Below are positions 1 to 64,000 of a stretch of 64,000 nt of DNA, piece after piece. The notes under the pieces were generated by a model that did no database searches, was not told the DNA's origin, and worked only from the letters and a program-made list of their open reading frames with translations. Each line of letters starts with the position of its first letter. Within the stretch, counting starts at the first letter, position 1. The position numbers and the translations under genes are program-made. Origin of the DNA: an uncultured Pelagibacteraceae bacterium (lineage in GTDB: Bacteria; Pseudomonadota; Alphaproteobacteria; Pelagibacterales; Pelagibacteraceae); assembly GCA_902524115.1 (NCBI GenBank), contig CABZCA010000002.1:62001-126000 (forward strand), read 5' to 3'.

Positions 1-423
1 GAATTTAGATAAAAACTTTTCTAAAATATTTGCATTTGGATTATCGTTAATTTGTTTAATAATTTCAAAATGACTTATTTTAAGAAAATTTGGTTTCAAT
101 GTGAAAATTCCATAATAGGCTCTAATATCTCTTATATTTATATCTAGAACTTTAAGATAAGTTGATAATGATTTTTCTATATCACCAGTAGACTGCTCTA
201 AATATGCAACTTTTAAATAAGTATTTAAAGATTTAGGATCTATTTTTTTACATTTTTCAAAAAATTCTAAACTCTGTTTAATATTCCTCAATTCAAAATT
301 AATAACTCCAAGATTATAATTAATTTCAAAGGTGTTATTATTTTTAGACAAATCTAAAAAGATTTTCTCTGCATCTTTAAAATTTTTTTGTAAAAGACAT
401 TTTTTACCTAATTCTAAAGTCAT
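1..423 (-). CDS. TPR-repeat protein, N-terminal part (cut by window edge)
   Basis: The minus strand is open from an ATG at 423 down to base 1, giving 141 residues with no stop; the rest lies outside the window. The reading shows helical pairs typical of tetratricopeptide repeats: small and aromatic residues recur about every 34 residues, for example 'EINYNLGVINFELRN' and 'NTYLKVAYLEQSTGDIEKSL'. TPRs are protein-binding scaffolds. In SAR11 such N-termini often lead into a sulfotransferase-like domain, but that part is not visible here, so the function stays open. It begins 58 bases after the lpdA stop on the same strand and could be the last gene of the long operon or have its own promoter in that AT-rich gap. 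Confidence 0.75.
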   Translation of the reverse strand, partial: MTLELGKKCLLQKNFKDAEKIFLDLSKNNNTFEINYNLGVINFELRNIKQSLEFFEKCKKIDPKSLNTYLKVAYLEQSTGDIEKSLSTYLKVLDINIRDIRAYYGIFTLKPNFLKISHFEIIKQINDNPNANILEKFLSKF

Positions 424-481
424 ACTTAAATATATCACTACTTTGCAATTAATATAATGAAAGATATGATTTTAAATAAAT

Positions 482-1876
482 CTAAGAGTGTATTTGTCTT
501 TTATCAACTGATAGAGCTGCTTCTTTAATTGCTTCTGAGAAAGTAGGATGTGCATGACAAGTTCTTGCTATATCCTCTGAACTTGCTCCAAATTCCATAG
601 CAACTGACATCTCAGCAATCATTTCTCCGGCATGAGGTCCGATTATATGTACTCCTAACACTCTATCTGTTGTGCTTTCAGCTAATATTTTTACGAATCC
701 CTCTGGTTCATTTATTGCTTTAGCCCTTGAGTTTGCCATAAAAGGGAATTTACCAACTTTAAAGTTTATTTTTTTTTCTTTTAATTCTTCCTCATTTTTA
801 CCAACATAGGCTACCTCTGGTGAAGTATAAATTACACCTGGTATTATATCATAATTCACATGACCTGACTGTCCAGCAATTAGCTCTGCTACGGCTATTC
901 CTTCCTCCTCAGCTTTATGAGCCAACATAGGTCCATCTATAACATCTCCTATTGCGTAAATATTTTTTACATTGGTTTCAAAATTTTTATTAACTTTTAT
1001 TTTTCCTTTTTTATCAAGATTTACTCCAATTTTTTCTAAATTTAATTTATCTGTGTAGGGTTTTCTTCCAACAGAAATCAAAACTACGTCGGCTTCAATT
1101 TTATTTTTTGAATTTTTATTAGAAGTTTCTATTATTACTCCTTGTTCATTTTTAGTAATTTTTTCAACTTTGGTATTTAATTCAAATTTAATATTCTGCT
1201 TTTTTAAAATTTTCATAAATTCATTTGAAATTTCTTTATCGAGTCCTGGGGTGATGTGATCTAAATATTCTACGACATGAACCTCAGTTCCTAATCTTGA
1301 CCAAACAGAACCCATCTCCAATCCAATATACCCACCCCCAACAACAACCATTTTTTTTGGAAGCTTAGAAATATTAAGAGCTCCTGTTGATGAAAGAATT
1401 TTTTTTTCATCAAAATCTATTCCTGGAAGAGATAAAGGTTCTGATCCTGTGCTTATTATAGTTTTATCAGTTTTAATTTTTATTTCTGATTTATCATTTT
1501 TGACTAATATTTCATTTTTTTCATTAAAAGATCCTACCCCTTTTATGTAAGTAACTTTGTTTTTTTTAAATAAAAACTCCACTCCTTTTGTAAGCGTTGC
1601 AACAGAGCTTTCTTTATTGCTCATCATTTTTTCCAGATTTAGCTTAATTTCACCAGTTTCGATGCCAATATTAGAGAAATTTTTAGCTTTATGAAAACTT
1701 TCAGACATATTTAATAGGCTTTTAGAAGGAATACATCCTATATTAAGACAAGTGCCTCCCAAAGATCCTCTGGACTCTACACATGCAGTTTTTAATCCTA
1801 ATTGTGATAATCTAATTGCACATACATATCCTGCAGGTCCTCCTCCAATTACAGTAACATCAAATTTTTCAGCCAT
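482..1876 (-). CDS. lpdA: dihydrolipoamide dehydrogenase (E3)
   Basis: The FAD/NAD-dependent E3 subunit reoxidises the lipoyl groups of 2-oxoacid dehydrogenase complexes in the cytoplasm. The 464-residue length is normal. Visible are the FAD-binding GGGPAG at residues 11-16, the redox-active disulfide Cys43/Cys48 in GGTCLNIGCIPSK, a second dinucleotide fold (VVVGGGYIGLE, near 180) and the C-terminal catalytic pair His443/Glu448 in HAHPTFSE. Its ATG overlaps the sucB stop by one base (TAATG), implying translational coupling, and it directly follows sucA and sucB. It is therefore most likely the E3 of 2-oxoglutarate dehydrogenase. It may also serve pyruvate dehydrogenase or glycine cleavage if no other E3 exists. 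Nothing is missing. Confidence 0.97.
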   Translation of the reverse strand: MAEKFDVTVIGGGPAGYVCAIRLSQLGLKTACVESRGSLGGTCLNIGCIPSKSLLNMSESFHKAKNFSNIGIETGEIKLNLEKMMSNKESSVATLTKGVEFLFKKNKVTYIKGVGSFNEKNEILVKNDKSEIKIKTDKTIISTGSEPLSLPGIDFDEKKILSSTGALNISKLPKKMVVVGGGYIGLEMGSVWSRLGTEVHVVEYLDHITPGLDKEISNEFMKILKKQNIKFELNTKVEKITKNEQGVIIETSNKNSKNKIEADVVLISVGRKPYTDKLNLEKIGVNLDKKGKIKVNKNFETNVKNIYAIGDVIDGPMLAHKAEEEGIAVAELIAGQSGHVNYDIIPGVIYTSPEVAYVGKNEEELKEKKINFKVGKFPFMANSRAKAINEPEGFVKILAESTTDRVLGVHIIGPHAGEMIAEMSVAMEFGASSEDIARTCHAHPTFSEAIKEAALSVDKRQIHS

Positions 1877-3198
1877 TAGATATTTAAAAATAATCTTCTA
1901 GGGTCTTCTAAATTTTCTTTAACAGTTTTTAAGAACGACACGGATTCCTTTCCATCAATAATTCTATGATCATATGACAAAGCCAAATACATTATAGGCT
2001 TAATTTTTATCTCACCATTATCATTTACTGGTCTTTCAACAATATTATGCATACCTAATACACCTGATTGAGGTGGATTTAATATTGGTGTTGAAAGCAT
2101 AGAACCATACACACCTCCATTGCTTATAGTAAAGGTACCTCCCTGTAAGTCCTCAATTGTTAGGTTACCTTCGTTTGCTTTCTCAGATAATTTTTTAATT
2201 TCTTTTTCTATATCAGCAAATGACATCTCATCTGCATTTCTTAGCACTGGAACTACTAAACCTTTTTCGGTTCCAACAGCAAAGCTTATATTATAATAAT
2301 TTTTGTAAATTATATCTTGATCTTCAATTTCAGCGTTTATTGCTGGAAATAATTTAAGTCCAACAACACAAGCTTTAACAAAAAATGACATTAAGCCTAA
2401 TTTAATTCCATATCTACTTTTGAAATCTTCTTGGTTATCTTTTCTCATTGTCATAATCCCAGACATATCTACCTCATTAAAAGTAGTTAACATTGCTGCA
2501 TTTTCTTGTGCTTGTTTTAATCTTTTAGCAATCGTTTGTCTTAAACGTGTCATTTTAATTCTCTCTTCTTCACCATATTTAATTCTTCTCTGATTAGGTT
2601 GTGGGTTGGTTCCCATCATACCAATTAGATCACCTTTTAAAATTCTTCCTGCTTTACCTGTTCCTTTTACATTATCTACGTTGATATTTTTTTCTGCAAC
2701 CATTTTTCTAACTGCGGGAGATAGAATAATTGGTTGTTGTGAGGTTTTCTCTGTTTCTACTTCCTCAGTTAAAAGTAAAGGCTCTTCTTCTAATAGCTCC
2801 ATTGAGTTATCCTCAGCTAATACTAGTGGATCTTCTAACTTAGTTTGAGGTTTTTTTTCTATATCTAAATTAATTACATTGCTTTTCTGATCTATAATTT
2901 CTTTCTCTTCATTATCCTCAAGTTGTTTTTTGCTTTCAGGTATATTTTTAATATCAACATTCCCCTCAGAAATTGAGCCCAAAACAGCTCCAACTTCAAC
3001 TGTATCTCCGTCTTTAAAACTAATTTCTGATAATGTACCACTAATCGGGGAAGGAACTTCTAAATTTACTTTATCAGTTTCCAGTTCAACTATTGCCTCA
3101 TCAGCCTCAACTGTTTCACCTTCTCTTTTCAACCATTTAGAAACTGTTGCCTCTGTTATACTTTCACCTAATGTAGGTACTAAAATTTTTTCACTCAT
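1876..3198 (-). CDS. sucB: 2-oxoglutarate dehydrogenase E2, dihydrolipoyl succinyltransferase
   Basis: The E2 core transfers the succinyl group to CoA. Domain order in 440 residues: a lipoyl domain at 1-75 with lipoylated Lys43 in ETDKVNLEV; an acidic, Glu/Leu-rich linker at about 85-155; a peripheral-subunit-binding domain at about 159-191 (LSPAVRKM ... GRILKGD); and the catalytic domain from about 215, with active-site His411 and Asp415 in SYDHRIIDG. The single lipoyl domain and the closing 'DPRRLFLNI' are typical of SucB rather than the pyruvate enzyme. The start overlaps the sucA stop by one base and the stop overlaps lpdA, so sucA-sucB-lpdA form a tightly coupled unit. Confidence 0.97.
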
Positions 3199-6077
3199 TA
3201 ATTAAATACTTCATTTGTAATTTCTTGTTGCTCAAGTTGATGCCTTTTAGCATATCCAGTGGCTGGTGATGCATCAGGACTTCTTCCAATATAAGAAATA
3301 TGATTATTTTTAGCTTTAATGGTATCTAAAGTCCATTGTATATAATCTCTCACTGAAAACCATGCGCCCATATTTTTTGGCTCTTCTTGACACCAATAAA
3401 AATTAGCATTTTTAGCATATGGTTTAAGTTCTTTTACTAAACTCTTTGCTGGAAAAGGATAGAGTTGCTCTATTCGAAACATTACCACATCATCTCTTTT
3501 TAGCTTTTCTCTAGCATTTAAAAGATCGAAGTATACTTTTCCTGAACAGATTATGACTTTTTTAATTTCACTTGATTTTTTTAGTTTAATAAAATTTTTA
3601 GATTGATCACTTAATGCATGATCCCACATTATTCTGTGAAATGATGTTTGCTTACTAAAATCATCAATGGTTGACACACAAAATTTGTTTCTTAACAAAG
3701 ATTTAGGTGTCATGATTACAAGTGGTTTTCTAAAATCACGGTGTATTTGTCTACGTAAAGCATGAAAATAATTTGCTGGTGTTGTGCAATTCATAACTTG
3801 AAGATTATCATTTGCACACAGTTGTAAAAATCTTTCAAGTCTAGCTGATGAATGTTCTGGTCCTTGACCCTCATAACCATGAGGTAATAACATAACCAAA
3901 CCTGAAGCTCTTTGCCATTTTCTTTCACCAGAAGCAATAAATTGATCAATTATAACTTGTGCACCATTAGCAAAATCACCAAATTGAGCTTCCCAAAGAG
4001 TAAGAGTATTTGGTTCCACTAAACTATATCCGTACTCAAATCCTAAAACTGCAAGTTCTGATAGAAAACTATCAACTATTTCAAATTTTTTTTGATGTTT
4101 TGAAATATTATTTAAAGGAATATATCTAGAGTTATCCATTTGATCTCTTAAAACTGAATGTCTTTGACTAAATGTTCCTCTCCCAGAATCTTGTCCCACA
4201 AATCGAACAGGAAATCCCTCATCTAATAATGAACCAAATGCTAATGACTCTGCTGTAGACCAGTCAATATTTAAACCATCATCGACAGATTTTTTTCTAG
4301 TTTGCAAGATTTTGTTAATAGTTTTGTGAATACTTATTTCGGATGGAACCACATTTATTTTATCTGAAATATTTTTAAGTATTTTTTTATCTGCTCCGGT
4401 AATGCCTCTTTTATCTTTTCCTTTTTTAGGTTTATAGCTAGACCAAGCTCCTTCAAACCACTCGATTTTAGGATTATAATCTTTAGCTGTTTTAAATTGA
4501 TCATCTAAAAGATCTTTAAATTTTTTTATTTGATCATTTAAATCTCCTTCAGATATTAAATTTTCATTAATAAGCTTAAATCCATATATATTTGCTGTTG
4601 ATTGATGTGATCTAATCTTTTTATACATCAGTGGTTGAGTGAATGATGGCTCATCTCCTTCATTATGTCCAAATCGTCTGTAACAAACTAGGTCGATGAC
4701 TACATCTCTATTAAACTTTAATCTAAATTCAGTTGCAATTCTTGAGCCATAAACAACAGCTTCTGGGTCATCTCCATTAACATGGATGATAGGAGCATCA
4801 ACCATTTTTGCAATATCTGATGGGTGAGGTGAGGATCTTGCAAACCTTGGGCTTGTGGTAAATCCTATTTGATTATTAACTATTATATGAATAGTTCCGC
4901 CTGTATTGTGTCCAGGTAAACCCGACATTGCAAAACATTCAGCAACAATACCTTGTCCTGCAAAAGCAGCATCACCATGTATTAAAATCGGAATTACTTT
5001 ATTTCTCTCAGTATCTTTATGAAAAAATTGTTTTGCTCTAGTCTGACCCAATACTACTGGATTAACTGCTTCCAAATGTGAAGGATTGTCAGTTAAACTT
5101 ACATGAACAGAATTTCCATCAAATTCTCTATCAGATGAAGCTCCCAAATGATATTTCACATCGCCAGCACTATCTTCATCGGTATTATTTAATTCACCAG
5201 CAAATTCATTAAATATTCTTTTATAAGATTTTTGTAAAACGTTAGCTAAAACATTTAGTCTTCCTCTGTGAGACATTCCAATTTTCACCTCTTTAATCTT
5301 GGACTGGCCCCCTATTTTTATAATTTGTTCTAAACCTGGAATTAAACTTTCACCACCGTCTAAACCAAATCTTTTAGAGCCAACATATTTAGTATGTAGA
5401 AATTTCTCAAATCCTTCAGCTTGAATTAATTTATTTAAAATTGCACTTTTACCATTTTCAGTAAATTTTAATATATTTTCATCTTTTTCTACTCTGTCCC
5501 TAAACCATTTTCTCTCTGTTGGGTTGGATATGTGCATGTATTCATAACCAACTGATCCACAATAAATTTTTCTAAGTATAGATAAAATTTCTCTTATGTT
5601 TGAATACTCTTTATTTAAAACACCATCTAAATATATTTGCTTATCATAATCTTCTTTATTAAAACCATAATTTTCTGGGTGTAATTCATCTAAGTATTCA
5701 CTTTCTCTTATTTCAAGTGGGTCTAGCTTAGAAAGTAGATGTCCTCTTTGTCTATAAGATCTAATAAGTGAAACAGCTCTTATTGAATTACTATTTCCAT
5801 CTATTACATCAGCTTGATTAACTTTTGGAGTGGAATCTTCTTTTTTAAATTCTATATTTTCTTTAATTTTTACTTTTTTTGGACTCCATGAGGGACCCTT
5901 TATTTCTCTAACAACAGAGTCTAAATCTTCACTTATATCGAGAAAATATTCTTTCCAACCTTTTGGCAGACTAGGATCTTTATTTATAAACTTTACATAC
6001 ATTTGCTCAATAAATGCATTGTTAGATTTATTTAAAAATGAAGTTTTTTTGTACTCAAGATTTTTGGAAGCTGACAT
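3198..6077 (-). CDS. sucA: 2-oxoglutarate dehydrogenase E1
   Basis: The thiamine-diphosphate-dependent decarboxylase opens the 2-oxoglutarate dehydrogenase reaction of the TCA cycle. The 959-residue length is normal. The N-terminal E2-binding segment (residues about 20-46, FIEQMYVKF then [12 protein letters not shown]) is present, as are the E1-typical blocks [15 protein letters not shown] (near 268), [11 protein letters not shown] (near 367) and [10 protein letters not shown] (near 440). The C-terminal half has the transketolase pyrimidine-binding region with [16 protein letters not shown]. It lies downstream of sucCD with a 35-base gap and is coupled to sucB by TAATG. There is no sign of a frame break. 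Confidence 0.97.
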
Positions 6078-6112
6078 ATTAATTCTTTAAATATTATACA
6101 AACAAAATGTTA

Positions 6113-6988
6113 TCAATTAGACAATTTATTTAGTAGCGTTTTTCCAATATCAGAGGGAGAATTAGCAACAGTAATACCGCAATCTTGCATTTTTTTTATC
6201 TTTTCTTCAGCATTTCCTTTGCCACCTGAAATAATAGCACCAGCATGTCCCATTCTTCTTCCTGGTGGAGCAGTTACTCCAGCTATAAATCCAACAATTG
6301 GTTTTTTTATTTTGTGATTTTTTACAAATTCTGCTGCTTCTTCTTCAGCAGTTCCACCTATTTCTCCAATCATTAGTATAGACTCTGTTTGATCGTCATT
6401 TAAAAATAAATCAAGGCAATCAATGAAATTAGTTCCATTAATTGGATCACCACCAATTCCTATACACGTTGATTGACCAAGATTGTTCTCGGTTGTTTGA
6501 GCAACTGCCTCATAGGTTAGTGTTCCTGATCTTGATACAATTCCAACTGAACCTTTTTTATGAATATTACCTGGCATTATTCCAATTTTACATTCATTAG
6601 GTGTAATTATTCCTGGACAGTTTGGACCAATTAATCTGGAGTTAGAATTTTGTAATTTTTTTTTTACTTTTAACATATCTAGAATTGGTATTCCTTCGCT
6701 TATACAAACAATTAATTGAATAGATGCATCGATGGCTTCAATGATTGCTGATGAAGCAAACTTTGCAGGCACATATATCATTGTTGCATCAGCACCAGTG
6801 GCATCTTTTGCTTCTTTAACTGTATTAAACACTGGTCTTTCTAAGTGAATTTGTCCACCTTTTTTTGGTGTTACGCCACCAACTAAGTTTGTTCCATATT
6901 TAATGGATTGTTCAGAGTGAAAAGTACCATGGGATCCTGTAAAACCTTGGCAAATTACTTTTGTATTTTTATCAATTAATACTGACAT
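6113..6988 (-). CDS. sucD: succinyl-CoA synthetase alpha subunit
   Basis: The alpha subunit carries the CoA site and the phosphorylated histidine in the interconversion of succinyl-CoA and succinate with nucleotide triphosphate formation. The 291 residues open with the CoA-binding Rossmann fold ([15 protein letters not shown]), and the active histidine is His248 in [10 protein letters not shown]. The start overlaps the sucC stop by one base, which matches the alpha-beta heterodimer stoichiometry. Length and termini are typical. It is part of the mdh-sucC-sucD-sucA-sucB-lpdA run. Confidence 0.97.
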
Positions 6989-8148
6989 TATTTTATTGCC
7001 TCTACAACTTTTTTTGCAGCATCTGATAAGTCATTTGCAGATATAATTTTTAAACCAGAATTCTCTAATATCTTTTTTCCTTCTTCAAAGTTTGTTCCTG
7101 CTAATCTTACTACTAACGGAACTTCAATTTTAATTTCTTTAGCAGCATCTACAACACCTTGCGCAAGTACATCGCATCTCATAATTCCACCAAAAATATT
7201 TATCAATATTCCTTTAACATTTTTATCTGATAAAATAATTTTGAATGCAGCTGAAACTTTTTCTTTTGATGCTCCACCTCCTACATCTAAAAAATTTGCA
7301 GGCTCTTCACCATAAAGCTTTATGATATCCATTGTAGCCATTGCTAATCCTGCACCGTTTACCATACATCCTATACTTCCATCTAATTTTATATATGCTA
7401 AGTCATGTTTGCTTGCTTCAATTTCAGTGGCTTCTTCCTCATTATAGTCTCTTAGTTCTTGTATTTCAGGATGTTTAAATAATGCATTTTCATCAAATGT
7501 CATTTTTGCATCAAGACAAACTACTTTATTTTCTTTCGTTAAAATAAGTGGGTTTATTTCTACTAAATTAGCATCATTTTCTATGAACAATTTATAAATT
7601 GCTTTTATTAAGCTTATAGCTTCAAAACTGGTATTATCATCTAATTCAAAAACCTTAATAATTTTCTTACAATCAACCTCGGAAATTTCTTGGTTAAAAT
7701 CGACTTTAGTTGTTAAAATTTTTTCAGGTGTATTTTGGGCAACTTCTTCAATGTTCATTCCTCCTTGATCACTTGAAATAAATGCAATTTTTGAACTTGC
7801 TCTATCAACTAGGCAAGAAAGATAAAATTCTTTACTAATATTAGATACCTCCTCAACATATAGTCTTTTTACTTCTCTACCTAAAGGTCCTGTTTGATGA
7901 GTAATTAGGTTTTTACCAAGCAAAATATTTGCTTCTTTTTCTAAATTTTCTAAATTATCAACAATTTTTACTCCACCAGCCTTACCTCTTCCACCAGCAT
8001 GAATTTGAGCTTTAAGAACATACTTATCAGTTTTTAATTCTTTAGTTTTTTGCAAAAGATCGGATACATTAAATGCAAATACTCCCTCGGGTACATTCGC
8101 TCCATACTTTTTTAGAATTTGTTTTGCTTGGTGCTCGTGAATATTCAT
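6988..8148 (-). CDS. sucC: succinyl-CoA synthetase beta subunit
   Basis: The ATP-grasp beta subunit binds nucleotide and succinate and pairs with SucD. The 386 residues start with [16 protein letters not shown], the family's usual opening, followed by [16 protein letters not shown] of the ATP-grasp fold. The metal-binding [12 protein letters not shown] segment is near residue 200, and the C-terminal CoA-ligase domain includes [10 protein letters not shown]. It follows mdh with essentially no gap. I see nothing anomalous. Confidence 0.97.
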
Positions 8149-9117
<969 letters not shown>

Positions 9118-10611
9118 TTATTCCATAGTTGGCATAATAAATTCAGGATTAGACCTTATGCCTGAAGGCCATCTAGAGGTAATAGTTTTTAATTTGGTAT
9201 AAAATTTTATTCCCTCCATACCATGCATCCCACTATCTCCAAACAATGATCTTTTCCATCCACCAAAACTATGAAATGCCATAGGAACTGGTATTGGAAC
9301 ATTTATTCCTACCATTCCAACTTGGATTTTACTTGCAAAAGTTCTTCCAGCATCTCCATCTCTAGTATAAATACTTACACCGTTTCCATACTCATGCTCA
9401 TTAATCATTTTGGTTGCTTCTTCAAAATTTTTTACTCTTACCACTGATAGAACAGGACCAAAAATTTCTTCTTTATAAATTCTCATATCAGTAGTTACAT
9501 GATCAAACAAACATCCACCTATATAAAAACCATTTTCATACCCTTGAAGTTTTAAATCTCTACCATCAAGAACTAACTTAGCTCCCTCTTCAACTCCTAA
9601 ATCAACATATCCTTTTACTTTTTCTAAGTGTTGTTTTGTAACAAGAGGACCCATCTCTGAGGATTTATCCATACCAGGACCAATTTTTAATGCCTCGGCT
9701 TTTTTTGCTAACCTAGATACTAACTCATCACCAATATCACCAACTGCTACAGCAACAGACTGAGCCATACATCTTTCACCTGCAGATCCATATGCAGCAC
9801 CCATTAGACCATTTACAGCCCCTTCTAAATCGCAATCAGGCATCACCACTAAATGATTTTTAGCTCCACCTAATGCTTGAACTCTTTTTTCATTTTTGGC
9901 AGCATTCTCATATATATATTTAGCTATAGGTGTTGATCCAACAAAGCTTACAGCTTTAATATCATTGTTTGAAAGTATAGCATCTACAACTTCTTTATCT
10001 CCATTAACAACATTGAAAACTCCAGCAGGAAGACCAGCTTCGTGAAGTAATTCAGCTAATCTCATCGGACATGAGGGATCTTTTTCTGATGGTTTAAGAA
10101 TAAAAGTATTTCCACATGCAATAGCTAATGGAAACATCCACATTGGAACCATTGCAGGAAAATTAAAAGGTGTTATTCCAGCAGCTACACCTAAAGGCTG
10201 TCGCATTGAATAACTGTCAACATTTGTTCCAACATTCTCAGAAAATTCACCTTTAAGCACATGAGGAATTCCACATGCAAACTCAACAACTTCCAATCCT
10301 CTTATTAATGATCCTTTTGCATCCTCATAAACTTTTCCATGTTCAGAGACTATTAACTTTGTTAATTCATCAAAATTTTTTTCTATGAGTTCTTTAAACT
10401 TAAACATTATCCTAGCTCTTTGAAGTGCAGGCTTAAGTGACCACGTCTCAAAGGCTTTTTTAGCAATTTCAGCTGTTTTATCTAAATCTGATTTAGTAGC
10501 TAAAATAACTTCCGATTCTTGCTCTCCAGTAGCAGGGTTGAAAACTTGTCCTTTTCTTTGTGAAGTACCATCTATTACTTTTCCACCAACGAAATGTCTG
10601 ATTATATTCAT
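9118..10611 (-). CDS. mmsA: methylmalonate-semialdehyde dehydrogenase (CoA-acylating)
   Basis: An aldehyde dehydrogenase superfamily enzyme that converts methylmalonate or malonate semialdehyde to propionyl- or acetyl-CoA, acting at the end of valine, beta-alanine and inositol breakdown. The 497 residues show Asn150 in ITPFNFPAM, nucleophile Cys281 in GSAGERCMAQ, and LGGAKNH at about 247-253. There Asn replaces the general-base Glu of ordinary aldehyde dehydrogenases, a known mark of the CoA-acylating MmsA family. Its place between sdhB and mdh links the product to central metabolism. It may also take three-carbon semialdehydes from DMSP-derived 3-hydroxypropionate, but that is inference. Confidence 0.92.
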   Translation of the reverse strand: MNIIRHFVGGKVIDGTSQRKGQVFNPATGEQESEVILATKSDLDKTAEIAKKAFETWSLKPALQRARIMFKFKELIEKNFDELTKLIVSEHGKVYEDAKGSLIRGLEVVEFACGIPHVLKGEFSENVGTNVDSYSMRQPLGVAAGITPFNFPAMVPMWMFPLAIACGNTFILKPSEKDPSCPMRLAELLHEAGLPAGVFNVVNGDKEVVDAILSNNDIKAVSFVGSTPIAKYIYENAAKNEKRVQALGGAKNHLVVMPDCDLEGAVNGLMGAAYGSAGERCMAQSVAVAVGDIGDELVSRLAKKAEALKIGPGMDKSSEMGPLVTKQHLEKVKGYVDLGVEEGAKLVLDGRDLKLQGYENGFYIGGCLFDHVTTDMRIYKEEIFGPVLSVVRVKNFEEATKMINEHEYGNGVSIYTRDGDAGRTFASKIQVGMVGINVPIPVPMAFHSFGGWKRSLFGDSGMHGMEGIKFYTKLKTITSRWPSGIRSNPEFIMPTME

Positions 10612-10635
10612 GAGTGAAATTATTTAATTAAGTAA

Positions 10636-11406
10636 TTAGGCCGTTGCAAGCATTTTCTTTATCTCTGCTATAGCTTTTGCAGGATTCAAGCCCTTTGGGC
10701 AAGCATTTGTGCAATTCAAGATGGTATGGCAACGATATAGCTTTAGTTCATCAGCTACTTTTTTAAGTCTTTCTTTTCTATCTTCATCTCTACTATCAAT
10801 TATCCATCTATAAGCCTGAAGTAAAACAGCTGGACCTAAATATTTTTCACCGTTCCACCAATAACTTGGACAAGACGTTGAACAACATGCACACATTATA
10901 CATTCATAAAATCCATCTAATTTTGCTCTATCGTCTTTAGATTGAATATTTTCTTTGGCATTTATTTTTGAAGTTTTTAACCAAGGTTCAACAGACTCAT
11001 ATTGTTTATATAATGTACTTAAATCACCGATTAAATCTTTTAAGACTTTGAGATGTGGTAAAGGATAAATATCAATATCTCCATCCAATTCAGAATGGGC
11101 TTTTGTACACGCTAAACCATTTTTTCCATTCATATTCATCGCACAAGATCCACAAACTCCATGAGCACAAGATCTTCTGTAAGCTACAGAAGGATCAATT
11201 TCGTTTTTAATTTTATTTAAAATATCAAGGACTTTTGATGAACAGTTGTCCATATCAACTTCATAGGTATCAAGCCTTGGATTTTCGTTTTTAGATGGAT
11301 CCCATCTATAAACATTTACTTTTCTAATATTTTTTGAACCTGTTTTATCTTTATAGTATTGACCTTTTTTTACCTTTGAGTTTGCAGGTAAATTTAATTG
11401 AACCAT
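10636..11406 (-). CDS. sdhB: succinate dehydrogenase iron-sulfur subunit
   Basis: Carries electrons from the flavoprotein to quinone through three clusters. In 256 residues, the [2Fe-2S] ligands are Cys80, Cys85, Cys88 and Cys100. The [4Fe-4S] and [3Fe-4S] ligands lie in [12 protein letters not shown] (Cys169, 172, 175, 179) and [15 protein letters not shown] (Cys226, 232, 236). The start overlaps the sdhA stop by one base (TAATG). Gene order sdhC-sdhD-sdhA-sdhB is standard. No cluster ligand is missing. Confidence 0.97.
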
Positions 11407-13181
11407 TAATATACTCGTTCCTGTGGAGGAAAATATTGTACATCATTTGTTAGTGTTGATCTATGAACAGGTCTGTAATTAATTTTAGTTTTTGAACCAT
11501 TACACCAAGACAGAGTGTGTTGCATATAGTTCTCATCATCTCTCTTTGGAAAATCTTCTCTTGCATGAGCTCCTCTGCTTTCTTTTCTATGATACGCAGA
11601 GTCCATTGTAGTTATTGCTTGTCTTATTAAGTTGTCAAATTCTAGTGTTTCAACTAAATCTGTATTAAAGATTAATGATTTATCTTTTACAGAAAGAGAG
11701 TCCATTCCATCATAAGGTTTTCGAATTTCATTAACGCCTTCTTTTAAAGTTTTCTCTGATCTAAATACCGCACACTTTGATTGCATTGTCTTTTGCATTG
11801 AAAGTCTTAGTTCAGATGTTGGATTTGAACCTTCTGAGTTTCGCAATTTGTCAAATCTATCTAAACATCTATCTGTTTCATTTTTATCAATTTCATCATG
11901 CTTCATTCCTGGTTTTACTAACTCAGCTGCTCTTTTTGCTGCAGCTCTTCCAAAAACTACTAGATCTATTAATGAGTTCGAACCTAATCTATTTGCGCCA
12001 TGGACAGAAACACACGCTGCTTCTCCGATAGCCATTAAGCCAGGTACAGTTTTCTCCGATCCATTTACTGTAAGAACTTCTGCTTTGTAATTTGTTGGTA
12101 TTCCACCCATATTATAATGAACTGTTGGTACCACTGGTATAGGTTCCTTAGTTACATCAACGTTTGCAAACAATTTAGATGCTTCTGATATTCCTGGAAG
12201 CCTCTCATCTATTACTTTTGGATCCAAATGATCAATATGAAGATGAACGTGATCTTGTTCTTTTCCTATACCTCTGCCTTCATTAATTTCTACAGCAATT
12301 GATCTGCTTACGACATCTCTAGATGCTAAATCTTTTGCTTTAGGAGCATAACGCTCCATAAATCTTTCTCCTTTTGAATTTACAAGATAACCACCTTCTC
12401 CTCTTACACCCTCTGAAATTAATGTTCCATGACCATATATTCCTGTTGGATGAAATTGTACAAATTCCATGTCTTGTAATGGTAATCCAGCTCTTAAAGC
12501 CATAGCATTTCCATCTCCTGTACATGTATGAGCTGAAGTAGCTGAGTAATACACTTTTCCATAACCCCCTGTTGCTATAATTGTTGTGTGGGACTTAAAT
12601 CTGTGAATTGTTCCATCATTTAGGTTCCAAGCTATTATTCCTTTGCATGCTCCGTCTTTCATAATTAAATCTAATGCAAAGTACTCTATAAAAAATTCAG
12701 TGTTATGCTTTAAAGCTTGTCCATACAATGTGTGAAGTATTGCATGTCCAGTCCTATCTGCTGCTGCACATGTTCTTTGAACTGTTTCATTTCCGTAGTT
12801 TTTTGTCATACCCCCAAAAGGTCTTTGATAAATTTTTCCTTCCTCAGTTCGACTAAATGGAACACCATACTTTTCTAATTCAAGAACAGCAGCAGGTGCT
12901 TCTTTACATAGATATTCGATGGAATCCTGGTCACCTAACCAATCAGCGCCTTTGACTGTGTCATACATGTGCCATCTCCAGTCATCTTCTCCCATATTTC
13001 CAAGCGCTGCTGAAATACCACCTTGAGCAGCAGATGTGTGACTTCTTGTTGGAAATACTTTTGATACACATGCAGTTTTTAGACCAGCCTCACTTAGGCC
13101 AACAGCTGCTCTCAGTCCAGATCCACCTGCACCTAAAACGACTACATCATATTCATGATCAATAATATTGTATGCGCTCAT
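11406..13181 (-). CDS. sdhA: succinate dehydrogenase flavoprotein subunit
   Basis: Oxidises succinate to fumarate using covalently bound FAD at the inner face of the cytoplasmic membrane. The 591 residues show [10 protein letters not shown] near residue 17 for FAD binding, the FAD-linked His48 in [11 protein letters not shown], the substrate segment [21 protein letters not shown] near 245, and [11 protein letters not shown] near 400. It begins two bases after sdhD and is coupled to sdhB. Length and motifs match alphaproteobacterial SdhA. Confidence 0.98.
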
Positions 13182-13183
13182 AA

Positions 13184-13507
13184 CTATATATTAAATACTA
13201 AGATAATTATTATTAATGGAAATACTATAGCAAAGATATTTAATGATTTATTTGCGGCATTTTTGATTTTTTCATCTTCAATATAATCTTCAAAAACCTC
13301 ACTAATGCTTAAAGCTGAGAAAAAATACGCAAAAATCAAAAAAAGACTAAATAAGAACTTAGATGGTTGAGATGTTATAAATAAAAGTAATTCATTATAG
13401 CCTTTGTCATAAATAGAAGCCAAATTTATTGAAAACCATAGCATTAATGGAAGCAAAATTGCTGAACTTACTTTTAGAAAAAGCCATTTCTTAGTTACAG
13501 ATCCCAT
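13184..13507 (-). CDS. sdhD: succinate dehydrogenase membrane anchor subunit
   Basis: A 107-residue hydrophobic protein with three predicted membrane helices (about residues 10-30, 45-65 and 85-106), as expected for SdhD, which with SdhC holds the enzyme in the membrane and forms the quinone and heme b site. The sequence itself is weakly conserved. The call rests mainly on position between sdhC and sdhA, length and topology. It starts at the one-base overlap with the sdhC stop. I cannot identify the heme or quinone ligands with certainty. Confidence 0.88.
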
Positions 13508-13890
13508 TAAATTAAATGCCTTCCCATGACGAAAATTATAACAGTAACAGGAAATGATCCAATCAGAACTATTAATCCAGTTACTTTTGTAGTTTTTTGC
13601 TCAAATCCATATCCTAAATCCATGATCAAATGCCTTATTTCGCTGAGCATTTGAAATGTAAAAGACCAAATAACTCCCAAACAAACAAATTTACCAACAA
13701 AAGATGACAAGAAAGAATTAGTAAAAACATAATTTTCCTCTCCTAATAATAAAGATGCTATCCAAATACCTATCAAGGTTACTGTAAAAAAGTTTATTAT
13801 ACCAGTTATTCTGTGCGATATTGAGACCAATGAGGAGATGTGCCAATTATAAATTTGTATATGTGGCGATATTGGATTTTTATTTTCCAT
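13507..13890 (-). CDS. sdhC: succinate dehydrogenase cytochrome b556 subunit
   Basis: A 127-residue integral membrane anchor with the family opening PISPHIQIYNWHISSLVSISHRITG, where Ser and Arg of the SxSHRxTG block (residues about 23-30) contribute to the quinone site. The heme-side IRHLIMDLG block has His87. Three membrane helices fit the sequence. Its first 11 bases overlap the end of asd, so the sdh genes are read through from asd and the DMSP genes upstream; no separate sdh promoter space exists. Confidence 0.95.
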   Translation of the reverse strand: MENKNPISPHIQIYNWHISSLVSISHRITGIINFFTVTLIGIWIASLLLGEENYVFTNSFLSSFVGKFVCLGVIWSFTFQMLSEIRHLIMDLGYGFEQKTTKVTGLIVLIGSFPVTVIIFVMGRHLI

Positions 13891-14890
13891 AAAAATCTTT
13901 TTCTAGTAAAGCCTCAGCAATTTCAACTGCATTAAGTGCAGCACCTTTTAATAAGTTATCAGAAACAACCCACAAATTAATTGAATTTGGTTGAGAAGAA
14001 TCCTCACGAATTCTTGATATGAACGTTTCAAATTTGTCTTCAGCTTCAACAGGCGTAATATATCCTCCATCTTTTTGCTGATCAACTACCTTACATCCTG
14101 GTGATGATGATAAGACATTTCTTATTTCTTCTAAGTCATATTTTTTGTTAAATTCAACATTCACACTTATGGAGTGAGAAACAAGAACAGGGATTCTTAC
14201 ACAAGTAGATGTTATATTAATTTTACTATCTAAAATTTTTTTAACCTCATCATGATTTTTTTGCTCTTCTTTTGTGTTTCCATTTTCAAGAAAACTATCA
14301 ATATGTGGTATAGCATTAAAAGCAATTTGCTTAGTAAAATTTTTTGACTCAACATCTTTATTTTCTAATACTTCTTTAGTTTGAGATATAAGTTCATCCA
14401 TACCAGCTTTTCCTGCACCAGAAACTGATTGATAAGTTGATGCAACTATTCTTTTTACATTATACAAATCATGTAATGGTTTGAGAGCTACAACTATTGG
14501 TATTACCGAACAATTAGCATTTGCTATAATATTCTTATTTTTAAATTTAGGTAATTCTTTAGAATTTACCTCTGGAACAATTAAAGGAATTTCTGGATCT
14601 TTTCTAAAGAATTTTGAATTATCAATTACAATTGTTTTTTCTGCTGCAATCGGTGCCCATTTTTCAGCAATTGAAGAACCAGCAGCAAAAAAAGCAATTT
14701 TTACTTTTGAGAAATCAAATTGTTCTAAATTACTGACAGTATGCTCTTTACATAAAAAATTAATTTTTTTCCCTTCACTATTTGAAGAAGCAACTAAATA
14801 AGCCTCTGTTATTGGAAAGTTTTTTTTTTCCAAAACTTCCATTAATTTTCGACCTACGTTCCCTGTCGCTCCTACTATTGCTATATTCAT
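13880..14890 (-). CDS. asd: aspartate-semialdehyde dehydrogenase
   Basis: Makes aspartate semialdehyde for lysine/diaminopimelate, threonine and methionine synthesis. The 336 residues show the NADP motif GATGNVGRKL near residue 7, nucleophile Cys127 in NANCSVIP, the YQSVSGAGKAG block near 160 and substrate-binding HIDSF near 208. It lies 19 bases after dmdA and overlaps sdhC by 11 bases. With dapF at 25899 it is one of two diaminopimelate-pathway genes here. Its position right after dmdA may be chance, though both feed methionine-linked metabolism. Confidence 0.95.
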   Translation of the reverse strand: MNIAIVGATGNVGRKLMEVLEKKNFPITEAYLVASSNSEGKKINFLCKEHTVSNLEQFDFSKVKIAFFAAGSSIAEKWAPIAAEKTIVIDNSKFFRKDPEIPLIVPEVNSKELPKFKNKNIIANANCSVIPIVVALKPLHDLYNVKRIVASTYQSVSGAGKAGMDELISQTKEVLENKDVESKNFTKQIAFNAIPHIDSFLENGNTKEEQKNHDEVKKILDSKINITSTCVRIPVLVSHSISVNVEFNKKYDLEEIRNVLSSSPGCKVVDQQKDGGYITPVEAEDKFETFISRIREDSSQPNSINLWVVSDNLLKGAALNAVEIAEALLEKDFYGK

Positions 14891-14909
14891 GATATTTTAA
14901 AGTTTTATA

Positions 14910-16019
14910 CTAAATGAAAGGTAAATCACAAACTTTTCCATCAAAATCAGAGCCATTTATATTGATTTTAAAGGATTTTGAAGTCTCAAAGTATGGTTTG
15001 TTAATCATTGCAATCCCAATCACTTGCTCAAAGGTCGGATTGTAACAACCAGATCTTAATTCTCCGATTATATTATTATCTTCGTCTACTAGATCCATTG
15101 AGCCATTAACACTTATTTCCTTGGCATCAATTTTTACTCCCATAAGTTTTTTTTTAATTCCTTCAGCTTTAATTTTTTTTAGTTTTTCTTTACCTAAAAA
15201 ATCAACATCACTATCTATATTTACATACTTATCAAAACCACATTCATATGGATTATCTCCATTGTCCATATCATTACCATGGGAAAGTAAACCGCTCTCA
15301 ATACGTTCGATAAGGTTTGGTCCACCTGGTCTAATATTGAATTCCTTACCAATTTCAAAAAGATGATCGTATAGCTTTAAACCTGACTCGTTGTGTTCCA
15401 TATAAATTTCATAGCCACCTTGTTTAGACCATCCAGACTTTGCAATAAGATGTTTATCTCCACCAAATTCAAAATAATCAAAACCAAAAAATTTTAAATT
15501 TACAATCTTTTCTCCAAAAACTTTTTCCATTAATTGAAATGATTTTGGTCCTTGCACTGCCATTATATCAACATCAGGTTCAGAAATTTTTACATCAAAT
15601 TTATTTCCAATCGCTAATCCTTTAGCAAATAGAATTACATCTGAGTCGGCTAAAGAGACCCACCACCTATTTTCATTTAATCTTAGAACTACAGGATCAT
15701 TAATTAAACCTGCATTATCATCAATGATTGGGCAATAATAACATCTTCCATCTTTGGATTTTGATAAATCTCTGCAAGTCATCAATTGAACTAATTTAGC
15801 TGAATCTTTACCAGAAATTTCAACTTGTCTTTCAGCGGCAACATCCCAAATCTGAACATGCTCTTTTAAGTGATGATAAGCATCTTCTACAGAACCAAAT
15901 GCTGCTGGCAGCAACATATGATTATATATAGTATAAGCAGTTACACCTTGTTTTTCAATTCTAGAGGTGTACGGTGTACCTCTTAGTCTTCTTGATTTTG
16001 CTATTAAAAAAGTTTTCAT
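14910..16019 (-). CDS. dmdA: dimethylsulfoniopropionate demethylase
   Basis: Tetrahydrofolate-dependent removal of a methyl group from DMSP, giving 3-methylmercaptopropionate (MMPA), the first step of the demethylation pathway. The 369 residues have the GcvT/aminomethyltransferase fold. From memory they closely follow the SAR11 DmdA sequence, with the opening [20 protein letters not shown], the central [40 protein letters not shown] and [11 protein letters not shown], and the closing CDLPFI. The length equals the Pelagibacter enzyme. A glycine-cleavage T protein is the alternative, but the signature blocks and neighbouring dmdB and dmdC favour DmdA. I see no clear ribosome-binding site, which is common in this genome. 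Confidence 0.95.
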
Positions 16020-16070
16020 TTTTTTTTGAGCATTACTGCCATCTTATTTGATTTTTGTAAAGAAACTATA

Positions 16071-17699
16071 TTAGTTTAATTCCTTAGCTTGTTTTCTCAG
16101 TTCAAACTTTTGAATTTTCCCAGTGGATGTCTTTGGTAGTGGGGAAAACACAACCTTCTTAGGAAGTTTAAATCCAGCAAGAGTTTCTCGACAAAATTTA
16201 ATAATTTCCTCTTCTGAACTTGATTTTCCCTCAATTAATTCGACAAAAGCACAGGGTGTTTCTCCCCATTTTTCATCTGGTTTTGCTACAACAGCTGCCA
16301 GTGATACAGCAGGATGTTTTGAAATTGTATTTTCGATTTCGATAGATGAAATATTTTCTCCACCAGATATTATAATATCTTTTGATCTATCTTGAATTTT
16401 TATGTAACCACTTGGATGAGTTACAGCTAAGTCCCCAGAATGAAACCATCCTCCATCCATTGATTTTTCTGTCGCTTCTTTATCTTTAAAATAACCCTTC
16501 ATCACTACATTTCCTCTAATCATAATTTCGCCCATTGTTTTTCCATCGTGAGGAACGGGCTTCATGGTTTCAGGGTCCATTACAATAACGCCTTCCGTAT
16601 TGGGATACCTTACACCTTGTCTTGCTCTTATTTCATTTTGATTATTTTGATCTAATTCATCCCATTCTTGATTCCATGCACACTGCAAAATATGACCATA
16701 GGTTTCTGTTAGACCATATACATGCATTACTTCAAAGCCTAACTTTTGCATTTTTTCGAAAATTATACTCGGAGGAGGGGCACCTGCTGTTAATACATAC
16801 ACTTTTCTTTTTAATTCTTTTTGCTGATCCTGAGGTGCATTAGCTAACATGTTTAAAACTATTGGTGCTCCACCAAAATGAGTAACTTGATATTTATCAA
16901 TTAATTCAAATATCTTTTTTACATCAATATTTCTAAGACAAATTACTCGACCATGTATCATTGACATTGTCCAAGGATAACACCATCCATTACAATGAAA
17001 CATTGGTACTGTGTATAAAAAATTTAATTGATTGGGCATGTTCCATGCTACTGCACTTCCTGTTGCCATTAAGTATGATCCTCTATGATGATAAACAACT
17101 CCTTTTGGATTACCAGTTGTTCCTGAAGTATAACCTAATGCTATAGCTTGCCACTCATCTTTTGGCATTTTCCATTTAAAATTTTCATCTCCAGATTTTA
17201 AAAACTCCTCATATTCCAAAGATCCAATATTTTTTGAATCAGATAGGTTTGCATCTTTATCGTCTATATCAATTATAGTAATTTTTGAATTAACTTCCTC
17301 TAAAGCTTTTTTTACTACATCGTGAAATTGTCTATCTACAATTAGCACCTTTGCTTCGCTATGATTTAAAATGTAACTAATTGTTTTTGAGTCTAGTCTT
17401 GTATTAATAGCATTAATAACTGCTCCAACCATAGGAATTGAATAATGCGCTTCGAATATTTCAGGTGTGTTAAAAGCCAAAACAGATACCGTATCACCTG
17501 TTTTAATACCTAATTTATCTAATGCACTAGCAAACTTAATACATCTTTTATAAACTTCACTCCAAGTGTATTTCCTACTTTCATAAACTACTGCTTCGTA
17601 GTTTGGGTAAATATCTTTTGCTCTTTCTAGAAATGATAAAGGGGTTAATGGAACATAATTGGCATCGTTTTTATCCAAATTTGTTTCATAAGGATTCAT
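16071..17699 (-). CDS. dmdB: 3-methylmercaptopropionate-CoA ligase (DmdB-like)
   Basis: An acyl-adenylate-forming ligase, 542 residues. The P-loop is YTSGTTGNPKGV at about 190-201, the A5 block is HVYGLTETYGH near 340, the A7 hinge includes WFHSGDLAV, and the catalytic Lys528 is in PKTSTGKIQKFELR. In demethylating bacteria DmdB activates MMPA to MMPA-CoA with ATP. The specific substrate is inferred from position directly between a DmdC-like dehydrogenase (one-base gap) and dmdA (51-base gap). Related medium-chain acyl-CoA ligases have the same motifs, so substrate range is uncertain. Confidence 0.85.
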   Translation of the reverse strand: MNPYETNLDKNDANYVPLTPLSFLERAKDIYPNYEAVVYESRKYTWSEVYKRCIKFASALDKLGIKTGDTVSVLAFNTPEIFEAHYSIPMVGAVINAINTRLDSKTISYILNHSEAKVLIVDRQFHDVVKKALEEVNSKITIIDIDDKDANLSDSKNIGSLEYEEFLKSGDENFKWKMPKDEWQAIALGYTSGTTGNPKGVVYHHRGSYLMATGSAVAWNMPNQLNFLYTVPMFHCNGWCYPWTMSMIHGRVICLRNIDVKKIFELIDKYQVTHFGGAPIVLNMLANAPQDQQKELKRKVYVLTAGAPPPSIIFEKMQKLGFEVMHVYGLTETYGHILQCAWNQEWDELDQNNQNEIRARQGVRYPNTEGVIVMDPETMKPVPHDGKTMGEIMIRGNVVMKGYFKDKEATEKSMDGGWFHSGDLAVTHPSGYIKIQDRSKDIIISGGENISSIEIENTISKHPAVSLAAVVAKPDEKWGETPCAFVELIEGKSSSEEEIIKFCRETLAGFKLPKKVVFSPLPKTSTGKIQKFELRKQAKELN

Positions 17700-17700
17700 T

Positions 17701-19464
17701 CTAATTAAATTTGTAATTCATAATATAATTACTTCCAGTAGTTGCAGTAATATAACTACTTTCTATCCTAGGAAGTACTCTATTAAAGAAAAAGTTTGCA
17801 GTTTGGATTTTATCCTCATAAAAATCTTTATTGCTCTCATATTCTTTAAAGGAAACTTCTAGAACTTTTAACCAAGCATGCCCCGTTGCAACTAAACCAA
17901 GAACTTTTAAATAGTCATTACATGCTCCACTTGCATCTTCTGGAGAACTTTTTATTTTTTCCTTCATCCAATCAGTAAATTTTGACAAAATATCAAGATG
18001 ATAGTTAAGTTGTTTTACAAAAGGCTCGGCTTTTTTGTCAGTAATTTTAATCTCGTCTTTAACCAAATGTAGGTAGTTTTCAATAATATCACCATTTTTA
18101 TTGATTAATTTTCTGAAGACTAAGTCAGCAGCCTGAACTGAATTTGTTCCCTCATAAATAGGTGTAATTCTATTGTCCCTGTAGAATTGTTCAATGCCTT
18201 GATCTTTAGTAAATCCATATCCTCCATGAATTTGCATTGCTTCACTTGTTATTTCCATTGCATTGTCCGTGAAAAGCGATTTAACAACTGGGGTCATTAA
18301 TGAAACAAGATCTGAAGCTTCTTGTTTTATTTTTTCATCAGAATGATTTAAGCTAACCTCAATTTGTTGAGACAGCCAGAAACTTAAGGCTCTTTGTCCC
18401 TCTATCATAGACTTCATACTCAAAAGTGACCGTCTAATATCAACGTGATCAATAATAAAATCTGCACCATTATTTGATTTTGAATTAAATGCCTTACCTT
18501 GTTTTCTTTCTTTGGCGTAAGTAAGGGAATTTTGGTATGCAATTTCAGAAATACCTAACCCTTGTATCCCAACAATAATTCTCTCCAAATTCATCATTGT
18601 GAACATAGAGTTAAGGCCTTTGTTTTTTGGTCCAATCATATAACCAACAGCATCATCAAAATTTAATACACATGTTGCAGATCCCTTAATGCCCATTTTG
18701 TTTTCTATTGATCCTGTTGAAACTCCGTTTCTTGGCCCAACTGATCCATCTTTATTTAAAACGAATTTTGGGACTAAAAATAAACTGATACCTTTTGTTC
18801 CTGCAGGTGAGTCTGATGATCGAGCTAATACTAAATGAATAATATTTTCTGTTAAATCTTGATCACCAGAAGTAATAAAAATTTTTTGACCACTAATTTT
18901 GTAAGTTCCATCATTTTGATCTACTGCTTTAGTTTTTAGAAGACCTAAGTCTGTTCCGCATACTGGTTCTGTTAAACACATTGTGCCGCTCCATTTACCC
19001 TCAACCATTTTAGGTAAATAAGTATTTTTTATTTCATCATCAGCGTGCCTTAACAAACAGTTATATGCTCCTATAGTCAATTCACTGTAAAGTTTAAAAG
19101 ATAAACTTGCAGATGATAACATCTCATCAAAGAAAGTGCTTACTGTTTTAGGCATTCCTTGACCGCCATATTTTGGATCACAAGATAAAGAAATCCATCC
19201 ATCTTCTATAAATTTTTGATAAGCTTCCTTATATCCTGGAGGTGTTCTAACCACACCATTTTCTAAAACAGCTGGAGTTTCATCTCCACTTTTTGCAAGA
19301 GGTAGGATTAAGTTTTGAGTAATTTTTGCTGCTTCGTCTAAAATATCTTTAACTAATTCTGTATTAACTTCTTTATATTTCTCAATTTCATTATATTTTT
19401 TATTGTTCCTCAATTTATCAAAGAGAAACATCATATCATCTACAGGTGCATTATAAGTTGGCAT
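17701..19464 (-). CDS. dmdC: acyl-CoA dehydrogenase, methylmercaptopropionyl-CoA dehydrogenase (DmdC-like)
   Basis: A FAD-dependent acyl-CoA dehydrogenase of the long, about 590-residue type with a C-terminal helical extension. It shows TEPVCGTDLGLLKTKA and KIFITSGDQD in the middle domain, QIHGGYGFTKDQGIEQFYRD, and the catalytic base Glu438 in PIYEGTNSVQAADL. In the demethylation pathway DmdC oxidises MMPA-CoA to methylthioacryloyl-CoA, passing electrons to ETF. The role is inferred from its place one base before dmdB. It lies 26 bases after leuB. No DmdD or AcuH hydratase for the next step is present in the window. Confidence 0.85.
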   Translation of the reverse strand: MPTYNAPVDDMMFLFDKLRNNKKYNEIEKYKEVNTELVKDILDEAAKITQNLILPLAKSGDETPAVLENGVVRTPPGYKEAYQKFIEDGWISLSCDPKYGGQGMPKTVSTFFDEMLSSASLSFKLYSELTIGAYNCLLRHADDEIKNTYLPKMVEGKWSGTMCLTEPVCGTDLGLLKTKAVDQNDGTYKISGQKIFITSGDQDLTENIIHLVLARSSDSPAGTKGISLFLVPKFVLNKDGSVGPRNGVSTGSIENKMGIKGSATCVLNFDDAVGYMIGPKNKGLNSMFTMMNLERIIVGIQGLGISEIAYQNSLTYAKERKQGKAFNSKSNNGADFIIDHVDIRRSLLSMKSMIEGQRALSFWLSQQIEVSLNHSDEKIKQEASDLVSLMTPVVKSLFTDNAMEITSEAMQIHGGYGFTKDQGIEQFYRDNRITPIYEGTNSVQAADLVFRKLINKNGDIIENYLHLVKDEIKITDKKAEPFVKQLNYHLDILSKFTDWMKEKIKSSPEDASGACNDYLKVLGLVATGHAWLKVLEVSFKEYESNKDFYEDKIQTANFFFNRVLPRIESSYITATTGSNYIMNYKFN

Positions 19465-19490
19465 AGATATACTTTAGAATAAATGTTTAA

Positions 19491-20597
19491 TTATTGCAAT
19501 TTTGAAATTATCGCATCTCCCATCACTGATGTTGATACTTCTTTCATTCCCTTAGAAATAATGTCTTTAGTTCTAAGACCCTCATCAAGTACACCTTGAA
19601 CAGCCTTTTCTAAACTATCTGCCTCTTTATCTAGGTCTAAAGAATATCTTAAAGCCATTGCAAAACTCAGTATTGTTGCTATTGGATTAGCAATACCTTG
19701 ACCAGCTATATCGGGTGCTGATCCATGAACTGGCTCATATAAAGATCTCATATTACCGTTTTTATCTTTGGCTCCAAGGGACGCAGATGGCAAAAGCCCT
19801 AGAGAACCAGTCAACATTGCAGCTTCATCTGATAACATGTCACCAAAAAGATTATCTGTTACTATCACATCAAATTGTTTGGGATTTCTAACTAATTGCA
19901 TTGCACAGTTATCTGCTAGCATATGCTTTAATTCTACATCACTATATTCTTTTTCATGAATTGCTTGAACTTCTTCTTTCCATAATTGACCTGCCTCCAT
20001 GACATTCGACTTTTCACAGGAAGTAACTTTATTATTCCTTTTTCTGGCTAGATCAAATGCAACACGGGCTACTCTCTCGATTTCACTAGTAGTATAGACA
20101 TGAGTATTAATTCCTTTTCTTTCACCATTATCAATTGGTTTTATCCCTCTAGGTTCACCAAAGTAAATCCCACCCGTTAATTCCCTAACAAAAAGAATAT
20201 CTAAATTAGAAACAAATTCAGGCTTTAAACTTGAGGCATCAACGAGTTGTTTAAAACAAATTGCAGGTCTCAAATTTGCAAATAATTTTAATTCTTTTCT
20301 TAATTTTAATAGAGATCTCTCTGGTTTTTTTGAAAAATCAATATTATCCCATTTTGGTCCACCAACAGCACCCAATATTACTGCAGCGCTTTCTTGTGCC
20401 TTGTAAAAAGCTTCATCAGTTATTGGAGTTCCATGTTTATCATAAGCAGCACCTCCAACCAAATCTTGGTCAATTTCAAAATCCAAGGATTTATTTGAGT
20501 TGAACCATTCAATTATTTTTTTGACTTCAGCAATTACCTCAGGTCCGATACCATCCCCTGGTAATAATAAAATTTTTCTTTTTTTAATTTTAATCAT
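19491..20597 (-). CDS. leuB: 3-isopropylmalate dehydrogenase
   Basis: NAD-dependent oxidative decarboxylation in leucine synthesis. The 368 residues show [11 protein letters not shown] near the start, the substrate-binding [19 protein letters not shown] block (about 93-111), [10 protein letters not shown] near 142, the catalytic Lys/Asp region with [12 protein letters not shown] near 250, and the NAD-binding [12 protein letters not shown] near 290. Its first eight bases overlap leuD. The leuC-leuD-leuB block sits between rplS and the DMSP genes. leuA is absent. Confidence 0.96.
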
Positions 20598-21195
20598 TAA
20601 ATATCCAAGGTTTTGCCTCTTTAATTTTATTTTCGTATGAAACTATTTTTTCAGATTTTTCTAGAGATAACGCAATGTCGTCTAATCCCTCTATTAGACA
20701 TTTTTTCTTAAATTGATCTATTTCAAATTTTATTTCTTTATTACCAAAACTAATTGTTTGCTCAGGCAAATTTACAGAAATTTCCTCTTTTCTATTCGAG
20801 TACTCTGAAATTTCTTTGATTTGATCCTCTGAAATTGTAATTGGGAGAATCCCATTCTTAAAACAGTTATTATAAAATATATCTGCATAACTTGAACTAA
20901 TTACACAAGTTATTCCAAAATCCATTAAAGCCCAAGGAGCATGTTCTCTAGAAGAGCCACATCCAAAATTCTTTCCTGCAATTAAAATTTTAGAATTATT
21001 ATACGGACTATTATTTAATATAAAGTCATCTATCTCTTTACCACTTTGGTCATATCTCATTTCAAAAAATAAATTTTTTCCTAGTCCAGTTCTTTTTATA
21101 GTTTTTAAAAACTGTTTAGGAATTATCATGTCTGTATCTATATTGACGATAGGTAGATAAGCTGGAACACTTTTTATTGAGATAAATTTATTCAT
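20590..21195 (-). CDS. leuD: 3-isopropylmalate dehydratase small subunit
   Basis: The small aconitase-type swivelling subunit that pairs with LeuC to isomerise isopropylmalate. The 201 residues contain [16 protein letters not shown] near residue 18, the [15 protein letters not shown] block near 76 and [15 protein letters not shown] near 104, all standard for LeuD. It begins immediately after the leuC stop and overlaps leuB by eight bases. Confidence 0.96.
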
Positions 21196-22599
21196 TTAAT
21201 TTTGGTATTTTCTAACATCATCTAAGTTTCCAGAAATTGCAGCTGCTGCAGCCATTGCTGGACTAACTAAATGTGTTCTACCACCTCTTCCCTGTCTACC
21301 CTCAAAATTTCTATTAGAGGTAGATGCACATCTTTCTTCAGGTTTAAGCTTATCCGCATTCATTGCTAGACACATTGAACAGCCTGGCTCTCTCCATTCA
21401 AAGCCTGATTCTAAAAATATTTTATCCAGACCCTCTTGCTCTGCTTGTTCTTTAACTAAACCAGAACCTGGAACAATCATTGCATGTACATGTGATGCAA
21501 CTTTTTTATCTTTTAATATTTTAGCTGCCTCTCTTATATCTTCTATTCTCCCGTTAGTGCAGCTTCCTATAAAAACTTTATCAATCTTAATATCTTGAAT
21601 ATTCGTATTTGGTTTTAATCCCATATAATTTAATGATCTGTTAATTGAATTTTTTCTATCTGGGTCATTTTCACTTTCAGGATTAGGAACTTTACCGTCT
21701 ATTTCAACCACATCTTGAGGAGATGTTCCCCAAGTTACCATTGGTTTAATTTGAGATCCATCTAACGTTAATTCTTTATCAAAGTTTGCGTCCTTATCAG
21801 ATTTCAATGTATGCCAATATTCCAAAGCTTTTTCCCAGTTTTCTCCTTTTGGTGACATTGGTTTACCTTTTAAATATTGAAATATTTTTTCATCTGGTTG
21901 AATTAGTCCTGCTCTTGCCCCACCTTCAATCGTCATGTTGCAAATCGTCATTCTTTGTTCAACACTTAGATTAGATATAAGGTTACCGGCATACTCAATC
22001 ACATAACCAGTACCACCAGCCGTTCCTATTTTTCCAATTATCTGCAGGATGACATCCTTTGACGTTACGCCAATAGGTAATGAACCATTTACGCTAATTC
22101 TAAAGTTTTTTGATTTTTTTTGAACTAAAGTTTGTGTTGCTAAAACGTGTTCTACTTCTGAAGTTCCAATACCAAAAGCTAAAGCTCCAAATGCTCCATG
22201 AGTTGCAGTATGACTATCACCACAAACAATAATATTTCCAGGCTGTGTAAAACCTTGTTCAGGTCCTATGATATGGACAATGCCTTGTCTTTTATCATCC
22301 ATTCCAAAAATCTCTACTCCAAATTCCTTACAGTTTTTGTTCAAAGTTTCAACTTGAATTCTCGAGTCTTCATCTGCGATGCCTTTTGACCTGTCAGTTG
22401 TCGGAACATTATGATCTGCAACAGCAAGAGTTAGTTTAGGGTGTCTTACTTTTCTGTTTGAATTTCTTAAGCCTTCAAATGCTTGGGGGCTTGTAACTTC
22501 ATGAATTAAATGTCTATCTACAAACAAAAGTGATGTACCATCAGGTTGTTCATCAACTAGATGATCGTTCCAAATTTTATCGTAAGTTGTAAAAGGCAT
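21196..22599 (-). CDS. leuC: 3-isopropylmalate dehydratase large subunit
   Basis: The [4Fe-4S] aconitase-family subunit of isopropylmalate isomerase. The 467 residues open with the usual [33 protein letters not shown] lies near 130, and the cluster ligands are the Cys in FIGSCTNGR (near 347) and Cys407/Cys410 in [28 protein letters not shown] follows as usual. It starts 11 bases after the rplS stop, so leucine genes are read out of the ribosomal/SRP transcription unit. Confidence 0.97.
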
Positions 22600-22610
22600 T
22601 TAGAAAAAAA

Positions 22611-23207
22611 TTATTTTTTCTGTTCTTGATTTTCTTTCGGTTCTTCTGTTTTTATAGGCTCTACTTTAACTTCTTCTTTAGAATCTTCTACTTTAACTTC
22701 TTCTTTAGAAGCTTCTACTTTAACTTCTTCTTTAGGAGCTTCTACTTTAACTTCTTCTTTAGGAGCTTCTGTTTGAGGATCAGTTGATGGCATTACGTTT
22801 TCCTCAGTAACTTCATTAATTTTAGTTTCTAAATCAATACCAATAGTCTTCTTAATTTTTTCAGCTATTCTAGCAGATTTACCAGTTCTATCTCTTAGAT
22901 AGTATAATTTTGCTCTTCTTACTTTTCCTGATCTTACAACTTTTATTGTATCTACAATTGGGCTGTATAATGCAAAAGTTCTTTCTACTCCCTCACCAAA
23001 AGAAATTTTTCTAACAGTAAAAGATGAATTGATGTCTCTACTCTTTTTTGCGATACATACACCTTCAAAATATTGAATTCTGTCTCTTTTACCCTCTGTT
23101 ATCCTAACCCCAACTTTAACGATATCTCCAGGGAAAAAAACAGGATGTTTTCTCTCAGAAATAATCTTGTTTAAATTTGATCTGTTTATTTCTTCAATAT
23201 TTTTCAT
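22611..23207 (-). CDS. rplS: 50S ribosomal protein L19 with repetitive C-terminal tail
   Basis: L19 sits at the 30S-50S interface. Residues 1 to about 125 are a normal L19 ([53 protein letters not shown]). After that the protein runs on to 198 residues, whereas L19 usually has 115-130. The extra roughly 65 residues are a Lys/Glu/Pro/Val repeat of nine-residue units like EAPKEEVKV, encoded by an exact 27-bp period. The tail is highly charged and probably disordered. It starts one base after the trmD stop and ends 11 bases before leuC. The neighbouring rpsP carries a similar tail. Confidence 0.95.
22661..22768 (-). repeat. 27-bp tandem coding repeat, four copies, in the L19 tail
   Basis: Four consecutive 27-base units begin at 22661, 22688, 22715 and 22742. 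On the plus strand each starts ctactttaacttcttcttta and differs from the others only in a few bases near its end. In the minus-strand gene they encode nine-residue units of the kind (A/D)(P/S)KEEVKVE. The near-identical bases, not just residues, point to recent tandem duplication or slippage. Confidence 0.95.
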
Positions 23208-23208
23208 A

Positions 23209-23892
23209 TTAATTTTTCTTATATTTTTGCCATAAGTCTGGTCTACGGTCGCGTGTTATAGCCTCAGATTGGGATAAACGCCAGTCTTTAATTTTGGCGT
23301 GATCACCTGAAATCAGCACATTTGGTACCTTTTTTTCCTCCCAAACTTGAGGTTTTGTGAATTGTGGATATTCAAGAAGGCCATTCTCAAAACTCTCATC
23401 TCTTGAGGAATTAACATTACCTAGAATTCCTGGAATAAATCTTAGAATAGAATCTGTTACAACAAATGCAGCAACTTCACCCCCTGATAATATAAAGTCA
23501 CCAATGCTAATCTCTTCAATATCCCTACTTTCTAGTATTCTTTCATCTACTCCTTCGAAATGACCACAAATTAAATTGATTGTTTTTTCATTTGAAAACT
23601 CTCTTGCAAGTTTAGAATTAAAAACTTTTCCTCTTGGACTTAAATAAAGGGTTTTTTCTTTAGTCTTGATATTTGCGTCTAATGAATTTGCCAAAACATC
23701 TGCTTTCATAATCATTCCATTTCCACCACCATAAGGAGTGTCGTCAACAGTTTTATGTTTATCTAATGCATAATCTCTTATGTTTACTGTTTCTAAATCC
23801 CATTCTTTTCCTTTTGACTTTCCAAAAAGACCTTTACTCAAATAACCTGGAAAATATTCTGGATACAACGTAAATACTCTAGACAAAAACAT
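23209..23892 (-). CDS. trmD: tRNA (guanine-N1)-methyltransferase
   Basis: Methylates G37 of tRNAs using SAM, guarding the reading frame. With the ATG at 23892 the protein has 228 residues and starts [17 protein letters not shown], as TrmD proteins do. The SPOUT knot region includes [13 protein letters not shown] and [16 protein letters not shown], and the end has [18 protein letters not shown]. The frame is open further upstream to 24057, but that part is Lys/Gln-rich and merely reads the rpsP tail repeats in another frame, so I reject it. The chosen start is four bases after the rpsP stop, which suits coupled translation. Confidence 0.95.
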
Positions 23893-23896
23893 TATT

Positions 23897-24367
23897 CTAT
23901 TTAGCTTCTTCCTTCGGAGCTTCTGTTTTAGCGTCCTCTTTTGGAGCTTCTGTTTTAGCTTCTTCTTTTGGTGCCTCTGCTTTTGGATCTTCTTTTTTAG
24001 CTTCTTCCTTTGGGGCTTCTGTTTTAGGAGCATCTGCTTTAGCTTCGCCACCCTCATCAGTTTTCTTTCTATCTTTTTTTGGAATTGCTTTTTGAGGATT
24101 ATTACCTTTTGCTGGCATAGGCATTATCTCATTTTCTCCTAATAATCTTGCAACTCTATTTGTTGGTTGTGCCCCTTGACCCAGCCAATACTTAACTCTC
24201 TCAACATCTAATCCCATTCTTTCTTTTTTTTCTTTTGGAATTAGAGGATTAAAAAAACCTAGTTTTTCTATAAACCTTCCATCTCTTGGAAATCTGCTAT
24301 CAGCAACCACTATCTTATATACTGGTCTCTTCTTAGTTCCTCCCATTGATAAACGCATCTTTAACAT
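23897..24367 (-). CDS. rpsP: 30S ribosomal protein S16 with repetitive C-terminal tail
   Basis: S16 is a small-subunit assembly protein. Residues 1 to about 80 are canonical ([22 protein letters not shown] split by the start choice, [29 protein letters not shown]). The remaining roughly 70 residues are an Ala/Glu/Lys/Pro tail built from units like EAKTEAPKE, taking the protein to 156 residues where S16 is usually 80-90. AGGAG lies five to six bases before the ATG at 24367, supporting that start over the in-frame ATG nine bases later. It follows ffh by 12 bases. A similar tail occurs in rplS. Confidence 0.95.
23904..24026 (-). repeat. 27-bp coding repeat with a 15-bp partial unit, in the S16 tail
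   Basis: Units begin at 23904, 23931, 23958 and 24000, with a 15-base partial unit at 23985-23999. On the plus strand each unit resembles gcttcttcctttggagcttc followed by tgtttta. It encodes nine residues such as EAKTEAPKE. The period and sequence resemble the repeat at 22661-22768 in rplS, about 1.1 kb away on the other side of trmD. Confidence 0.92.
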
Positions 24368-24379
24368 TTGTTCTCCTAT

Positions 24380-25738
24380 TTATTTTAATTGATTAAAAAG
24401 TTCTGGTGGTATGCCTTTATCCATCATCCCTTTTGTATTTCCTTTAGACATTTTTTTCATCATTTCTGACATCATCTTAAATTGCTTAAGCAATTTATTG
24501 ATAGTGGCTACGTCTGTTCCTGAGCCATTAGCAATTCTTTTTTTTCTAGAACCATCTATAATCTTAGGGTTTTCACGCTCTTTTTTAGTCATAGATAATA
24601 TTACCGCCTCGTTTTGAGTAATTATTTTTTCATCCACTCCAGCTTGATCCATTTGAGATTTAACTTTTGAAACACCAGGCAAAAAAGACATTATACCTTC
24701 AATACCACCCATTTTTTTCATTTGTCTTAGCTGAGTAAGATAATCCTCTAACGAGAACTGACCTTTTTTTAATTTTTCCTCTGTTTTTTTTAATTTTTCT
24801 TCATCTAGATCTTCGGCAGCCTTTTCAACAAGAGAAACAATATCTCCCATACCCAAAATTCGATTAGCAATTCTATCTGGATGAAAGACTTCAAAATTTT
24901 CTATTTTTTCACCTACCCCTAAAAATTTTATTGGAACATCTGCAACATATTTCATACTTAATGCTGCTCCACCTCTACCATCACCATCTGATCTTGTAAG
25001 AATAATACCAGTAAGATTAACTGTACTTTTAAATTCTTTTGCAACATTGGCAGCAACTTGTCCTGTCAGAGAATCTGCAACTAGAATTGTTTCTGATGGA
25101 TTGATAATACTTTCAATTTGTTTAATTTCACTCATCATCTGTAAATCTATTTGAGTTCTTCCAGCTGTATCAAAGAGAATTACCTCAGAGCCATTAAGAT
25201 TTGCAGCACTGATAGCTCTCCTACAAATATCAGCAGGTAATTGATCTTTTATGATTGGGAGTGTAATTATATTATTTTGTTCACCTAAAAGCCTCAATTG
25301 CTCTTGTGCAGCAGGTCTATAGACATCAAGACTAGCCATCATTACTTTTTTCTTTTTATTAATCTCTAAAAATCTCGCAAGTTTTGCACTTGTAGTTGTT
25401 TTTCCAGATCCTTGAAGCCCTACTAGCATCATAGGGACTGGTGGTACTGCGTTTAATTCTATTTCAGAATTTTTATCTCCTAAAAAAGAAATTAATTCAT
25501 CATTTACAACTTTAACCACCATCTGTCCTGGTGATGTCGATCTTACAATTTCTTGTCCTAAAGCTTTTGGTTTTACCCTACTTATAAATTCTTTTACTAC
25601 TTCTAAAGAAACATCTGCCTCTAACAGAGCAAGTCTAATCTCTCTTAAACCCTCGTCGACTTGCTTTTCATCAAGAGAAGGCGCCTTTTTTAAAGAAGAA
25701 AATATTTCTTCAAATTTATTTGTTAAATTTTCAAACAT
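24380..25738 (-). CDS. ffh: signal recognition particle GTPase Ffh
   Basis: The SRP protein binds signal sequences on nascent chains and, with 4.5S RNA and FtsY, targets them to the membrane. From the ATG at 25738 it has 452 residues: an N domain, then the G domain with P-loop GLQGSGKTTTSAKLA, DVYRPAAQEQL, DTAGRTQID and TRSDGDGRGGAA, and a Met-rich M domain ending MSEMMKKMSKGNTKGMMDKG. An upstream in-frame ATG at 25762 would add MRYLLDVI, but MFENLTNKFEEIF is the family start and those eight codons fall inside the leader RNA. A GGA nine bases upstream is the likely ribosome-binding site and lies in a predicted helix of that leader. Confidence 0.96.
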   Translation of the reverse strand: MFENLTNKFEEIFSSLKKAPSLDEKQVDEGLREIRLALLEADVSLEVVKEFISRVKPKALGQEIVRSTSPGQMVVKVVNDELISFLGDKNSEIELNAVPPVPMMLVGLQGSGKTTTSAKLARFLEINKKKKVMMASLDVYRPAAQEQLRLLGEQNNIITLPIIKDQLPADICRRAISAANLNGSEVILFDTAGRTQIDLQMMSEIKQIESIINPSETILVADSLTGQVAANVAKEFKSTVNLTGIILTRSDGDGRGGAALSMKYVADVPIKFLGVGEKIENFEVFHPDRIANRILGMGDIVSLVEKAAEDLDEEKLKKTEEKLKKGQFSLEDYLTQLRQMKKMGGIEGIMSFLPGVSKVKSQMDQAGVDEKIITQNEAVILSMTKKERENPKIIDGSRKKRIANGSGTDVATINKLLKQFKMMSEMMKKMSKGNTKGMMDKGIPPELFNQLK

Positions 25739-25843
25739 AATCACATCCAGCAAGTATCGCACCAGTGGGCGAACTCTCGCTGACTGATGTCGATCTCTTT
25801 GTTACCAAAGACACCGCAAATTGCTGTATTTTGCGGAAACGGC
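25739..25843 (-). ncRNA. structured 5' leader RNA of ffh (candidate cis-regulator)
   Basis: The roughly 105 bases before ffh are conspicuously richer in G and C than the surroundings and fold on the minus strand into clear helices. The first is a hairpin CCGCAAA/TTTGCGG. The second is TCTTTG-GTAA-CAAAGA with a GNRA-type loop. The third is a longer arm pairing CAGCGAG with CTTGCTG (one G-U), capped by TCGC/GCGA, and extended by CATC/GATG. The last strand (CTGGATG) includes the likely GGA ribosome-binding site of ffh. It lacks the conserved 4.5S SRP RNA core, so it is not ffs. I recall that a computed 'ffh' motif has been described in alphaproteobacteria and metagenomes but cannot confirm identity here. 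Confidence 0.7.
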
Positions 25844-25848
25844 GATAA

Positions 25849-25874
25849 ATTATAATAGAGGTTCAAAAAGTCAA
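25849..25874 (-). promoter_or_regulatory. promoter for the ffh leader and downstream operon
   Basis: On the minus strand TTGACT (25874-25869) is followed after 14 bases by a perfect TATAAT (25854-25849). The spacing is shorter than the usual 16-18, which weakens the -35 assignment, but the -10 is ideal. The expected start near 25842 coincides with the first base of the structured leader. No other strong promoter is evident in the next 25 kb of minus-strand genes. Confidence 0.55.
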
Positions 25875-25898
25875 TAAATAAGTTAAATACTGATCTAT

Positions 25899-26723
25899 AT
25901 GGAATTTAAAGCATTTAAAATGGATGGTCTTGGCAATGATTTTGTAATTATTGACCAAAGACAAAAAAATATAGATTTAAGCAAAGATCAAATTGTTAAG
26001 ATTTGTGATAGAGATTTTATTGGCTGTGACCAACTAATTTATATTAACAATAGTGATGATGCCGATGCTGAACTAGTGTTTTATAATTCTGATGGCTCTG
26101 GATCAGATGCATGTGGAAATGGCACAAGATGTGTTGCCTACTTGCTATCAAAAGAAAAAAATATAAAAAATATAAACCTACAAGTAGGATCAAAAAAGTT
26201 AAATTCAAATCTACTTGACGATGGTCAAGTTGAAACAATAATTGGCGTACCAAAAACTAATTGGAAAGAAATTCCTTTATCTGAAAATCTAGATACTCGA
26301 AATTTAGCTATAAGTATAAGAGATAAAAACAATCAAGAAATATCTGGTGGTATTGCTATTAATGTAGGTAATCCTCATGCTATTTTTTTTGTTAATAAAA
26401 TAGAAAATTTTAATATAGAAAAAATTGGACCAGAGATAGAAAATCATAAATTATTTCCAGAAAAATGCAATTTAACACTCGCACAAAAAATAAATAAAAA
26501 TCATTATAAAGTTAAAGTTTGGGAAAGAGGTGCTGGCTTAACAAAAGCATGTGGAACTGCTGCGTGTGCAACTGCTGTAGCTGCAAATTTAGAAAATTTA
26601 GAAAATTCTAAAACTGAAATTGAATTTATTTTGGGTAAATTAGTAATTTCTATTGATGAAAATCAACAAATTTATATGAAAGGGCCTGTGTCTAACATCA
26701 AAGAAATAGACATAAATATCTAA
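25899..26723 (+). CDS. dapF: diaminopimelate epimerase
   Basis: Interconverts LL- and meso-diaminopimelate for lysine and peptidoglycan synthesis. In 274 residues the two catalytic cysteines are Cys72 (DACGNGTRCVA) and Cys218 (KACGTAACAT). The start KMDGLGNDFVIID is canonical. No Shine-Dalgarno sequence precedes the ATG, and a weak TTCAAA/TAAATA pair at 25862-25889 would place transcription start very near the ATG, so the message may be almost leaderless (inference). It overlaps ftsY by one base (TAATG). The methylthiotransferase gene often found between dapF and ftsY in alphaproteobacteria is absent. Confidence 0.96.
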   Translation: MEFKAFKMDGLGNDFVIIDQRQKNIDLSKDQIVKICDRDFIGCDQLIYINNSDDADAELVFYNSDGSGSDACGNGTRCVAYLLSKEKNIKNINLQVGSKKLNSNLLDDGQVETIIGVPKTNWKEIPLSENLDTRNLAISIRDKNNQEISGGIAINVGNPHAIFFVNKIENFNIEKIGPEIENHKLFPEKCNLTLAQKINKNHYKVKVWERGAGLTKACGTAACATAVAANLENLENSKTEIEFILGKLVISIDENQQIYMKGPVSNIKEIDINI

Positions 26724-27640
26724 TGGGTATTTTTGAAAAGTTTAAATTAGGCTTTAAAAAAAGTGCTGACAGTATTTCTTTAGGACTTAGAGAAATAATT
26801 GTAAAAAAAGAAATTGATGATGAAACATTAAATAAGATTGAAGAATTTTTGATCAGTTCTGATGTTGGTATTGATGCTTCAGCGGAAATAAAAAGAATTA
26901 TATCTCAAAAAAAAATAGATCCAAAAAAAAATGCTTTTGAAGAGATAAACTTAATTTTAAAAGAATATATCCTGGAAATGATGAAACCTTTAGAAAGGAA
27001 AGATTTTTTTGAAAAAAAAGAAAATTTAAACGTAACATTGGTATCTGGTGTAAATGGAGTAGGTAAAACTACAACTATAGGAAAAATTGGTAAAATATTT
27101 AAAGATAACGGTTCAGAAGTAATATTTTCTGCTTGTGATACCTTTAGGGCAGCAGCTATTGATCAGCTCGAGTCTTGGTCTGATAAAGTTGGCGCAACAA
27201 TTATTAAATCAAATCCAGGATCTGACCCAGCTTCTGTTGCGTATAAGGCGATAGAACACGCAAAAAACAATAATATTAGTCAGGTACTTATTGATACAGC
27301 TGGCAGATTACAAAATAAGAAAAATTTGATGGATGAATTTAAAAAAATTGCAAATGTCATAAAAAAGACTGATGAAAGTGCGCCACAGGATGTAATCTTA
27401 GTCTTAGATGCAACATCAGGGCAGAATATAATAAATCAATTAGAAGAATTTAATAAAATTATTAAAATCACAGGTCTAATTATGACCAAACTCGATGGAA
27501 CAGCTAAAGGTGGAGTATTAATTGCTATCTCAAAAAAATATAAAGTGCCAATTGTTGGATTAGGTCTTGGTGAGAAAATAGATGATTTACAAATATTTAA
27601 TGCAGAGCAGTTTGCAGATGCTTTTACTCAATTTAATTGA
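26723..27640 (+). CDS. ftsY: signal recognition particle receptor FtsY
   Basis: The SRP receptor GTPase docks Ffh-ribosome complexes at the membrane. The 305 residues contain the N domain (residues about 1-95) and the G domain: P-loop GVNGVGKTTT at 109-118, DTFRAAAIDQL, DTAGRLQNKKNLMDE and TKLDGTAKGG. The long acidic A domain of enterobacterial FtsY is absent, leaving the minimal NG form with a short amphipathic start (MGIFEKFKLGFKKSADS) for membrane contact. It converges on, and overlaps by eight bases, the gene at 27633. Ffh lies just across dapF on the other strand. Confidence 0.96.
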   Translation: MGIFEKFKLGFKKSADSISLGLREIIVKKEIDDETLNKIEEFLISSDVGIDASAEIKRIISQKKIDPKKNAFEEINLILKEYILEMMKPLERKDFFEKKENLNVTLVSGVNGVGKTTTIGKIGKIFKDNGSEVIFSACDTFRAAAIDQLESWSDKVGATIIKSNPGSDPASVAYKAIEHAKNNNISQVLIDTAGRLQNKKNLMDEFKKIANVIKKTDESAPQDVILVLDATSGQNIINQLEEFNKIIKITGLIMTKLDGTAKGGVLIAISKKYKVPIVGLGLGEKIDDLQIFNAEQFADAFTQFN

Positions 27641-28193
27641 TTAAATTTTTAGAAACCAAAGGTTTTTGAAGTTTACATTCAAAATTATTATCATGAGATT
27701 TATAACCACATATTTTCGCATAAGATGAAATTATGAAATTAAGTTTACCTGAATTTTCAAAATTATTTAATTCATTATTTTTTATATTATACTGTAAATT
27801 TTGATTGAAACTTTTTTTAGCACTTACTAAAACTAGAGTATTATTGTCATTTAAAAGATAATATGCAAAATCTTCCGGAAATAATGGATAAGAATAATTT
27901 TTAAATAATTTTTTTATTTTTTTTGGAAACCATTCGTATGTTATTAAAGGATAGTCTGTATTCGATAAATGGTCATATAAGTATAAATCTTGTGGGTAAT
28001 CATTTAAATAATTTGAATTTTCTCCCTTTGCAATAATTGCCTTTCCTCTTGTTTTAAAATATAAAGTAAAACCATTGTCATAAGATTTCATTTTACCTAC
28101 ATGAAAATATTTATTATTATTTGTGTGATTAATTTCACCAATAGCAAACTGTGGAGTAATTATAAGCAAAAATATGATAATTTTTTTAATCAT
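27633..28193 (-). CDS. secreted protein of unknown function
   Basis: I do not recognise this 186-residue protein. It starts with a clear signal peptide (MIKKIIIFLLIITPQFAIG, cleavage likely after about residue 19), so it is probably periplasmic. The mature part is rich in Asn, Tyr and Lys, with repeated Y/F-N-N segments and two cysteines about 11 residues apart near the C-terminus (ICGYKSHDNNFEC), which could form a disulfide. No enzyme motif is visible. It is followed upstream at 28245 by a hydrolase gene on the same strand with a 51-base gap. Its end overlaps ftsY by eight bases in a convergent arrangement. Confidence 0.8.
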   Translation of the reverse strand: MIKKIIIFLLIITPQFAIGEINHTNNNKYFHVGKMKSYDNGFTLYFKTRGKAIIAKGENSNYLNDYPQDLYLYDHLSNTDYPLITYEWFPKKIKKLFKNYSYPLFPEDFAYYLLNDNNTLVLVSAKKSFNQNLQYNIKNNELNNFENSGKLNFIISSYAKICGYKSHDNNFECKLQKPLVSKNLIN

Positions 28194-28244
28194 AAATGAA
28201 ATTTTAAATAAAAAAAATTGATTATAGTTTGTTAAAATTGTGTC

Positions 28245-29057
28245 TTAATTTAAATTACTTATAAATAATCTAATTGATCTAACTAAATTTTCATTAAAAT
28301 CCATCATGTGATCATCATTCTCTATAAAATAACTATATTTTTGACTTTTATATTCTGAGTATATTTGTTTTCCCATATAGAAGGGTACGATCTTATCTTT
28401 TTTACCATGCATAACTAATAATGGTGAATCATTCAAATTTAACTTATCAATTGAGTTAAATTTATCTTTTAATAAAATACTTACAGGAAGATATGGATAA
28501 TATTTTTTGGCTAAGGTTTCCATTGAGGTAAACGGAGACTCTAGGATAACTCCTGAAAATGAATTATCTTTTGCAAGATTAATGGCTATGGCAGTTCCAA
28601 GAGATTCTCCATATAAAATGATATTTGTATCTTCTATTTCTTCAGAATTTAGCCACTTTTTAGCTGCAAGAGCATCCTCATATAAGCCTAACTCAGATGG
28701 TTTTCCTTTATTACCACTGAAACCCCTGTAAGCAAAAATTAAGTAATTTACATCCATTTTTTCAAATTCATTTAATTTATAAATTCTATTATCAAGTTTG
28801 CCAGCATTCCCATGAAAAAATAAGATTGTTTTAAAGTTTTTATTTTTAAAAAAATACCATCCAACAAGATCATTTTTTGAATTTACTGATATTTTTTGAA
28901 TTTTATGAGTTAATGAACCCTCATCTAAATAGTTATTTTCACCTGGATGGTAAAGAAGGTTTCTTTGGTAAAAGTAAATAAACAAGCAAATAATAATATA
29001 AATTAAAGGTATAAAATAAAGTAGTTTTGATAATGTCATTTTAAAACTAATTTTCAT
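28245..29057 (-). CDS. membrane-anchored alpha/beta hydrolase (BEM46/ABHD13-like)
   Basis: A serine hydrolase of the alpha/beta fold with an N-terminal membrane helix (residues about 8-30, LLYFIPLIYIIICLFIYFY). The 270 residues show the oxyanion block LFFHGNAGK, the AYRGFSGNKGKPSE segment of this family, the nucleophile elbow YGESLG, the acid in HGKKDKIVP and the histidine in ENDDHMMDF, so the triad is complete. The BEM46 family's natural substrates are poorly known; an ester or lipid is likely. Its start overlaps the end of the MFS gene by 11 bases, so the two are co-transcribed. Confidence 0.85.
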   Translation of the reverse strand: MKISFKMTLSKLLYFIPLIYIIICLFIYFYQRNLLYHPGENNYLDEGSLTHKIQKISVNSKNDLVGWYFFKNKNFKTILFFHGNAGKLDNRIYKLNEFEKMDVNYLIFAYRGFSGNKGKPSELGLYEDALAAKKWLNSEEIEDTNIILYGESLGTAIAINLAKDNSFSGVILESPFTSMETLAKKYYPYLPVSILLKDKFNSIDKLNLNDSPLLVMHGKKDKIVPFYMGKQIYSEYKSQKYSYFIENDDHMMDFNENLVRSIRLFISNLN

Positions 29058-30258
29058 TTTTATTATAATAAATAAAAAATAAATAACTTAGCACACATAG
29101 TATTAAAAAAACAGAAAATGAAATTCTATAACTTGTCAAAATATCAAAATTTTTTGAAATACATAAATCTATTATTAATCCAATCCCCCATTGCATAAAA
29201 AAAGTTCCGGAAAAGAGAAAAACATTAAGAGATGTTAAAGATTTGCCTGCAAGTGCTTTTGGGAAATTAAGTGCCACAGCAGGTTGAGTTAATGAGATAA
29301 CTATAGAAGTCAAAATATAAAGTGCAAATAAAGATGAACCTGCGTTCTTACCAAAATATATTATTAAAAAGAAAACTAAATAACTAACAGGTAATCCAAT
29401 TTTAATAAGTTTAATGCTACTTATTCCATGATCTGTAATTTTAGGCAAAATATATCCCCAGATAAAATAAGCTATAAGCATAGTTATATTTATCCAAAAC
29501 AAACCTGTTGCACTTTGAAGTGGTGTATATCCACTTATATTCAACATCCATGGTCCAGCCCATAAAGTTTGAATTGCTTGAATTCCACCATAATTAATAA
29601 AGGCAAGAGGAACTAGACTTATAAAAAATTTATTTTTCCATATTAAGCCTAAACCACCATATTCATTGATTGTCTTTTTTTGCTCTTGATTATCCCAACT
29701 TGGTATAAATAAAAAAATTAATATAATACTTACTAATATAAGAAGAGCTATTAAAATAAAAATCCATCTCCATCCTATATAAGGTAATAAAATTTGAACA
29801 GGTAGTGTTGATGAAACAAAGCCTATATTTGCTACCATCAACATCCATGAGTTAGCTCTTTGTTGATATTTTTCTGCAAACCAGACTCTATAACCAGTAA
29901 GTGGCCCCATCATACAAGCACTGACGCCTACACCAATAAAAATTCTTGAAATAAGTAAGCCTGGGAAACTTTTTGCAAATGCAAATGACAGTGTGCCTAT
30001 AAGAGCGATAATCAAAAAGAAACCTATAATTTTTTTTGGTCCATACTTATCAAGCAAAAAACCAATCGGTATTTGCATGATTGAGAAGCCAATGAAGTAT
30101 CCACCAGCAAGTAATCCGAGGTTCCCAGCAGTTAAATCAAACTCATATGTAAGAACAGGCGTTAGTGTTGCTGTTATGGATCTTACTAAATTAGATATAA
30201 AAAACCCAAAAGCGAAAACGCAAAATATGATAATACTTTTATTTACTTTATTTATCAT
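29047..30258 (-). CDS. major facilitator superfamily permease
   Basis: A 403-residue permease with about 12 membrane helices. The cytoplasmic loop after helix 2 carries GFLLDKYGPKKI, the MFS A motif in the form GxLxDKYGxKK, and ARSIF-like basic residues follow at helix 4 (SRIFIGVGVSACMMGP). Substrate cannot be told from sequence; the family includes nitrate, sugar-phosphate and organic-acid carriers. It is divergent from the gamma-glutamyltransferase-like gene with only 27 bases between the starts, so promoters must overlap coding sequence, and joint regulation is possible. It shares a transcript with the alpha/beta hydrolase downstream. Confidence 0.88.
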   Translation of the reverse strand: MINKVNKSIIIFCVFAFGFFISNLVRSITATLTPVLTYEFDLTAGNLGLLAGGYFIGFSIMQIPIGFLLDKYGPKKIIGFFLIIALIGTLSFAFAKSFPGLLISRIFIGVGVSACMMGPLTGYRVWFAEKYQQRANSWMLMVANIGFVSSTLPVQILLPYIGWRWIFILIALLILVSIILIFLFIPSWDNQEQKKTINEYGGLGLIWKNKFFISLVPLAFINYGGIQAIQTLWAGPWMLNISGYTPLQSATGLFWINITMLIAYFIWGYILPKITDHGISSIKLIKIGLPVSYLVFFLIIYFGKNAGSSLFALYILTSIVISLTQPAVALNFPKALAGKSLTSLNVFLFSGTFFMQWGIGLIIDLCISKNFDILTSYRISFSVFLILCVLSYLFFIYYNKNEN

Positions 30259-30285
30259 TTATAAATCCCTGACTAAATCTGTACT

Positions 30286-31869
30286 ATGAATAATCAATCA
30301 ACTAAAGATAAAGATGCGCGCTCGGCAAATGCTATGGCTGCTACTTCTCATCCATTAGCAACTGAAGAGGCCTTAAAAATACTTAAAATGGGAGGAAATG
30401 CAGTAGATGCTTCGATTGCAGCTTCAATTGTTTTATCTGTGGTTGAGCCTAATGCTACTAGTATTGGAGGAGACTGCTTTGCAATAGTTAAAATGAATAA
30501 TAAAGATGCAGTATCTTATAATGGATCTGGTTTAGCACCAGAGAAATTAAGTTATGATTTCTTTAAAGAAAAAAATATAGATAAAATTGGATTAACAAGC
30601 CCTCATTCGGTCACTATTCCAGGTGCAGTTCATACTTGGGAAACTATTCATAAAGAATTTGGTAAATTAGATTTTAAACAATTATTTTCAGGTGCAATTG
30701 ATATCGCCAAGAATGGTCATAAAATTTCAAAAGTAGTATCAAATGCGTGGCATAATAGTTTAAATAAAATTAATGGTAATGAAAATTCTAAAAAAATCTT
30801 TTTAAAAGATGGTCGAACTTATCAAGAAAATGAATTAATGAAAAATATTCCATTAGGTAAAACATTAGAGGCAATTAGTAAAAAAGGAAGTAAAGAATTT
30901 TATGAAGGAGAAACTGCAAAAGATATAATTGAAAGTTTAAATGAACTAGGGGGTGTACATACTTTTGAGGATTTTTCCAAGCAGAGTACAATAAGATCAG
31001 AAACAATAAAATCTAGTTATAGGGGTGATTTTATTCATCAATGTCCTCCAAATGGACCTGGCGTAACTGTTTTGATTATGATGAAATTATTAGAAAAACT
31101 AAATATTCAAAACTTTAAATTCAACAGTACAGAAAGATTTCATCTTGAAGCAGAAGTTACAAAACAAGCTTATAAAGTTAAAGAAACAAGTTTAGGAGAC
31201 CCAAATTTTGTAGATTTTGATTTAGATGAAATTTTAAGTGATAAGAATATTGAGGGCATTTTTAATAAAATTAATCTCAATTCATGCAGTGATGTTGGAG
31301 ATTTAAATATTCCGGCTCACCCGGAAACAATTTATCTAACAGTTGTAGACAAAGACTTAAATAGTGTATCCATTATTAATTCAGTTTGTTATGTATTTGG
31401 ATCAGGTATCACAACAAACAAAAGTGGAATACTTTTACATAACAGAGGTACGAATTTCAGAGTAGAGCATGGACATCCAAACTGTATTGAGGGCTTAAAA
31501 AGACCATTACACACTATTATTCCAGGTATGGTCATTGACAAAGATAACAACACAACTTTAAGCTATGGAGTTATGGGAGGGCAATATCAGCCAGTAGGAC
31601 AGGTGCATGTTTTAAATAATATGATTGATTACGGCATGGGTCCTCAAGAGGCTTTAAGTTTTCCAAGAGCCTTTCATTTTAACAATATTTATAAGCTTGA
31701 AAAATCTGTTGATAATCAAATTTTTAACGAATTGAAAGAAATCGGTCATAATGTTGAGTATATTGATGGCACTCATGGTGGAGGTCAAGCTATTAAAATA
31801 AATCGTACAAAAGGGGATCTTTTAGGTGGATCTGATCCTAGAAAAGACGGTTACGCAAAAGGGTATTAA
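30286..31869 (+). CDS. gamma-glutamyltransferase family Ntn hydrolase
   Basis: A 527-residue member of the GGT family, which self-cleaves into two chains. The N-terminal part has MAATSHPLATEEALKIL and GGNAVDASIAA, then EPNATSIGGD. The small chain should begin at Thr348 in HPETIYLTVVD, aligned with the catalytic Thr of GGT. FGSGITT and LKRPLHTIIPGM follow as in the family. There is no signal peptide, unlike secreted GGTs, so it probably acts in the cytoplasm. Related cytosolic members hydrolyse other amides. It heads a three-gene operon with a CoA ligase (3-base gap) and a PanE-like reductase, so glutathione is not necessarily the substrate. Confidence 0.88.
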   Translation: MNNQSTKDKDARSANAMAATSHPLATEEALKILKMGGNAVDASIAASIVLSVVEPNATSIGGDCFAIVKMNNKDAVSYNGSGLAPEKLSYDFFKEKNIDKIGLTSPHSVTIPGAVHTWETIHKEFGKLDFKQLFSGAIDIAKNGHKISKVVSNAWHNSLNKINGNENSKKIFLKDGRTYQENELMKNIPLGKTLEAISKKGSKEFYEGETAKDIIESLNELGGVHTFEDFSKQSTIRSETIKSSYRGDFIHQCPPNGPGVTVLIMMKLLEKLNIQNFKFNSTERFHLEAEVTKQAYKVKETSLGDPNFVDFDLDEILSDKNIEGIFNKINLNSCSDVGDLNIPAHPETIYLTVVDKDLNSVSIINSVCYVFGSGITTNKSGILLHNRGTNFRVEHGHPNCIEGLKRPLHTIIPGMVIDKDNNTTLSYGVMGGQYQPVGQVHVLNNMIDYGMGPQEALSFPRAFHFNNIYKLEKSVDNQIFNELKEIGHNVEYIDGTHGGGQAIKINRTKGDLLGGSDPRKDGYAKGY

Positions 31870-31872
31870 GTA

Positions 31873-33381
31873 ATGTCAAAAAAAATTGTTAGTAACATTT
31901 TTGAAAATGTGAATGATGAAAATATTGCTCTAACCTCTGAAATCGGTACAAAACTAAGTTACAAAGATTTAAAATTATTTATAGATAAAATTTCTAAACA
32001 GCTGGCTGGAAATGGATTATCAAACAAAGATAGAGCAGCGATTGTTTTGCCAAATGGGCCGTATATGGCTTCAAGTTTTTTGGCTATTTCAAGCTATATG
32101 TCTGCTGCACCTTTAAATCCATCATATAAATCTGATGAATATGAATTTTATTTACAAGATTTAAATCCAAAAATTGTTTTGGTTGAGAAAAATTCTGAAA
32201 ATCCAGTTGTTGATGTAGCAAAAAAATTAAAAATAGAATTATGTGAGATTAATCCAGAAAAGGATGGACCTTCAGGAATATTTAATATTTATGAAAAAGA
32301 AAGTGAATATTCTTTACCTAATGAAAGTGATGAGGCATTAGTGCTACACACATCTGGTACTACATCAAGACCAAAGATTGTTCCTTTAACAAATAAAAAT
32401 ATTTTTTCTTCCGCAGAAAATATTTCTAAAAGTTTAAATCTTTCTGAAAATGACCATTGTCTTAATATTATGCCACTTTTTCATATACATGGTCTTATAG
32501 CTATTTTAGCTTCATCAATGAAAGCTGGGGCATCTGTATGTGCATCAAATGGTTTTAATGCTATCAAGTTTTTAGATAAAGCTAGATCAGAAAAAATAAC
32601 TTGGTACTCAGGAGTGCCTACAATGCATCAGGCTATTTTATTAAGAGCACGTAGAAATTTAGAAATAGCTAAAGGGCTAAAACTAAGATTAATTAGATCA
32701 TCATCTGCATCTTTACCACCAGTGGTATTCAAAGATTTAAATGATGTTTTTAGTTGCCCAGTGATTGAAGCATACGGTATGACAGAAGCTACTCACCAAA
32801 TGACTTCTAATCCATTGCCACCTAAGCAACAAAAAGCAGGATTTGTAGGCCTTCCAGCAGGTCCGGATGTATGTATTATGAATGAAAATGGGGAAGTACT
32901 GAAACAAGGCGATGAAGGAGAAGTGTGTATAAAAGGTGAAAATGTAACTCTTGGATACGATAATAATGAAGAAGCAAACAAAACAAGTTTTACCAATGGT
33001 TGGTTTAGAACTGGCGATCAAGGTTATTTCGATAATGAGGGTTATTTAAAGATTTCAGGAAGATTGAAAGAAATAATTAATAAAGGTGGAGAAAAAATAT
33101 CTCCATTAGAAGTTGATAATGTATTAATGGACCATCCATTAATAGATCAAGCAGTTTGTTTCGGGTATGAAGATAAAATGCTTGGAGAAAATATTGCTAG
33201 TGCAATTATAATAAAAAGTGGTGAGACATGTTCAGAAAATGATGTTTTAGAATATGCTCAAGAAAAACTTTCTAGGTTTAAAATACCAAAAAAAATTTTT
33301 TTCGTTGAAGAAATTCCAAAAGGAGCAACAGGAAAATTACAAAGAAATGTTTTAGCAAAAAAATTCGGTTTAAATAGTTAA
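31873..33381 (+). CDS. acyl-CoA synthetase, oxalate-CoA ligase-like (Pcs60/AAE3 group)
   Basis: A 502-residue adenylate-forming ligase. The P-loop is HTSGTTSRPKIV at 159-170, the HIHGLIA segment and EAYGMTEATHQM follow, the hinge region has WFRTGDQGY, and catalytic Lys488 is in PKGATGKLQRN. The blocks SAAPLNPSYKSDEYEFYL and the overall length resemble the fungal and plant oxalyl-CoA synthetases Pcs60 and AAE3, but bacterial members may activate other short or hydroxylated acids. Its neighbours, an amidase-type Ntn hydrolase and a 2-oxoacid-type reductase, hint at a small catabolic route in which it activates a released acid. Substrate is uncertain. Confidence 0.85.
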   Translation: MSKKIVSNIFENVNDENIALTSEIGTKLSYKDLKLFIDKISKQLAGNGLSNKDRAAIVLPNGPYMASSFLAISSYMSAAPLNPSYKSDEYEFYLQDLNPKIVLVEKNSENPVVDVAKKLKIELCEINPEKDGPSGIFNIYEKESEYSLPNESDEALVLHTSGTTSRPKIVPLTNKNIFSSAENISKSLNLSENDHCLNIMPLFHIHGLIAILASSMKAGASVCASNGFNAIKFLDKARSEKITWYSGVPTMHQAILLRARRNLEIAKGLKLRLIRSSSASLPPVVFKDLNDVFSCPVIEAYGMTEATHQMTSNPLPPKQQKAGFVGLPAGPDVCIMNENGEVLKQGDEGEVCIKGENVTLGYDNNEEANKTSFTNGWFRTGDQGYFDNEGYLKISGRLKEIINKGGEKISPLEVDNVLMDHPLIDQAVCFGYEDKMLGENIASAIIIKSGETCSENDVLEYAQEKLSRFKIPKKIFFVEEIPKGATGKLQRNVLAKKFGLNS

Positions 33382-34397
33382 TGACAAAAGTTTGTATATT
33401 TGGTGCAGGATCAATTGGCGGATATTTAGCTGCATGTTTGAGTAAAAATAATATTGATTTATCACTTATAGCCAGAGGTCCACACAAAAAAGCTATTGAG
33501 GAAAATGGTTTAACTTTAATTAAAAATGATAAAACAGAAAACTTTAAATTAAAAATAACAGATGATCCTAAAGATCTTGGAATTCAAGATTATATTTTTA
33601 TTTCAGTAAAAGCTCATGCAATTTCTAATATAGTAGAGTCTCTTCAAAGCTTAATTGGAGAAAATACAACTATAATATCTGCTGTGAATGGCTTACCATG
33701 GTGGTATTTTCATAAAGCTAACACAGGGACAAACTTAGATGAAAAACATATAGATAGTGTTGATCCTGATGGGAAAATTTGGAATTCTTTGAAACCTTCA
33801 AGAGCTCTTGGATGTGTAGTTTATCCAGCAGCTGAAATTACTGAACCTGGTGTTATCAAACACAATGGCGGTGAAAGATTTACATTAGGCGAACCTGATG
33901 GGTCAAAATCAGAAAGACTTAAAATTATTGCAGAAATATTAATTGCAGGAGGTTTAAAGGCACCACAAAAGAGTAATCTAAGAGATGAAATATGGATAAA
34001 ACTCTGGGGTAATTGCTCGTTTAATATTGTAAGCGCACTTCACGATAAATCTTTGGATGAAATTGGTAATGACCCAGAACTATTGAAAACAGTGAGAAAA
34101 TTGATGGAGGAATGTCAGTCAGTGGGAGAAAAAATTGGTGTTAAATTTAATGTTTCGATAGATCATAGAATTAAAGCGGCAATTTCAATAAAAGGCCATA
34201 AACCCTCTACAACTCAAGATTTACATGCAAAACGTCCACTAGAAATTGATCCAATCATTGGATCAATAATTGAAATTGGAAATAAAATTAACGTAAACAC
34301 TGAAAACTTAAAGTCTGAATATAACAAGTTAAAACAAAAAGCTGAGGCCCTGGGATTATATAAAAGATCAAAAATAATTGATCAAATTACAAATTAA
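33381..34397 (+). CDS. 2-dehydropantoate 2-reductase family protein
   Basis: A 338-residue NADPH-dependent reductase of the ketopantoate reductase (ApbA/PanE) fold. The nucleotide motif is FGAGSIGGYLA from residue 7, and the PanE blocks SVKAHAI near 75, KLWGNCSFN near 210 and the C-terminal STTQDLHAKRPLEID near 273 are present. The last holds conserved substrate-binding residues. The proteins often annotated this way include enzymes with other 2-oxoacid substrates. Because it ends an operon with a GGT-like protein and a CoA ligase rather than pantothenate genes, the pantoate role is not secure. Its ATG overlaps the ligase stop by one base. Confidence 0.85.
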   Translation: MTKVCIFGAGSIGGYLAACLSKNNIDLSLIARGPHKKAIEENGLTLIKNDKTENFKLKITDDPKDLGIQDYIFISVKAHAISNIVESLQSLIGENTTIISAVNGLPWWYFHKANTGTNLDEKHIDSVDPDGKIWNSLKPSRALGCVVYPAAEITEPGVIKHNGGERFTLGEPDGSKSERLKIIAEILIAGGLKAPQKSNLRDEIWIKLWGNCSFNIVSALHDKSLDEIGNDPELLKTVRKLMEECQSVGEKIGVKFNVSIDHRIKAAISIKGHKPSTTQDLHAKRPLEIDPIIGSIIEIGNKINVNTENLKSEYNKLKQKAEALGLYKRSKIIDQITN

Positions 34398-37049
34398 CTA
34401 AAAGTTTAAAGAAATATCTCTGTGCACCGAATTACATCTCGAAACATAAATCGCTTGTTCTTTAGTGAGTTTTTGCTGTAACCTTAAGCCAATATTGTCG
34501 CTTAGTACCTGTAAGTGGTTATTTATTCTATCCATATATTTTTTCTGAAATTCATTTCTCCAGCTTACCTCTTTTTCAAAATGTGCATAAGTCTCATCAG
34601 CTATTTTTGCTATTTGTTCAGGATCTTTTTCATCTTCATCCATAATAGTTATCAAGTAATCTAATTTATCTGCAAATTCATCTGAACCTGATATTTCTCC
34701 AACTTTGTCAAACATATTATCAATATGATCTATAGCATCTAGATAACCTCGATTATCAATTTTAGATTTAAGAATTTTAATATCATTACTCAATTCTTCA
34801 AATTTTTCTCCATCTAAAATAAATAATTTAATAAGCATTAAATCATCGTATGCATTATCTGCTGTTTTACGATATTTTTTAACAGCTAAATTTTTAGCTT
34901 TATTAATCTTATTAAATTCATCATTCTTTGGTTTCCAGTCTTTTGAAATTGAATTAGCAACTTCCTCAATTTCAAGTTTTACATTTTCAATTCTTTTTTC
35001 AATTTTATTTTTTTCTGAAACCTCATCATCATCTAAATTTCTAATTTCAGCTTTATATTTATCAATTTTTTTATTGAGTTTAGAAATTTTCTTCTGTTTT
35101 TTTCTAGTCTTAAAATGCAAGTCTCTATAATCAACGGCATAGTCATTATAAATAGCTTCTGTACTTTTGACTTCGTCAACTAATTCGAAAGTATAATTTG
35201 AATTATCTACGTGTCGTTGGAAATAACTTAGTTTATCAGCTGGTAAATTTGCAAGTATTATTGAGTCAAAATCGTCAATGCTATTCTTTATTACATCTGC
35301 ATTATTTGCATAATTTGCAAATTTATATTCTTGTAGACAATACTGTAGTTTAGGATTCATTGGAGGTGGCGCTACCTTTGAAGTTAGATAAACCCTGTTA
35401 GGCAGATAATTTACAAGTGATGGATAAGAGCCAACTATTGCTAAACCGACAAGCTGCAAAGCTATAAATGGTACTACACCTTTCCAAATATCTAGTGTTT
35501 GCACTACTTTTGGCGCTACACCTTTTAAATAAAATAATGCAAATCCAAATGGTGGGGTTAAAAAAGAAGTTTGCAAGTTCACTCCAATCATAACTCCTAA
35601 CCAAACTGCCGTTACATTAGCTCCTGTTTCAGCCAACAATATTGGTGCAATTATTGGAACAACAACAACAGCAATTTCAATAAAATCTAAAAAGAAACCC
35701 AGTAAAAATATTACAATCATAACAACTACAAACTGAGTCCAAAATCCACCAGGTAAATCCTGTAAGAAATCTCTAACTAATTCTTCACCACCAAACGCTC
35801 TAAATCCAGAAGTAAGCATCGCAGCTCCTAAAAGAATAATAAATACCATTGAAGTAGTTATACAAGTTTCAGTAACAACCTCTTTTAAAACATTCTCTGT
35901 TTTATAAGTTCTCCAAAAGCTCCACGATATTCCGATTACAAGAAGGATAACAAAGAAAGCAGTTGTGTATATTGCTCCAATATCTCTTTCCTCTAAATTT
36001 TTTATGTTGAGTTCATAATTTGAAGCAAAAAAAGTGATTGGTATCAACGAACCTATAATAAGTAAAAGGGGATAAAAGGCACTTTTCTTTCCTTCAAATA
36101 ATCTGTAACCTGCCATTAGTGTTGCACCTATGGCTCCAATTGAACCAGCTTGATTAACAGTTGCAATACCCATTAGTATCGAACCTAAAACTGCAAATAT
36201 TAATGCAAGTGGTGGAATAATTATAACAATTACTCTCATCCAAAATTTAAAATTAAATTCCCCCTTAAATGGCACTGGTGGTGCAACCCCTTTTTTAAAT
36301 CTTGCATAAAAAAACACATAAATCATATAAAGAGCAACCAAGACTAATCCTGGTAAAAGAGCACCAAGAAACATGTCTCCAGCACTTGATGATCCAACTC
36401 TAAACTCACCTGGCATATTAAATTCACCCGTTAAAGCTTTGTAATCATTCTGTCTCATATTATTAGCAACATCTGATGCGCTGGCTAATTGGTCTGCAAT
36501 AATAATCAGTACAATAGATGGAGGGATAATTTGCCCAAGTGTTCCAGACGAACATACAATTCCACTTGCAAGTTTTCTGTCATAATTATTATTTAACATT
36601 GTAGGTAAAGAAATTAACCCCATTGCAATAACTGTTGCTCCAACAATACCCGTAGTTGCTGCGAGTAATGCTCCAACAAATATAACTGAGATACCCAAAC
36701 CTCCTGGAATAGGGCCAAATAATTGACCCATTGTAATTAATAAGTCTTCCGCAATTTTTGATTTTTGAAGCATAATCCCCATAAAAATGAATAAAGGAAT
36801 TGCAATTAAAGTGTCGGTTTCAACATCCCAATAATTACTTCTAAAGTTAGTTATACCAGCAACAAGCCACTCTATAGGTCCATCTACTGCAAAAAAAGCA
36901 TCTGCATCTCCCTCAAACAAATACCCAAAAAATGCAGCTAAACCAATGGATATGATAGCAGAACCAGGAAGAGCAAATGCTACAGGATAACCTGATGCTA
37001 GAGCAACAATCATAATTAAAACTAAGATTGCTAAGAAAAATAATTCCAT
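34398..37049 (-). CDS. dctM: TRAP transporter large permease with long C-terminal coiled-coil domain
   Basis: The membrane part (residues 1 to about 560) is a DctM-type permease with a dozen or more helices and the family blocks PVAFALPGSA, LIAIPLFIFMG, ATTGIVGATVIAMG, SSGTLGQIIPPSIVLI and PPFGFALFYLKGVAP. It has an extra central membrane segment, as in the roughly 600-residue mannitol/chloroaromatic TRAP group. From about 563 to 883 follows a hydrophilic, Lys/Asp/Glu-rich stretch with a coiled coil at about 640-710 (KKQKKISKLNKKIDKYKAEI). I know of no usual TRAP partner domain like it. It overlaps dctQ by one base. It forms the Na+-driven uptake path with DctQ and DctP. Confidence 0.93.
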   Translation of the reverse strand: MELFFLAILVLIMIVALASGYPVAFALPGSAIISIGLAAFFGYLFEGDADAFFAVDGPIEWLVAGITNFRSNYWDVETDTLIAIPLFIFMGIMLQKSKIAEDLLITMGQLFGPIPGGLGISVIFVGALLAATTGIVGATVIAMGLISLPTMLNNNYDRKLASGIVCSSGTLGQIIPPSIVLIIIADQLASASDVANNMRQNDYKALTGEFNMPGEFRVGSSSAGDMFLGALLPGLVLVALYMIYVFFYARFKKGVAPPVPFKGEFNFKFWMRVIVIIIPPLALIFAVLGSILMGIATVNQAGSIGAIGATLMAGYRLFEGKKSAFYPLLLIIGSLIPITFFASNYELNIKNLEERDIGAIYTTAFFVILLVIGISWSFWRTYKTENVLKEVVTETCITTSMVFIILLGAAMLTSGFRAFGGEELVRDFLQDLPGGFWTQFVVVMIVIFLLGFFLDFIEIAVVVVPIIAPILLAETGANVTAVWLGVMIGVNLQTSFLTPPFGFALFYLKGVAPKVVQTLDIWKGVVPFIALQLVGLAIVGSYPSLVNYLPNRVYLTSKVAPPPMNPKLQYCLQEYKFANYANNADVIKNSIDDFDSIILANLPADKLSYFQRHVDNSNYTFELVDEVKSTEAIYNDYAVDYRDLHFKTRKKQKKISKLNKKIDKYKAEIRNLDDDEVSEKNKIEKRIENVKLEIEEVANSISKDWKPKNDEFNKINKAKNLAVKKYRKTADNAYDDLMLIKLFILDGEKFEELSNDIKILKSKIDNRGYLDAIDHIDNMFDKVGEISGSDEFADKLDYLITIMDEDEKDPEQIAKIADETYAHFEKEVSWRNEFQKKYMDRINNHLQVLSDNIGLRLQQKLTKEQAIYVSRCNSVHRDISLNF

Positions 37050-38098
37050 TATTGGCTTTCCATATTTTTTGTCTGAACTTCATTAGTATTATTTATGTTT
37101 GAAATACTTGATTCATTTTCGTTCATCAAAAGTTTGTAACTACTATTCATAAAAAAACTTGTAAACTGTAACAACATCGTAATTGCGAATACTGCTAGAT
37201 ACACTGCCATTAAATACAGTAAATATAATCCATTAGAACCTTGCTGGGTAACCTCAAATGCAACTACCGGCCCATTAATAATACTTGCTTTACCATTTAA
37301 ACCTAAAAATATAACAATTAAACAAAGTGGTACACCAAGCACGGCAGAACCAATTGCATTAGTCCATGCTTTTTTTCTTTCACTAAAAGTGGAATAAAGA
37401 ACATCAACTCTTACATGACCCTCATGAATTAGTGCATAAGCGCTTGCAAATAAATATAACGCTGCGTACCAAAATCTCACAAGATCTCCTTGAAAAGCTT
37501 GCTCGTATGAAAATATAAATCTTGATAAAACTATAAAAAATTCACTTAATACAACTAAAACTGCTAACCATATAAAACCAACAGATTTAGTAAAATAACC
37601 AATCACAAAAGAAACTGCTATAATAGGAAAGTGTATGAATGTTATTCTTTCAGGAGCCTTAACCATAAAGGCTTTAACCTCTGGACTAAAAATTGTTTCC
37701 CATAACCTTTCGACAACCATAAAAGAAATTATAAAATCAGCTAAACCAACTAAGAATACTGCCCAGAAAGATGACCTGACTATATAAGCTGAAAATTTTG
37801 ATAATATTTCTGAGTCTGTTTCTAATGTTTGAGAGTACGTTTTAAAAACATAAGAAATTAAAAGTCCTATACAAATCAGATATAATCCAATTTGCATATA
37901 ACCATAATTTAAGTCTGATCCCTCTAAGAGCTTTTGTTTATGACCAAACAATTCATGATGAGAAAAAATTTTTCTCACTCCAGGCCATTCAGCCCAAACT
38001 GTAAGTAAGTTATTTAACAAAAAAGCCAGTGTAAAAGCTATCACTGAATAGCTTAAAATTCTTAAATAAAGATGAATACTTTTACTTTTTGCGTCCAT
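37049..38098 (-). CDS. dctQ: TRAP transporter small permease, enlarged form
   Basis: The small membrane subunit of the TRAP importer. At 349 residues it is about twice the usual DctQ. The C-terminal half (about 175-335) is the recognisable DctQ four-helix unit, with EGHVRVDVLYSTFSERKKAW, the characteristic HVRVDxL motif. The first 170 residues add about four further membrane helices and a cytosolic loop of unknown role. It starts 89 bases after dctP with a terminator hairpin between them, and overlaps dctM by one base. Confidence 0.9.
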   Translation of the reverse strand: MDAKSKSIHLYLRILSYSVIAFTLAFLLNNLLTVWAEWPGVRKIFSHHELFGHKQKLLEGSDLNYGYMQIGLYLICIGLLISYVFKTYSQTLETDSEILSKFSAYIVRSSFWAVFLVGLADFIISFMVVERLWETIFSPEVKAFMVKAPERITFIHFPIIAVSFVIGYFTKSVGFIWLAVLVVLSEFFIVLSRFIFSYEQAFQGDLVRFWYAALYLFASAYALIHEGHVRVDVLYSTFSERKKAWTNAIGSAVLGVPLCLIVIFLGLNGKASIINGPVVAFEVTQQGSNGLYLLYLMAVYLAVFAITMLLQFTSFFMNSSYKLLMNENESSISNINNTNEVQTKNMESQ

Positions 38099-38138
38099 TA
38101 ACTATTCTAAATACTAAATTTTGACTTTTATTAAATAT

Positions 38139-38168
38139 AAAAAAAAGGGCCCAATTAAGGGCCCTTTT
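38139..38168 (-). terminator. intrinsic terminator/attenuator between dctP and dctQM
   Basis: A perfect stem AAAAGGGCCC / GGGCCCTTTT with loop TTAATT (38143-38168) is followed on the minus strand by eight U residues (38146-38139). It sits just downstream of the dctP stop and before dctQ. Partial readthrough would give abundant binding-protein message and less permease message. The arrangement is symmetric and could also stop plus-strand transcription. Confidence 0.88.
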
Positions 38169-38187
38169 AATTACATAAAAGACGTAA

Positions 38188-39321
38188 TTACATTCCTAGC
38201 ACTCTGTTTCTTTGCTGAATGTAAGGTGAGTCTGATAGGTTTGTCCAAGCACCAATTTCTTTTCTAGCTTTTAAGAAACTTGTATGAATTCTTTCCGCAA
38301 GACCACTACTCGCTCTTGTCTCTTCAAAGACTTCCTCTGCTGCTTTTCCAAACCCGTCATAAACCTTGTCGCTAAACTTCTCTAGTTTAACACCATGATC
38401 ATTAATCAATCTTGCAAGTGCTGCACCGTTTTTAGCATTGTACTCAGACATCATAACGTCATTTTCCATTGCTGCAGCAGCTTCGATTAATAATTGATCA
38501 GCTTTAGATAAGCTTGTGAACCAAGACTTATTAGTTCCGCATGCTAACATTGATCCAGGCTCGTGCATACCAGGATAGTAGTAGTATTTAGCAGCTTCTT
38601 GGAATTTCATAGCTTCATCATTCCATGGACCAACCCACTCTGTTGCATCAATTGCACCAGAAACTAAGTTTTCGTAAATCTGTCCACCAGGAAGTGAAAC
38701 TGGAGATCCTCCAAGTTTACCAATTACTTGTCCACCTAAACCAGGCATACGCATTTTTAAACCTTTAAAGTCATTTGGACTTCTGATTTTTTTGTTAAAC
38801 CATCCACCCATTTGAACTCCTGTATCACCGCACATGAAGTTTTTTAGACCAAAACCATCTGCTAGTTCGTCCCATAACTCCTGACCACCAGCAAATCTGA
38901 TCCATGCATTCATTTCAGTGTAAGTGAAACCAAAAGGTACCGCTGTAAAGTAACCCCAAGCAGGATTTTTCTTTACCCAGTAATAGTCAGCGGCATGATA
39001 CATTTGAGAGTTACCTGATGCTACTTCATCAAATGAGTCAAAAGCTTTAACTCTTTCGTTAGCAGCATAGTAAGTAACTTGTATTCTACCGTCACTCATA
39101 TCTGTTATTCTTTGTGCAAATCTTTGTGCTCCTGTTCCTAGACCTGGAAAATCTCTTCCCCAAGTAGCAACCATTGATGCTTCTATTCTTTCAGCAGCAA
39201 CAGCTGGAGCAGCTAAAGATGATGCAGCAACAGCAGCAACACCCGTTGCAGCAGCAGCTTTAAAGAACTTACGTCTTGAAGGTGATTTTTTTACCTTCAA
39301 AGATTTTTTGTCTTTAATCAT
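38188..39321 (-). CDS. dctP: TRAP transporter substrate-binding protein (TakP-like)
   Basis: A 377-residue periplasmic receptor for the DctQM permease. The N-terminus is a twin-arginine signal (SRRKFFKAAAATG, cleavage after APAVAA at about residue 42). The binding fold includes GGSPVSLPGGQIYENLVSGAIDATEWVGPWND, where the Glu-Trp pair near residue 230 and the following YYYYPGMHEPGS resemble the 2-oxoacid-binding protein TakP of Rhodobacter. A 2-oxo or hydroxy acid is therefore a plausible ligand, fitting the 2-hydroxyacid genes nearby, but this is inference. GAGGAG seven bases before the ATG is a strong ribosome-binding site, suiting a highly made protein. Confidence 0.92.
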   Translation of the reverse strand: MIKDKKSLKVKKSPSRRKFFKAAAATGVAAVAASSLAAPAVAAERIEASMVATWGRDFPGLGTGAQRFAQRITDMSDGRIQVTYYAANERVKAFDSFDEVASGNSQMYHAADYYWVKKNPAWGYFTAVPFGFTYTEMNAWIRFAGGQELWDELADGFGLKNFMCGDTGVQMGGWFNKKIRSPNDFKGLKMRMPGLGGQVIGKLGGSPVSLPGGQIYENLVSGAIDATEWVGPWNDEAMKFQEAAKYYYYPGMHEPGSMLACGTNKSWFTSLSKADQLLIEAAAAMENDVMMSEYNAKNGAALARLINDHGVKLEKFSDKVYDGFGKAAEEVFEETRASSGLAERIHTSFLKARKEIGAWTNLSDSPYIQQRNRVLGM

Positions 39322-39407
39322 TTATTTCTCCTCTATAGTTAATTAACTAATGACAATTAAACATAATTGTAACTTAGAGTCATTTTAAAAATTAAGACAT
39401 TTTGGGA

Positions 39408-39428
39408 AATACAATCCAAGATTGTATT
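39408..39428 (-). terminator. hairpin at the end of the ABC transporter operon
   Basis: A perfect nine-base-pair stem AATACAATC/GATTGTATT with a three-base loop overlaps the stop codon of the ATPase gene at 39427. On the minus strand it is followed by TCCC rather than a U-run, so it is a weak terminator at best. It may instead protect the 3' end of the message. It is the only structure seen before dctP. Confidence 0.45.
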
Positions 39429-40500
39429 AAATTAGCTTTTCGTTCTCATACACACAACATTTTTCAGGGGGTATATAAAGATTGATATCTCCAATTGAAA
39501 TTGGCAATTCTCTATCCACTTTAGATTTGATTACAAAATTATCCATATTTGCCGTCAATAATTTGAAATTTCCAAAATCTTCAACTCTAGTAAGTGAAGC
39601 TTTTATTGTATTTTCACCCTCTTTTTCTACAACATTTATGAATTCTGACCTAATCCCAAGTTTTACGTTTTTATCTTTTAATTTCGAGAGTTTCGAGTTT
39701 GTTTTAATTTCAATATTATTAATTTTTACAGAATATTCAGAAGAGACCTCACTTTCAAAAATATTCATGGCTGGAGATCCAATAAAGTAACCGACAAATG
39801 TTGTTTTGGGTCTTTCAAAAAGATCTTTTGGAAGTCCAACTTGGACTATTTCTCCCTGATCCATAACAATAATATTATCAGCAAACGTCATAGCTTCATT
39901 TTGATCATGGGTTACGTAGACTAAAGTCGTTTTATATTGTTCATTAATTTCTTTTAGGTTTCTCCTAAGTCTAAATTTTAAATCCGGATCAATTACAGTT
40001 AATGGTTCGTCCATTAATACGCCTGCAACATCTTCTCTTACCAATCCTCTTCCTAGTGAAATGAGTTGTTTTTGATCTGCAGTAAGTTTTCTGGCTGGTA
40101 AATTTAAAAAAGATGAAAGTCTTAAAGTATCTGAAACTGATTTTACTCTTTCATCAATTTTTTCTTTGGAAAAGTTCCTACACTTTAAGGGAAAAGCTAG
40201 GTTATCGTAAACAGTCATTGTACTATAAATAACTGGGAACTGAAAAACTTGTGCTATATTTCTTTCTTCAGTAATAAGATTTGTTACATCTTTTTCATCA
40301 AATAAAATATTCCCTTTAGATGGTTTAACTAAACCTGAAACAATATTTAGCATAGTTGTCTTACCACAACCTGATGGTCCTAAAATTGCATATCTTTTCC
40401 CATTTTCCCAAGTCATTGAAAATGGATTTAATGCAAAAGTTGGATTTGCATCATTAGGATTATATGAATGAGAAATATTTGATAAATCTATTTTAGCCAT
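39427..40500 (-). CDS. ABC importer ATPase with degenerate signature (GlpT-like)
   Basis: A 357-residue CUT1-type ATPase with a normal Walker A GPSGCGKTT (41-49), Walker B VLMDEP (161-166) and switch His in YVTHDQNEA. The ABC signature, however, is LTADQ (139-143) instead of LSGGQ. This degenerate block, together with FQFPVIYSTMTVYDNLAFPL, is what I associate with one of the paired GlpS/GlpT ATPases of rhizobial glycerol importers. A C-terminal regulatory TOBE domain follows from about 240. It overlaps the second ATPase gene by eight bases, supporting a heterodimer with one weakened ATP site. Confidence 0.88.
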   Translation of the reverse strand: MAKIDLSNISHSYNPNDANPTFALNPFSMTWENGKRYAILGPSGCGKTTMLNIVSGLVKPSKGNILFDEKDVTNLITEERNIAQVFQFPVIYSTMTVYDNLAFPLKCRNFSKEKIDERVKSVSDTLRLSSFLNLPARKLTADQKQLISLGRGLVREDVAGVLMDEPLTVIDPDLKFRLRRNLKEINEQYKTTLVYVTHDQNEAMTFADNIIVMDQGEIVQVGLPKDLFERPKTTFVGYFIGSPAMNIFESEVSSEYSVKINNIEIKTNSKLSKLKDKNVKLGIRSEFINVVEKEGENTIKASLTRVEDFGNFKLLTANMDNFVIKSKVDRELPISIGDINLYIPPEKCCVYENEKLI

Positions 40501-41572
40501 TGTTTATTCCATATGGTGAAGATACTAACTCTCCACTCTGATTAAATGCATAAAATTTATTTGAATTAAAAATTACTTTTACTTTTTGATGAATCTTAAA
40601 ATTCATTACTTCTTCAATTAATGCAATCAATTTTGAATTACCTTTTTTTAAATGAAGTAAAGTTTCTGATCCACTAATTTCTGCAAGTTCAATTTCAAAT
40701 TCTTCACCATTATCATCTAATTTTATTTCTGACGCTCTAATTCCAAAATTATAGTTTTGATTTTCAAGGTTTTTGAAATGTTTAGGAGATTTAATAGAAA
40801 TATTTTCAAAATTTAAATTGTCTGAATTTTTTAGTCCTTTTAAAATGTTCATTGGAGGGTCATTTGAAATCTCTGCAACTTTCAAATTTAATGGGTTTTC
40901 AAAAATTTCTTTTGCAGGTCCTTTTTGTAAAACTTTTCCCTCATCAAGAACAATTACTTCTCCATTTAACTCCATCACTTCTTGTGGATCTGTTGTTGAA
41001 TAAATTAAAATCGTTTCTTGTGACATACCTTCAGAGAAAATTTTTTTAAATTCTTCTCTTAATTGTTCTCTAAGCTTGTAATCAAGATTTACTAATGGCT
41101 CGTCCAGAAGTAATATCTTAGCTTTCTTAGCCAAAGATCTAGCAAGAGCTACTCTTTGTTGCTGACCTCCTGATAATTCTTGAATTTTTCTATTTTCAAA
41201 ACCAATTAACCCTACAGTCTTAAGGGCTTCTTCAACATCAGTCTTAATTTTATCTTTGCTTAGTTTCCTTTGTTTAAGAGGGAAAATAATGTTCTCATAA
41301 ACGTTAAGGTGAGGATAATTAATAAATTGTTGATAAACCATGGCCACATTTCTTTCCCAGACTGGAATTTTGCTAAAATCTTTTTTCTCAAAAGATAAAT
41401 TTCCACTATCAGGATTTAGCAAACCAGCAATTGTTTTTAGAAAAGTAGTTTTTCCAGACAAAGTTCTTCCTAAAATTGTGTACAGGTTTCCTTTTTTAAA
41501 ATTAAAAGATACATCATTTAAATGAAATTGGTCATCTGGTTTGTAAGTTATATGTTCTCCAATTAAATTCAT
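40493..41572 (-). CDS. ABC importer ATPase with canonical signature (GlpS-like)
   Basis: The second CUT1-type ATPase of the operon, 359 residues. Walker A is GRTLSGKT (35-42), which keeps the GxxxxGKT pattern but with Leu-Ser in place of the usual Gly-Cys. The signature is canonical LSGGQQQRVALARSL from residue 133, and Walker B is ILLLDEPL. The switch histidine is replaced in IYSTTDPQEVMEL, where most relatives read YVTHDQ, so its H-loop has lost His and gained Thr. With the partner's degenerate LTADQ, each ATP site of a heterodimer would combine unequal parts. It overlaps the permease gene by one base. Confidence 0.88.
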   Translation of the reverse strand: MNLIGEHITYKPDDQFHLNDVSFNFKKGNLYTILGRTLSGKTTFLKTIAGLLNPDSGNLSFEKKDFSKIPVWERNVAMVYQQFINYPHLNVYENIIFPLKQRKLSKDKIKTDVEEALKTVGLIGFENRKIQELSGGQQQRVALARSLAKKAKILLLDEPLVNLDYKLREQLREEFKKIFSEGMSQETILIYSTTDPQEVMELNGEVIVLDEGKVLQKGPAKEIFENPLNLKVAEISNDPPMNILKGLKNSDNLNFENISIKSPKHFKNLENQNYNFGIRASEIKLDDNGEEFEIELAEISGSETLLHLKKGNSKLIALIEEVMNFKIHQKVKVIFNSNKFYAFNQSGELVSSPYGINNG

Positions 41573-42420
41573 TATTTCAATGCTCCAGATAAATTTCCTT
41601 TGGATAAATATCGTTCAACTACAAACGCTACAATAATTAAAGGTGCAACTGAAATTAATGCAGAGGCTGACAAACTCCACCATGGAGTAATTGAAGAGTT
41701 TAATGCTACAACTTTTACTGGCAGCAACTGTACTTCGGTAAAAGTTAAAATAAAAGCAAAGAAAAAATCTATCCAACCAAATATTATACAAAACATTCCA
41801 GCTACAATTAATCCTGGTATAGAATTTGGTAGCACAACTTTGTAAAATGCTTGATAAGGATTACATCCATCTATCAATGCAGTTTCATCTAATTCTTTTG
41901 GCACTCTATTAAAAAAGTCGACCATTATCCAAACTGCAATTGGCATTAATAATACAATATAAACTACAACTAAGCCAAGTAGGCTGTCTAGCAATCCAAT
42001 AGTACTTAAAAATATAAAGAAAGGTATTGATAAAACAATCGGTGGCATAATTCTTTGAGATATAAAAAAGAACGTAATGTCGTTATTTCTTATAAACCCT
42101 GCTTTGAAAGTAAATCTTGAAAGAGCATAGGCAGCCAAAGTACCCAAAACAATACTTACTAAACTTGCAGTACACGTTACAAAAATACTATTGAAGTATG
42201 GTTCGACAATATCAACCCCACCTCTTGCAGGTGATTTTACTAATACCCGCCATCCCTCAAGCGTTGGTTCAAAATCTAACCAAGGGATATAAGTAACTTT
42301 ACTATTTACTGATTGAAAATCTTTAAATGATGTAGAAACAGCCCAGAGAAAAGGAGCAACAATAAATACTGTCCACAAAGTAATAAAAGTATATTTTAAA
42401 AATGTATAGAGCTTTTCCAT
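41572..42420 (-). CDS. ABC importer permease (UgpE/GlpQ-like)
   Basis: A 282-residue inner-membrane permease with six helices. The EAA loop that contacts the ATPase is PKELDETALIDGCNPYQAFYKVVLPNSIPGL, near residue 180, with the conserved E-A/T-A...DG...G/P pattern. It belongs to the CUT1 carbohydrate/polyol group. It begins one base into the end of the preceding permease gene, and pairs with that permease as the transmembrane heterodimer. Confidence 0.93.
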   Translation of the reverse strand: MEKLYTFLKYTFITLWTVFIVAPFLWAVSTSFKDFQSVNSKVTYIPWLDFEPTLEGWRVLVKSPARGGVDIVEPYFNSIFVTCTASLVSIVLGTLAAYALSRFTFKAGFIRNNDITFFFISQRIMPPIVLSIPFFIFLSTIGLLDSLLGLVVVYIVLLMPIAVWIMVDFFNRVPKELDETALIDGCNPYQAFYKVVLPNSIPGLIVAGMFCIIFGWIDFFFAFILTFTEVQLLPVKVVALNSSITPWWSLSASALISVAPLIIVAFVVERYLSKGNLSGALK

Positions 42421-43286
42421 TATTCCTTAATCATTAATTTTGTTAAAACTTTTGCTATGATCGTAAGACTTATGATCATTATAACTAAATATGTAAAAGA
42501 TAGAGTTGCAGCATAACCCATTTGAAATTCTCTTAATCCTTTGATGTATATATAAAAACTTGACGTCTCAGTTGCTGTCCCAGGTCCTCCTGATGTAAGA
42601 ACAAAAACTGTATCCATTATTTTTGAGGCCTCAATTAACCTTATGATAATTGCACCAATTGAAATAGGGGCCATTAATGGAAATGTAACATAAACAAACT
42701 TTCTAAAAGGACTTGCTCCATCTATAGCTGCTGCAAGAAACGGTTCTTTGGGAAGTGACAGCAAACCAGCTAACAACAGTAAAAACATAAATGGAGTCCA
42801 TTGCCATACTTCCACAATTATAACAGTAAACTTTGCAATTACAGGGTCACTTAGCCATAAAATGGGACCAATTCCTATGTGTCCCAATAAGTCATTTACT
42901 GGTCCAAGCGATTCATGAAAAAAAGTTCTCCATATCACAGTCATTATAACTGGGGTTGTCATCATAGGTATCAAAAAAATAACTCTAAAGAATCTTTTAA
43001 ATTTAATTTCTTTCCATACCATTAGAGCAAGTGCAAAACCAATTATGTATTGGAGTATAACTGTTGATACTGATAAAAAACTTAGTCTGAAGAATGACTC
43101 CCAAAACCTGGGATCATCAGTAAATAATCTTATATAGTTTGTTATTCCTATAAAGTTCATTTCTGGCGTATAGCTATTCCAACCAGATAAACTCAATCTA
43201 ATAGTAAATATTATCGGAAAAATTAATATCCCTATAAGCACAAATAAACCAGGAAATAAAAAAACAAACTTGTGCTTAAAATTCAT
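42420..43286 (-). CDS. ABC importer permease (UgpA/GlpP-like)
   Basis: A 288-residue permease of the MalF/UgpA type with six membrane helices. The EAA loop reads PKEPFLAAAIDGASPFRKFVYVTFPLM, near residue 180. It follows the binding-protein gene by 59 bases, a gap occupied by a strong stem-loop (43313-43335). The overlapping downstream permease completes the pore. Confidence 0.93.
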   Translation of the reverse strand: MNFKHKFVFLFPGLFVLIGILIFPIIFTIRLSLSGWNSYTPEMNFIGITNYIRLFTDDPRFWESFFRLSFLSVSTVILQYIIGFALALMVWKEIKFKRFFRVIFLIPMMTTPVIMTVIWRTFFHESLGPVNDLLGHIGIGPILWLSDPVIAKFTVIIVEVWQWTPFMFLLLLAGLLSLPKEPFLAAAIDGASPFRKFVYVTFPLMAPISIGAIIIRLIEASKIMDTVFVLTSGGPGTATETSSFYIYIKGLREFQMGYAATLSFTYLVIMIISLTIIAKVLTKLMIKE

Positions 43287-43312
43287 AAAATATTTTTTGG
43301 ATTTTGTTAGTT

Positions 43313-43335
43313 GTGGCCGTCGTTATGACGGCCAC
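43313..43335 (-). other. intercistronic stem-loop between binding protein and permease genes
   Basis: A perfect nine-base-pair stem GTGGCCGTC/GACGGCCAC with a five-base loop, strikingly GC-rich for this genome. On the minus strand it is not followed by a U-run, so it looks more like an mRNA-stabilising or processing element than a terminator. It lies just after the binding-protein stop codon and would protect that upstream message, raising the ratio of binding protein to permease. Confidence 0.8.
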
Positions 43336-43345
43336 ATAGTTCTTT

Positions 43346-44881
43346 TTATAGCTTATTATCTTCCATTGCTACACCAACAGAGTAAGCTTTTCTTACATTA
43401 TCTTTTCCTACTCTATTAAGTATATCATTCCACTGTTTAGCGGCTTCATCTAAAGCAGCTTGTGGTGATAATTGTCCAGCTAAAGCTTTTGCTGCAGCAG
43501 TTGCTAGTGCAGCGTTAAACTCAAAAGTTCCAGGAACTCTTAATGGAAATACTCTATTTTTACTTTTTTCCATTTCAGCAAGTGTATCTACATATGATTG
43601 AGCAATATCTTTGTCCCAACCGATTTGAGTCCATACATCTGCTTGAAAGTCTGCATCTCTAAACGGGTTTACTCCGAATCTACCAATACCGATGTCGGCT
43701 TGGTGGTTTGCCTCGTTAGCAAAGAAACATAAGTAATCAAAAGCCATTTCTTGTTCTTTACTTTTCTTAGCAACACCAACTGCCCATCCCCATACAAAGA
43801 AAGGAGCTTGGTTAAAACCTTCGTCCCAAGAGTTTGTATTTCTATTCCAAACTTTAGTAGATCCAGGTAATTGAGCAGCACCTACTTTGTTATTAATAGG
43901 ACTATCTGGTTGCATAGCAGCAACAAATGCATCATCCCATGAGAAGCTAAACAAAGTTTGTCCACCACCAAATGACCCAATTTCATCACCTAGACCAAAG
44001 TTAATTCCTCCTGGCGGTACGTATTTAGTTGCAGCAACCCAATCAGTCAGAGCTTCAACAAAACCAGGATTATTAATCAATGGTGTCATAGTTTCTAAAT
44101 CAAAGAAAAAACCACCTGGAGTTTTTGGATTTTTAGAATAAGCAGCTGATCTAGAATAAAATGCAGCATACATTAAGTCATCTTTTTTCATAACTTCAGC
44201 AGATCCATATTCTTTCTCACCATCACCATCCCAGTCCCAATCATTAAAGTATGCAGCCATCTCTCCATACTCTTTCCACGTAGTTGGTACTTTTAACTCT
44301 TTACCAGTGTCGGCTTTATATTTCTTTTGATATTCAGGATTATCTATTACATCTTTTCTATACTTAAGATAGTGTCTGTCACCATCTACAGGGAATTGAT
44401 ACATTACACCGTCCCATGAAGCTATACCAATGTGTGAAGGTGTTACGTCCTTCATCTGTTTCATATCAGTATATTTCTTTGGTACTGGTGCTAGGTATCT
44501 TCTCCAATCATTGATGAAATTAGAAAATCCAAATACTATATCGTAAGGAGCTTGACCTGCTTGGAAAGGAACCATAGCTTTTGCATATAGATCTCCAGCT
44601 GGTGTATGAGTTACATCAACTTTTGCTCCAGTTAATTTTGCAAACTGTTCAGCGTGAAGAGCTGTTGGCTCTCCCATAACTGGTACTGCGTGCGTATTAA
44701 TTTTAAGTGTTTTCCCCGAGTAATCTTTTTTAGACATTGACTCGTATGAACACTCACCAGGAATATCCCCAGTAGCTTTGATATGTGGGAATTGATCACT
44801 CCACTTATCTGCATACGCAACATTACTAAATACCAACAATGCTGATATAAGAGCAGTTACGCAAGTTTTTATTGTCTTCAT
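43346..44881 (-). CDS. ABC importer solute-binding protein (polyol/sugar type, GlpV-like)
   Basis: A periplasmic binding protein of about 511 residues. Two ATGs lie six bases apart; GAGAGG is only a few bases from the first (44887) but about eight from the second (44881), so I prefer the second. The signal peptide MKTIKTCVTALISALLVF ends at NVAYA. The mature protein has family-1-type features, including DWDWDGDGEKEYGSAE, GPSSFSWDDAFVAA-like ligand-cleft segments and FVWGWAVGVAKKS. Size and gene set recall the rhizobial GlpV glycerol-binding protein, but the ligand is not proven. The gene lies 17 bases after the alcohol dehydrogenase gene, implying a joint transcript. Confidence 0.9.
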   Translation of the reverse strand: MKTIKTCVTALISALLVFSNVAYADKWSDQFPHIKATGDIPGECSYESMSKKDYSGKTLKINTHAVPVMGEPTALHAEQFAKLTGAKVDVTHTPAGDLYAKAMVPFQAGQAPYDIVFGFSNFINDWRRYLAPVPKKYTDMKQMKDVTPSHIGIASWDGVMYQFPVDGDRHYLKYRKDVIDNPEYQKKYKADTGKELKVPTTWKEYGEMAAYFNDWDWDGDGEKEYGSAEVMKKDDLMYAAFYSRSAAYSKNPKTPGGFFFDLETMTPLINNPGFVEALTDWVAATKYVPPGGINFGLGDEIGSFGGGQTLFSFSWDDAFVAAMQPDSPINNKVGAAQLPGSTKVWNRNTNSWDEGFNQAPFFVWGWAVGVAKKSKEQEMAFDYLCFFANEANHQADIGIGRFGVNPFRDADFQADVWTQIGWDKDIAQSYVDTLAEMEKSKNRVFPLRVPGTFEFNAALATAAAKALAGQLSPQAALDEAAKQWNDILNRVGKDNVRKAYSVGVAMEDNKL

Positions 44882-44904
44882 CTTCATTTCCTCTCTTTTG
44901 TTAT

Positions 44905-45966
44905 TTACGGAACCAACACTGCACGACCTTTGATTTTTCCATCATTAAGATCATGTAATGCTTTGTTAGCTTCGTCAAGTTTATACTCTCTCATAGAAAG
45001 TTTTACTAAACCTTTATCCGCTAGCTCCATTAATTCGTATAATTCAGCCCATGTTCCTACTAAGCTTCCAACTATACTTTTCTCCTGGTCAATCATATCA
45101 ATTGCCAAAATTCTTATTTCTTCTCCATAACCCACTATATAGAAAGTGCCTGTTGCTTTAGTCATGCTTAGACCCATTGATGTAGATCCTTTCTCACCAA
45201 CAAAATCTATAACTGCCTCTGCACCTTTTCCTTTTGTAAGTTCTTTTACTTTTTCTATTTCATTTCCATCAATAAGAACTCCGTGATCTGCGCCAAGTTC
45301 CATAGCATGATCTAAAGGAGTTTTGGCTTTTTCAACTACAATGATATTTGCAGCACACATAGCTCTTAAACATTGAATTGCAATATGCCCAAGACCACCC
45401 GCACCAATGATTACACAATTTTCTCCAGGTAAAAGATGTCTTGTTGCTTTTTTTACTACTCTGTAAGCAGTTAAACCTGCATCAGAAAATGGAGCCACAT
45501 CTATAGGGCCTAAAACCTTTGGTATTTTAATTAAATTTCTTACACTGGTTTGAAGCAGCTCTGAATATCCTCCATGTTTTACATTTAATCCAGCAAAAAT
45601 AGGATTTTCTGCATGCATATCATTCCCTCTTCTGCAGTCTAAACAAGTTCCACCTGTACCTGAAACTTTTGGATGTAAAATAACTGCATCACCTTTTTTA
45701 AATCCCTCAACATCTTTACCGATATCTTCTACCCAACCAGCATTTTCATGTCCCATAACCATGGGTAATAAGTCGTTGTTTTGGTCAGTTATGTGTTTCC
45801 AAACTCCTTCGATTATATGTAAGTCTGTTCTGCAGACTCCAGCAGCACCAATTTTAACAATCACATCACTGGCTTTTTCTATTTTTGGATTAGGTAATTC
45901 TTCTCCTGTTACCCAAACAGCTTCCTTCATTTCTGGGTCGTATTTATGTAAAACCTGAGCTTTCAT
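44905..45966 (-). CDS. zinc-type NAD-dependent alcohol dehydrogenase
   Basis: A 353-residue medium-chain dehydrogenase. Catalytic zinc residues Cys45 (GVCRTDLH) and His73 (MGHENAG) are present, with Asp in PFSDAGLTAYR at the usual third-site region; the Rossmann motif is GAGGLGHIA near 193. The structural-zinc lobe keeps only Cys108 and Cys111 (TCLDC). The positions of the first and fourth ligands are Gly105 and Ala119, so this lobe probably lacks zinc. GAGGAG precedes the ATG. It heads the operon of the ABC importer, suggesting it oxidises the imported alcohol or polyol; that link is inference. Confidence 0.92.
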   Translation of the reverse strand: MKAQVLHKYDPEMKEAVWVTGEELPNPKIEKASDVIVKIGAAGVCRTDLHIIEGVWKHITDQNNDLLPMVMGHENAGWVEDIGKDVEGFKKGDAVILHPKVSGTGGTCLDCRRGNDMHAENPIFAGLNVKHGGYSELLQTSVRNLIKIPKVLGPIDVAPFSDAGLTAYRVVKKATRHLLPGENCVIIGAGGLGHIAIQCLRAMCAANIIVVEKAKTPLDHAMELGADHGVLIDGNEIEKVKELTKGKGAEAVIDFVGEKGSTSMGLSMTKATGTFYIVGYGEEIRILAIDMIDQEKSIVGSLVGTWAELYELMELADKGLVKLSMREYKLDEANKALHDLNDGKIKGRAVLVP

Positions 45967-45990
45967 TTTACTCCTCTCGATTAAAATTTA

Positions 45991-46018
45991 TTTATAAAGT
46001 GTAGATTGAATCAAAAAA
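45991..46018 (-). promoter_or_regulatory. possible promoter of the ADH-ABC operon
   Basis: Minus-strand TATAAA at 45996-45991 with a T-rich -35 region about 16 bases upstream would start transcription near 45984, leaving a leader of about 18 bases to the ADH start codon with its GAGGAG site. The -35 match is poor, so confidence is low. The palindrome just upstream (46019-46035) would sit near -35 to -52. Confidence 0.35.
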
Positions 46019-46037
46019 TATGTCTAGGAGACATACC
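46013..46037 (-). terminator. palindrome before the ADH operon: terminator or operator
   Basis: TATGTCT-AGG-AGACATA (46019-46035) is a perfect seven-base inverted repeat with three-base spacer. On the minus strand it is followed by six U residues and preceded by a run of A, so it could end the D-2-hydroxyacid dehydrogenase transcript. The same shape could be the operator of a GntR- or LacI-type regulator for the downstream ADH-ABC operon. No regulator gene lies in the window. Confidence 0.55.
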
Positions 46038-46078
46038 TTTTTTTTGTCACATGAATTAAATAATACAACTTATAGTTG

Positions 46079-47032
46079 CTAATTAACTTTATTCTTACAG
46101 CTTCCTGTTTTAAAATATTCATCAAGATTATCTATGGCTAAATTTGCCATGGCTGTTCTAGTTTCCTTTGTAGCACTGCCTAAATGAGGGAGTATAAATG
46201 CGCTTTTATGTTTGTAATAACCTTTGTTTAGGTTTGGCTCATTTTTATAGACATCTAAACCAACTGCATAAACTTTTCTTCTATCAAGAGCATCAATCAT
46301 TGCCTCGTCGTCAATTATATCACCTCTTGCAACATTAGTTACAACTGCACCTTTTGGTAAATATTCTATTGTGTCTTTATTAATCATATCAATTGTCTCT
46401 TTTGATGCTGGACAACATACAGATAGTACATCTGATACAGATAGAAGATCTTTTAAATTATCATGGTAAATTGCACCTTGTTCTTTATCTTCACTTAATT
46501 TTGATCTGTTATGATAGTGAATTATCATTCCAAGAGATTTAGCAACTTTCGCAATTTTTTGTCCAATTCTTCCCATTCCTAAAATACCTAATCTTGTGCC
46601 TGTTAATTGTTTCCCAATTAATAAATCTGCTGACCAAACCCATCCTCCCTCTCTAGCTCTTTCAATTCCCTCAGAAGCTCTTCTGCACGCGCCTAGAATT
46701 AAAAGAACACCTATTTCTGCTGTCGCATCAGTTAAAACGTCTGGAGTATTGGTAACTGCTATACCTCTTTTTTTTGCAGCTTCTAAATCTATATTTCCAA
46801 ACCCAACTGCAAAATTAGAAAGTATTTTAACAGAATCTGGTAATTGATTAATTGTTTCAGCATCTAGCTTATCAGTTAAAGCTGATAGTATACCGTCGCA
46901 GCCTTCACTCATTTCAATTAATTTTTTTTGTGAATATAATTCATCGTTAAGATTTAAATTTGCATCAAAGATTCCTGCCGCTTTGTCCTCACAGGATCTT
47001 AGCAATCTTCTCGTGACCAATATTTTTTTCAT
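46079..47032 (-). CDS. D-2-hydroxyacid dehydrogenase (glyoxylate/hydroxypyruvate reductase-like)
   Basis: A 317-residue NAD(P)-dependent dehydrogenase. The Rossmann motif is GILGMGRIGQKIA near residue 150, the catalytic Arg lies in TNVARGDIIDDEA, Glu in DVYKNEP and His in LPHLGSATKETR. This set matches glyoxylate/hydroxypyruvate reductases, which interconvert glycolate/glyoxylate or glycerate/hydroxypyruvate. It lies nine bases after a FAD-linked glycolate/D-lactate oxidase gene, so the two can act on the same pool of 2-hydroxyacids. The terminator-like palindrome at 46013-46037 follows it. Confidence 0.92.
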   Translation of the reverse strand: MKKILVTRRLLRSCEDKAAGIFDANLNLNDELYSQKKLIEMSEGCDGILSALTDKLDAETINQLPDSVKILSNFAVGFGNIDLEAAKKRGIAVTNTPDVLTDATAEIGVLLILGACRRASEGIERAREGGWVWSADLLIGKQLTGTRLGILGMGRIGQKIAKVAKSLGMIIHYHNRSKLSEDKEQGAIYHDNLKDLLSVSDVLSVCCPASKETIDMINKDTIEYLPKGAVVTNVARGDIIDDEAMIDALDRRKVYAVGLDVYKNEPNLNKGYYKHKSAFILPHLGSATKETRTAMANLAIDNLDEYFKTGSCKNKVN

Positions 47033-47041
47033 TAAGTTAGA

Positions 47042-48415
47042 CTAATTTAAATCGAAGATTTTACCAGGATTCATAATATTATTTACATCTATTGATCGTT
47101 TAATAGATTTCATTACAGGTACGTTATCTGGATGTTCTCTAAGTAAGTAATGTTTTTTTTGAAGCCCTATACCATGTTCTCCAGTTATAGTTCCTTCAAG
47201 TTCAAGTGCTTTATTAATTAAATCATCACTATATTGTCTTATTCTTTTTTGTTTATCTTCGTCATCTGGATCGTAAAGAACTATAGAATGGAAGTTTCCA
47301 TCACCAACGTGACCTACCATTGGAGCAGTTAGGCCCAACTTTTGAACTTCTTTTTCTGCCCAAGAAATACACTCAACTAATCTTGAAATTGGAACGCAAA
47401 CATCTGTAGAATAAACTTTCATGTCATTTCCTAAAGCTTTTACAGAATAATAAACCTCATGTCGGGCTTTCCATAATTTTTTTTGCTCTTCAGGAGAAGA
47501 CGCCCATTGAAAATCACTTCCACCATTACTTTTTGAAATTTCTTCTACAATTCCAATATTTTCATTATTTGATGCTTCACTTCCATGGAATTCAAAAAAT
47601 AGAGTAGGTGACGCTTTTATATTATCTAATTTTGAATATTTAATACTAATTTCCATTTGATCTTTGTTAAGCATTTCAATTCTTGCAATCGGAACACCAT
47701 ATTGAATAACTTCTTGAGATGCTTTAACTGCAGAGTCTAAATCTGGAAAATAACAAACTGCACTCATAATACTTTCAGGTATGGGTGATAATCTTAATTG
47801 TACTTCAGTAATAATTCCAAGTGTTCCCTCTGAACCTATAAATAGATTTGTGAGATTATATCCTGCAGAAGTTTTTTTTGTTCTAGCACCTGTTTTAATA
47901 ATATCTCCATTTGGAAGTACAACTGTCAGACCTGAAATTACAGTTCTCATAGTTCCATATTTAACTGCCATTGTCCCTGAAGCTGATGTAGCTGCCATTC
48001 CACCAAGAGCAGCATCTGCGCCTGGATCAATTGGAAAAAATACTCCATCTTCTCTCAAATATTCGTTTAATTGTTTTCTTGTGACATTTGCTTGAACTCT
48101 ACAATCAAAATCCTCAGCATTGACACTTAAAACTTTATTCATTTTTTCAAGAGAAATAGTAATACCGTTTTGATTTCCCACAACGTGACCTTCTAAAGAA
48201 GTGCCTGTACCAAATGGAACGACTGGTATTTTGTGTTCGTTACATAGTTTTAATAATTGAGAAACTTCCTCATTTGTTTCTGGAAATACTACAGCTTTTG
48301 AAAGAATTGGATCATAAGTATCTTCACCTCTTGCATAATTTGCTCGAGTGGACTCTGATGTTGAAAATCTTCCGTTAAAGATTTTTTTCAATTCTGTTTG
48401 GATTGTTTCATTCAT
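47042..48415 (-). CDS. FAD-linked D-2-hydroxyacid oxidase (D-lactate/glycolate dehydrogenase type)
   Basis: A 457-residue flavoprotein of the vanillyl-alcohol-oxidase fold. The PCMH-type FAD domain includes VPFGTGTSLEGHVVGNQNGI and DPGADAALGGMAATSASGTMAVKYGTMR, then IGSEGTLGIITEV. The C-terminal FAD-oxidase domain has HVGDGNFHSIVLYDP and TGEHGIGLQKKHYL, with the metal/substrate His residues. It resembles cytochrome-linked D-lactate dehydrogenase and GlcD. No GlcE or GlcF subunit is adjacent, favouring the single-subunit D-lactate type. Electrons probably go to cytochrome c or an electron-transfer protein. Confidence 0.88.
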   Translation of the reverse strand: MNETIQTELKKIFNGRFSTSESTRANYARGEDTYDPILSKAVVFPETNEEVSQLLKLCNEHKIPVVPFGTGTSLEGHVVGNQNGITISLEKMNKVLSVNAEDFDCRVQANVTRKQLNEYLREDGVFFPIDPGADAALGGMAATSASGTMAVKYGTMRTVISGLTVVLPNGDIIKTGARTKKTSAGYNLTNLFIGSEGTLGIITEVQLRLSPIPESIMSAVCYFPDLDSAVKASQEVIQYGVPIARIEMLNKDQMEISIKYSKLDNIKASPTLFFEFHGSEASNNENIGIVEEISKSNGGSDFQWASSPEEQKKLWKARHEVYYSVKALGNDMKVYSTDVCVPISRLVECISWAEKEVQKLGLTAPMVGHVGDGNFHSIVLYDPDDEDKQKRIRQYSDDLINKALELEGTITGEHGIGLQKKHYLLREHPDNVPVMKSIKRSIDVNNIMNPGKIFDLN

Positions 48416-48452
48416 AAGTAAATATTACAGAAAAATCTTTTAAAAATACAGT

Positions 48453-49619
48453 CTATTTAGAAAGCATCTTACCTATGTTTTCTAAGGCCTGCTGTATGTT
48501 ATCTCTAGATGCGGCAAAACTAAATCTTACGTAGTCTTGGCAAGTTTGTCCAAATGCTGTTCCAGGTACTATTGCAACGCCTGCTTCATGCATCGCTTTT
48601 TTGCAAAATTCTGCACCAGACATTCCAGTTCCTTTAACATTTGGAAAAGCGTAAAAAGCTCCACCTGGTAGACTACACTCTATTCCAGGTAAATCATTTA
48701 AGCCTTTATGAATTAAATTTCTTCTTAAAGTGAATTTATCTAACATGTCATTGATTGAATCATCTGGACCGTCTAAAGCTGCTATTCCAGCAAACTGCGC
48801 AGCTGCATTTACGCAAGATACACTATTTATTAAAAGTTTGTTGACATGTGCAACCATTTCTTTAGGCCAATAACTCCATCCCAATCTCCAACCTGTCATT
48901 GAGTAAGCTTTACTCCAACCCTCTAAAACAATTAATCTTTCTTTTAAAGCCTCATAATGAAAAAACGATGGCATTTCTTTATAGTCAAAAATTTGTCTAC
49001 TATAAATTTCATCACTTAAGATTGTAACATGGGGGTGCTTTTCTAATTCTTTTGCAAAATAGTCTATTACTGGTTTTTCAACAAAACTTCCTGTTGGATT
49101 GTTTGGATTTATTAATATTAACAATCTAGTTTTATCAGTAATTAAAGATAATATTTTATCAGGATCAAATTTAAGATCTTTATCTTCTGTAAGATCATAT
49201 GGAACAGGTGTTGAGCCAGTATAATTTATCATTGACTCATAAATTGGGAAGGCTGGTGTAGGATGAATTATTTCTGCTCCTGGTTCACCAAAACATTGAA
49301 TTGCATAACTCATTGTTGGCTTTCCGCCTGGCATAATTAAAATTCTTTCAGCATCAATATCTGCATTGTAACGTTTTTTAATCCATCTTGTTACAGCTTC
49401 TCTGCACTCCGGAATTCCGTTCGACATTACATATCCATGATGACCATCATCCAAAGCCTTTTTAGCTGCTTCAACTACATGCTTTGGAGTTTTAAAATCT
49501 GGTTGACCTAATCCCAAATGAATCATTGGGTGACCTTTTGCTTCTAATGCTTTAGCTTCGGCTAGTACACTAAAGGCAGACTCTGTTCCTAAGTTTTCTA
49601 AATTTTTTGCAAGTATCAT
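48453..49619 (-). CDS. class I pyridoxal-phosphate aminotransferase
   Basis: A 388-residue fold-type I aminotransferase. Features are GLGQPDFKTPKHV near residue 37, LINPNNPTGSFVEKPV near 170, SDEIYSR near 205, and the PLP-binding lysine in EGWSKAYSMTGWRLGW near 236, with the conserved Arg near the C-terminus in YVRFSFAAS. It looks like the aspartate/alanine group. In this context, between 2-hydroxyacid oxidases, it may turn glyoxylate or pyruvate into glycine or alanine, but the sequence does not settle the substrate. Gaps to its neighbours are 37 and 66 bases. Confidence 0.9.
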   Translation of the reverse strand: MILAKNLENLGTESAFSVLAEAKALEAKGHPMIHLGLGQPDFKTPKHVVEAAKKALDDGHHGYVMSNGIPECREAVTRWIKKRYNADIDAERILIMPGGKPTMSYAIQCFGEPGAEIIHPTPAFPIYESMINYTGSTPVPYDLTEDKDLKFDPDKILSLITDKTRLLILINPNNPTGSFVEKPVIDYFAKELEKHPHVTILSDEIYSRQIFDYKEMPSFFHYEALKERLIVLEGWSKAYSMTGWRLGWSYWPKEMVAHVNKLLINSVSCVNAAAQFAGIAALDGPDDSINDMLDKFTLRRNLIHKGLNDLPGIECSLPGGAFYAFPNVKGTGMSGAEFCKKAMHEAGVAIVPGTAFGQTCQDYVRFSFAASRDNIQQALENIGKMLSK

Positions 49620-49685
49620 AATTTTATTTTTTAAAAGAAAGAAAACTAACTGAAAAGATTAATTATGTCTATTAATTAAAAATTT

Positions 49686-50837
49686 TTATCTTCTATAGAT
49701 AATTTTAGACTCATCCAGATCTTTTATACTTTTGCATCCCATCAAAATCATGTTACGTCTTATTTCATCATGCATATTTTGCAGTAATCTTTCTACTCCT
49801 TGTTGTCCACCAGCCCCTAAACTAAACAAAAAAGCTTTACCAAAACTACAAGCTGTCGCACCTGCCGCTAATGCTTTAAGAACATGTGTTCCTCTTCGAA
49901 CACCACCATCTAAAATTACCTCTAATTTATCTCCAACAGCATCTCTGATGGCTTTTACCTGATCAAATGGAGATCTAGATCCATCTAGTTGTCTTCCTCC
50001 ATGATTTGATATCATCACAGCAGTACATCCAATATCTATAGCCCTTTTAGCATCATCAACTGACATAACTCCTTTTAGAGCAATTGGGCCGTCCCATTTT
50101 TTTATACAATATTCTGCATCTTTCCAATTCATTGCAGGATCATATTGTTCATTTATGTATCCCATAACAGACTGAGCAATATTAGTACCTTTATCAACTT
50201 TATCTTTAAGATTTGCTAATTCGAATTTCTTATGCGTAAAATAATTAAATACCCATTGGGGTCTCATAGCAAAACTCAATAAACTATCTAAAGTAAATTT
50301 TGGTGGCGTTGTAAAACCTGTTCTATGGTCTCTTTCCCTATTTCCAGCAACAATGGTATCAACTGTAATACACATTCCGTTGAAGTTTGCCCTCTTACAT
50401 CTATCAATTAGGTCATTTGTTATTGATTGATCTTTGTGAATATATAATTGAAAAATTTTTGGCCCACTTGAAAGATTTGCGATTTCTTCAATCGAAAAAG
50501 ATGCCATAGTAGACATACTGTATATCGTACCAAATTTTTCTGCAGCTCGAGCAGAAGCTTTATCTCCATCTGGGTGATATAAACTTTGCATAGCGGTAGG
50601 CGATAAAAAAATTGGCATATCCATCTTTGTTCCAAAGACCTCTGTTTTTAAATCAGGTTCACCAACACTATTTAAAATATTTGGAATTAGATCACAGTCA
50701 TTAAATGAATCTGTATTTCTATTCATTGTAACTTCATCGTCTGCTCCTCCGTCTATATAATGAAAAATAGGTGCAGGAAGTTTTTTTTTTGCTAACTTTC
50801 TAAAGTCATCAAAATTATAGCAATTGCTTAAACTCAT
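49686..50837 (-). CDS. FMN-dependent L-2-hydroxyacid dehydrogenase, paralogue 1
   Basis: A 383-residue member of the L-lactate dehydrogenase/glycolate oxidase family. It shows LPAPIFHYIDGGADDE near residue 20, SPTAMQSLYHPDGD near 78, catalytic His279 in ISNHGGRQLDG with the following Arg/Asp, and the FMN-phosphate segment DGGVRRGTH. The substrate could be L-lactate, glycolate or another 2-hydroxyacid. There is no signal peptide or membrane helix, so it is probably membrane-peripheral. Its first base overlaps the stop of an equally long paralogue, marking a tandem duplication. Confidence 0.92.
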   Translation of the reverse strand: MSLSNCYNFDDFRKLAKKKLPAPIFHYIDGGADDEVTMNRNTDSFNDCDLIPNILNSVGEPDLKTEVFGTKMDMPIFLSPTAMQSLYHPDGDKASARAAEKFGTIYSMSTMASFSIEEIANLSSGPKIFQLYIHKDQSITNDLIDRCKRANFNGMCITVDTIVAGNRERDHRTGFTTPPKFTLDSLLSFAMRPQWVFNYFTHKKFELANLKDKVDKGTNIAQSVMGYINEQYDPAMNWKDAEYCIKKWDGPIALKGVMSVDDAKRAIDIGCTAVMISNHGGRQLDGSRSPFDQVKAIRDAVGDKLEVILDGGVRRGTHVLKALAAGATACSFGKAFLFSLGAGGQQGVERLLQNMHDEIRRNMILMGCKSIKDLDESKIIYRR

Positions 50838-51988
50838 TATACTCTGAATCTTAAGTTACTTCTGTTTAGGTCACTGATTTTTGTGCAACCCATTAGTTTC
50901 ATATCTCGTTGCAATTCAGTTTTATACTGATTTAGTGCTCTTTCCACTCCAGCTTGACCTGCTGCAGCTAAAGCATAAAGATAAAGTCTTCCACCTGAGC
51001 AAGCTTTAGCACCTAAGGATAATGCTTTTAACATATGAGTTCCTCTGTGAATTCCGCCTTCACATATAACATCAAGTTTATCGCCTACAGCATCAACGAT
51101 TTCTGCAAGTTGATCAAAAGGAGATCTAGATCCATCTAGTTGTCTTCCACCATGATTTGAAACCATTATTCCAGTACAACCAATATCTACAGCTTTTTTT
51201 GCATCTTCAACACTCATAATACCTTTAAGAGCAAAATGGCCACCCCATTGAGAACAAAGTTTTTCTGCATCTTTCCAATTCATAGATTGGTCTAACATGG
51301 TAGAAAAATAACTTCCAATTGAGGAGTTAGTGCTTGTACCTTCTTTCACAAAATCTTGAAGATGAGGTAACTCAAATTTACCTTTTGTCATATAATTTAT
51401 TCCCCACATAGGCTTGGTGGCAAAACTAAACAAACTTGATAATGTCAATTTAGGTGGAGAAGTAAAACCAGTTCTTAAATCTCTTTCTCGGTTTCCTCCA
51501 GTAATAGTATCTACCGTTAAAGCCATTACATCGAATTTTGCTGCTTTAGCTCTCTCTAAACAAGAGTCATTCAAGCCTCTATCTTTATGAAAATAAAATT
51601 GAAACATCTTAGGAGTATCAATCATAGCAGAAATTTCTTCTACACTTACTGTAGCCAAAGCTGAAACACCAAACATTGTATTAAATTTTTTAGCTGCCTT
51701 TCCAACTGCTCTTTCTCCATCATAATGAAAAAGTCTTTGTAAAGCTGTTGGTGCTAGGTAAAATGGTAAATCCAATTTTTTTCCAAATATTGTTGTTGAA
51801 AGATCAACATTTTCAACACCTCTTAAAACGTTTGGAACTAAATCAACATCGTCAAAAGCACTAGTATTTCTAGCGTACGTTATCTCATCATCAGCTGCAC
51901 CGTCAATGTAGTGAAAAATTGGAGAAGGTAATTTTTTTTTAGCTAATTTTCTAAAATCACCAAAATTGTGACAGTCTTTTAAATTCAT
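50837..51988 (-). CDS. FMN-dependent L-2-hydroxyacid dehydrogenase, paralogue 2
   Basis: A 383-residue paralogue of the gene immediately downstream, aligning without obvious gaps. LPSPIFHYIDGAADDE, APTALQRLFHYDGE and catalytic His279 in VSNHGGRQLDG are kept. In the FMN-phosphate segment it reads CEGGIHRGTH, so the usual Asp and Arg of DGG(V/I)RRG are Glu and His, and ACSGGRLYLYALAAAG is closer to classical LldD than paralogue 1. The copies have clearly diverged and probably differ in substrate or electron acceptor. It lies nine bases after the PagL-like gene. Confidence 0.9.
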   Translation of the reverse strand: MNLKDCHNFGDFRKLAKKKLPSPIFHYIDGAADDEITYARNTSAFDDVDLVPNVLRGVENVDLSTTIFGKKLDLPFYLAPTALQRLFHYDGERAVGKAAKKFNTMFGVSALATVSVEEISAMIDTPKMFQFYFHKDRGLNDSCLERAKAAKFDVMALTVDTITGGNRERDLRTGFTSPPKLTLSSLFSFATKPMWGINYMTKGKFELPHLQDFVKEGTSTNSSIGSYFSTMLDQSMNWKDAEKLCSQWGGHFALKGIMSVEDAKKAVDIGCTGIMVSNHGGRQLDGSRSPFDQLAEIVDAVGDKLDVICEGGIHRGTHMLKALSLGAKACSGGRLYLYALAAAGQAGVERALNQYKTELQRDMKLMGCTKISDLNRSNLRFRV

Positions 51989-51997
51989 AAGTTTACT

Positions 51998-52498
51998 TTA
52001 AAATTTTTTTATATAATTAAACATATAACTATTTGCCCCAGGATTTTTATCTCCAAGACTTGCATTTGATATGTGGTTATATGATACTGCTATTTCACTA
52101 TTTGACGAAAATTCATACGAAATTTGTATTTCTGTTTTAAACTCAATTACATGTCCTAAATCCTTACCATCACCTTTAGAATATAAGCCAGGAGTAAAGC
52201 TTGGGGTAAATTTTAAAGGACCTTCATTATAAATTTGAAATCCTGTATAAATGTATGCTGCGTTATCTCCAGTAATCATTAAACCTGTTACAGGCTGAAG
52301 GACTCCAAGAAAACTATTTTTATCTTTTCCTGTATTAATATGCTGAATACCAAATAAATTTGACTTTTTGCCTTCGTCACTAAAATCAAACATTCCAGTA
52401 TAGAAACTCCAATTTTCATTAGTTTTATGTCCATCAGCTTTTGCTACATTAAAAACTAACAAAATATAAATTAGAAGAATTTTTGTAATGGCTCTCAT
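51998..52498 (-). CDS. PagL-like outer-membrane protein (acyloxyacyl hydrolase family)
   Basis: A 166-residue secreted protein with a signal peptide (MRAITKILLIYILLVFNVAKA) and alternating hydrophobic strands ending in Phe, as outer-membrane beta-barrels do. Near the end it has NHISNASLGDKNPGANSYMF, which matches the HxSN...NPG block of lipid A 3-O-deacylases: His142 and Ser144 fit the catalytic pair. The Glu expected 12 residues after the Ser is Asn156 here, so activity is doubtful. It is the last gene after ccmH (14 bases away) and may be a structural barrel rather than an enzyme. Confidence 0.65.
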   Translation of the reverse strand: MRAITKILLIYILLVFNVAKADGHKTNENWSFYTGMFDFSDEGKKSNLFGIQHINTGKDKNSFLGVLQPVTGLMITGDNAAYIYTGFQIYNEGPLKFTPSFTPGLYSKGDGKDLGHVIEFKTEIQISYEFSSNSEIAVSYNHISNASLGDKNPGANSYMFNYIKKF

Positions 52499-52512
52499 AT
52501 GAAAAATTATAA

Positions 52513-52875
52513 CTACTTTATAGATACTTTTCTAATAATTAAAATAGCTCCAAAAACAAACAAAATCAAAGGTAATAACCAGAGTAAAAAAGTATTTTTC
52601 GTAATTTCAGGATCATAAACAACCCACTCACCATATTTACTTTTTAGGAAATCATAAATTTGTTCATCATTTTTACCTTCATCGATTTTATTTTGTATTA
52701 AAATTTTTATACTTAAAGCAAAGTCAGATTGAGAGTCATAAACTGATTGGCCCTGACAGATTAAACATCTCAAATTTTTTGAAATTTGATTAACCTTTTC
52801 AGGATTAGCTCCATGTGAAATATTTAAAAAACTAATTAAGTAAAATACAGTCAATACTAAAATTTTAATTTTCAT
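52513..52875 (-). CDS. ccmH: cytochrome c maturation protein CcmH
   Basis: A 120-residue membrane-anchored thiol protein that keeps apocytochrome c cysteines reduced for heme attachment. It has a signal peptide, the family motif LRCLICQ (Cys37/Cys40) and a C-terminal membrane helix (LLWLLPLILFVFGAILII). Overlap with ccmG is 11 bases. This is the short CcmH form; no CcmI/TPR extension follows in this operon. Confidence 0.95.
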   Translation of the reverse strand: MKIKILVLTVFYLISFLNISHGANPEKVNQISKNLRCLICQGQSVYDSQSDFALSIKILIQNKIDEGKNDEQIYDFLKSKYGEWVVYDPEITKNTFLLWLLPLILFVFGAILIIRKVSIK

Positions 52876-53398
52876 TTTTTATTATCATTTTAAGTTCAGC
52901 AAGTTTTTCATCATCTAATGGACCTATATATTTTTTTAAAATAGTTTTAGTCTTGTTATGAATAATAAGTGTTTCGGGTACACCATAAGCACCTAACTCA
53001 ATAGAATTCACTCCAGAAGGATCAACTACAATTTTAGAATAAGGATTGCCTAATTCTCTAATAAATTTTTTTGCATTAATTTCATTATCTTTATAATTAA
53101 TTCCAATTATATTTAATTTATCCAATGATTTGAGGTTTAGTAGAAAAGAATGCTCATCTCTGCAGGGTAGACACCACGAGGCCCAAATATTAACTATTGA
53201 AAAATCTTTATCATTTATCAATTCATATAACGTGGTCTCTTCATTAGAGTAAAGAAACTTTGCTTTAAAGTTAAAATCAATTTTACTTGAGTTTAAATCA
53301 GGGGAATAATTATTTGTTTTATTCAAGCCTTTAAGAAGAATAAAAAAACTTACAATAACTAATGAAACTACTGCAATTAGCTTAATGTTTTTAACCAT
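52865..53398 (-). CDS. ccmG: thiol:disulfide interchange protein CcmG/DsbE
   Basis: A 177-residue periplasmic thioredoxin-like protein with an N-terminal membrane anchor (about 8-24). The active site is WASWCLPCRDE, Cys76/Cys79, and GAYGVPETLII carries the cis-proline. It passes reductant to CcmH or apocytochrome c. It overlaps ccmF by eight bases and ccmH by 11, in the usual ccmF-G-H order. Confidence 0.95.
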   Translation of the reverse strand: MVKNIKLIAVVSLVIVSFFILLKGLNKTNNYSPDLNSSKIDFNFKAKFLYSNEETTLYELINDKDFSIVNIWASWCLPCRDEHSFLLNLKSLDKLNIIGINYKDNEINAKKFIRELGNPYSKIVVDPSGVNSIELGAYGVPETLIIHNKTKTILKKYIGPLDDEKLAELKMIIKNEN

Positions 53399-55262
53399 TT
53401 TTTTTTACAATGCTTAATATGCCCCCAAAGGAAATTAATATTATTGATATCCAAATCCATATCATAAACGGTTTTATTTGATACCTGACATTATAAAATC
53501 CATCATTTTTTAATATATTAAATACTAAAAAATTATCTGAATATAATGTTGATTCAATATCAGCTTCACTGGTTATTGTCTGTGGCTGATCATAAACTCT
53601 TACTTCTGGTTTTAAATTAATCGAATTATTTTTATCTGTAATTTTAAAGTTTGCTTCTAAAGATTGATAATTTTTATTTTCATTAATTTTAAGACTTTCA
53701 AATTTTATTGTTTTATTTAAAAATTTTCTTTCATCACCAACTTTCATATTAGATGAATATTCTTTGGCAAGAACACCATTGACTAAAACACTTAAAATAA
53801 ACAAACTAAAACCAAAATGAGATATTTTTTGAGATAAATTTGTTTTTTTTACTGAAAAATCTTTAATAGTAATAAAAAAAAGAAAAAAGCTTGCTATAAA
53901 AAGTGGGAGTGAAAATAAATAGGAAATTCCAACTCTTTTTAAAAAAATAAAAGAAACAATTATTGATAAAATAAAAAATAAAAGTTGCTGCAGATTAATT
54001 TTATTTATTTTATCTTTTATCCAATTAAAATTTGGTCCGATTGCCATAAAAATTAGAAAAGGAATCATAAAAGGTACAATTAATTTATGATAAAAGGGAG
54101 GACCAACTGAAATTTTATCATTATTTACTACTTCTAGAAATATTGGATAAACTGTACCAATTAAGACAACTGATAAAAAAAACATCATGAACAAATTATT
54201 GACCAGAACAGCTGTTTCTTTACTAACAATATAAGTTTTGGTGAAATTGTTTTTTATTTTGTTTTGATAAAAAAAATAAATAAAAATAGACAACGTAATT
54301 AATATAAATAAAAAACAAAGAATAAAAACTCCCCTTGATGGATCATTTGCAAAAGTATGGATTGAATTTAAAATACCAGATCTAACTAGAAATGTTCCAC
54401 TCATACTTAATGAAAAAGTTGTAATTGATAAAATTACTGCCCAGGAATGAAACATTTCTCTTTTTTCTAAAATTAAAATAGTGTGAAATAAAGCTGTTAA
54501 ACAAAACCATGGCATAAGGGATACATTTTCAACTGGATCCCAAAACCAAAAACCTCCCCATCCTAGTTCATAATAAGCCCATATAGATCCTAATAAAATT
54601 CCAATTGATAAAAAAATCCATGAAACTAGTACCCAATTCTTTATTGACTTAGCCCAAGTTTTATTTACAGAACCTGATGTTAAGGCTGCGAGTGAAGAAG
54701 AAAAAATAATAGATGTTCCAACGTATCCTAAATATAATATTGGTGGATGAATTGCTAATGCGGGGTCTTGAAGTATCGGATTTAAACCAGTTCCTTCGTT
54801 TGGAATTGGAAATAAACTCATAAAGGGATTTGAAGTAAAAAGAATAAATAACAAAAATCCTAAAATTATTATTTCCTGAAAAAATAAAGTTAAAATCCTA
54901 TATTTATTTGAAAGATTTTTTGAAGTAATTGTAAAAATTAATAAAAAAATTGATAATACTAATAACCAAAGAAGTAAACTTCCCTCATGGTTTCCCCATG
55001 TTCCTGAAATTTTATAGAACAAAGGTTTAGAGGTATGAGAATTATTATAGACTGTGTCATTACTAAAATCTGAGATTATAAAAGCTGTTATAAGAGCAAT
55101 GAAACTTATTATAATCATTAATGATTGAATAGAAATTAGTGAAAAAATTCTTCCACTAACATTTGTATTATTCCTATTTAATAATATTAGAGATTGAATG
55201 ATTATTAAAATAGACGCCAATAAAGCAATATAAAGTGAATAATTTCCAATTTGGTTTAGCAT
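53391..55262 (-). CDS. ccmF: cytochrome c heme lyase subunit CcmF
   Basis: A 623-residue membrane protein with about 13-15 helices, central to system-I heme ligation. The tryptophan-rich WWD-type block is YELGWGGFWFWDPVENVSLMPW near residue 230. HPPILYLGYVG and SISGTWGNHEGSLLLW-like segments with conserved His are also present. Slightly shorter than enterobacterial CcmF but complete. It overlaps ccmE by one base. Confidence 0.96.
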   Translation of the reverse strand: MLNQIGNYSLYIALLASILIIIQSLILLNRNNTNVSGRIFSLISIQSLMIIISFIALITAFIISDFSNDTVYNNSHTSKPLFYKISGTWGNHEGSLLLWLLVLSIFLLIFTITSKNLSNKYRILTLFFQEIIILGFLLFILFTSNPFMSLFPIPNEGTGLNPILQDPALAIHPPILYLGYVGTSIIFSSSLAALTSGSVNKTWAKSIKNWVLVSWIFLSIGILLGSIWAYYELGWGGFWFWDPVENVSLMPWFCLTALFHTILILEKREMFHSWAVILSITTFSLSMSGTFLVRSGILNSIHTFANDPSRGVFILCFLFILITLSIFIYFFYQNKIKNNFTKTYIVSKETAVLVNNLFMMFFLSVVLIGTVYPIFLEVVNNDKISVGPPFYHKLIVPFMIPFLIFMAIGPNFNWIKDKINKINLQQLLFFILSIIVSFIFLKRVGISYLFSLPLFIASFFLFFITIKDFSVKKTNLSQKISHFGFSLFILSVLVNGVLAKEYSSNMKVGDERKFLNKTIKFESLKINENKNYQSLEANFKITDKNNSINLKPEVRVYDQPQTITSEADIESTLYSDNFLVFNILKNDGFYNVRYQIKPFMIWIWISIILISFGGILSIVKKNG

Positions 55263-55684
55263 TAATTATCCTCTTTTATTGCCTCTTTCACTTCAGGTGG
55301 CATGTAATTTTCATCGTGTTTTGCTAAAATTTTAACAGCAGTTAAAAAATTACGATCTTTTAAAAAACCTTCGGCTACAACTCCTTTTCCCTCCTCAAAT
55401 AAATTTGGAACTGAGCCGCTATAATTAACGATTAATTCATTTTTAAAGTCAGTAATTACAAAGTTAACTTCTGACTGGTTAACATTAATTGATTTTTCTT
55501 TAACCATACCACCAACTCTTATTTTTTTTGATGTCAGCTCTGTTAAATTTTTTATTTCAGTAGGTGATTTAAAATAAACAACATTTTCCTCAAGAGATTT
55601 AAAAACTAAGAAAACAATTAATATTAATGAAAAGAATATAGATAATATAAAGATGGCTCTTAGTTTAACTTTTTTACCATACAT
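55262..55684 (-). CDS. ccmE: heme chaperone CcmE
   Basis: A 140-residue periplasmic heme carrier with one N-terminal membrane helix (residues 10-28). The covalent heme histidine is His123 in [12 protein letters not shown], with the Tyr four residues later. The beta-barrel segment IRVGGMVKE and [16 protein letters not shown] are standard. It follows ccmD by 11 bases. Confidence 0.96.
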
Positions 55685-55695
55685 GAAAATAAAAG

Positions 55696-55929
55696 TTAAA
55701 TTTTAGATGCAGATGAAGTAGCTAGTATTTCTTTATATGTTTCTTGTTTTTTTGCTATTTCAATTTTATCAGAATCTAAATTTTCAAAACGAGCTCTAAA
55801 TTTCTTTTGCTCTTTAACTAGTTGAAATTTGATTACTGAATATAAAATACAAAAACAAGAAAGAGTAAATGCAAAAGAAGACCATACATAGAGACCATAT
55901 CCATTCATGTATAAAACTTCGTTAATCAT
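55696..55929 (-). CDS. ccmD: heme exporter accessory protein CcmD
   Basis: A small single-helix membrane protein that links CcmC and CcmE. The open frame has 77 residues and starts in an ATGA overlap with the ccmC stop, supporting the first ATG, though the conserved part begins at residue 8 ([15 protein letters not shown]). The helix (about 14-34) is followed by a basic and charged tail. Size, position between ccmC and ccmE, and GxYVW motif make the call firm despite weak sequence conservation. Confidence 0.88.
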
Positions 55930-56633
55930 AATCTATCTAATCCTTTATTTTTTATTTTTATCAGTTCTGTATTATATTTCATCAAAAATATCAAAAGCGA
56001 AAAAAGTGCAAATGCCGCAGTCATTATACCTAAAGGTAACAACATGGAAGCATGAATTGAAGTTTCTGTAAAAATATTTACTGAAGAAGGTTGGTGCAAT
56101 GTTGACCACCATTCAACAGAAAATTTGATTATTGGGACATTTATTAAACCTATTATTGCTATGTAAGAACTAATCTTTACAGCTCTTTCCTCATTGTCAG
56201 TTACCCTCCAACTTAGAAGAAACATCAAATAAAAAAAAGCAAGTAATAACATTGACGTTATTCTTGCATCCCATGCCCACCAAGTTCCCCAAGTAGGTTT
56301 ACCCCAGATAGATCCAGTAACCAAAGCAATAACATTAAAGACAAAACCAGATGGTGCTAAGCTTTTTGTTATTAAAGATAGATTCTTATTTTTAAAAACT
56401 AAAATACCAAATGACAAAACAGCAATTAAAGAAAAAATTCCAAGAGAAATCCAAGCTGCTGGAACATGTACGTACATAATCCTCACAGAGTCGCTTTGTT
56501 TATAGTCATCAGGAGAAAGTATTAATGCCTCAACAAGGCCAATGCTTATGATTACTAAAAAAATAATAAATACAAACTTTTGTGTTTTATTTATTATTTT
56601 TAATAAGTTGTTTGGTTTTAAATACTTAAACAT
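55926..56633 (-). CDS. ccmC: heme exporter protein CcmC
   Basis: A 235-residue six-helix membrane protein that loads heme onto CcmE. The WWD signature is PTWGTWWAWDARITSMLLL near residue 125, and periplasmic histidines occur in MYVHVPAAW and HQPSS. It is the first gene of ccmC-D-E-F-G-H on this strand. The ATP-driven CcmAB pair is not in the window. The 182-base gap upstream holds the likely promoter and an inverted repeat (56691-56742). Confidence 0.95.
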   Translation of the reverse strand: MFKYLKPNNLLKIINKTQKFVFIIFLVIISIGLVEALILSPDDYKQSDSVRIMYVHVPAAWISLGIFSLIAVLSFGILVFKNKNLSLITKSLAPSGFVFNVIALVTGSIWGKPTWGTWWAWDARITSMLLLAFFYLMFLLSWRVTDNEERAVKISSYIAIIGLINVPIIKFSVEWWSTLHQPSSVNIFTETSIHASMLLPLGIMTAAFALFSLLIFLMKYNTELIKIKNKGLDRL

Positions 56634-56815
56634 TTTCTATTATCTATAACACAAATTGAAATTATGAAAATTTTTCTAGTGGGTTATTCTGACCAAGAAC
56701 ACAGAGGGAGATAAAATAAATGGGATTAAAGCATCCTTGGTCAAAATATAATTTTTTTTAAACATAATCTATGACGAAGGTTTGCACGAAATGTGTTTAA
56801 ATAATGTAAATTTGC
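56634..56815. other. intergenic gap with a structured element between hspQ and ccmC
   Basis: This is the longest non-coding gap of the window. It holds an inverted repeat GACCAAG (56691-56697) / CTTGGTC (56736-56742) with an inner GGAT/ATCC hairpin, followed on the plus strand by AAAATATAA and eight T. On the plus strand two tiny open frames occur, one of 16 codons from 56664 and one of 13 codons from 56720 preceded by GAGGGAG. Both flanking genes read minus, so a plus-strand small RNA or a minus-strand leader of ccmC are both possible. I recognise no known riboswitch. Confidence 0.4.
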
Positions 56816-57136
56816 TTAATTAGAAGGCTTAAAGTAACCAGAGCCTTTTTTTCCTGAGAATATCTCGTTGATTAGAGGGTGTTTAATTGGTTCATCAGAG
56901 TCATCCACTAATAAATTTTGCTCAGAAACGTACGCTTCATAAGTGATTTCGTCATTTTCAGCTAACAAATGATAGAATGGTTGGTCTTTTCTAGGCCTTA
57001 CGTTTTTTGGTATAGATTGATACCACTCCTCAGAATTATTAAACTCAAAATCAACATCATAAATTACACCTCTAAAGTCGAAGTGCTTATGTTTTACAAC
57101 GTCTCCAATAGAAAATTTTCCTTTTTGAACAGTCAC
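56816..57136 (-). CDS. hspQ: heat shock protein HspQ (hemimethylated-DNA-binding YccV family)
   Basis: A 106-residue protein with the HspQ/YccV domain: FSIGDVVKHKHFDFRGVIYDVD, then NVRPRKDQPFYHLLAENDE and YVSEQNLL. Enterobacterial HspQ modulates Lon protease activity and was first described as binding hemimethylated DNA. The role in this lineage is unknown. The last 15 residues (FSGKKGSGYFKPSN) vary in the family. It is divergent from the YciB gene with 77 bases between the starts. Confidence 0.9.
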   Translation of the reverse strand: MTVQKGKFSIGDVVKHKHFDFRGVIYDVDFEFNNSEEWYQSIPKNVRPRKDQPFYHLLAENDEITYEAYVSEQNLLVDDSDEPIKHPLINEIFSGKKGSGYFKPSN

Positions 57137-57213
57137 CTAATAAATATGGATATTTAAAAATAAAAATCAATAAAAAAAATATAATTGTTTTATTATTCTG
57201 CTATTATGTAGCA

Positions 57214-57765
57214 GTGAATAAATCTGTTTTAAAATTTGTTACTGATTTAGGGCCCTTGGTAATATTTTTTTATTTTTATTACAATAATGATAAAAACTTA
57301 ATTATTGCAATACCTCCACTCATAGTTGCAACAATAATAGCAGTTTTAATTATGTGGATTGTTGAAAAAACAATTCCAAAGGTGCCATTAATAAGCGGAA
57401 TATTGATTACATTATTTGGTGGTTTAACAATTTATTTTGATGATCCTATATTTATTTACATGAAGCCAACAATAATAAATATTTTGTTTGGTCTTGCATT
57501 AATGTTTGGCAAATACTTTACAAATGAACCAGTTTTAAAAAAATTACTAGGTAAATCTATGCCATTGAGTGATGAGGGATGGGAGATTTTAAATAAAAGA
57601 TGGACGTACTTCTTTTTTGGATTAGCGATTTTAAATGAAATAATTTGGAGAACACAATCAGAAGAATTTTGGGTTAACTTTAAAGTTTGGGGAATGTTGC
57701 CAATAACTTTTATTTTTACCGCTTTTCAAATAGGTTTAATAAACAAATACAAACTGAATGAATAG
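57214..57765 (+). CDS. yciB: septation protein A family membrane protein (YciB/IspZ)
   Basis: A 183-residue inner-membrane protein with five to six helices. It starts at a GTG; KFVTDLGPLVIFFYFYY, GGLTIYFDDPIFIYMKPTIIN, PLSDEGWEILNKRWTYFFF and NEIIWR are the family blocks. YciB/IspZ proteins are linked to envelope integrity and cell-shape maintenance, with the exact activity unresolved. It overlaps the DUF2794 gene by eight bases, so the two are co-transcribed. In many alphaproteobacteria the gene follows ftsY; here it stands about 30 kb away. Confidence 0.92.
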   Translation: MNKSVLKFVTDLGPLVIFFYFYYNNDKNLIIAIPPLIVATIIAVLIMWIVEKTIPKVPLISGILITLFGGLTIYFDDPIFIYMKPTIINILFGLALMFGKYFTNEPVLKKLLGKSMPLSDEGWEILNKRWTYFFFGLAILNEIIWRTQSEEFWVNFKVWGMLPITFIFTAFQIGLINKYKLNE

Positions 57766-58090
57766 AAATTTAAAATTAGTAGTAAATAATACGAATAAAG
57801 ATGAAGATAAAAAACTTTTTTTTGAGAGAACTGAGTTAAAAATTATTTTAGATCTTTATGCAAAAATGGTTTCTTCAGGTAGTTGGAAAGATTATGGTCT
57901 TTCTATTTCGGGAAAGCAGGTGAGTTTCAGTGTTTTTAAAAATGCTACTGCTAAATATAAAATTTGTAAAAACTTTAAGCCTCTAAACAAAAATCTTAAA
58001 TATTTAATTACAGATACTAATGGTAAGATACTAAAAAATTCATACGATCTTAAAATACTCTTGAATAAAGTTGATTGGAAAAAAATTTAA
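57758..58090 (+). CDS. DUF2794 family protein
   Basis: A 110-residue cytoplasmic protein with the conserved block FFERTELKIILDLYAKMVSSGSWKDYGLSI, typical of the alphaproteobacterial family DUF2794. The rest, FSVFKNATAKYKICK and LKILLNKVDWKK, agrees with its small alpha/beta domain. Function is unknown. Its start lies within the yciB end. It converges on the Bax-inhibitor-family gene with only three bases between stops, leaving no room for a terminator. Confidence 0.8.
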   Translation: MNRNLKLVVNNTNKDEDKKLFFERTELKIILDLYAKMVSSGSWKDYGLSISGKQVSFSVFKNATAKYKICKNFKPLNKNLKYLITDTNGKILKNSYDLKILLNKVDWKKI

Positions 58091-58093
58091 GTT

Positions 58094-58852
58094 TTATCTT
58101 CTTTGACCGAATAATCTTAAAAGCATTATAAATAAATTTATAAAATCTAAATATAAAGTTAGTGCTCCCATCACAGCTTTTTTACCCATTAACTCACCAC
58201 TGTCAGAGGCGGCATACATGTTCTTAATTTTTTGTGTATCATAAGCAGTTAAACCAACAAATATTAAAACCCCGATTATTGATATTGCAAAATACATCAT
58301 TGATGATTTTAAGAATATATTAACTACTGATGCAATAATAATTCCTATCAAACCCATCATCAAAAAAGATCCCATCTTAGTTAAATCTCTTTTTGTTGTG
58401 TAACCATAGATACTCATTGCACCAAATGTTGCTGAAGAAATAAAGAATACTCTTGTTACACTCAAACCTGTGTAAACAAGTAATATTGATGAAAGAGATA
58501 ATCCCATTAATGCAGCAAATACCCAGAAAGTTGTCTGAGCTCTTGAAGCGCTCATTTTATTAATTCCAAAACTCATGTAAAACACAATTCCTAATGGGGC
58601 TAACATTACAATCCATTTTAAACCTGATAAGTAAATTGCATTCCCAAATTCTGTTAATCCAACAATTGCTCCGTTTGGATCTGTTACAACAGACATTTTA
58701 AATGATAAAAGTGCTATTATTCCAGTAAGCAAAACACCAGTTGCCATATAGTTATAAACTTTAAGCATATAGGCTCTTAAGCCTTCATCCATTACAACGG
58801 TTTGTTTGGCAGTTGTTGCTTTACTTAAAATATTATCTTTATTGAATTCCAT
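58094..58852 (-). CDS. Bax inhibitor-1 / YccA-YbhL family membrane protein
   Basis: A 252-residue protein with seven membrane helices and the UPF0005/BI-1 signature. It includes GLTAYDTQKIKNMY near residue 205, holding conserved Asp residues, and ALTLYLDFINLFIMLLRLFG at the end. Bacterial members act as proton-sensitive calcium leaks or interact with FtsH. A 'ybhL' leader RNA motif is known to me from SAR11, but in the 71-base divergent gap to the aldo/keto reductase I see only an A/T-rich repeat and cannot confirm it. Confidence 0.92.
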   Translation of the reverse strand: MEFNKDNILSKATTAKQTVVMDEGLRAYMLKVYNYMATGVLLTGIIALLSFKMSVVTDPNGAIVGLTEFGNAIYLSGLKWIVMLAPLGIVFYMSFGINKMSASRAQTTFWVFAALMGLSLSSILLVYTGLSVTRVFFISSATFGAMSIYGYTTKRDLTKMGSFLMMGLIGIIIASVVNIFLKSSMMYFAISIIGVLIFVGLTAYDTQKIKNMYAASDSGELMGKKAVMGALTLYLDFINLFIMLLRLFGQRR

Positions 58853-58923
58853 ATTATTTATATAAGATTTTTTTTTAAGATTTTCAAGTCATCAAAATAA
58901 ATGTAACAAATGCTGCATAAATT

Positions 58924-59958
58924 ATGAATTATAAAAAACTAGGCAATACAGACCTAAATGTGAGTACAATCTGTCTTGGGACAATGACTTGGGGTGAACA
59001 AAATACCCAAAATGAGGCATTTGAACAAATGGATTACTCTTTAGATAACGGAGTGAATTTTTGGGATACAGCTGAGTTGTATGCCGTGCCTCCTAAAGCT
59101 GCAACATATGGTTATACTGAAACTATAATTGGAAATTGGTTTGAAAAAACAAAAAAAAGAAAAGACGTAATACTGGCATCCAAAGTAGGTGGTCCTAGCA
59201 GAAAATATATGAGAAATGGAGAGAACAGCTTCGCTGGGAAGAATTTAGAGAATGCACTGCATGGAAGTCTAAAGCGATTAAAAACTGATTATATAGATCT
59301 TTATCAATTGCATTGGCCTGAAAGAAACGTAAATAACTTTGGAAGATTGGGGTATGAACATAAAGAAAATGACTGGAATAAATTTGAAGATGTTTTGGAA
59401 AATTTAAAAAAATTTATTGAGGAAGGCAAAATTAGGTATGTCGGTTTGTCAAATGAAACCCCATGGGGAGTTATGAATTATCTTCAACTTTCTAAAGATA
59501 AAGATTTACCAAGAATGATGTCAATTCAAAATCCATACAGTTTATTAAATCGGTCTTATGAAGTTGGTTTAGCAGAAGTATCTATCAGAGAAAATATAGG
59601 GTGTTTATCATATTCACCGTTAGCCAGTGGTTATTTAACAGGCAAATATAGAAATAAACAATTTCCAAAAGGATCAAGAATGGAAAGAGATTTTGATTTT
59701 TGGACAAGGTATAGAAAACCAAATATGGAAGAGGCTGTTGAAGATTATTACAAAATTAGTCAAAAATTTGATCTTGATATGAGTCAAATGTCTATAAAAT
59801 TCTGTGAAGTTCAAGACTTTATGACTAGTGTAATTATTGGAGCAACAACTATGGAGCAGTTGAAAACTAACGTAGAAAGTGTAAAAGTGAATCTTGATAG
59901 TGAAGTAATAAAAGAAATAAATAATGTACAAAAAAAATATCCTAATCCATGTCCATAA
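58924..59958 (+). CDS. aldo/keto reductase (Tas-like)
   Basis: A 344-residue NADP(H)-dependent oxidoreductase with the TIM-barrel AKR fold. The catalytic tetrad is visible: Asp and Tyr in NFWDTAELYAVP, Lys in ASKVGG and His in YQLHWPERN. SNETPWGVM and SIQNPYSLLNR follow. The length and the WDTAELY segment resemble E. coli Tas. Substrate unknown; such enzymes usually reduce aldehydes. It overlaps the following IalB-like gene by ten bases. Confidence 0.9.
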   Translation: MNYKKLGNTDLNVSTICLGTMTWGEQNTQNEAFEQMDYSLDNGVNFWDTAELYAVPPKAATYGYTETIIGNWFEKTKKRKDVILASKVGGPSRKYMRNGENSFAGKNLENALHGSLKRLKTDYIDLYQLHWPERNVNNFGRLGYEHKENDWNKFEDVLENLKKFIEEGKIRYVGLSNETPWGVMNYLQLSKDKDLPRMMSIQNPYSLLNRSYEVGLAEVSIRENIGCLSYSPLASGYLTGKYRNKQFPKGSRMERDFDFWTRYRKPNMEEAVEDYYKISQKFDLDMSQMSIKFCEVQDFMTSVIIGATTMEQLKTNVESVKVNLDSEVIKEINNVQKKYPNPCP

Positions 59959-60461
59959 TTAAAAAAATAATTGTAAAAACATTAATATTATCTGTATTTT
60001 CAATAACCTTTGCTCAGTCTGAAGATTTAACAAAATTAGGTACATTTAAAGATTGGAATGCAGTTGCAGTTTTTAATGAAACTGGAAAAATCTGTTTTGC
60101 TTATTCAGTTCCAGTTAGACAATCTCCTAAAGCAAGTAATAGAGAAGCTAGATTATTTGTTTCATTTAGACCTGAAGACAAAATTTCAGATGAAGTGAGC
60201 ATAACATCTGGTTACGATTTTAATCCACAAAACGCTATTTTAGCCACATCGGGTAAATCTAAATTTGAATTTGATTTACCACAAAATAAATTTGCTTGGA
60301 TTTCAAGTGAAAAAACAGAACAAAAAATAATTAAAAGAATGAAAAAAGCATCTAGACTAATGATAACTGCTTATAAACAAGGTGGTACTCAAACTACTGA
60401 TGACTATTCTTTAATGGGTTTTACAAAAGCTTATAACGCTGCAAAAAAAAGCTGCACTTAA
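59949..60461 (+). CDS. secreted IalB-like protein (invasion-associated locus B family)
   Basis: A 170-residue exported protein with a signal peptide (IIVKTLILSVFSITFAQS). The mature part has FKDWNAVAVFNETGKICFAYS, the opening of the IalB family, then REARLFVSFRP and a C-terminal YSLMGFTKAYNAAKKSC. Cys in the first block and the last-but-one residue could pair. Despite the name, the family is widespread in free-living alphaproteobacteria, and its function is not established. It ends directly before the argG ATG. Confidence 0.82.
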   Translation: MSIIKKIIVKTLILSVFSITFAQSEDLTKLGTFKDWNAVAVFNETGKICFAYSVPVRQSPKASNREARLFVSFRPEDKISDEVSITSGYDFNPQNAILATSGKSKFEFDLPQNKFAWISSEKTEQKIIKRMKKASRLMITAYKQGGTQTTDDYSLMGFTKAYNAAKKSCT

Positions 60462-61646
60462 ATGAAAAGACAAAAGAAGATTGTACTCGCCTATTCAGGT
60501 GGTTTGGATACGTCTATCATTCTTAAATGGCTTCAGGAAAATTATGATGCTGAAGTTATAGCATACACTGCTGATGTTGGGCAGGAAATGGATAGAAAAA
60601 AAATAATTAAGAATGCAAAAAAATTGGGAGTTAAAAAAATCATAATTCAAGATTTAAAGAACATTTTTGTTAAGGATTATGTATATCCAATGATTAGAGG
60701 TCATGCTCTTTATGAAGGTATTTATTTATTAGGGACATCAATTGCTAGACCATTAATTGCAAAAGATCAAATTAGAGTAGCTAAAAAATTTAATGCTTAT
60801 GCTGTCTCCCATGGTTCAACAGGAAAAGGAAATGATCAAGTAAGATTTGAATTAGGATATCATTACTTTGGTCCTAAAATTAAAATAATTGCGCCATGGA
60901 GAATTTGGAAATTAAAATCAAGAACTGATCTTATTAATTATGCAAAAAAACATGGAATACCAATTCCAAAAGACAAAAAAGGTGCACCACCTTTTTCGGT
61001 TGATGATAATTTATTTCATACTTCTACAGAGGGAAAAGTTTTAGAAAATCCTAGAAATTCAGCACCTGAATTTATTTTTCAAAGAACAACCTCTCCTGAA
61101 AAGGCTCCAAATAAAGCAAGTTTTATAACAATTAATTATAAGAACGGCGACCCAGTTGGTTTGAATGGAAAAAAATTATCTCCAGCGAAAGTATTGAGTA
61201 AACTCAATCAATTAGCTGGTAAAAATGGAATAGGAAGAGTGGATTTAGTTGAGAATAGATTTATTGGAATAAAGTCTAGAGGAGTTTATGAAACTCCTGG
61301 AGGAACATTATTGCTTGTGGCACACAGAGCAATAGAATCTGTTACTCTAGATAAAGATACAATGCATAAAAAAGATGAGGTTATGCCAAGGTATGCAGAG
61401 CTCGTTTATAATGGTTATTGGTATTCAAAGGAAAGATTTAAACTACAAAAGCTTGTTGATTTGAAGAAAAATAAAGTAAACGGATCAGTAAAACTCAAAC
61501 TTTATAAAGGAAATGTTACAATTCAATCAAGACAAACTTCCAGTAATGCTTACTCAATGAAAAAAGTTTCTTTCGAGGAAAATAATACTTTCAATAAATC
61601 AAACGTTGAAAGATTTATCAACTTCCATAAGAAAAAATTAAGATAA
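60462..61646 (+). CDS. argG: argininosuccinate synthase
   Basis: Joins citrulline and aspartate with ATP in arginine synthesis. The 394 residues show the PP-loop LAYSGGLDTSIILKWL near residue 9, YTADVGQEMD, GTSIARPLIAK near 91, SHGSTGKGNDQVRFEL near 115 and the substrate block near 185-265, with RFIGIKSRGVYETPGGT. Length is normal. It starts directly at the end of the IalB-like gene. No other arginine gene is nearby. Confidence 0.97.
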   Translation: MKRQKKIVLAYSGGLDTSIILKWLQENYDAEVIAYTADVGQEMDRKKIIKNAKKLGVKKIIIQDLKNIFVKDYVYPMIRGHALYEGIYLLGTSIARPLIAKDQIRVAKKFNAYAVSHGSTGKGNDQVRFELGYHYFGPKIKIIAPWRIWKLKSRTDLINYAKKHGIPIPKDKKGAPPFSVDDNLFHTSTEGKVLENPRNSAPEFIFQRTTSPEKAPNKASFITINYKNGDPVGLNGKKLSPAKVLSKLNQLAGKNGIGRVDLVENRFIGIKSRGVYETPGGTLLLVAHRAIESVTLDKDTMHKKDEVMPRYAELVYNGYWYSKERFKLQKLVDLKKNKVNGSVKLKLYKGNVTIQSRQTSSNAYSMKKVSFEENNTFNKSNVERFINFHKKKLR

Positions 61647-61746
61647 AATAAAGAAATTATTTTACAATAATAAAGGTTTCCAGTTAGGTTTTTTTGAGCT
61701 CTTTACATTTTTCAAATTTAAATTATTAAAAATAAATTTTAAAATT

Positions 61747-62889
61747 ATGAATTTAAAACCAACAAGACAAACAGCTATTGAAAATCTCAATACCTTTATT
61801 GAAGAGAATTTAGAGGAATATTCAAGGCTAAGAAATTTTGATTTTGGTCCCGACCAACGATCTAATACATCTTGCTTATCACCATATATAACACATGGAG
61901 TGATTAATGAAAAAGAATTGATTAGTAAGTCACTAGAAAGATTTTCCTTTTCAAAAAATGAAAAATTTATTCAAGAAGTTCTATGGAGAACATATTGGAA
62001 AGGTTGGATGGAACTTCGATCTGGGGTATGGGATGACTATTTAATCGATTTAAAAAGAATTAAAGAAGAGTTTAAAGATAATAAAAATTACTTAAATGCC
62101 ATTGAGGGTAACACCGAAATTAAATGCTTCAATGGATGGGTAAATGAATTAAAGACTTATAATTATTTGCATAATCATACTAGAATGTGGTTTGCAAGCA
62201 TTTGGATATTTACACTAGAATTACCTTGGCAACTTGGTGCAGAGTTTTTTATGCAACACTTGTATGATGGTGATACTGCATCAAATACTTTAGGTTGGCG
62301 TTGGGTAGCAGGTATTCAAACTCAAGGAAAACATTATCTTGCAAGTGAATGGAATATTAAAAAATTTACAAATAATAGATTTGAAAATATAAAACTTAAC
62401 GAAAATGCACCCCCAATAATAAGTGATAAAAATTATACTATTCTTCATAAAACTTTTGAAAATCCAATAAATATTGAAGAGAAAAACTTGCTAGTTTTTG
62501 AAAATAACTTAGCATTTGAAATCACTGACTTTGCAATTCAAAAATTCAAAAGAATTCTTCTTATTGATAATAAAAATGAAAATAGAAATATTAAACTCAG
62601 TAAAAATGTTGTGAATTTTAAGGTTAGTTTAATTGAGGAGCAAAAGAAAAGGTTAGAGGAAAAATCAATTAATTGTGAGATTATTGATATAAACGAAATT
62701 AAAAACTTAGAAAGTTGTTACTGCCTTTATCCAACTGTTGGAGAAAATTTAGATTACATAAATCAAAACTCACTAAAAAATATTGAGTTTCTTTATAGAA
62801 AATTAGATCAAAATTCATGGAAGTTTTGTAACAAAGGTTTTTTTAACTTTAAAAAATATATTCCTAAAATAGTTGAAAACCTTGAATAA
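61747..62889 (+). CDS. photolyase/cryptochrome-like protein with FAD domain only
   Basis: A 380-residue protein homologous to the C-terminal, FAD-binding helical domain of DNA photolyases. It has SCLSPYITHGVI, EVLWRTYWKGWMEL, HNHTRMWFASIWIFTLELPWQLGAEFF and YDGDTASNTLGWRWVAGIQTQGKHYL, the FAD and DNA-lesion site region including the conserved Trp and Asn. The N-terminal antenna-binding domain of normal photolyases is missing. Instead about 130 residues of unrelated-looking C-terminal sequence follow residue 250. It may be a light-driven repair enzyme or a flavin photosensor. It stands 100 bases after argG. Confidence 0.85.
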   Translation: MNLKPTRQTAIENLNTFIEENLEEYSRLRNFDFGPDQRSNTSCLSPYITHGVINEKELISKSLERFSFSKNEKFIQEVLWRTYWKGWMELRSGVWDDYLIDLKRIKEEFKDNKNYLNAIEGNTEIKCFNGWVNELKTYNYLHNHTRMWFASIWIFTLELPWQLGAEFFMQHLYDGDTASNTLGWRWVAGIQTQGKHYLASEWNIKKFTNNRFENIKLNENAPPIISDKNYTILHKTFENPINIEEKNLLVFENNLAFEITDFAIQKFKRILLIDNKNENRNIKLSKNVVNFKVSLIEEQKKRLEEKSINCEIIDINEIKNLESCYCLYPTVGENLDYINQNSLKNIEFLYRKLDQNSWKFCNKGFFNFKKYIPKIVENLE

Positions 62890-62930
62890 ATTATAATTGA
62901 AATTTTTTTAATTTATGAGATAAAAATGAT

Positions 62931-63167
62931 ATGCAAAACTCACAAATATTAGAAATAATTGATAATTTAAAAGGTAGAAAAAATTACGAAGAAAAAAAAG
63001 CCTCTAAGCTAGGGTTTAAATCTCTTTATGCATATTTTGAAAACAAACTTTTACAAGAAAAAATTACCCTAGAGGAAAGTGCGAAAGAGTTAGAAGTAGC
63101 AAAGGCTGAAGCAGAGTTATTAAATGAAGAAAAAAGTAAGCCAAAAAAAACTTGCGGCTGTTGTTAA
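62931..63167 (+). CDS. small Lys/Glu-rich protein with C-terminal Cys cluster
   Basis: I do not recognise this 78-residue protein. It is mostly helical and charged, likely a coiled coil at residues 35-66 (LLQEKITLEESAKELEVAKA), and ends in KKTCGCC. Three cysteines in the last four residues suggest metal binding or redox activity. Codon use matches its neighbours. It is 41 bases after the photolyase-like gene. The stop overlaps by four bases the end of the convergent hydrolase gene. Confidence 0.7.
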   Translation: MQNSQILEIIDNLKGRKNYEEKKASKLGFKSLYAYFENKLLQEKITLEESAKELEVAKAEAELLNEEKSKPKKTCGCC

Positions 63168-64000
63168 ATTCCTAAACTTTTTAAAGACTGAAATTCACCA
63201 ATTTTAAAAATAATTGCATCTTCTTTTTTAAAACCATATTTTTCTGCATTATCTTTAAATCTAATTGGAGGTTCCATAATTGGCTCTAAAGATAAAACAA
63301 AAGTTCCCCAATGCATTCCTAATACTTTTTTGCTTTTTAGATCTCTGGCGATGCTTAGAGCCTCTTCAGGATTAGTATGATAAGAAGATTTATCTTTATT
63401 TGGAGATAATGGATAAAAATTATAAGCACCAATATTAATAAAAGTTAAATCAATAGGCCCATACTTCTCACCTAATTCTTTATAAACATTTCCCACACCA
63501 GTATCACATGCAAAAAGTATTTTTTTATTTTTATATTCGATTAAAAAATTTCCCCACAATGTTTTGTTAGTATCTGTCAAACTTCTTTTTGACCAATGCA
63601 CCGCAGGAACTAATGTTACTTTTAGATCCTCATTAATCTTAATTTTGTCATACCAATCCATTTCGTTCACATCTTTATATTTGTTTCTTGTAAAATATTT
63701 TCCAAGTCTTAAAGGAAGTAGAACCTTTGCATCTTTAAAAGGAAATTTTCTGATTGTAGTCATATCTTGGTGATCATAATGATTATGTGTCAGAAGAAAT
63801 AAATCAGTTTTTGGAAGTTCATTTAAATTTAAGGCTGTTTCAGCAAATCTTTTTGGACCAAAAATTAATGGGCCTGCATTTTTTGAAAAAACTGGATCAG
63901 TAATTATTGTTGTGTTTCCAAGCTTAATTAAGAAGGTTGCATGTCCTATCCAGCCAACATAATCGTCATTTTTTAGATTTTCTAAATCTAAAAGTACTTT
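63164..64000 (-). CDS. metallo-beta-lactamase-fold hydrolase (UlaG/NAPE-PLD-like), 5' end cut by window
   Basis: The reading frame runs unbroken from the window edge to the stop at 63164, at least 278 residues; the start lies outside. An internal Met at 63763 is not the start, because the zinc motif THNHYDHQD lies just before it and VGWIGHATFLIKLG, the family opening, lies further upstream. FACDTGVGNVYKELG and LGMHWGTFVLS complete the metal site. The pattern matches the UlaG/NAPE-PLD-like group, acting on phosphodiester or lactone bonds. Substrate is unknown. It converges on the small Cys-tailed gene with a four-base overlap. Confidence 0.88.
   Translation of the reverse strand, partial: KVLLDLENLKNDDYVGWIGHATFLIKLGNTTIITDPVFSKNAGPLIFGPKRFAETALNLNELPKTDLFLLTHNHYDHQDMTTIRKFPFKDAKVLLPLRLGKYFTRNKYKDVNEMDWYDKIKINEDLKVTLVPAVHWSKRSLTDTNKTLWGNFLIEYKNKKILFACDTGVGNVYKELGEKYGPIDLTFINIGAYNFYPLSPNKDKSSYHTNPEEALSIARDLKSKKVLGMHWGTFVLSLEPIMEPPIRFKDNAEKYGFKKEDAIIFKIGEFQSLKSLGI

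Follow-up and report, generated by a model that had tools for sequence, protein, structure and literature searches.

The ffh motif was described upstream of ffh in 'Candidatus Pelagibacter ubique' by Meyer et al. (2009, PMC2704228), and the available text of that study depicts one bulged hairpin that carries two conserved C residues. The same text gives no known function for the motif and records it from Rhodobacterales, Sphingomonadales and Rhizobiales. The literature searched, which included few subscription papers and no bioRxiv preprints, contained neither a functional study of the motif nor an assignment of a function or ligand to its Rfam family, RF01793. Two ribosomal protein leaders are described in the available part of Eckert and Weinberg (2020, PMC7247131). 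The S16 leader of Flavobacteria is found directly upstream of rpsP, usually with rimM, and bS16 is its proposed ligand; the L19 leader of Firmicutes and Flavobacteria is tied to bL19. According to the accessible portion of a 2024 review (PMC10931766), information is lacking on the regulation of rpsP-rimM-trmD-rplS operon expression.

Gene neighborhood and promoter

The window is the whole stretch of DNA analyzed here, 64,000 nucleotides from a contig of an uncultured Pelagibacteraceae bacterium. On its minus strand, the ~105 bases upstream of ffh form a structured leader RNA with three hairpins (P1, P2 and P3), located between the divergent genes dapF (plus strand, 25899-26723) and ffh (minus strand, 24380-25738, TIGR00959, 570.2 bits, start codon at 25738-25736). 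The 110-nt leader RNA has a predicted folding energy of -36.4 kcal/mol, compared with -26.35 kcal/mol (sd 3.36) for shuffled sequences (z -2.99; one shuffle in 200 folded equally well); the plus-strand fold (z -1.91) has no bearing on the minus-strand RNA. Also on the minus strand are rpsP, which encodes bS16 (23897-24367, TIGR00002), trmD (23209-24057, NF000648), whose listed reading frame starts inside rpsP and matches its family from residue 60, and rplS, which encodes bL19 (22611-23207, TIGR01024). A 25-kb gene run after the leader had been noted in the first-pass annotation, and closely spaced minus-strand genes do fill 25 kb. rimM was not seen between rpsP and trmD in the window (23209-24367) and is present at that place in loci L192, L307 and L309. 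ftsY directly follows dapF on the plus strand (25899-27640), which places ffh and ftsY, the genes for the SRP protein and the SRP receptor, on either side of the leader.

The core of the leader matches RF01793 (25804-25752, 57.4 bits against a gathering threshold of 35), the ffh motif to which the first-pass annotation had suggested it may correspond. This is the sole Rfam match at the gathering threshold in the whole window, and a search of the surrounding 351 bases gave no second match at E 1 or better. There is no match to RF00169 in the window, in agreement with the earlier remark that the leader has no SRP RNA core; the SRP RNA of this genome is on another contig (C7 of genome G000). The element itself is therefore catalogued and not new.

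The promoter proposed earlier for the 5' end of the RNA needs correction. A TTGACT sequence at 25869-25874 (minus strand) is a putative -35 box, and all 94 unique SAR11 leaders have TTGAC at the same distance. The TATAAT originally taken as the -10 box (25854-25849) lies just 14 nt from TTGACT (25874-25869), and the overlapping TAATTT (25847-25852, minus strand), with a spacer of 16 and a likeness by eye to TAGTTT, TAACTT or TACTTT in relatives, is the more likely -10 box. A consensus promoter scan listed neither pair of boxes, and its total for the region (17, compared with 19.6 for shuffles) showed no excess. We infer the promoter from the conservation of TTGAC.

Distribution of the motif

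Searches with RF01793 over more than 40 genomes were run with stricter filters. At E 0.001 or better the motif was found in 348 of 397 Pelagibacterales genomes, in 106 of 385 sampled genomes of the class (81 above the gathering score) and in 79 of 398 genomes of the phylum, all 79 of which belong to the same class. Under these strict filters, 279 of the 385 class genomes gave no match, which counts against a general leader of the operon. A set of 191 loci was fetched (L001-L111 from Pelagibacterales and L112-L191 from other Alphaproteobacteria including the PS1 clade), and the motif is upstream of ffh in 186 of them. Four of the five exceptions are from PS1, and the fifth, L172, stops at a contig end. 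The distance to rpsP was queried for a subset of 80 motif-bearing genomes of the class; rpsP is 1.4-5.1 kb downstream on the same contig and strand in 74, and S16 was not found (4) or was on another contig (2) in the other six. The R1 search covered 78 of 80 named loci, L254 and L260 having fewer than 750 bases upstream of S16, and returned 36 sources at E 0.01 or better and 68 at E 1 or better, where the E-values are rough.

The association extends to plasmids. Of four plasmid records from other species, two rhizobial ones combine the motif with ffh, chorismate mutase, rpsP, rimM and trmD, and in the two Rhodobacterales ones both ffh and S16 follow the motif. The record of Rhizobium sp. NLR16a plasmid p3 (L307, 489 kb) reads ftsY-mtaB-dapF / leader-ffh-chorismate mutase-rpsP-rimM-trmD-rplS. 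A possible exception to the operon link is an RF01793 entry for the intergenic region IGR_Pb-19 of Mesorhizobium huakuii, which appears in the accessible portion of an sRNA study.

The same entry bears on a different function, namely that cleavage or termination turns the leader into an abundant, stable small RNA, or that the leader serves as a 5' stability or processing element that protects the operon mRNA. Rfam assigns RF01793 to the sRNA type, the available text of Meyer et al. (2009, PMC2704228) mentions detection of the transcript in metatranscriptomic small-RNA studies, and a U-rich stretch is visible by eye after P3 in many loci from other Alphaproteobacteria. Each genome listed has one match, however, and it adjoins one operon, as expected of a cis element, and by eye the SAR11 3' flank has no U tract. 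This explanation is rather doubtful.

Helices P1, P2 and P3

The leaders were compared in an alignment (A1) of 71 distinct sequences, which comprises 62 SAR11 representatives (of 94 unique leaders) and 9 PS1 leaders (of 14 loci). L103, which lacks the full upstream part, was left out of the SAR11 alignment. P1 (25814-25836, minus strand) pairs CCGCAAA (25836-25830) with TTTGCGG (25820-25814). In A1, 90.1% of its cells are paired, two-sided change is seen in 5 of 7 pairs (a number reached by 27 of 500 shuffles), and its covariation score was reached by 0 of 500.

P2 (25791-25816, minus strand) has the sequence CGGUGUCUUUG-GUAA-CAAAGAGAUCG. The TCTTTG-GTAA-CAAAGA hairpin named earlier is present at 25811-25796, and the conserved helix is longer, CGGU(G)UCUUUG/CAAAGA(G)AUCG. 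In A1, 91.6% of the P2 cells are paired and 9 of 11 pairs show two-sided change. A total of 104 cells are changed on both sides compared with 31.2 in shuffles, the covariation score is 0.378 compared with 0.187 (0/500), the number of pair types was reached by 32 of 500 shuffles, and the signal is lost when the partner strand is slid. The fifth position is a nonstandard G.G in 44 rows, as in the window, and a standard pair in 27.

P3 (25760-25789, minus strand) is the RF01793 core, CAUCAGU-CA-GCGA-GAGU-UCGC-CC-ACUGGUG, with a C.C mismatch and an A.C position. Its A1 cells are paired to 91.7%, although one counted position is never standard. Cells changed on both sides number 65 compared with 17.8 in shuffles and the covariation score is 0.246 compared with 0.117 (0/500). 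Neither the pairs with two-sided change (5, a number reached by 113 of 500 shuffles) nor the pair types (481/500) are more numerous than in shuffles in A1. The internal loop has conserved C residues; C77 is invariant and C62 is kept in at least 90% of A1. No conservation of the C.C opposition is drawn from the P3 finder, which needs a C opposite the mismatch and missed L190 and L213. The internal position beside the conserved C, where the window has A.C, is occupied by A.C in 70 of 78 SAR11 rows and by U.C in the other 8. Among 73 rows from other Alphaproteobacteria it is a standard pair in 29 (14 C-G, 6 U-A, 7 G-U and 2 G-C), and the remaining 44 have a 5' A throughout (39 A.C and 5 A.A).

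All three helices therefore covary in the 71-leader alignment. On these comparative grounds the published single hairpin, P3, has two conserved upstream helices, P1 and P2, which are an addition to the described structure.

P2 was also followed outside SAR11, where in other Alphaproteobacteria it often takes the form CGGUCC.../...GGAUCG directly before P3. The mean P2 hairpin score in this group is 7.67 compared with 4.13 for shuffles, and 26 of 74 loci exceed the 95th percentile, so that many are individually insignificant. A second alignment, A2, has 78 rows (75 leaders and three extra matches) and shows two-sided change in 19 of 22 pairs; A2 is model-fitted, so its counts lean towards structure, and its 75 loci were selected by RF01793 and are not independent hits. 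In L148, L158, L160 and L179, also from other Alphaproteobacteria, P2 is shrunk to a very short hairpin (e.g., GGCCC-CGAG-GGGCC). By eye, the linker AUCG could also pair with CGAU after P3, but this helix was discarded, as taxa with GAUCA do not compensate. A long-range CUUCC/GGAAG pairing is visible by eye in some leaders.

A CGG strand is common to the 3' side of P1 and the 5' side of P2. The triplet formed by the P1 5' strand, the shared strand and the linker is G-C-G in 49 A1 rows and A-U-A in 11. Of the latter, L056 and L057 come from the same genus as the window and the rest from others, so the change probably arose more than once. Two SAR11 rows are G-U-G and G-U-U, and the pattern is not followed in PS1, where eight rows are A-C-G and one is U-C-G. 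L088 carries two changes that strengthen P2, one of which disrupts P1. Given these patterns, P1 and P2 in SAR11 look like helices that compete for CGG.

The 3' element and helix B

P3 is followed by a 3' element, CGAUACUUGCUGGAUG (25744-25759, minus strand), in which T95 is invariant and T92, G93 and G96 are at least 90% conserved in A1. Its CTTGCTG part (25754-25748) is complementary in the window to CAGCGAG (25782-25776) of the P3 5' strand, and GATG (25747-25744) is complementary to CATC (25789-25786); this pairing is referred to as helix B. The first-pass annotation counted this arm as the third helix of the leader and placed the ribosome-binding site within it. All the pieces it named are present and the other two helices are conserved in relatives, but the CAGCGAG/CTTGCTG arm with its CATC/GATG extension has no excess of covariation in A1 (cells paired 210/500, two-sided pairs 477/500, pair types 476/500, score 198/500).

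Helix B could make the leader a bistable switch, in which P3 alternates with B and B buries the ribosome-binding site. Constrained folding of the leader RNA from this genome predicts B as the ground state (-32.9 kcal/mol, compared with -27.4 kcal/mol for P3). The duplex energy between the P3 5' strand and the 3' segment is below that of mononucleotide shuffles in SAR11 (-5.69 compared with -3.05) and PS1 (-7.12 compared with -1.97), where CAACGAG/CUUGUUG is seen at this place, and over all 160 rows own pairs beat permuted ones (0/3000). The sole covariation measure that leans upward is the number of B cells changed on both sides (21 compared with 16.5 in shuffles, 35/500), and one B pair changes from G-C to A-U in 6 rows. 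This change is demanded equally by P3, however, and the permutation over all rows mixes clades; within the other Alphaproteobacteria the same duplex test gave -4.61 for own and -4.30 for shuffled pairs (permutation p 0.22). Of the 94 SAR11 leaders, 76 are able to form B, and B is lower in energy than P3 in just 13 of these; in the 7 of 12 PS1 leaders able to form B, P3 is on average 6.2 kcal/mol lower. A switch of this kind is thus improbable. Helix B was rejected as a conserved switch, since duplex energies, pair counts and constrained folding give complementarity in SAR11 and PS1 and no covarying alternative helix over the Shine-Dalgarno sequence. The folding models suggest that B may form in this genome without defining the element. 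Burial of the ribosome-binding site is likewise not supported as a conserved feature, as GGA or AGG occurs 4-12 nt before the start codon in 41 of 94 SAR11 leaders and, outside SAR11 and PS1, P3 ends a median of 53 nt from that codon.

The leader in PS1 genomes

The PS1 clade is represented by 18 genomes (G445, G569, G664, G740 and G777-G790; the same 18 for family and order). The family is called PS1 because its S16 is 87-93% identical to records of the PS1 clade (2), the OCS116 cluster (1) and Hyphomicrobiales (1). None of the 18 gave an SRP GTPase domain above the cut-off, with one 41-residue match below it, and neither the Ffh M domain nor SRP RNA was found in them; the SRP RNA search was positive for five of five other alphaproteobacteria. 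A YidC control was found in 15 of the 18, including all six that are at least 90% complete. The PS1 genomes thus seem to have lost the signal recognition particle altogether. The literature searched, which covered few subscription papers and no bioRxiv preprints, contained no mention of such a loss in PS1. To our knowledge, a free-living bacterium without SRP would be unusual, if the loss is confirmed in closed genomes.

The motif is present in 14 of the 18 PS1 genomes and in five of the six that are at least 90% complete, so it is not confined to genomes in which ffh and SRP were found. The four genomes without it, of which one is 96% complete (G777), count against the leader reading. rpsP follows the motif in 14 of 14 PS1 loci (L205-L218) with no ffh in the stretch, and the S16 start codon lies 36-41 nt beyond the end of P3 in the 13 loci measured. 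The named loci L219-L222 probably duplicate four genomes already present among L205-L218 and were not counted again. The full order rpsP, rimM, trmD, rplS, with dapF and mtaB divergent, is seen in L192, the sole locus long enough, where family searches identified the genes; the other PS1 loci whose reading frames were examined, L155, L194 and L195, end within rpsP. The relatives L230 and L233 (Rhodobiaceae, S16 73-75% identical) have motif, ffh and rpsP in that order.

The pairing is maintained in these leaders. In the nine PS1 leaders of A1 the outer five P2 positions are paired in 9 of 9, with one pair G-C or A-U (6 to 3), and P3 pairs vary as A-U or G-C (3 to 6) and as C-G, U-A or U-G (4 to 4 to 1). 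Further in, P2 positions have gaps or are unpaired in part, which counts against the leader reading. As all 18 genomes lacked any SRP part that could be found, the compensatory changes most likely followed the loss, and pairing was most likely kept after it.

These observations bear on SRP autoregulation, in which Ffh, alone or with 4.5S RNA, would bind the leader and repress ffh. Regulation of ffh was raised in the available text of Meyer et al. (2009, PMC2704228), and ffh follows the motif in nearly all of the fetched loci, as noted above. The GUCAG of P3 with its A.C opposition also resembles the symmetric loop of 4.5S RNA. The many standard pairs at this position outside SAR11 argue against a fixed SRP-like loop, however, RF01793 is the only Rfam family matched here, and PS1 keeps and covaries the leader with no Ffh/FtsY domain above the cut-off and no SRP RNA found. 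Because PS1 retains the leader before rpsP without detectable SRP parts, the leader does not appear to need SRP. Sensing of SRP status, one of the functions first suggested, was rejected on this evidence, and SRP autoregulation is very improbable. Outside PS1 the first gene is ffh and not rpsP. PS1 therefore probably stands for a single evolutionary event, and it shows what the leader does not need and not what the leader binds.

Proposed function

Comparison of the loci indicates that the P2-P3 pair, preceded by P1 in SAR11, is kept by compensatory change directly upstream of the operon in nearly all loci examined. The leader lies in the 5' region of a ribosomal protein operon, with rpsP and rplS downstream, and in PS1 directly before rpsP. 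The structure is kept without SRP and the remaining neighbors are those of the bS16/bL19 operon, which makes the ribosomal protein operon more likely to be served than SRP; among the options first listed, a ribosomal protein is the best supported. The comparative data give good evidence that the function should be moved away from SRP and moderate evidence that it should be moved towards a ribosomal protein. Our main reading, with a probability of roughly 0.5, is that the leader would be a cis-regulatory 5'-UTR element of the ffh-rpsP-(rimM)-trmD-rplS operon of Alphaproteobacteria, through which a ribosomal protein of the operon would lower its expression.

In the proposed mechanism, bS16 as first candidate, or bL19 as second, would bind the P2-P3 region and lower expression of the operon, giving feedback as in other ribosomal protein leaders. 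bS16 is a putative ligand; RimM or TrmD would be less likely binders. Competition of P1 and P2 for CGG could switch the 5' end between two forms. P3 ends 20-36 nt from the ffh start codon in SAR11, where a bound protein could block the ribosome directly, and a median of 53 nt (16-292) from it in other Alphaproteobacteria (excluding SAR11 and PS1), which is a poor fit to one simple steric block. A metabolite riboswitch, for which the conserved C.C opposition in P3 and the strand sharing of P1 and P2 could speak, is highly improbable given short, separate hairpins with freely varying pairs, no evident multi-helix pocket and operon products that presumably have no obvious common metabolite.

A broader form of the ribosomal protein reading is less probable. 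RF01793 would be the missing autogenous control of the bS16-RimM-TrmD-bL19 operon in Alphaproteobacteria; P1 and P2 would exchange a strand, and ffh would be just a passenger. PS1 would be a free-living lineage in which deletions on either side of the leader removed the whole SRP (protein, receptor and RNA) and left the leader fused to the ribosomal protein operon. The PS1 case removes SRP from the list of candidates and leaves the four operon proteins, so that the question becomes testable.

Comparison with known systems

The element is a known motif with new structural detail. It shares with the ffh motif described in the available text of Meyer et al. (2009, PMC2704228) its sequence, the P3 hairpin with two conserved C residues and its place before ffh. 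In contrast to that single bulged hairpin, the leader has P1 and P2 with covariation, its internal position varies as a pair in other Alphaproteobacteria, and a clade in which no SRP part was found has the motif before rpsP. SRP RNA (4.5S RNA, RF00169) is alike only in its ffh neighborhood. The L19 leader, as described in the available part of PMC7247131, is alike in being tied to bL19, and the window's only match at the gathering threshold is to RF01793. The S16 leader presented there is the closest in placement, being likewise directly upstream of rpsP; it belongs to a different phylum, ffh usually lies between leader and rpsP in Alphaproteobacteria, and the two are likened by position and not by structure.
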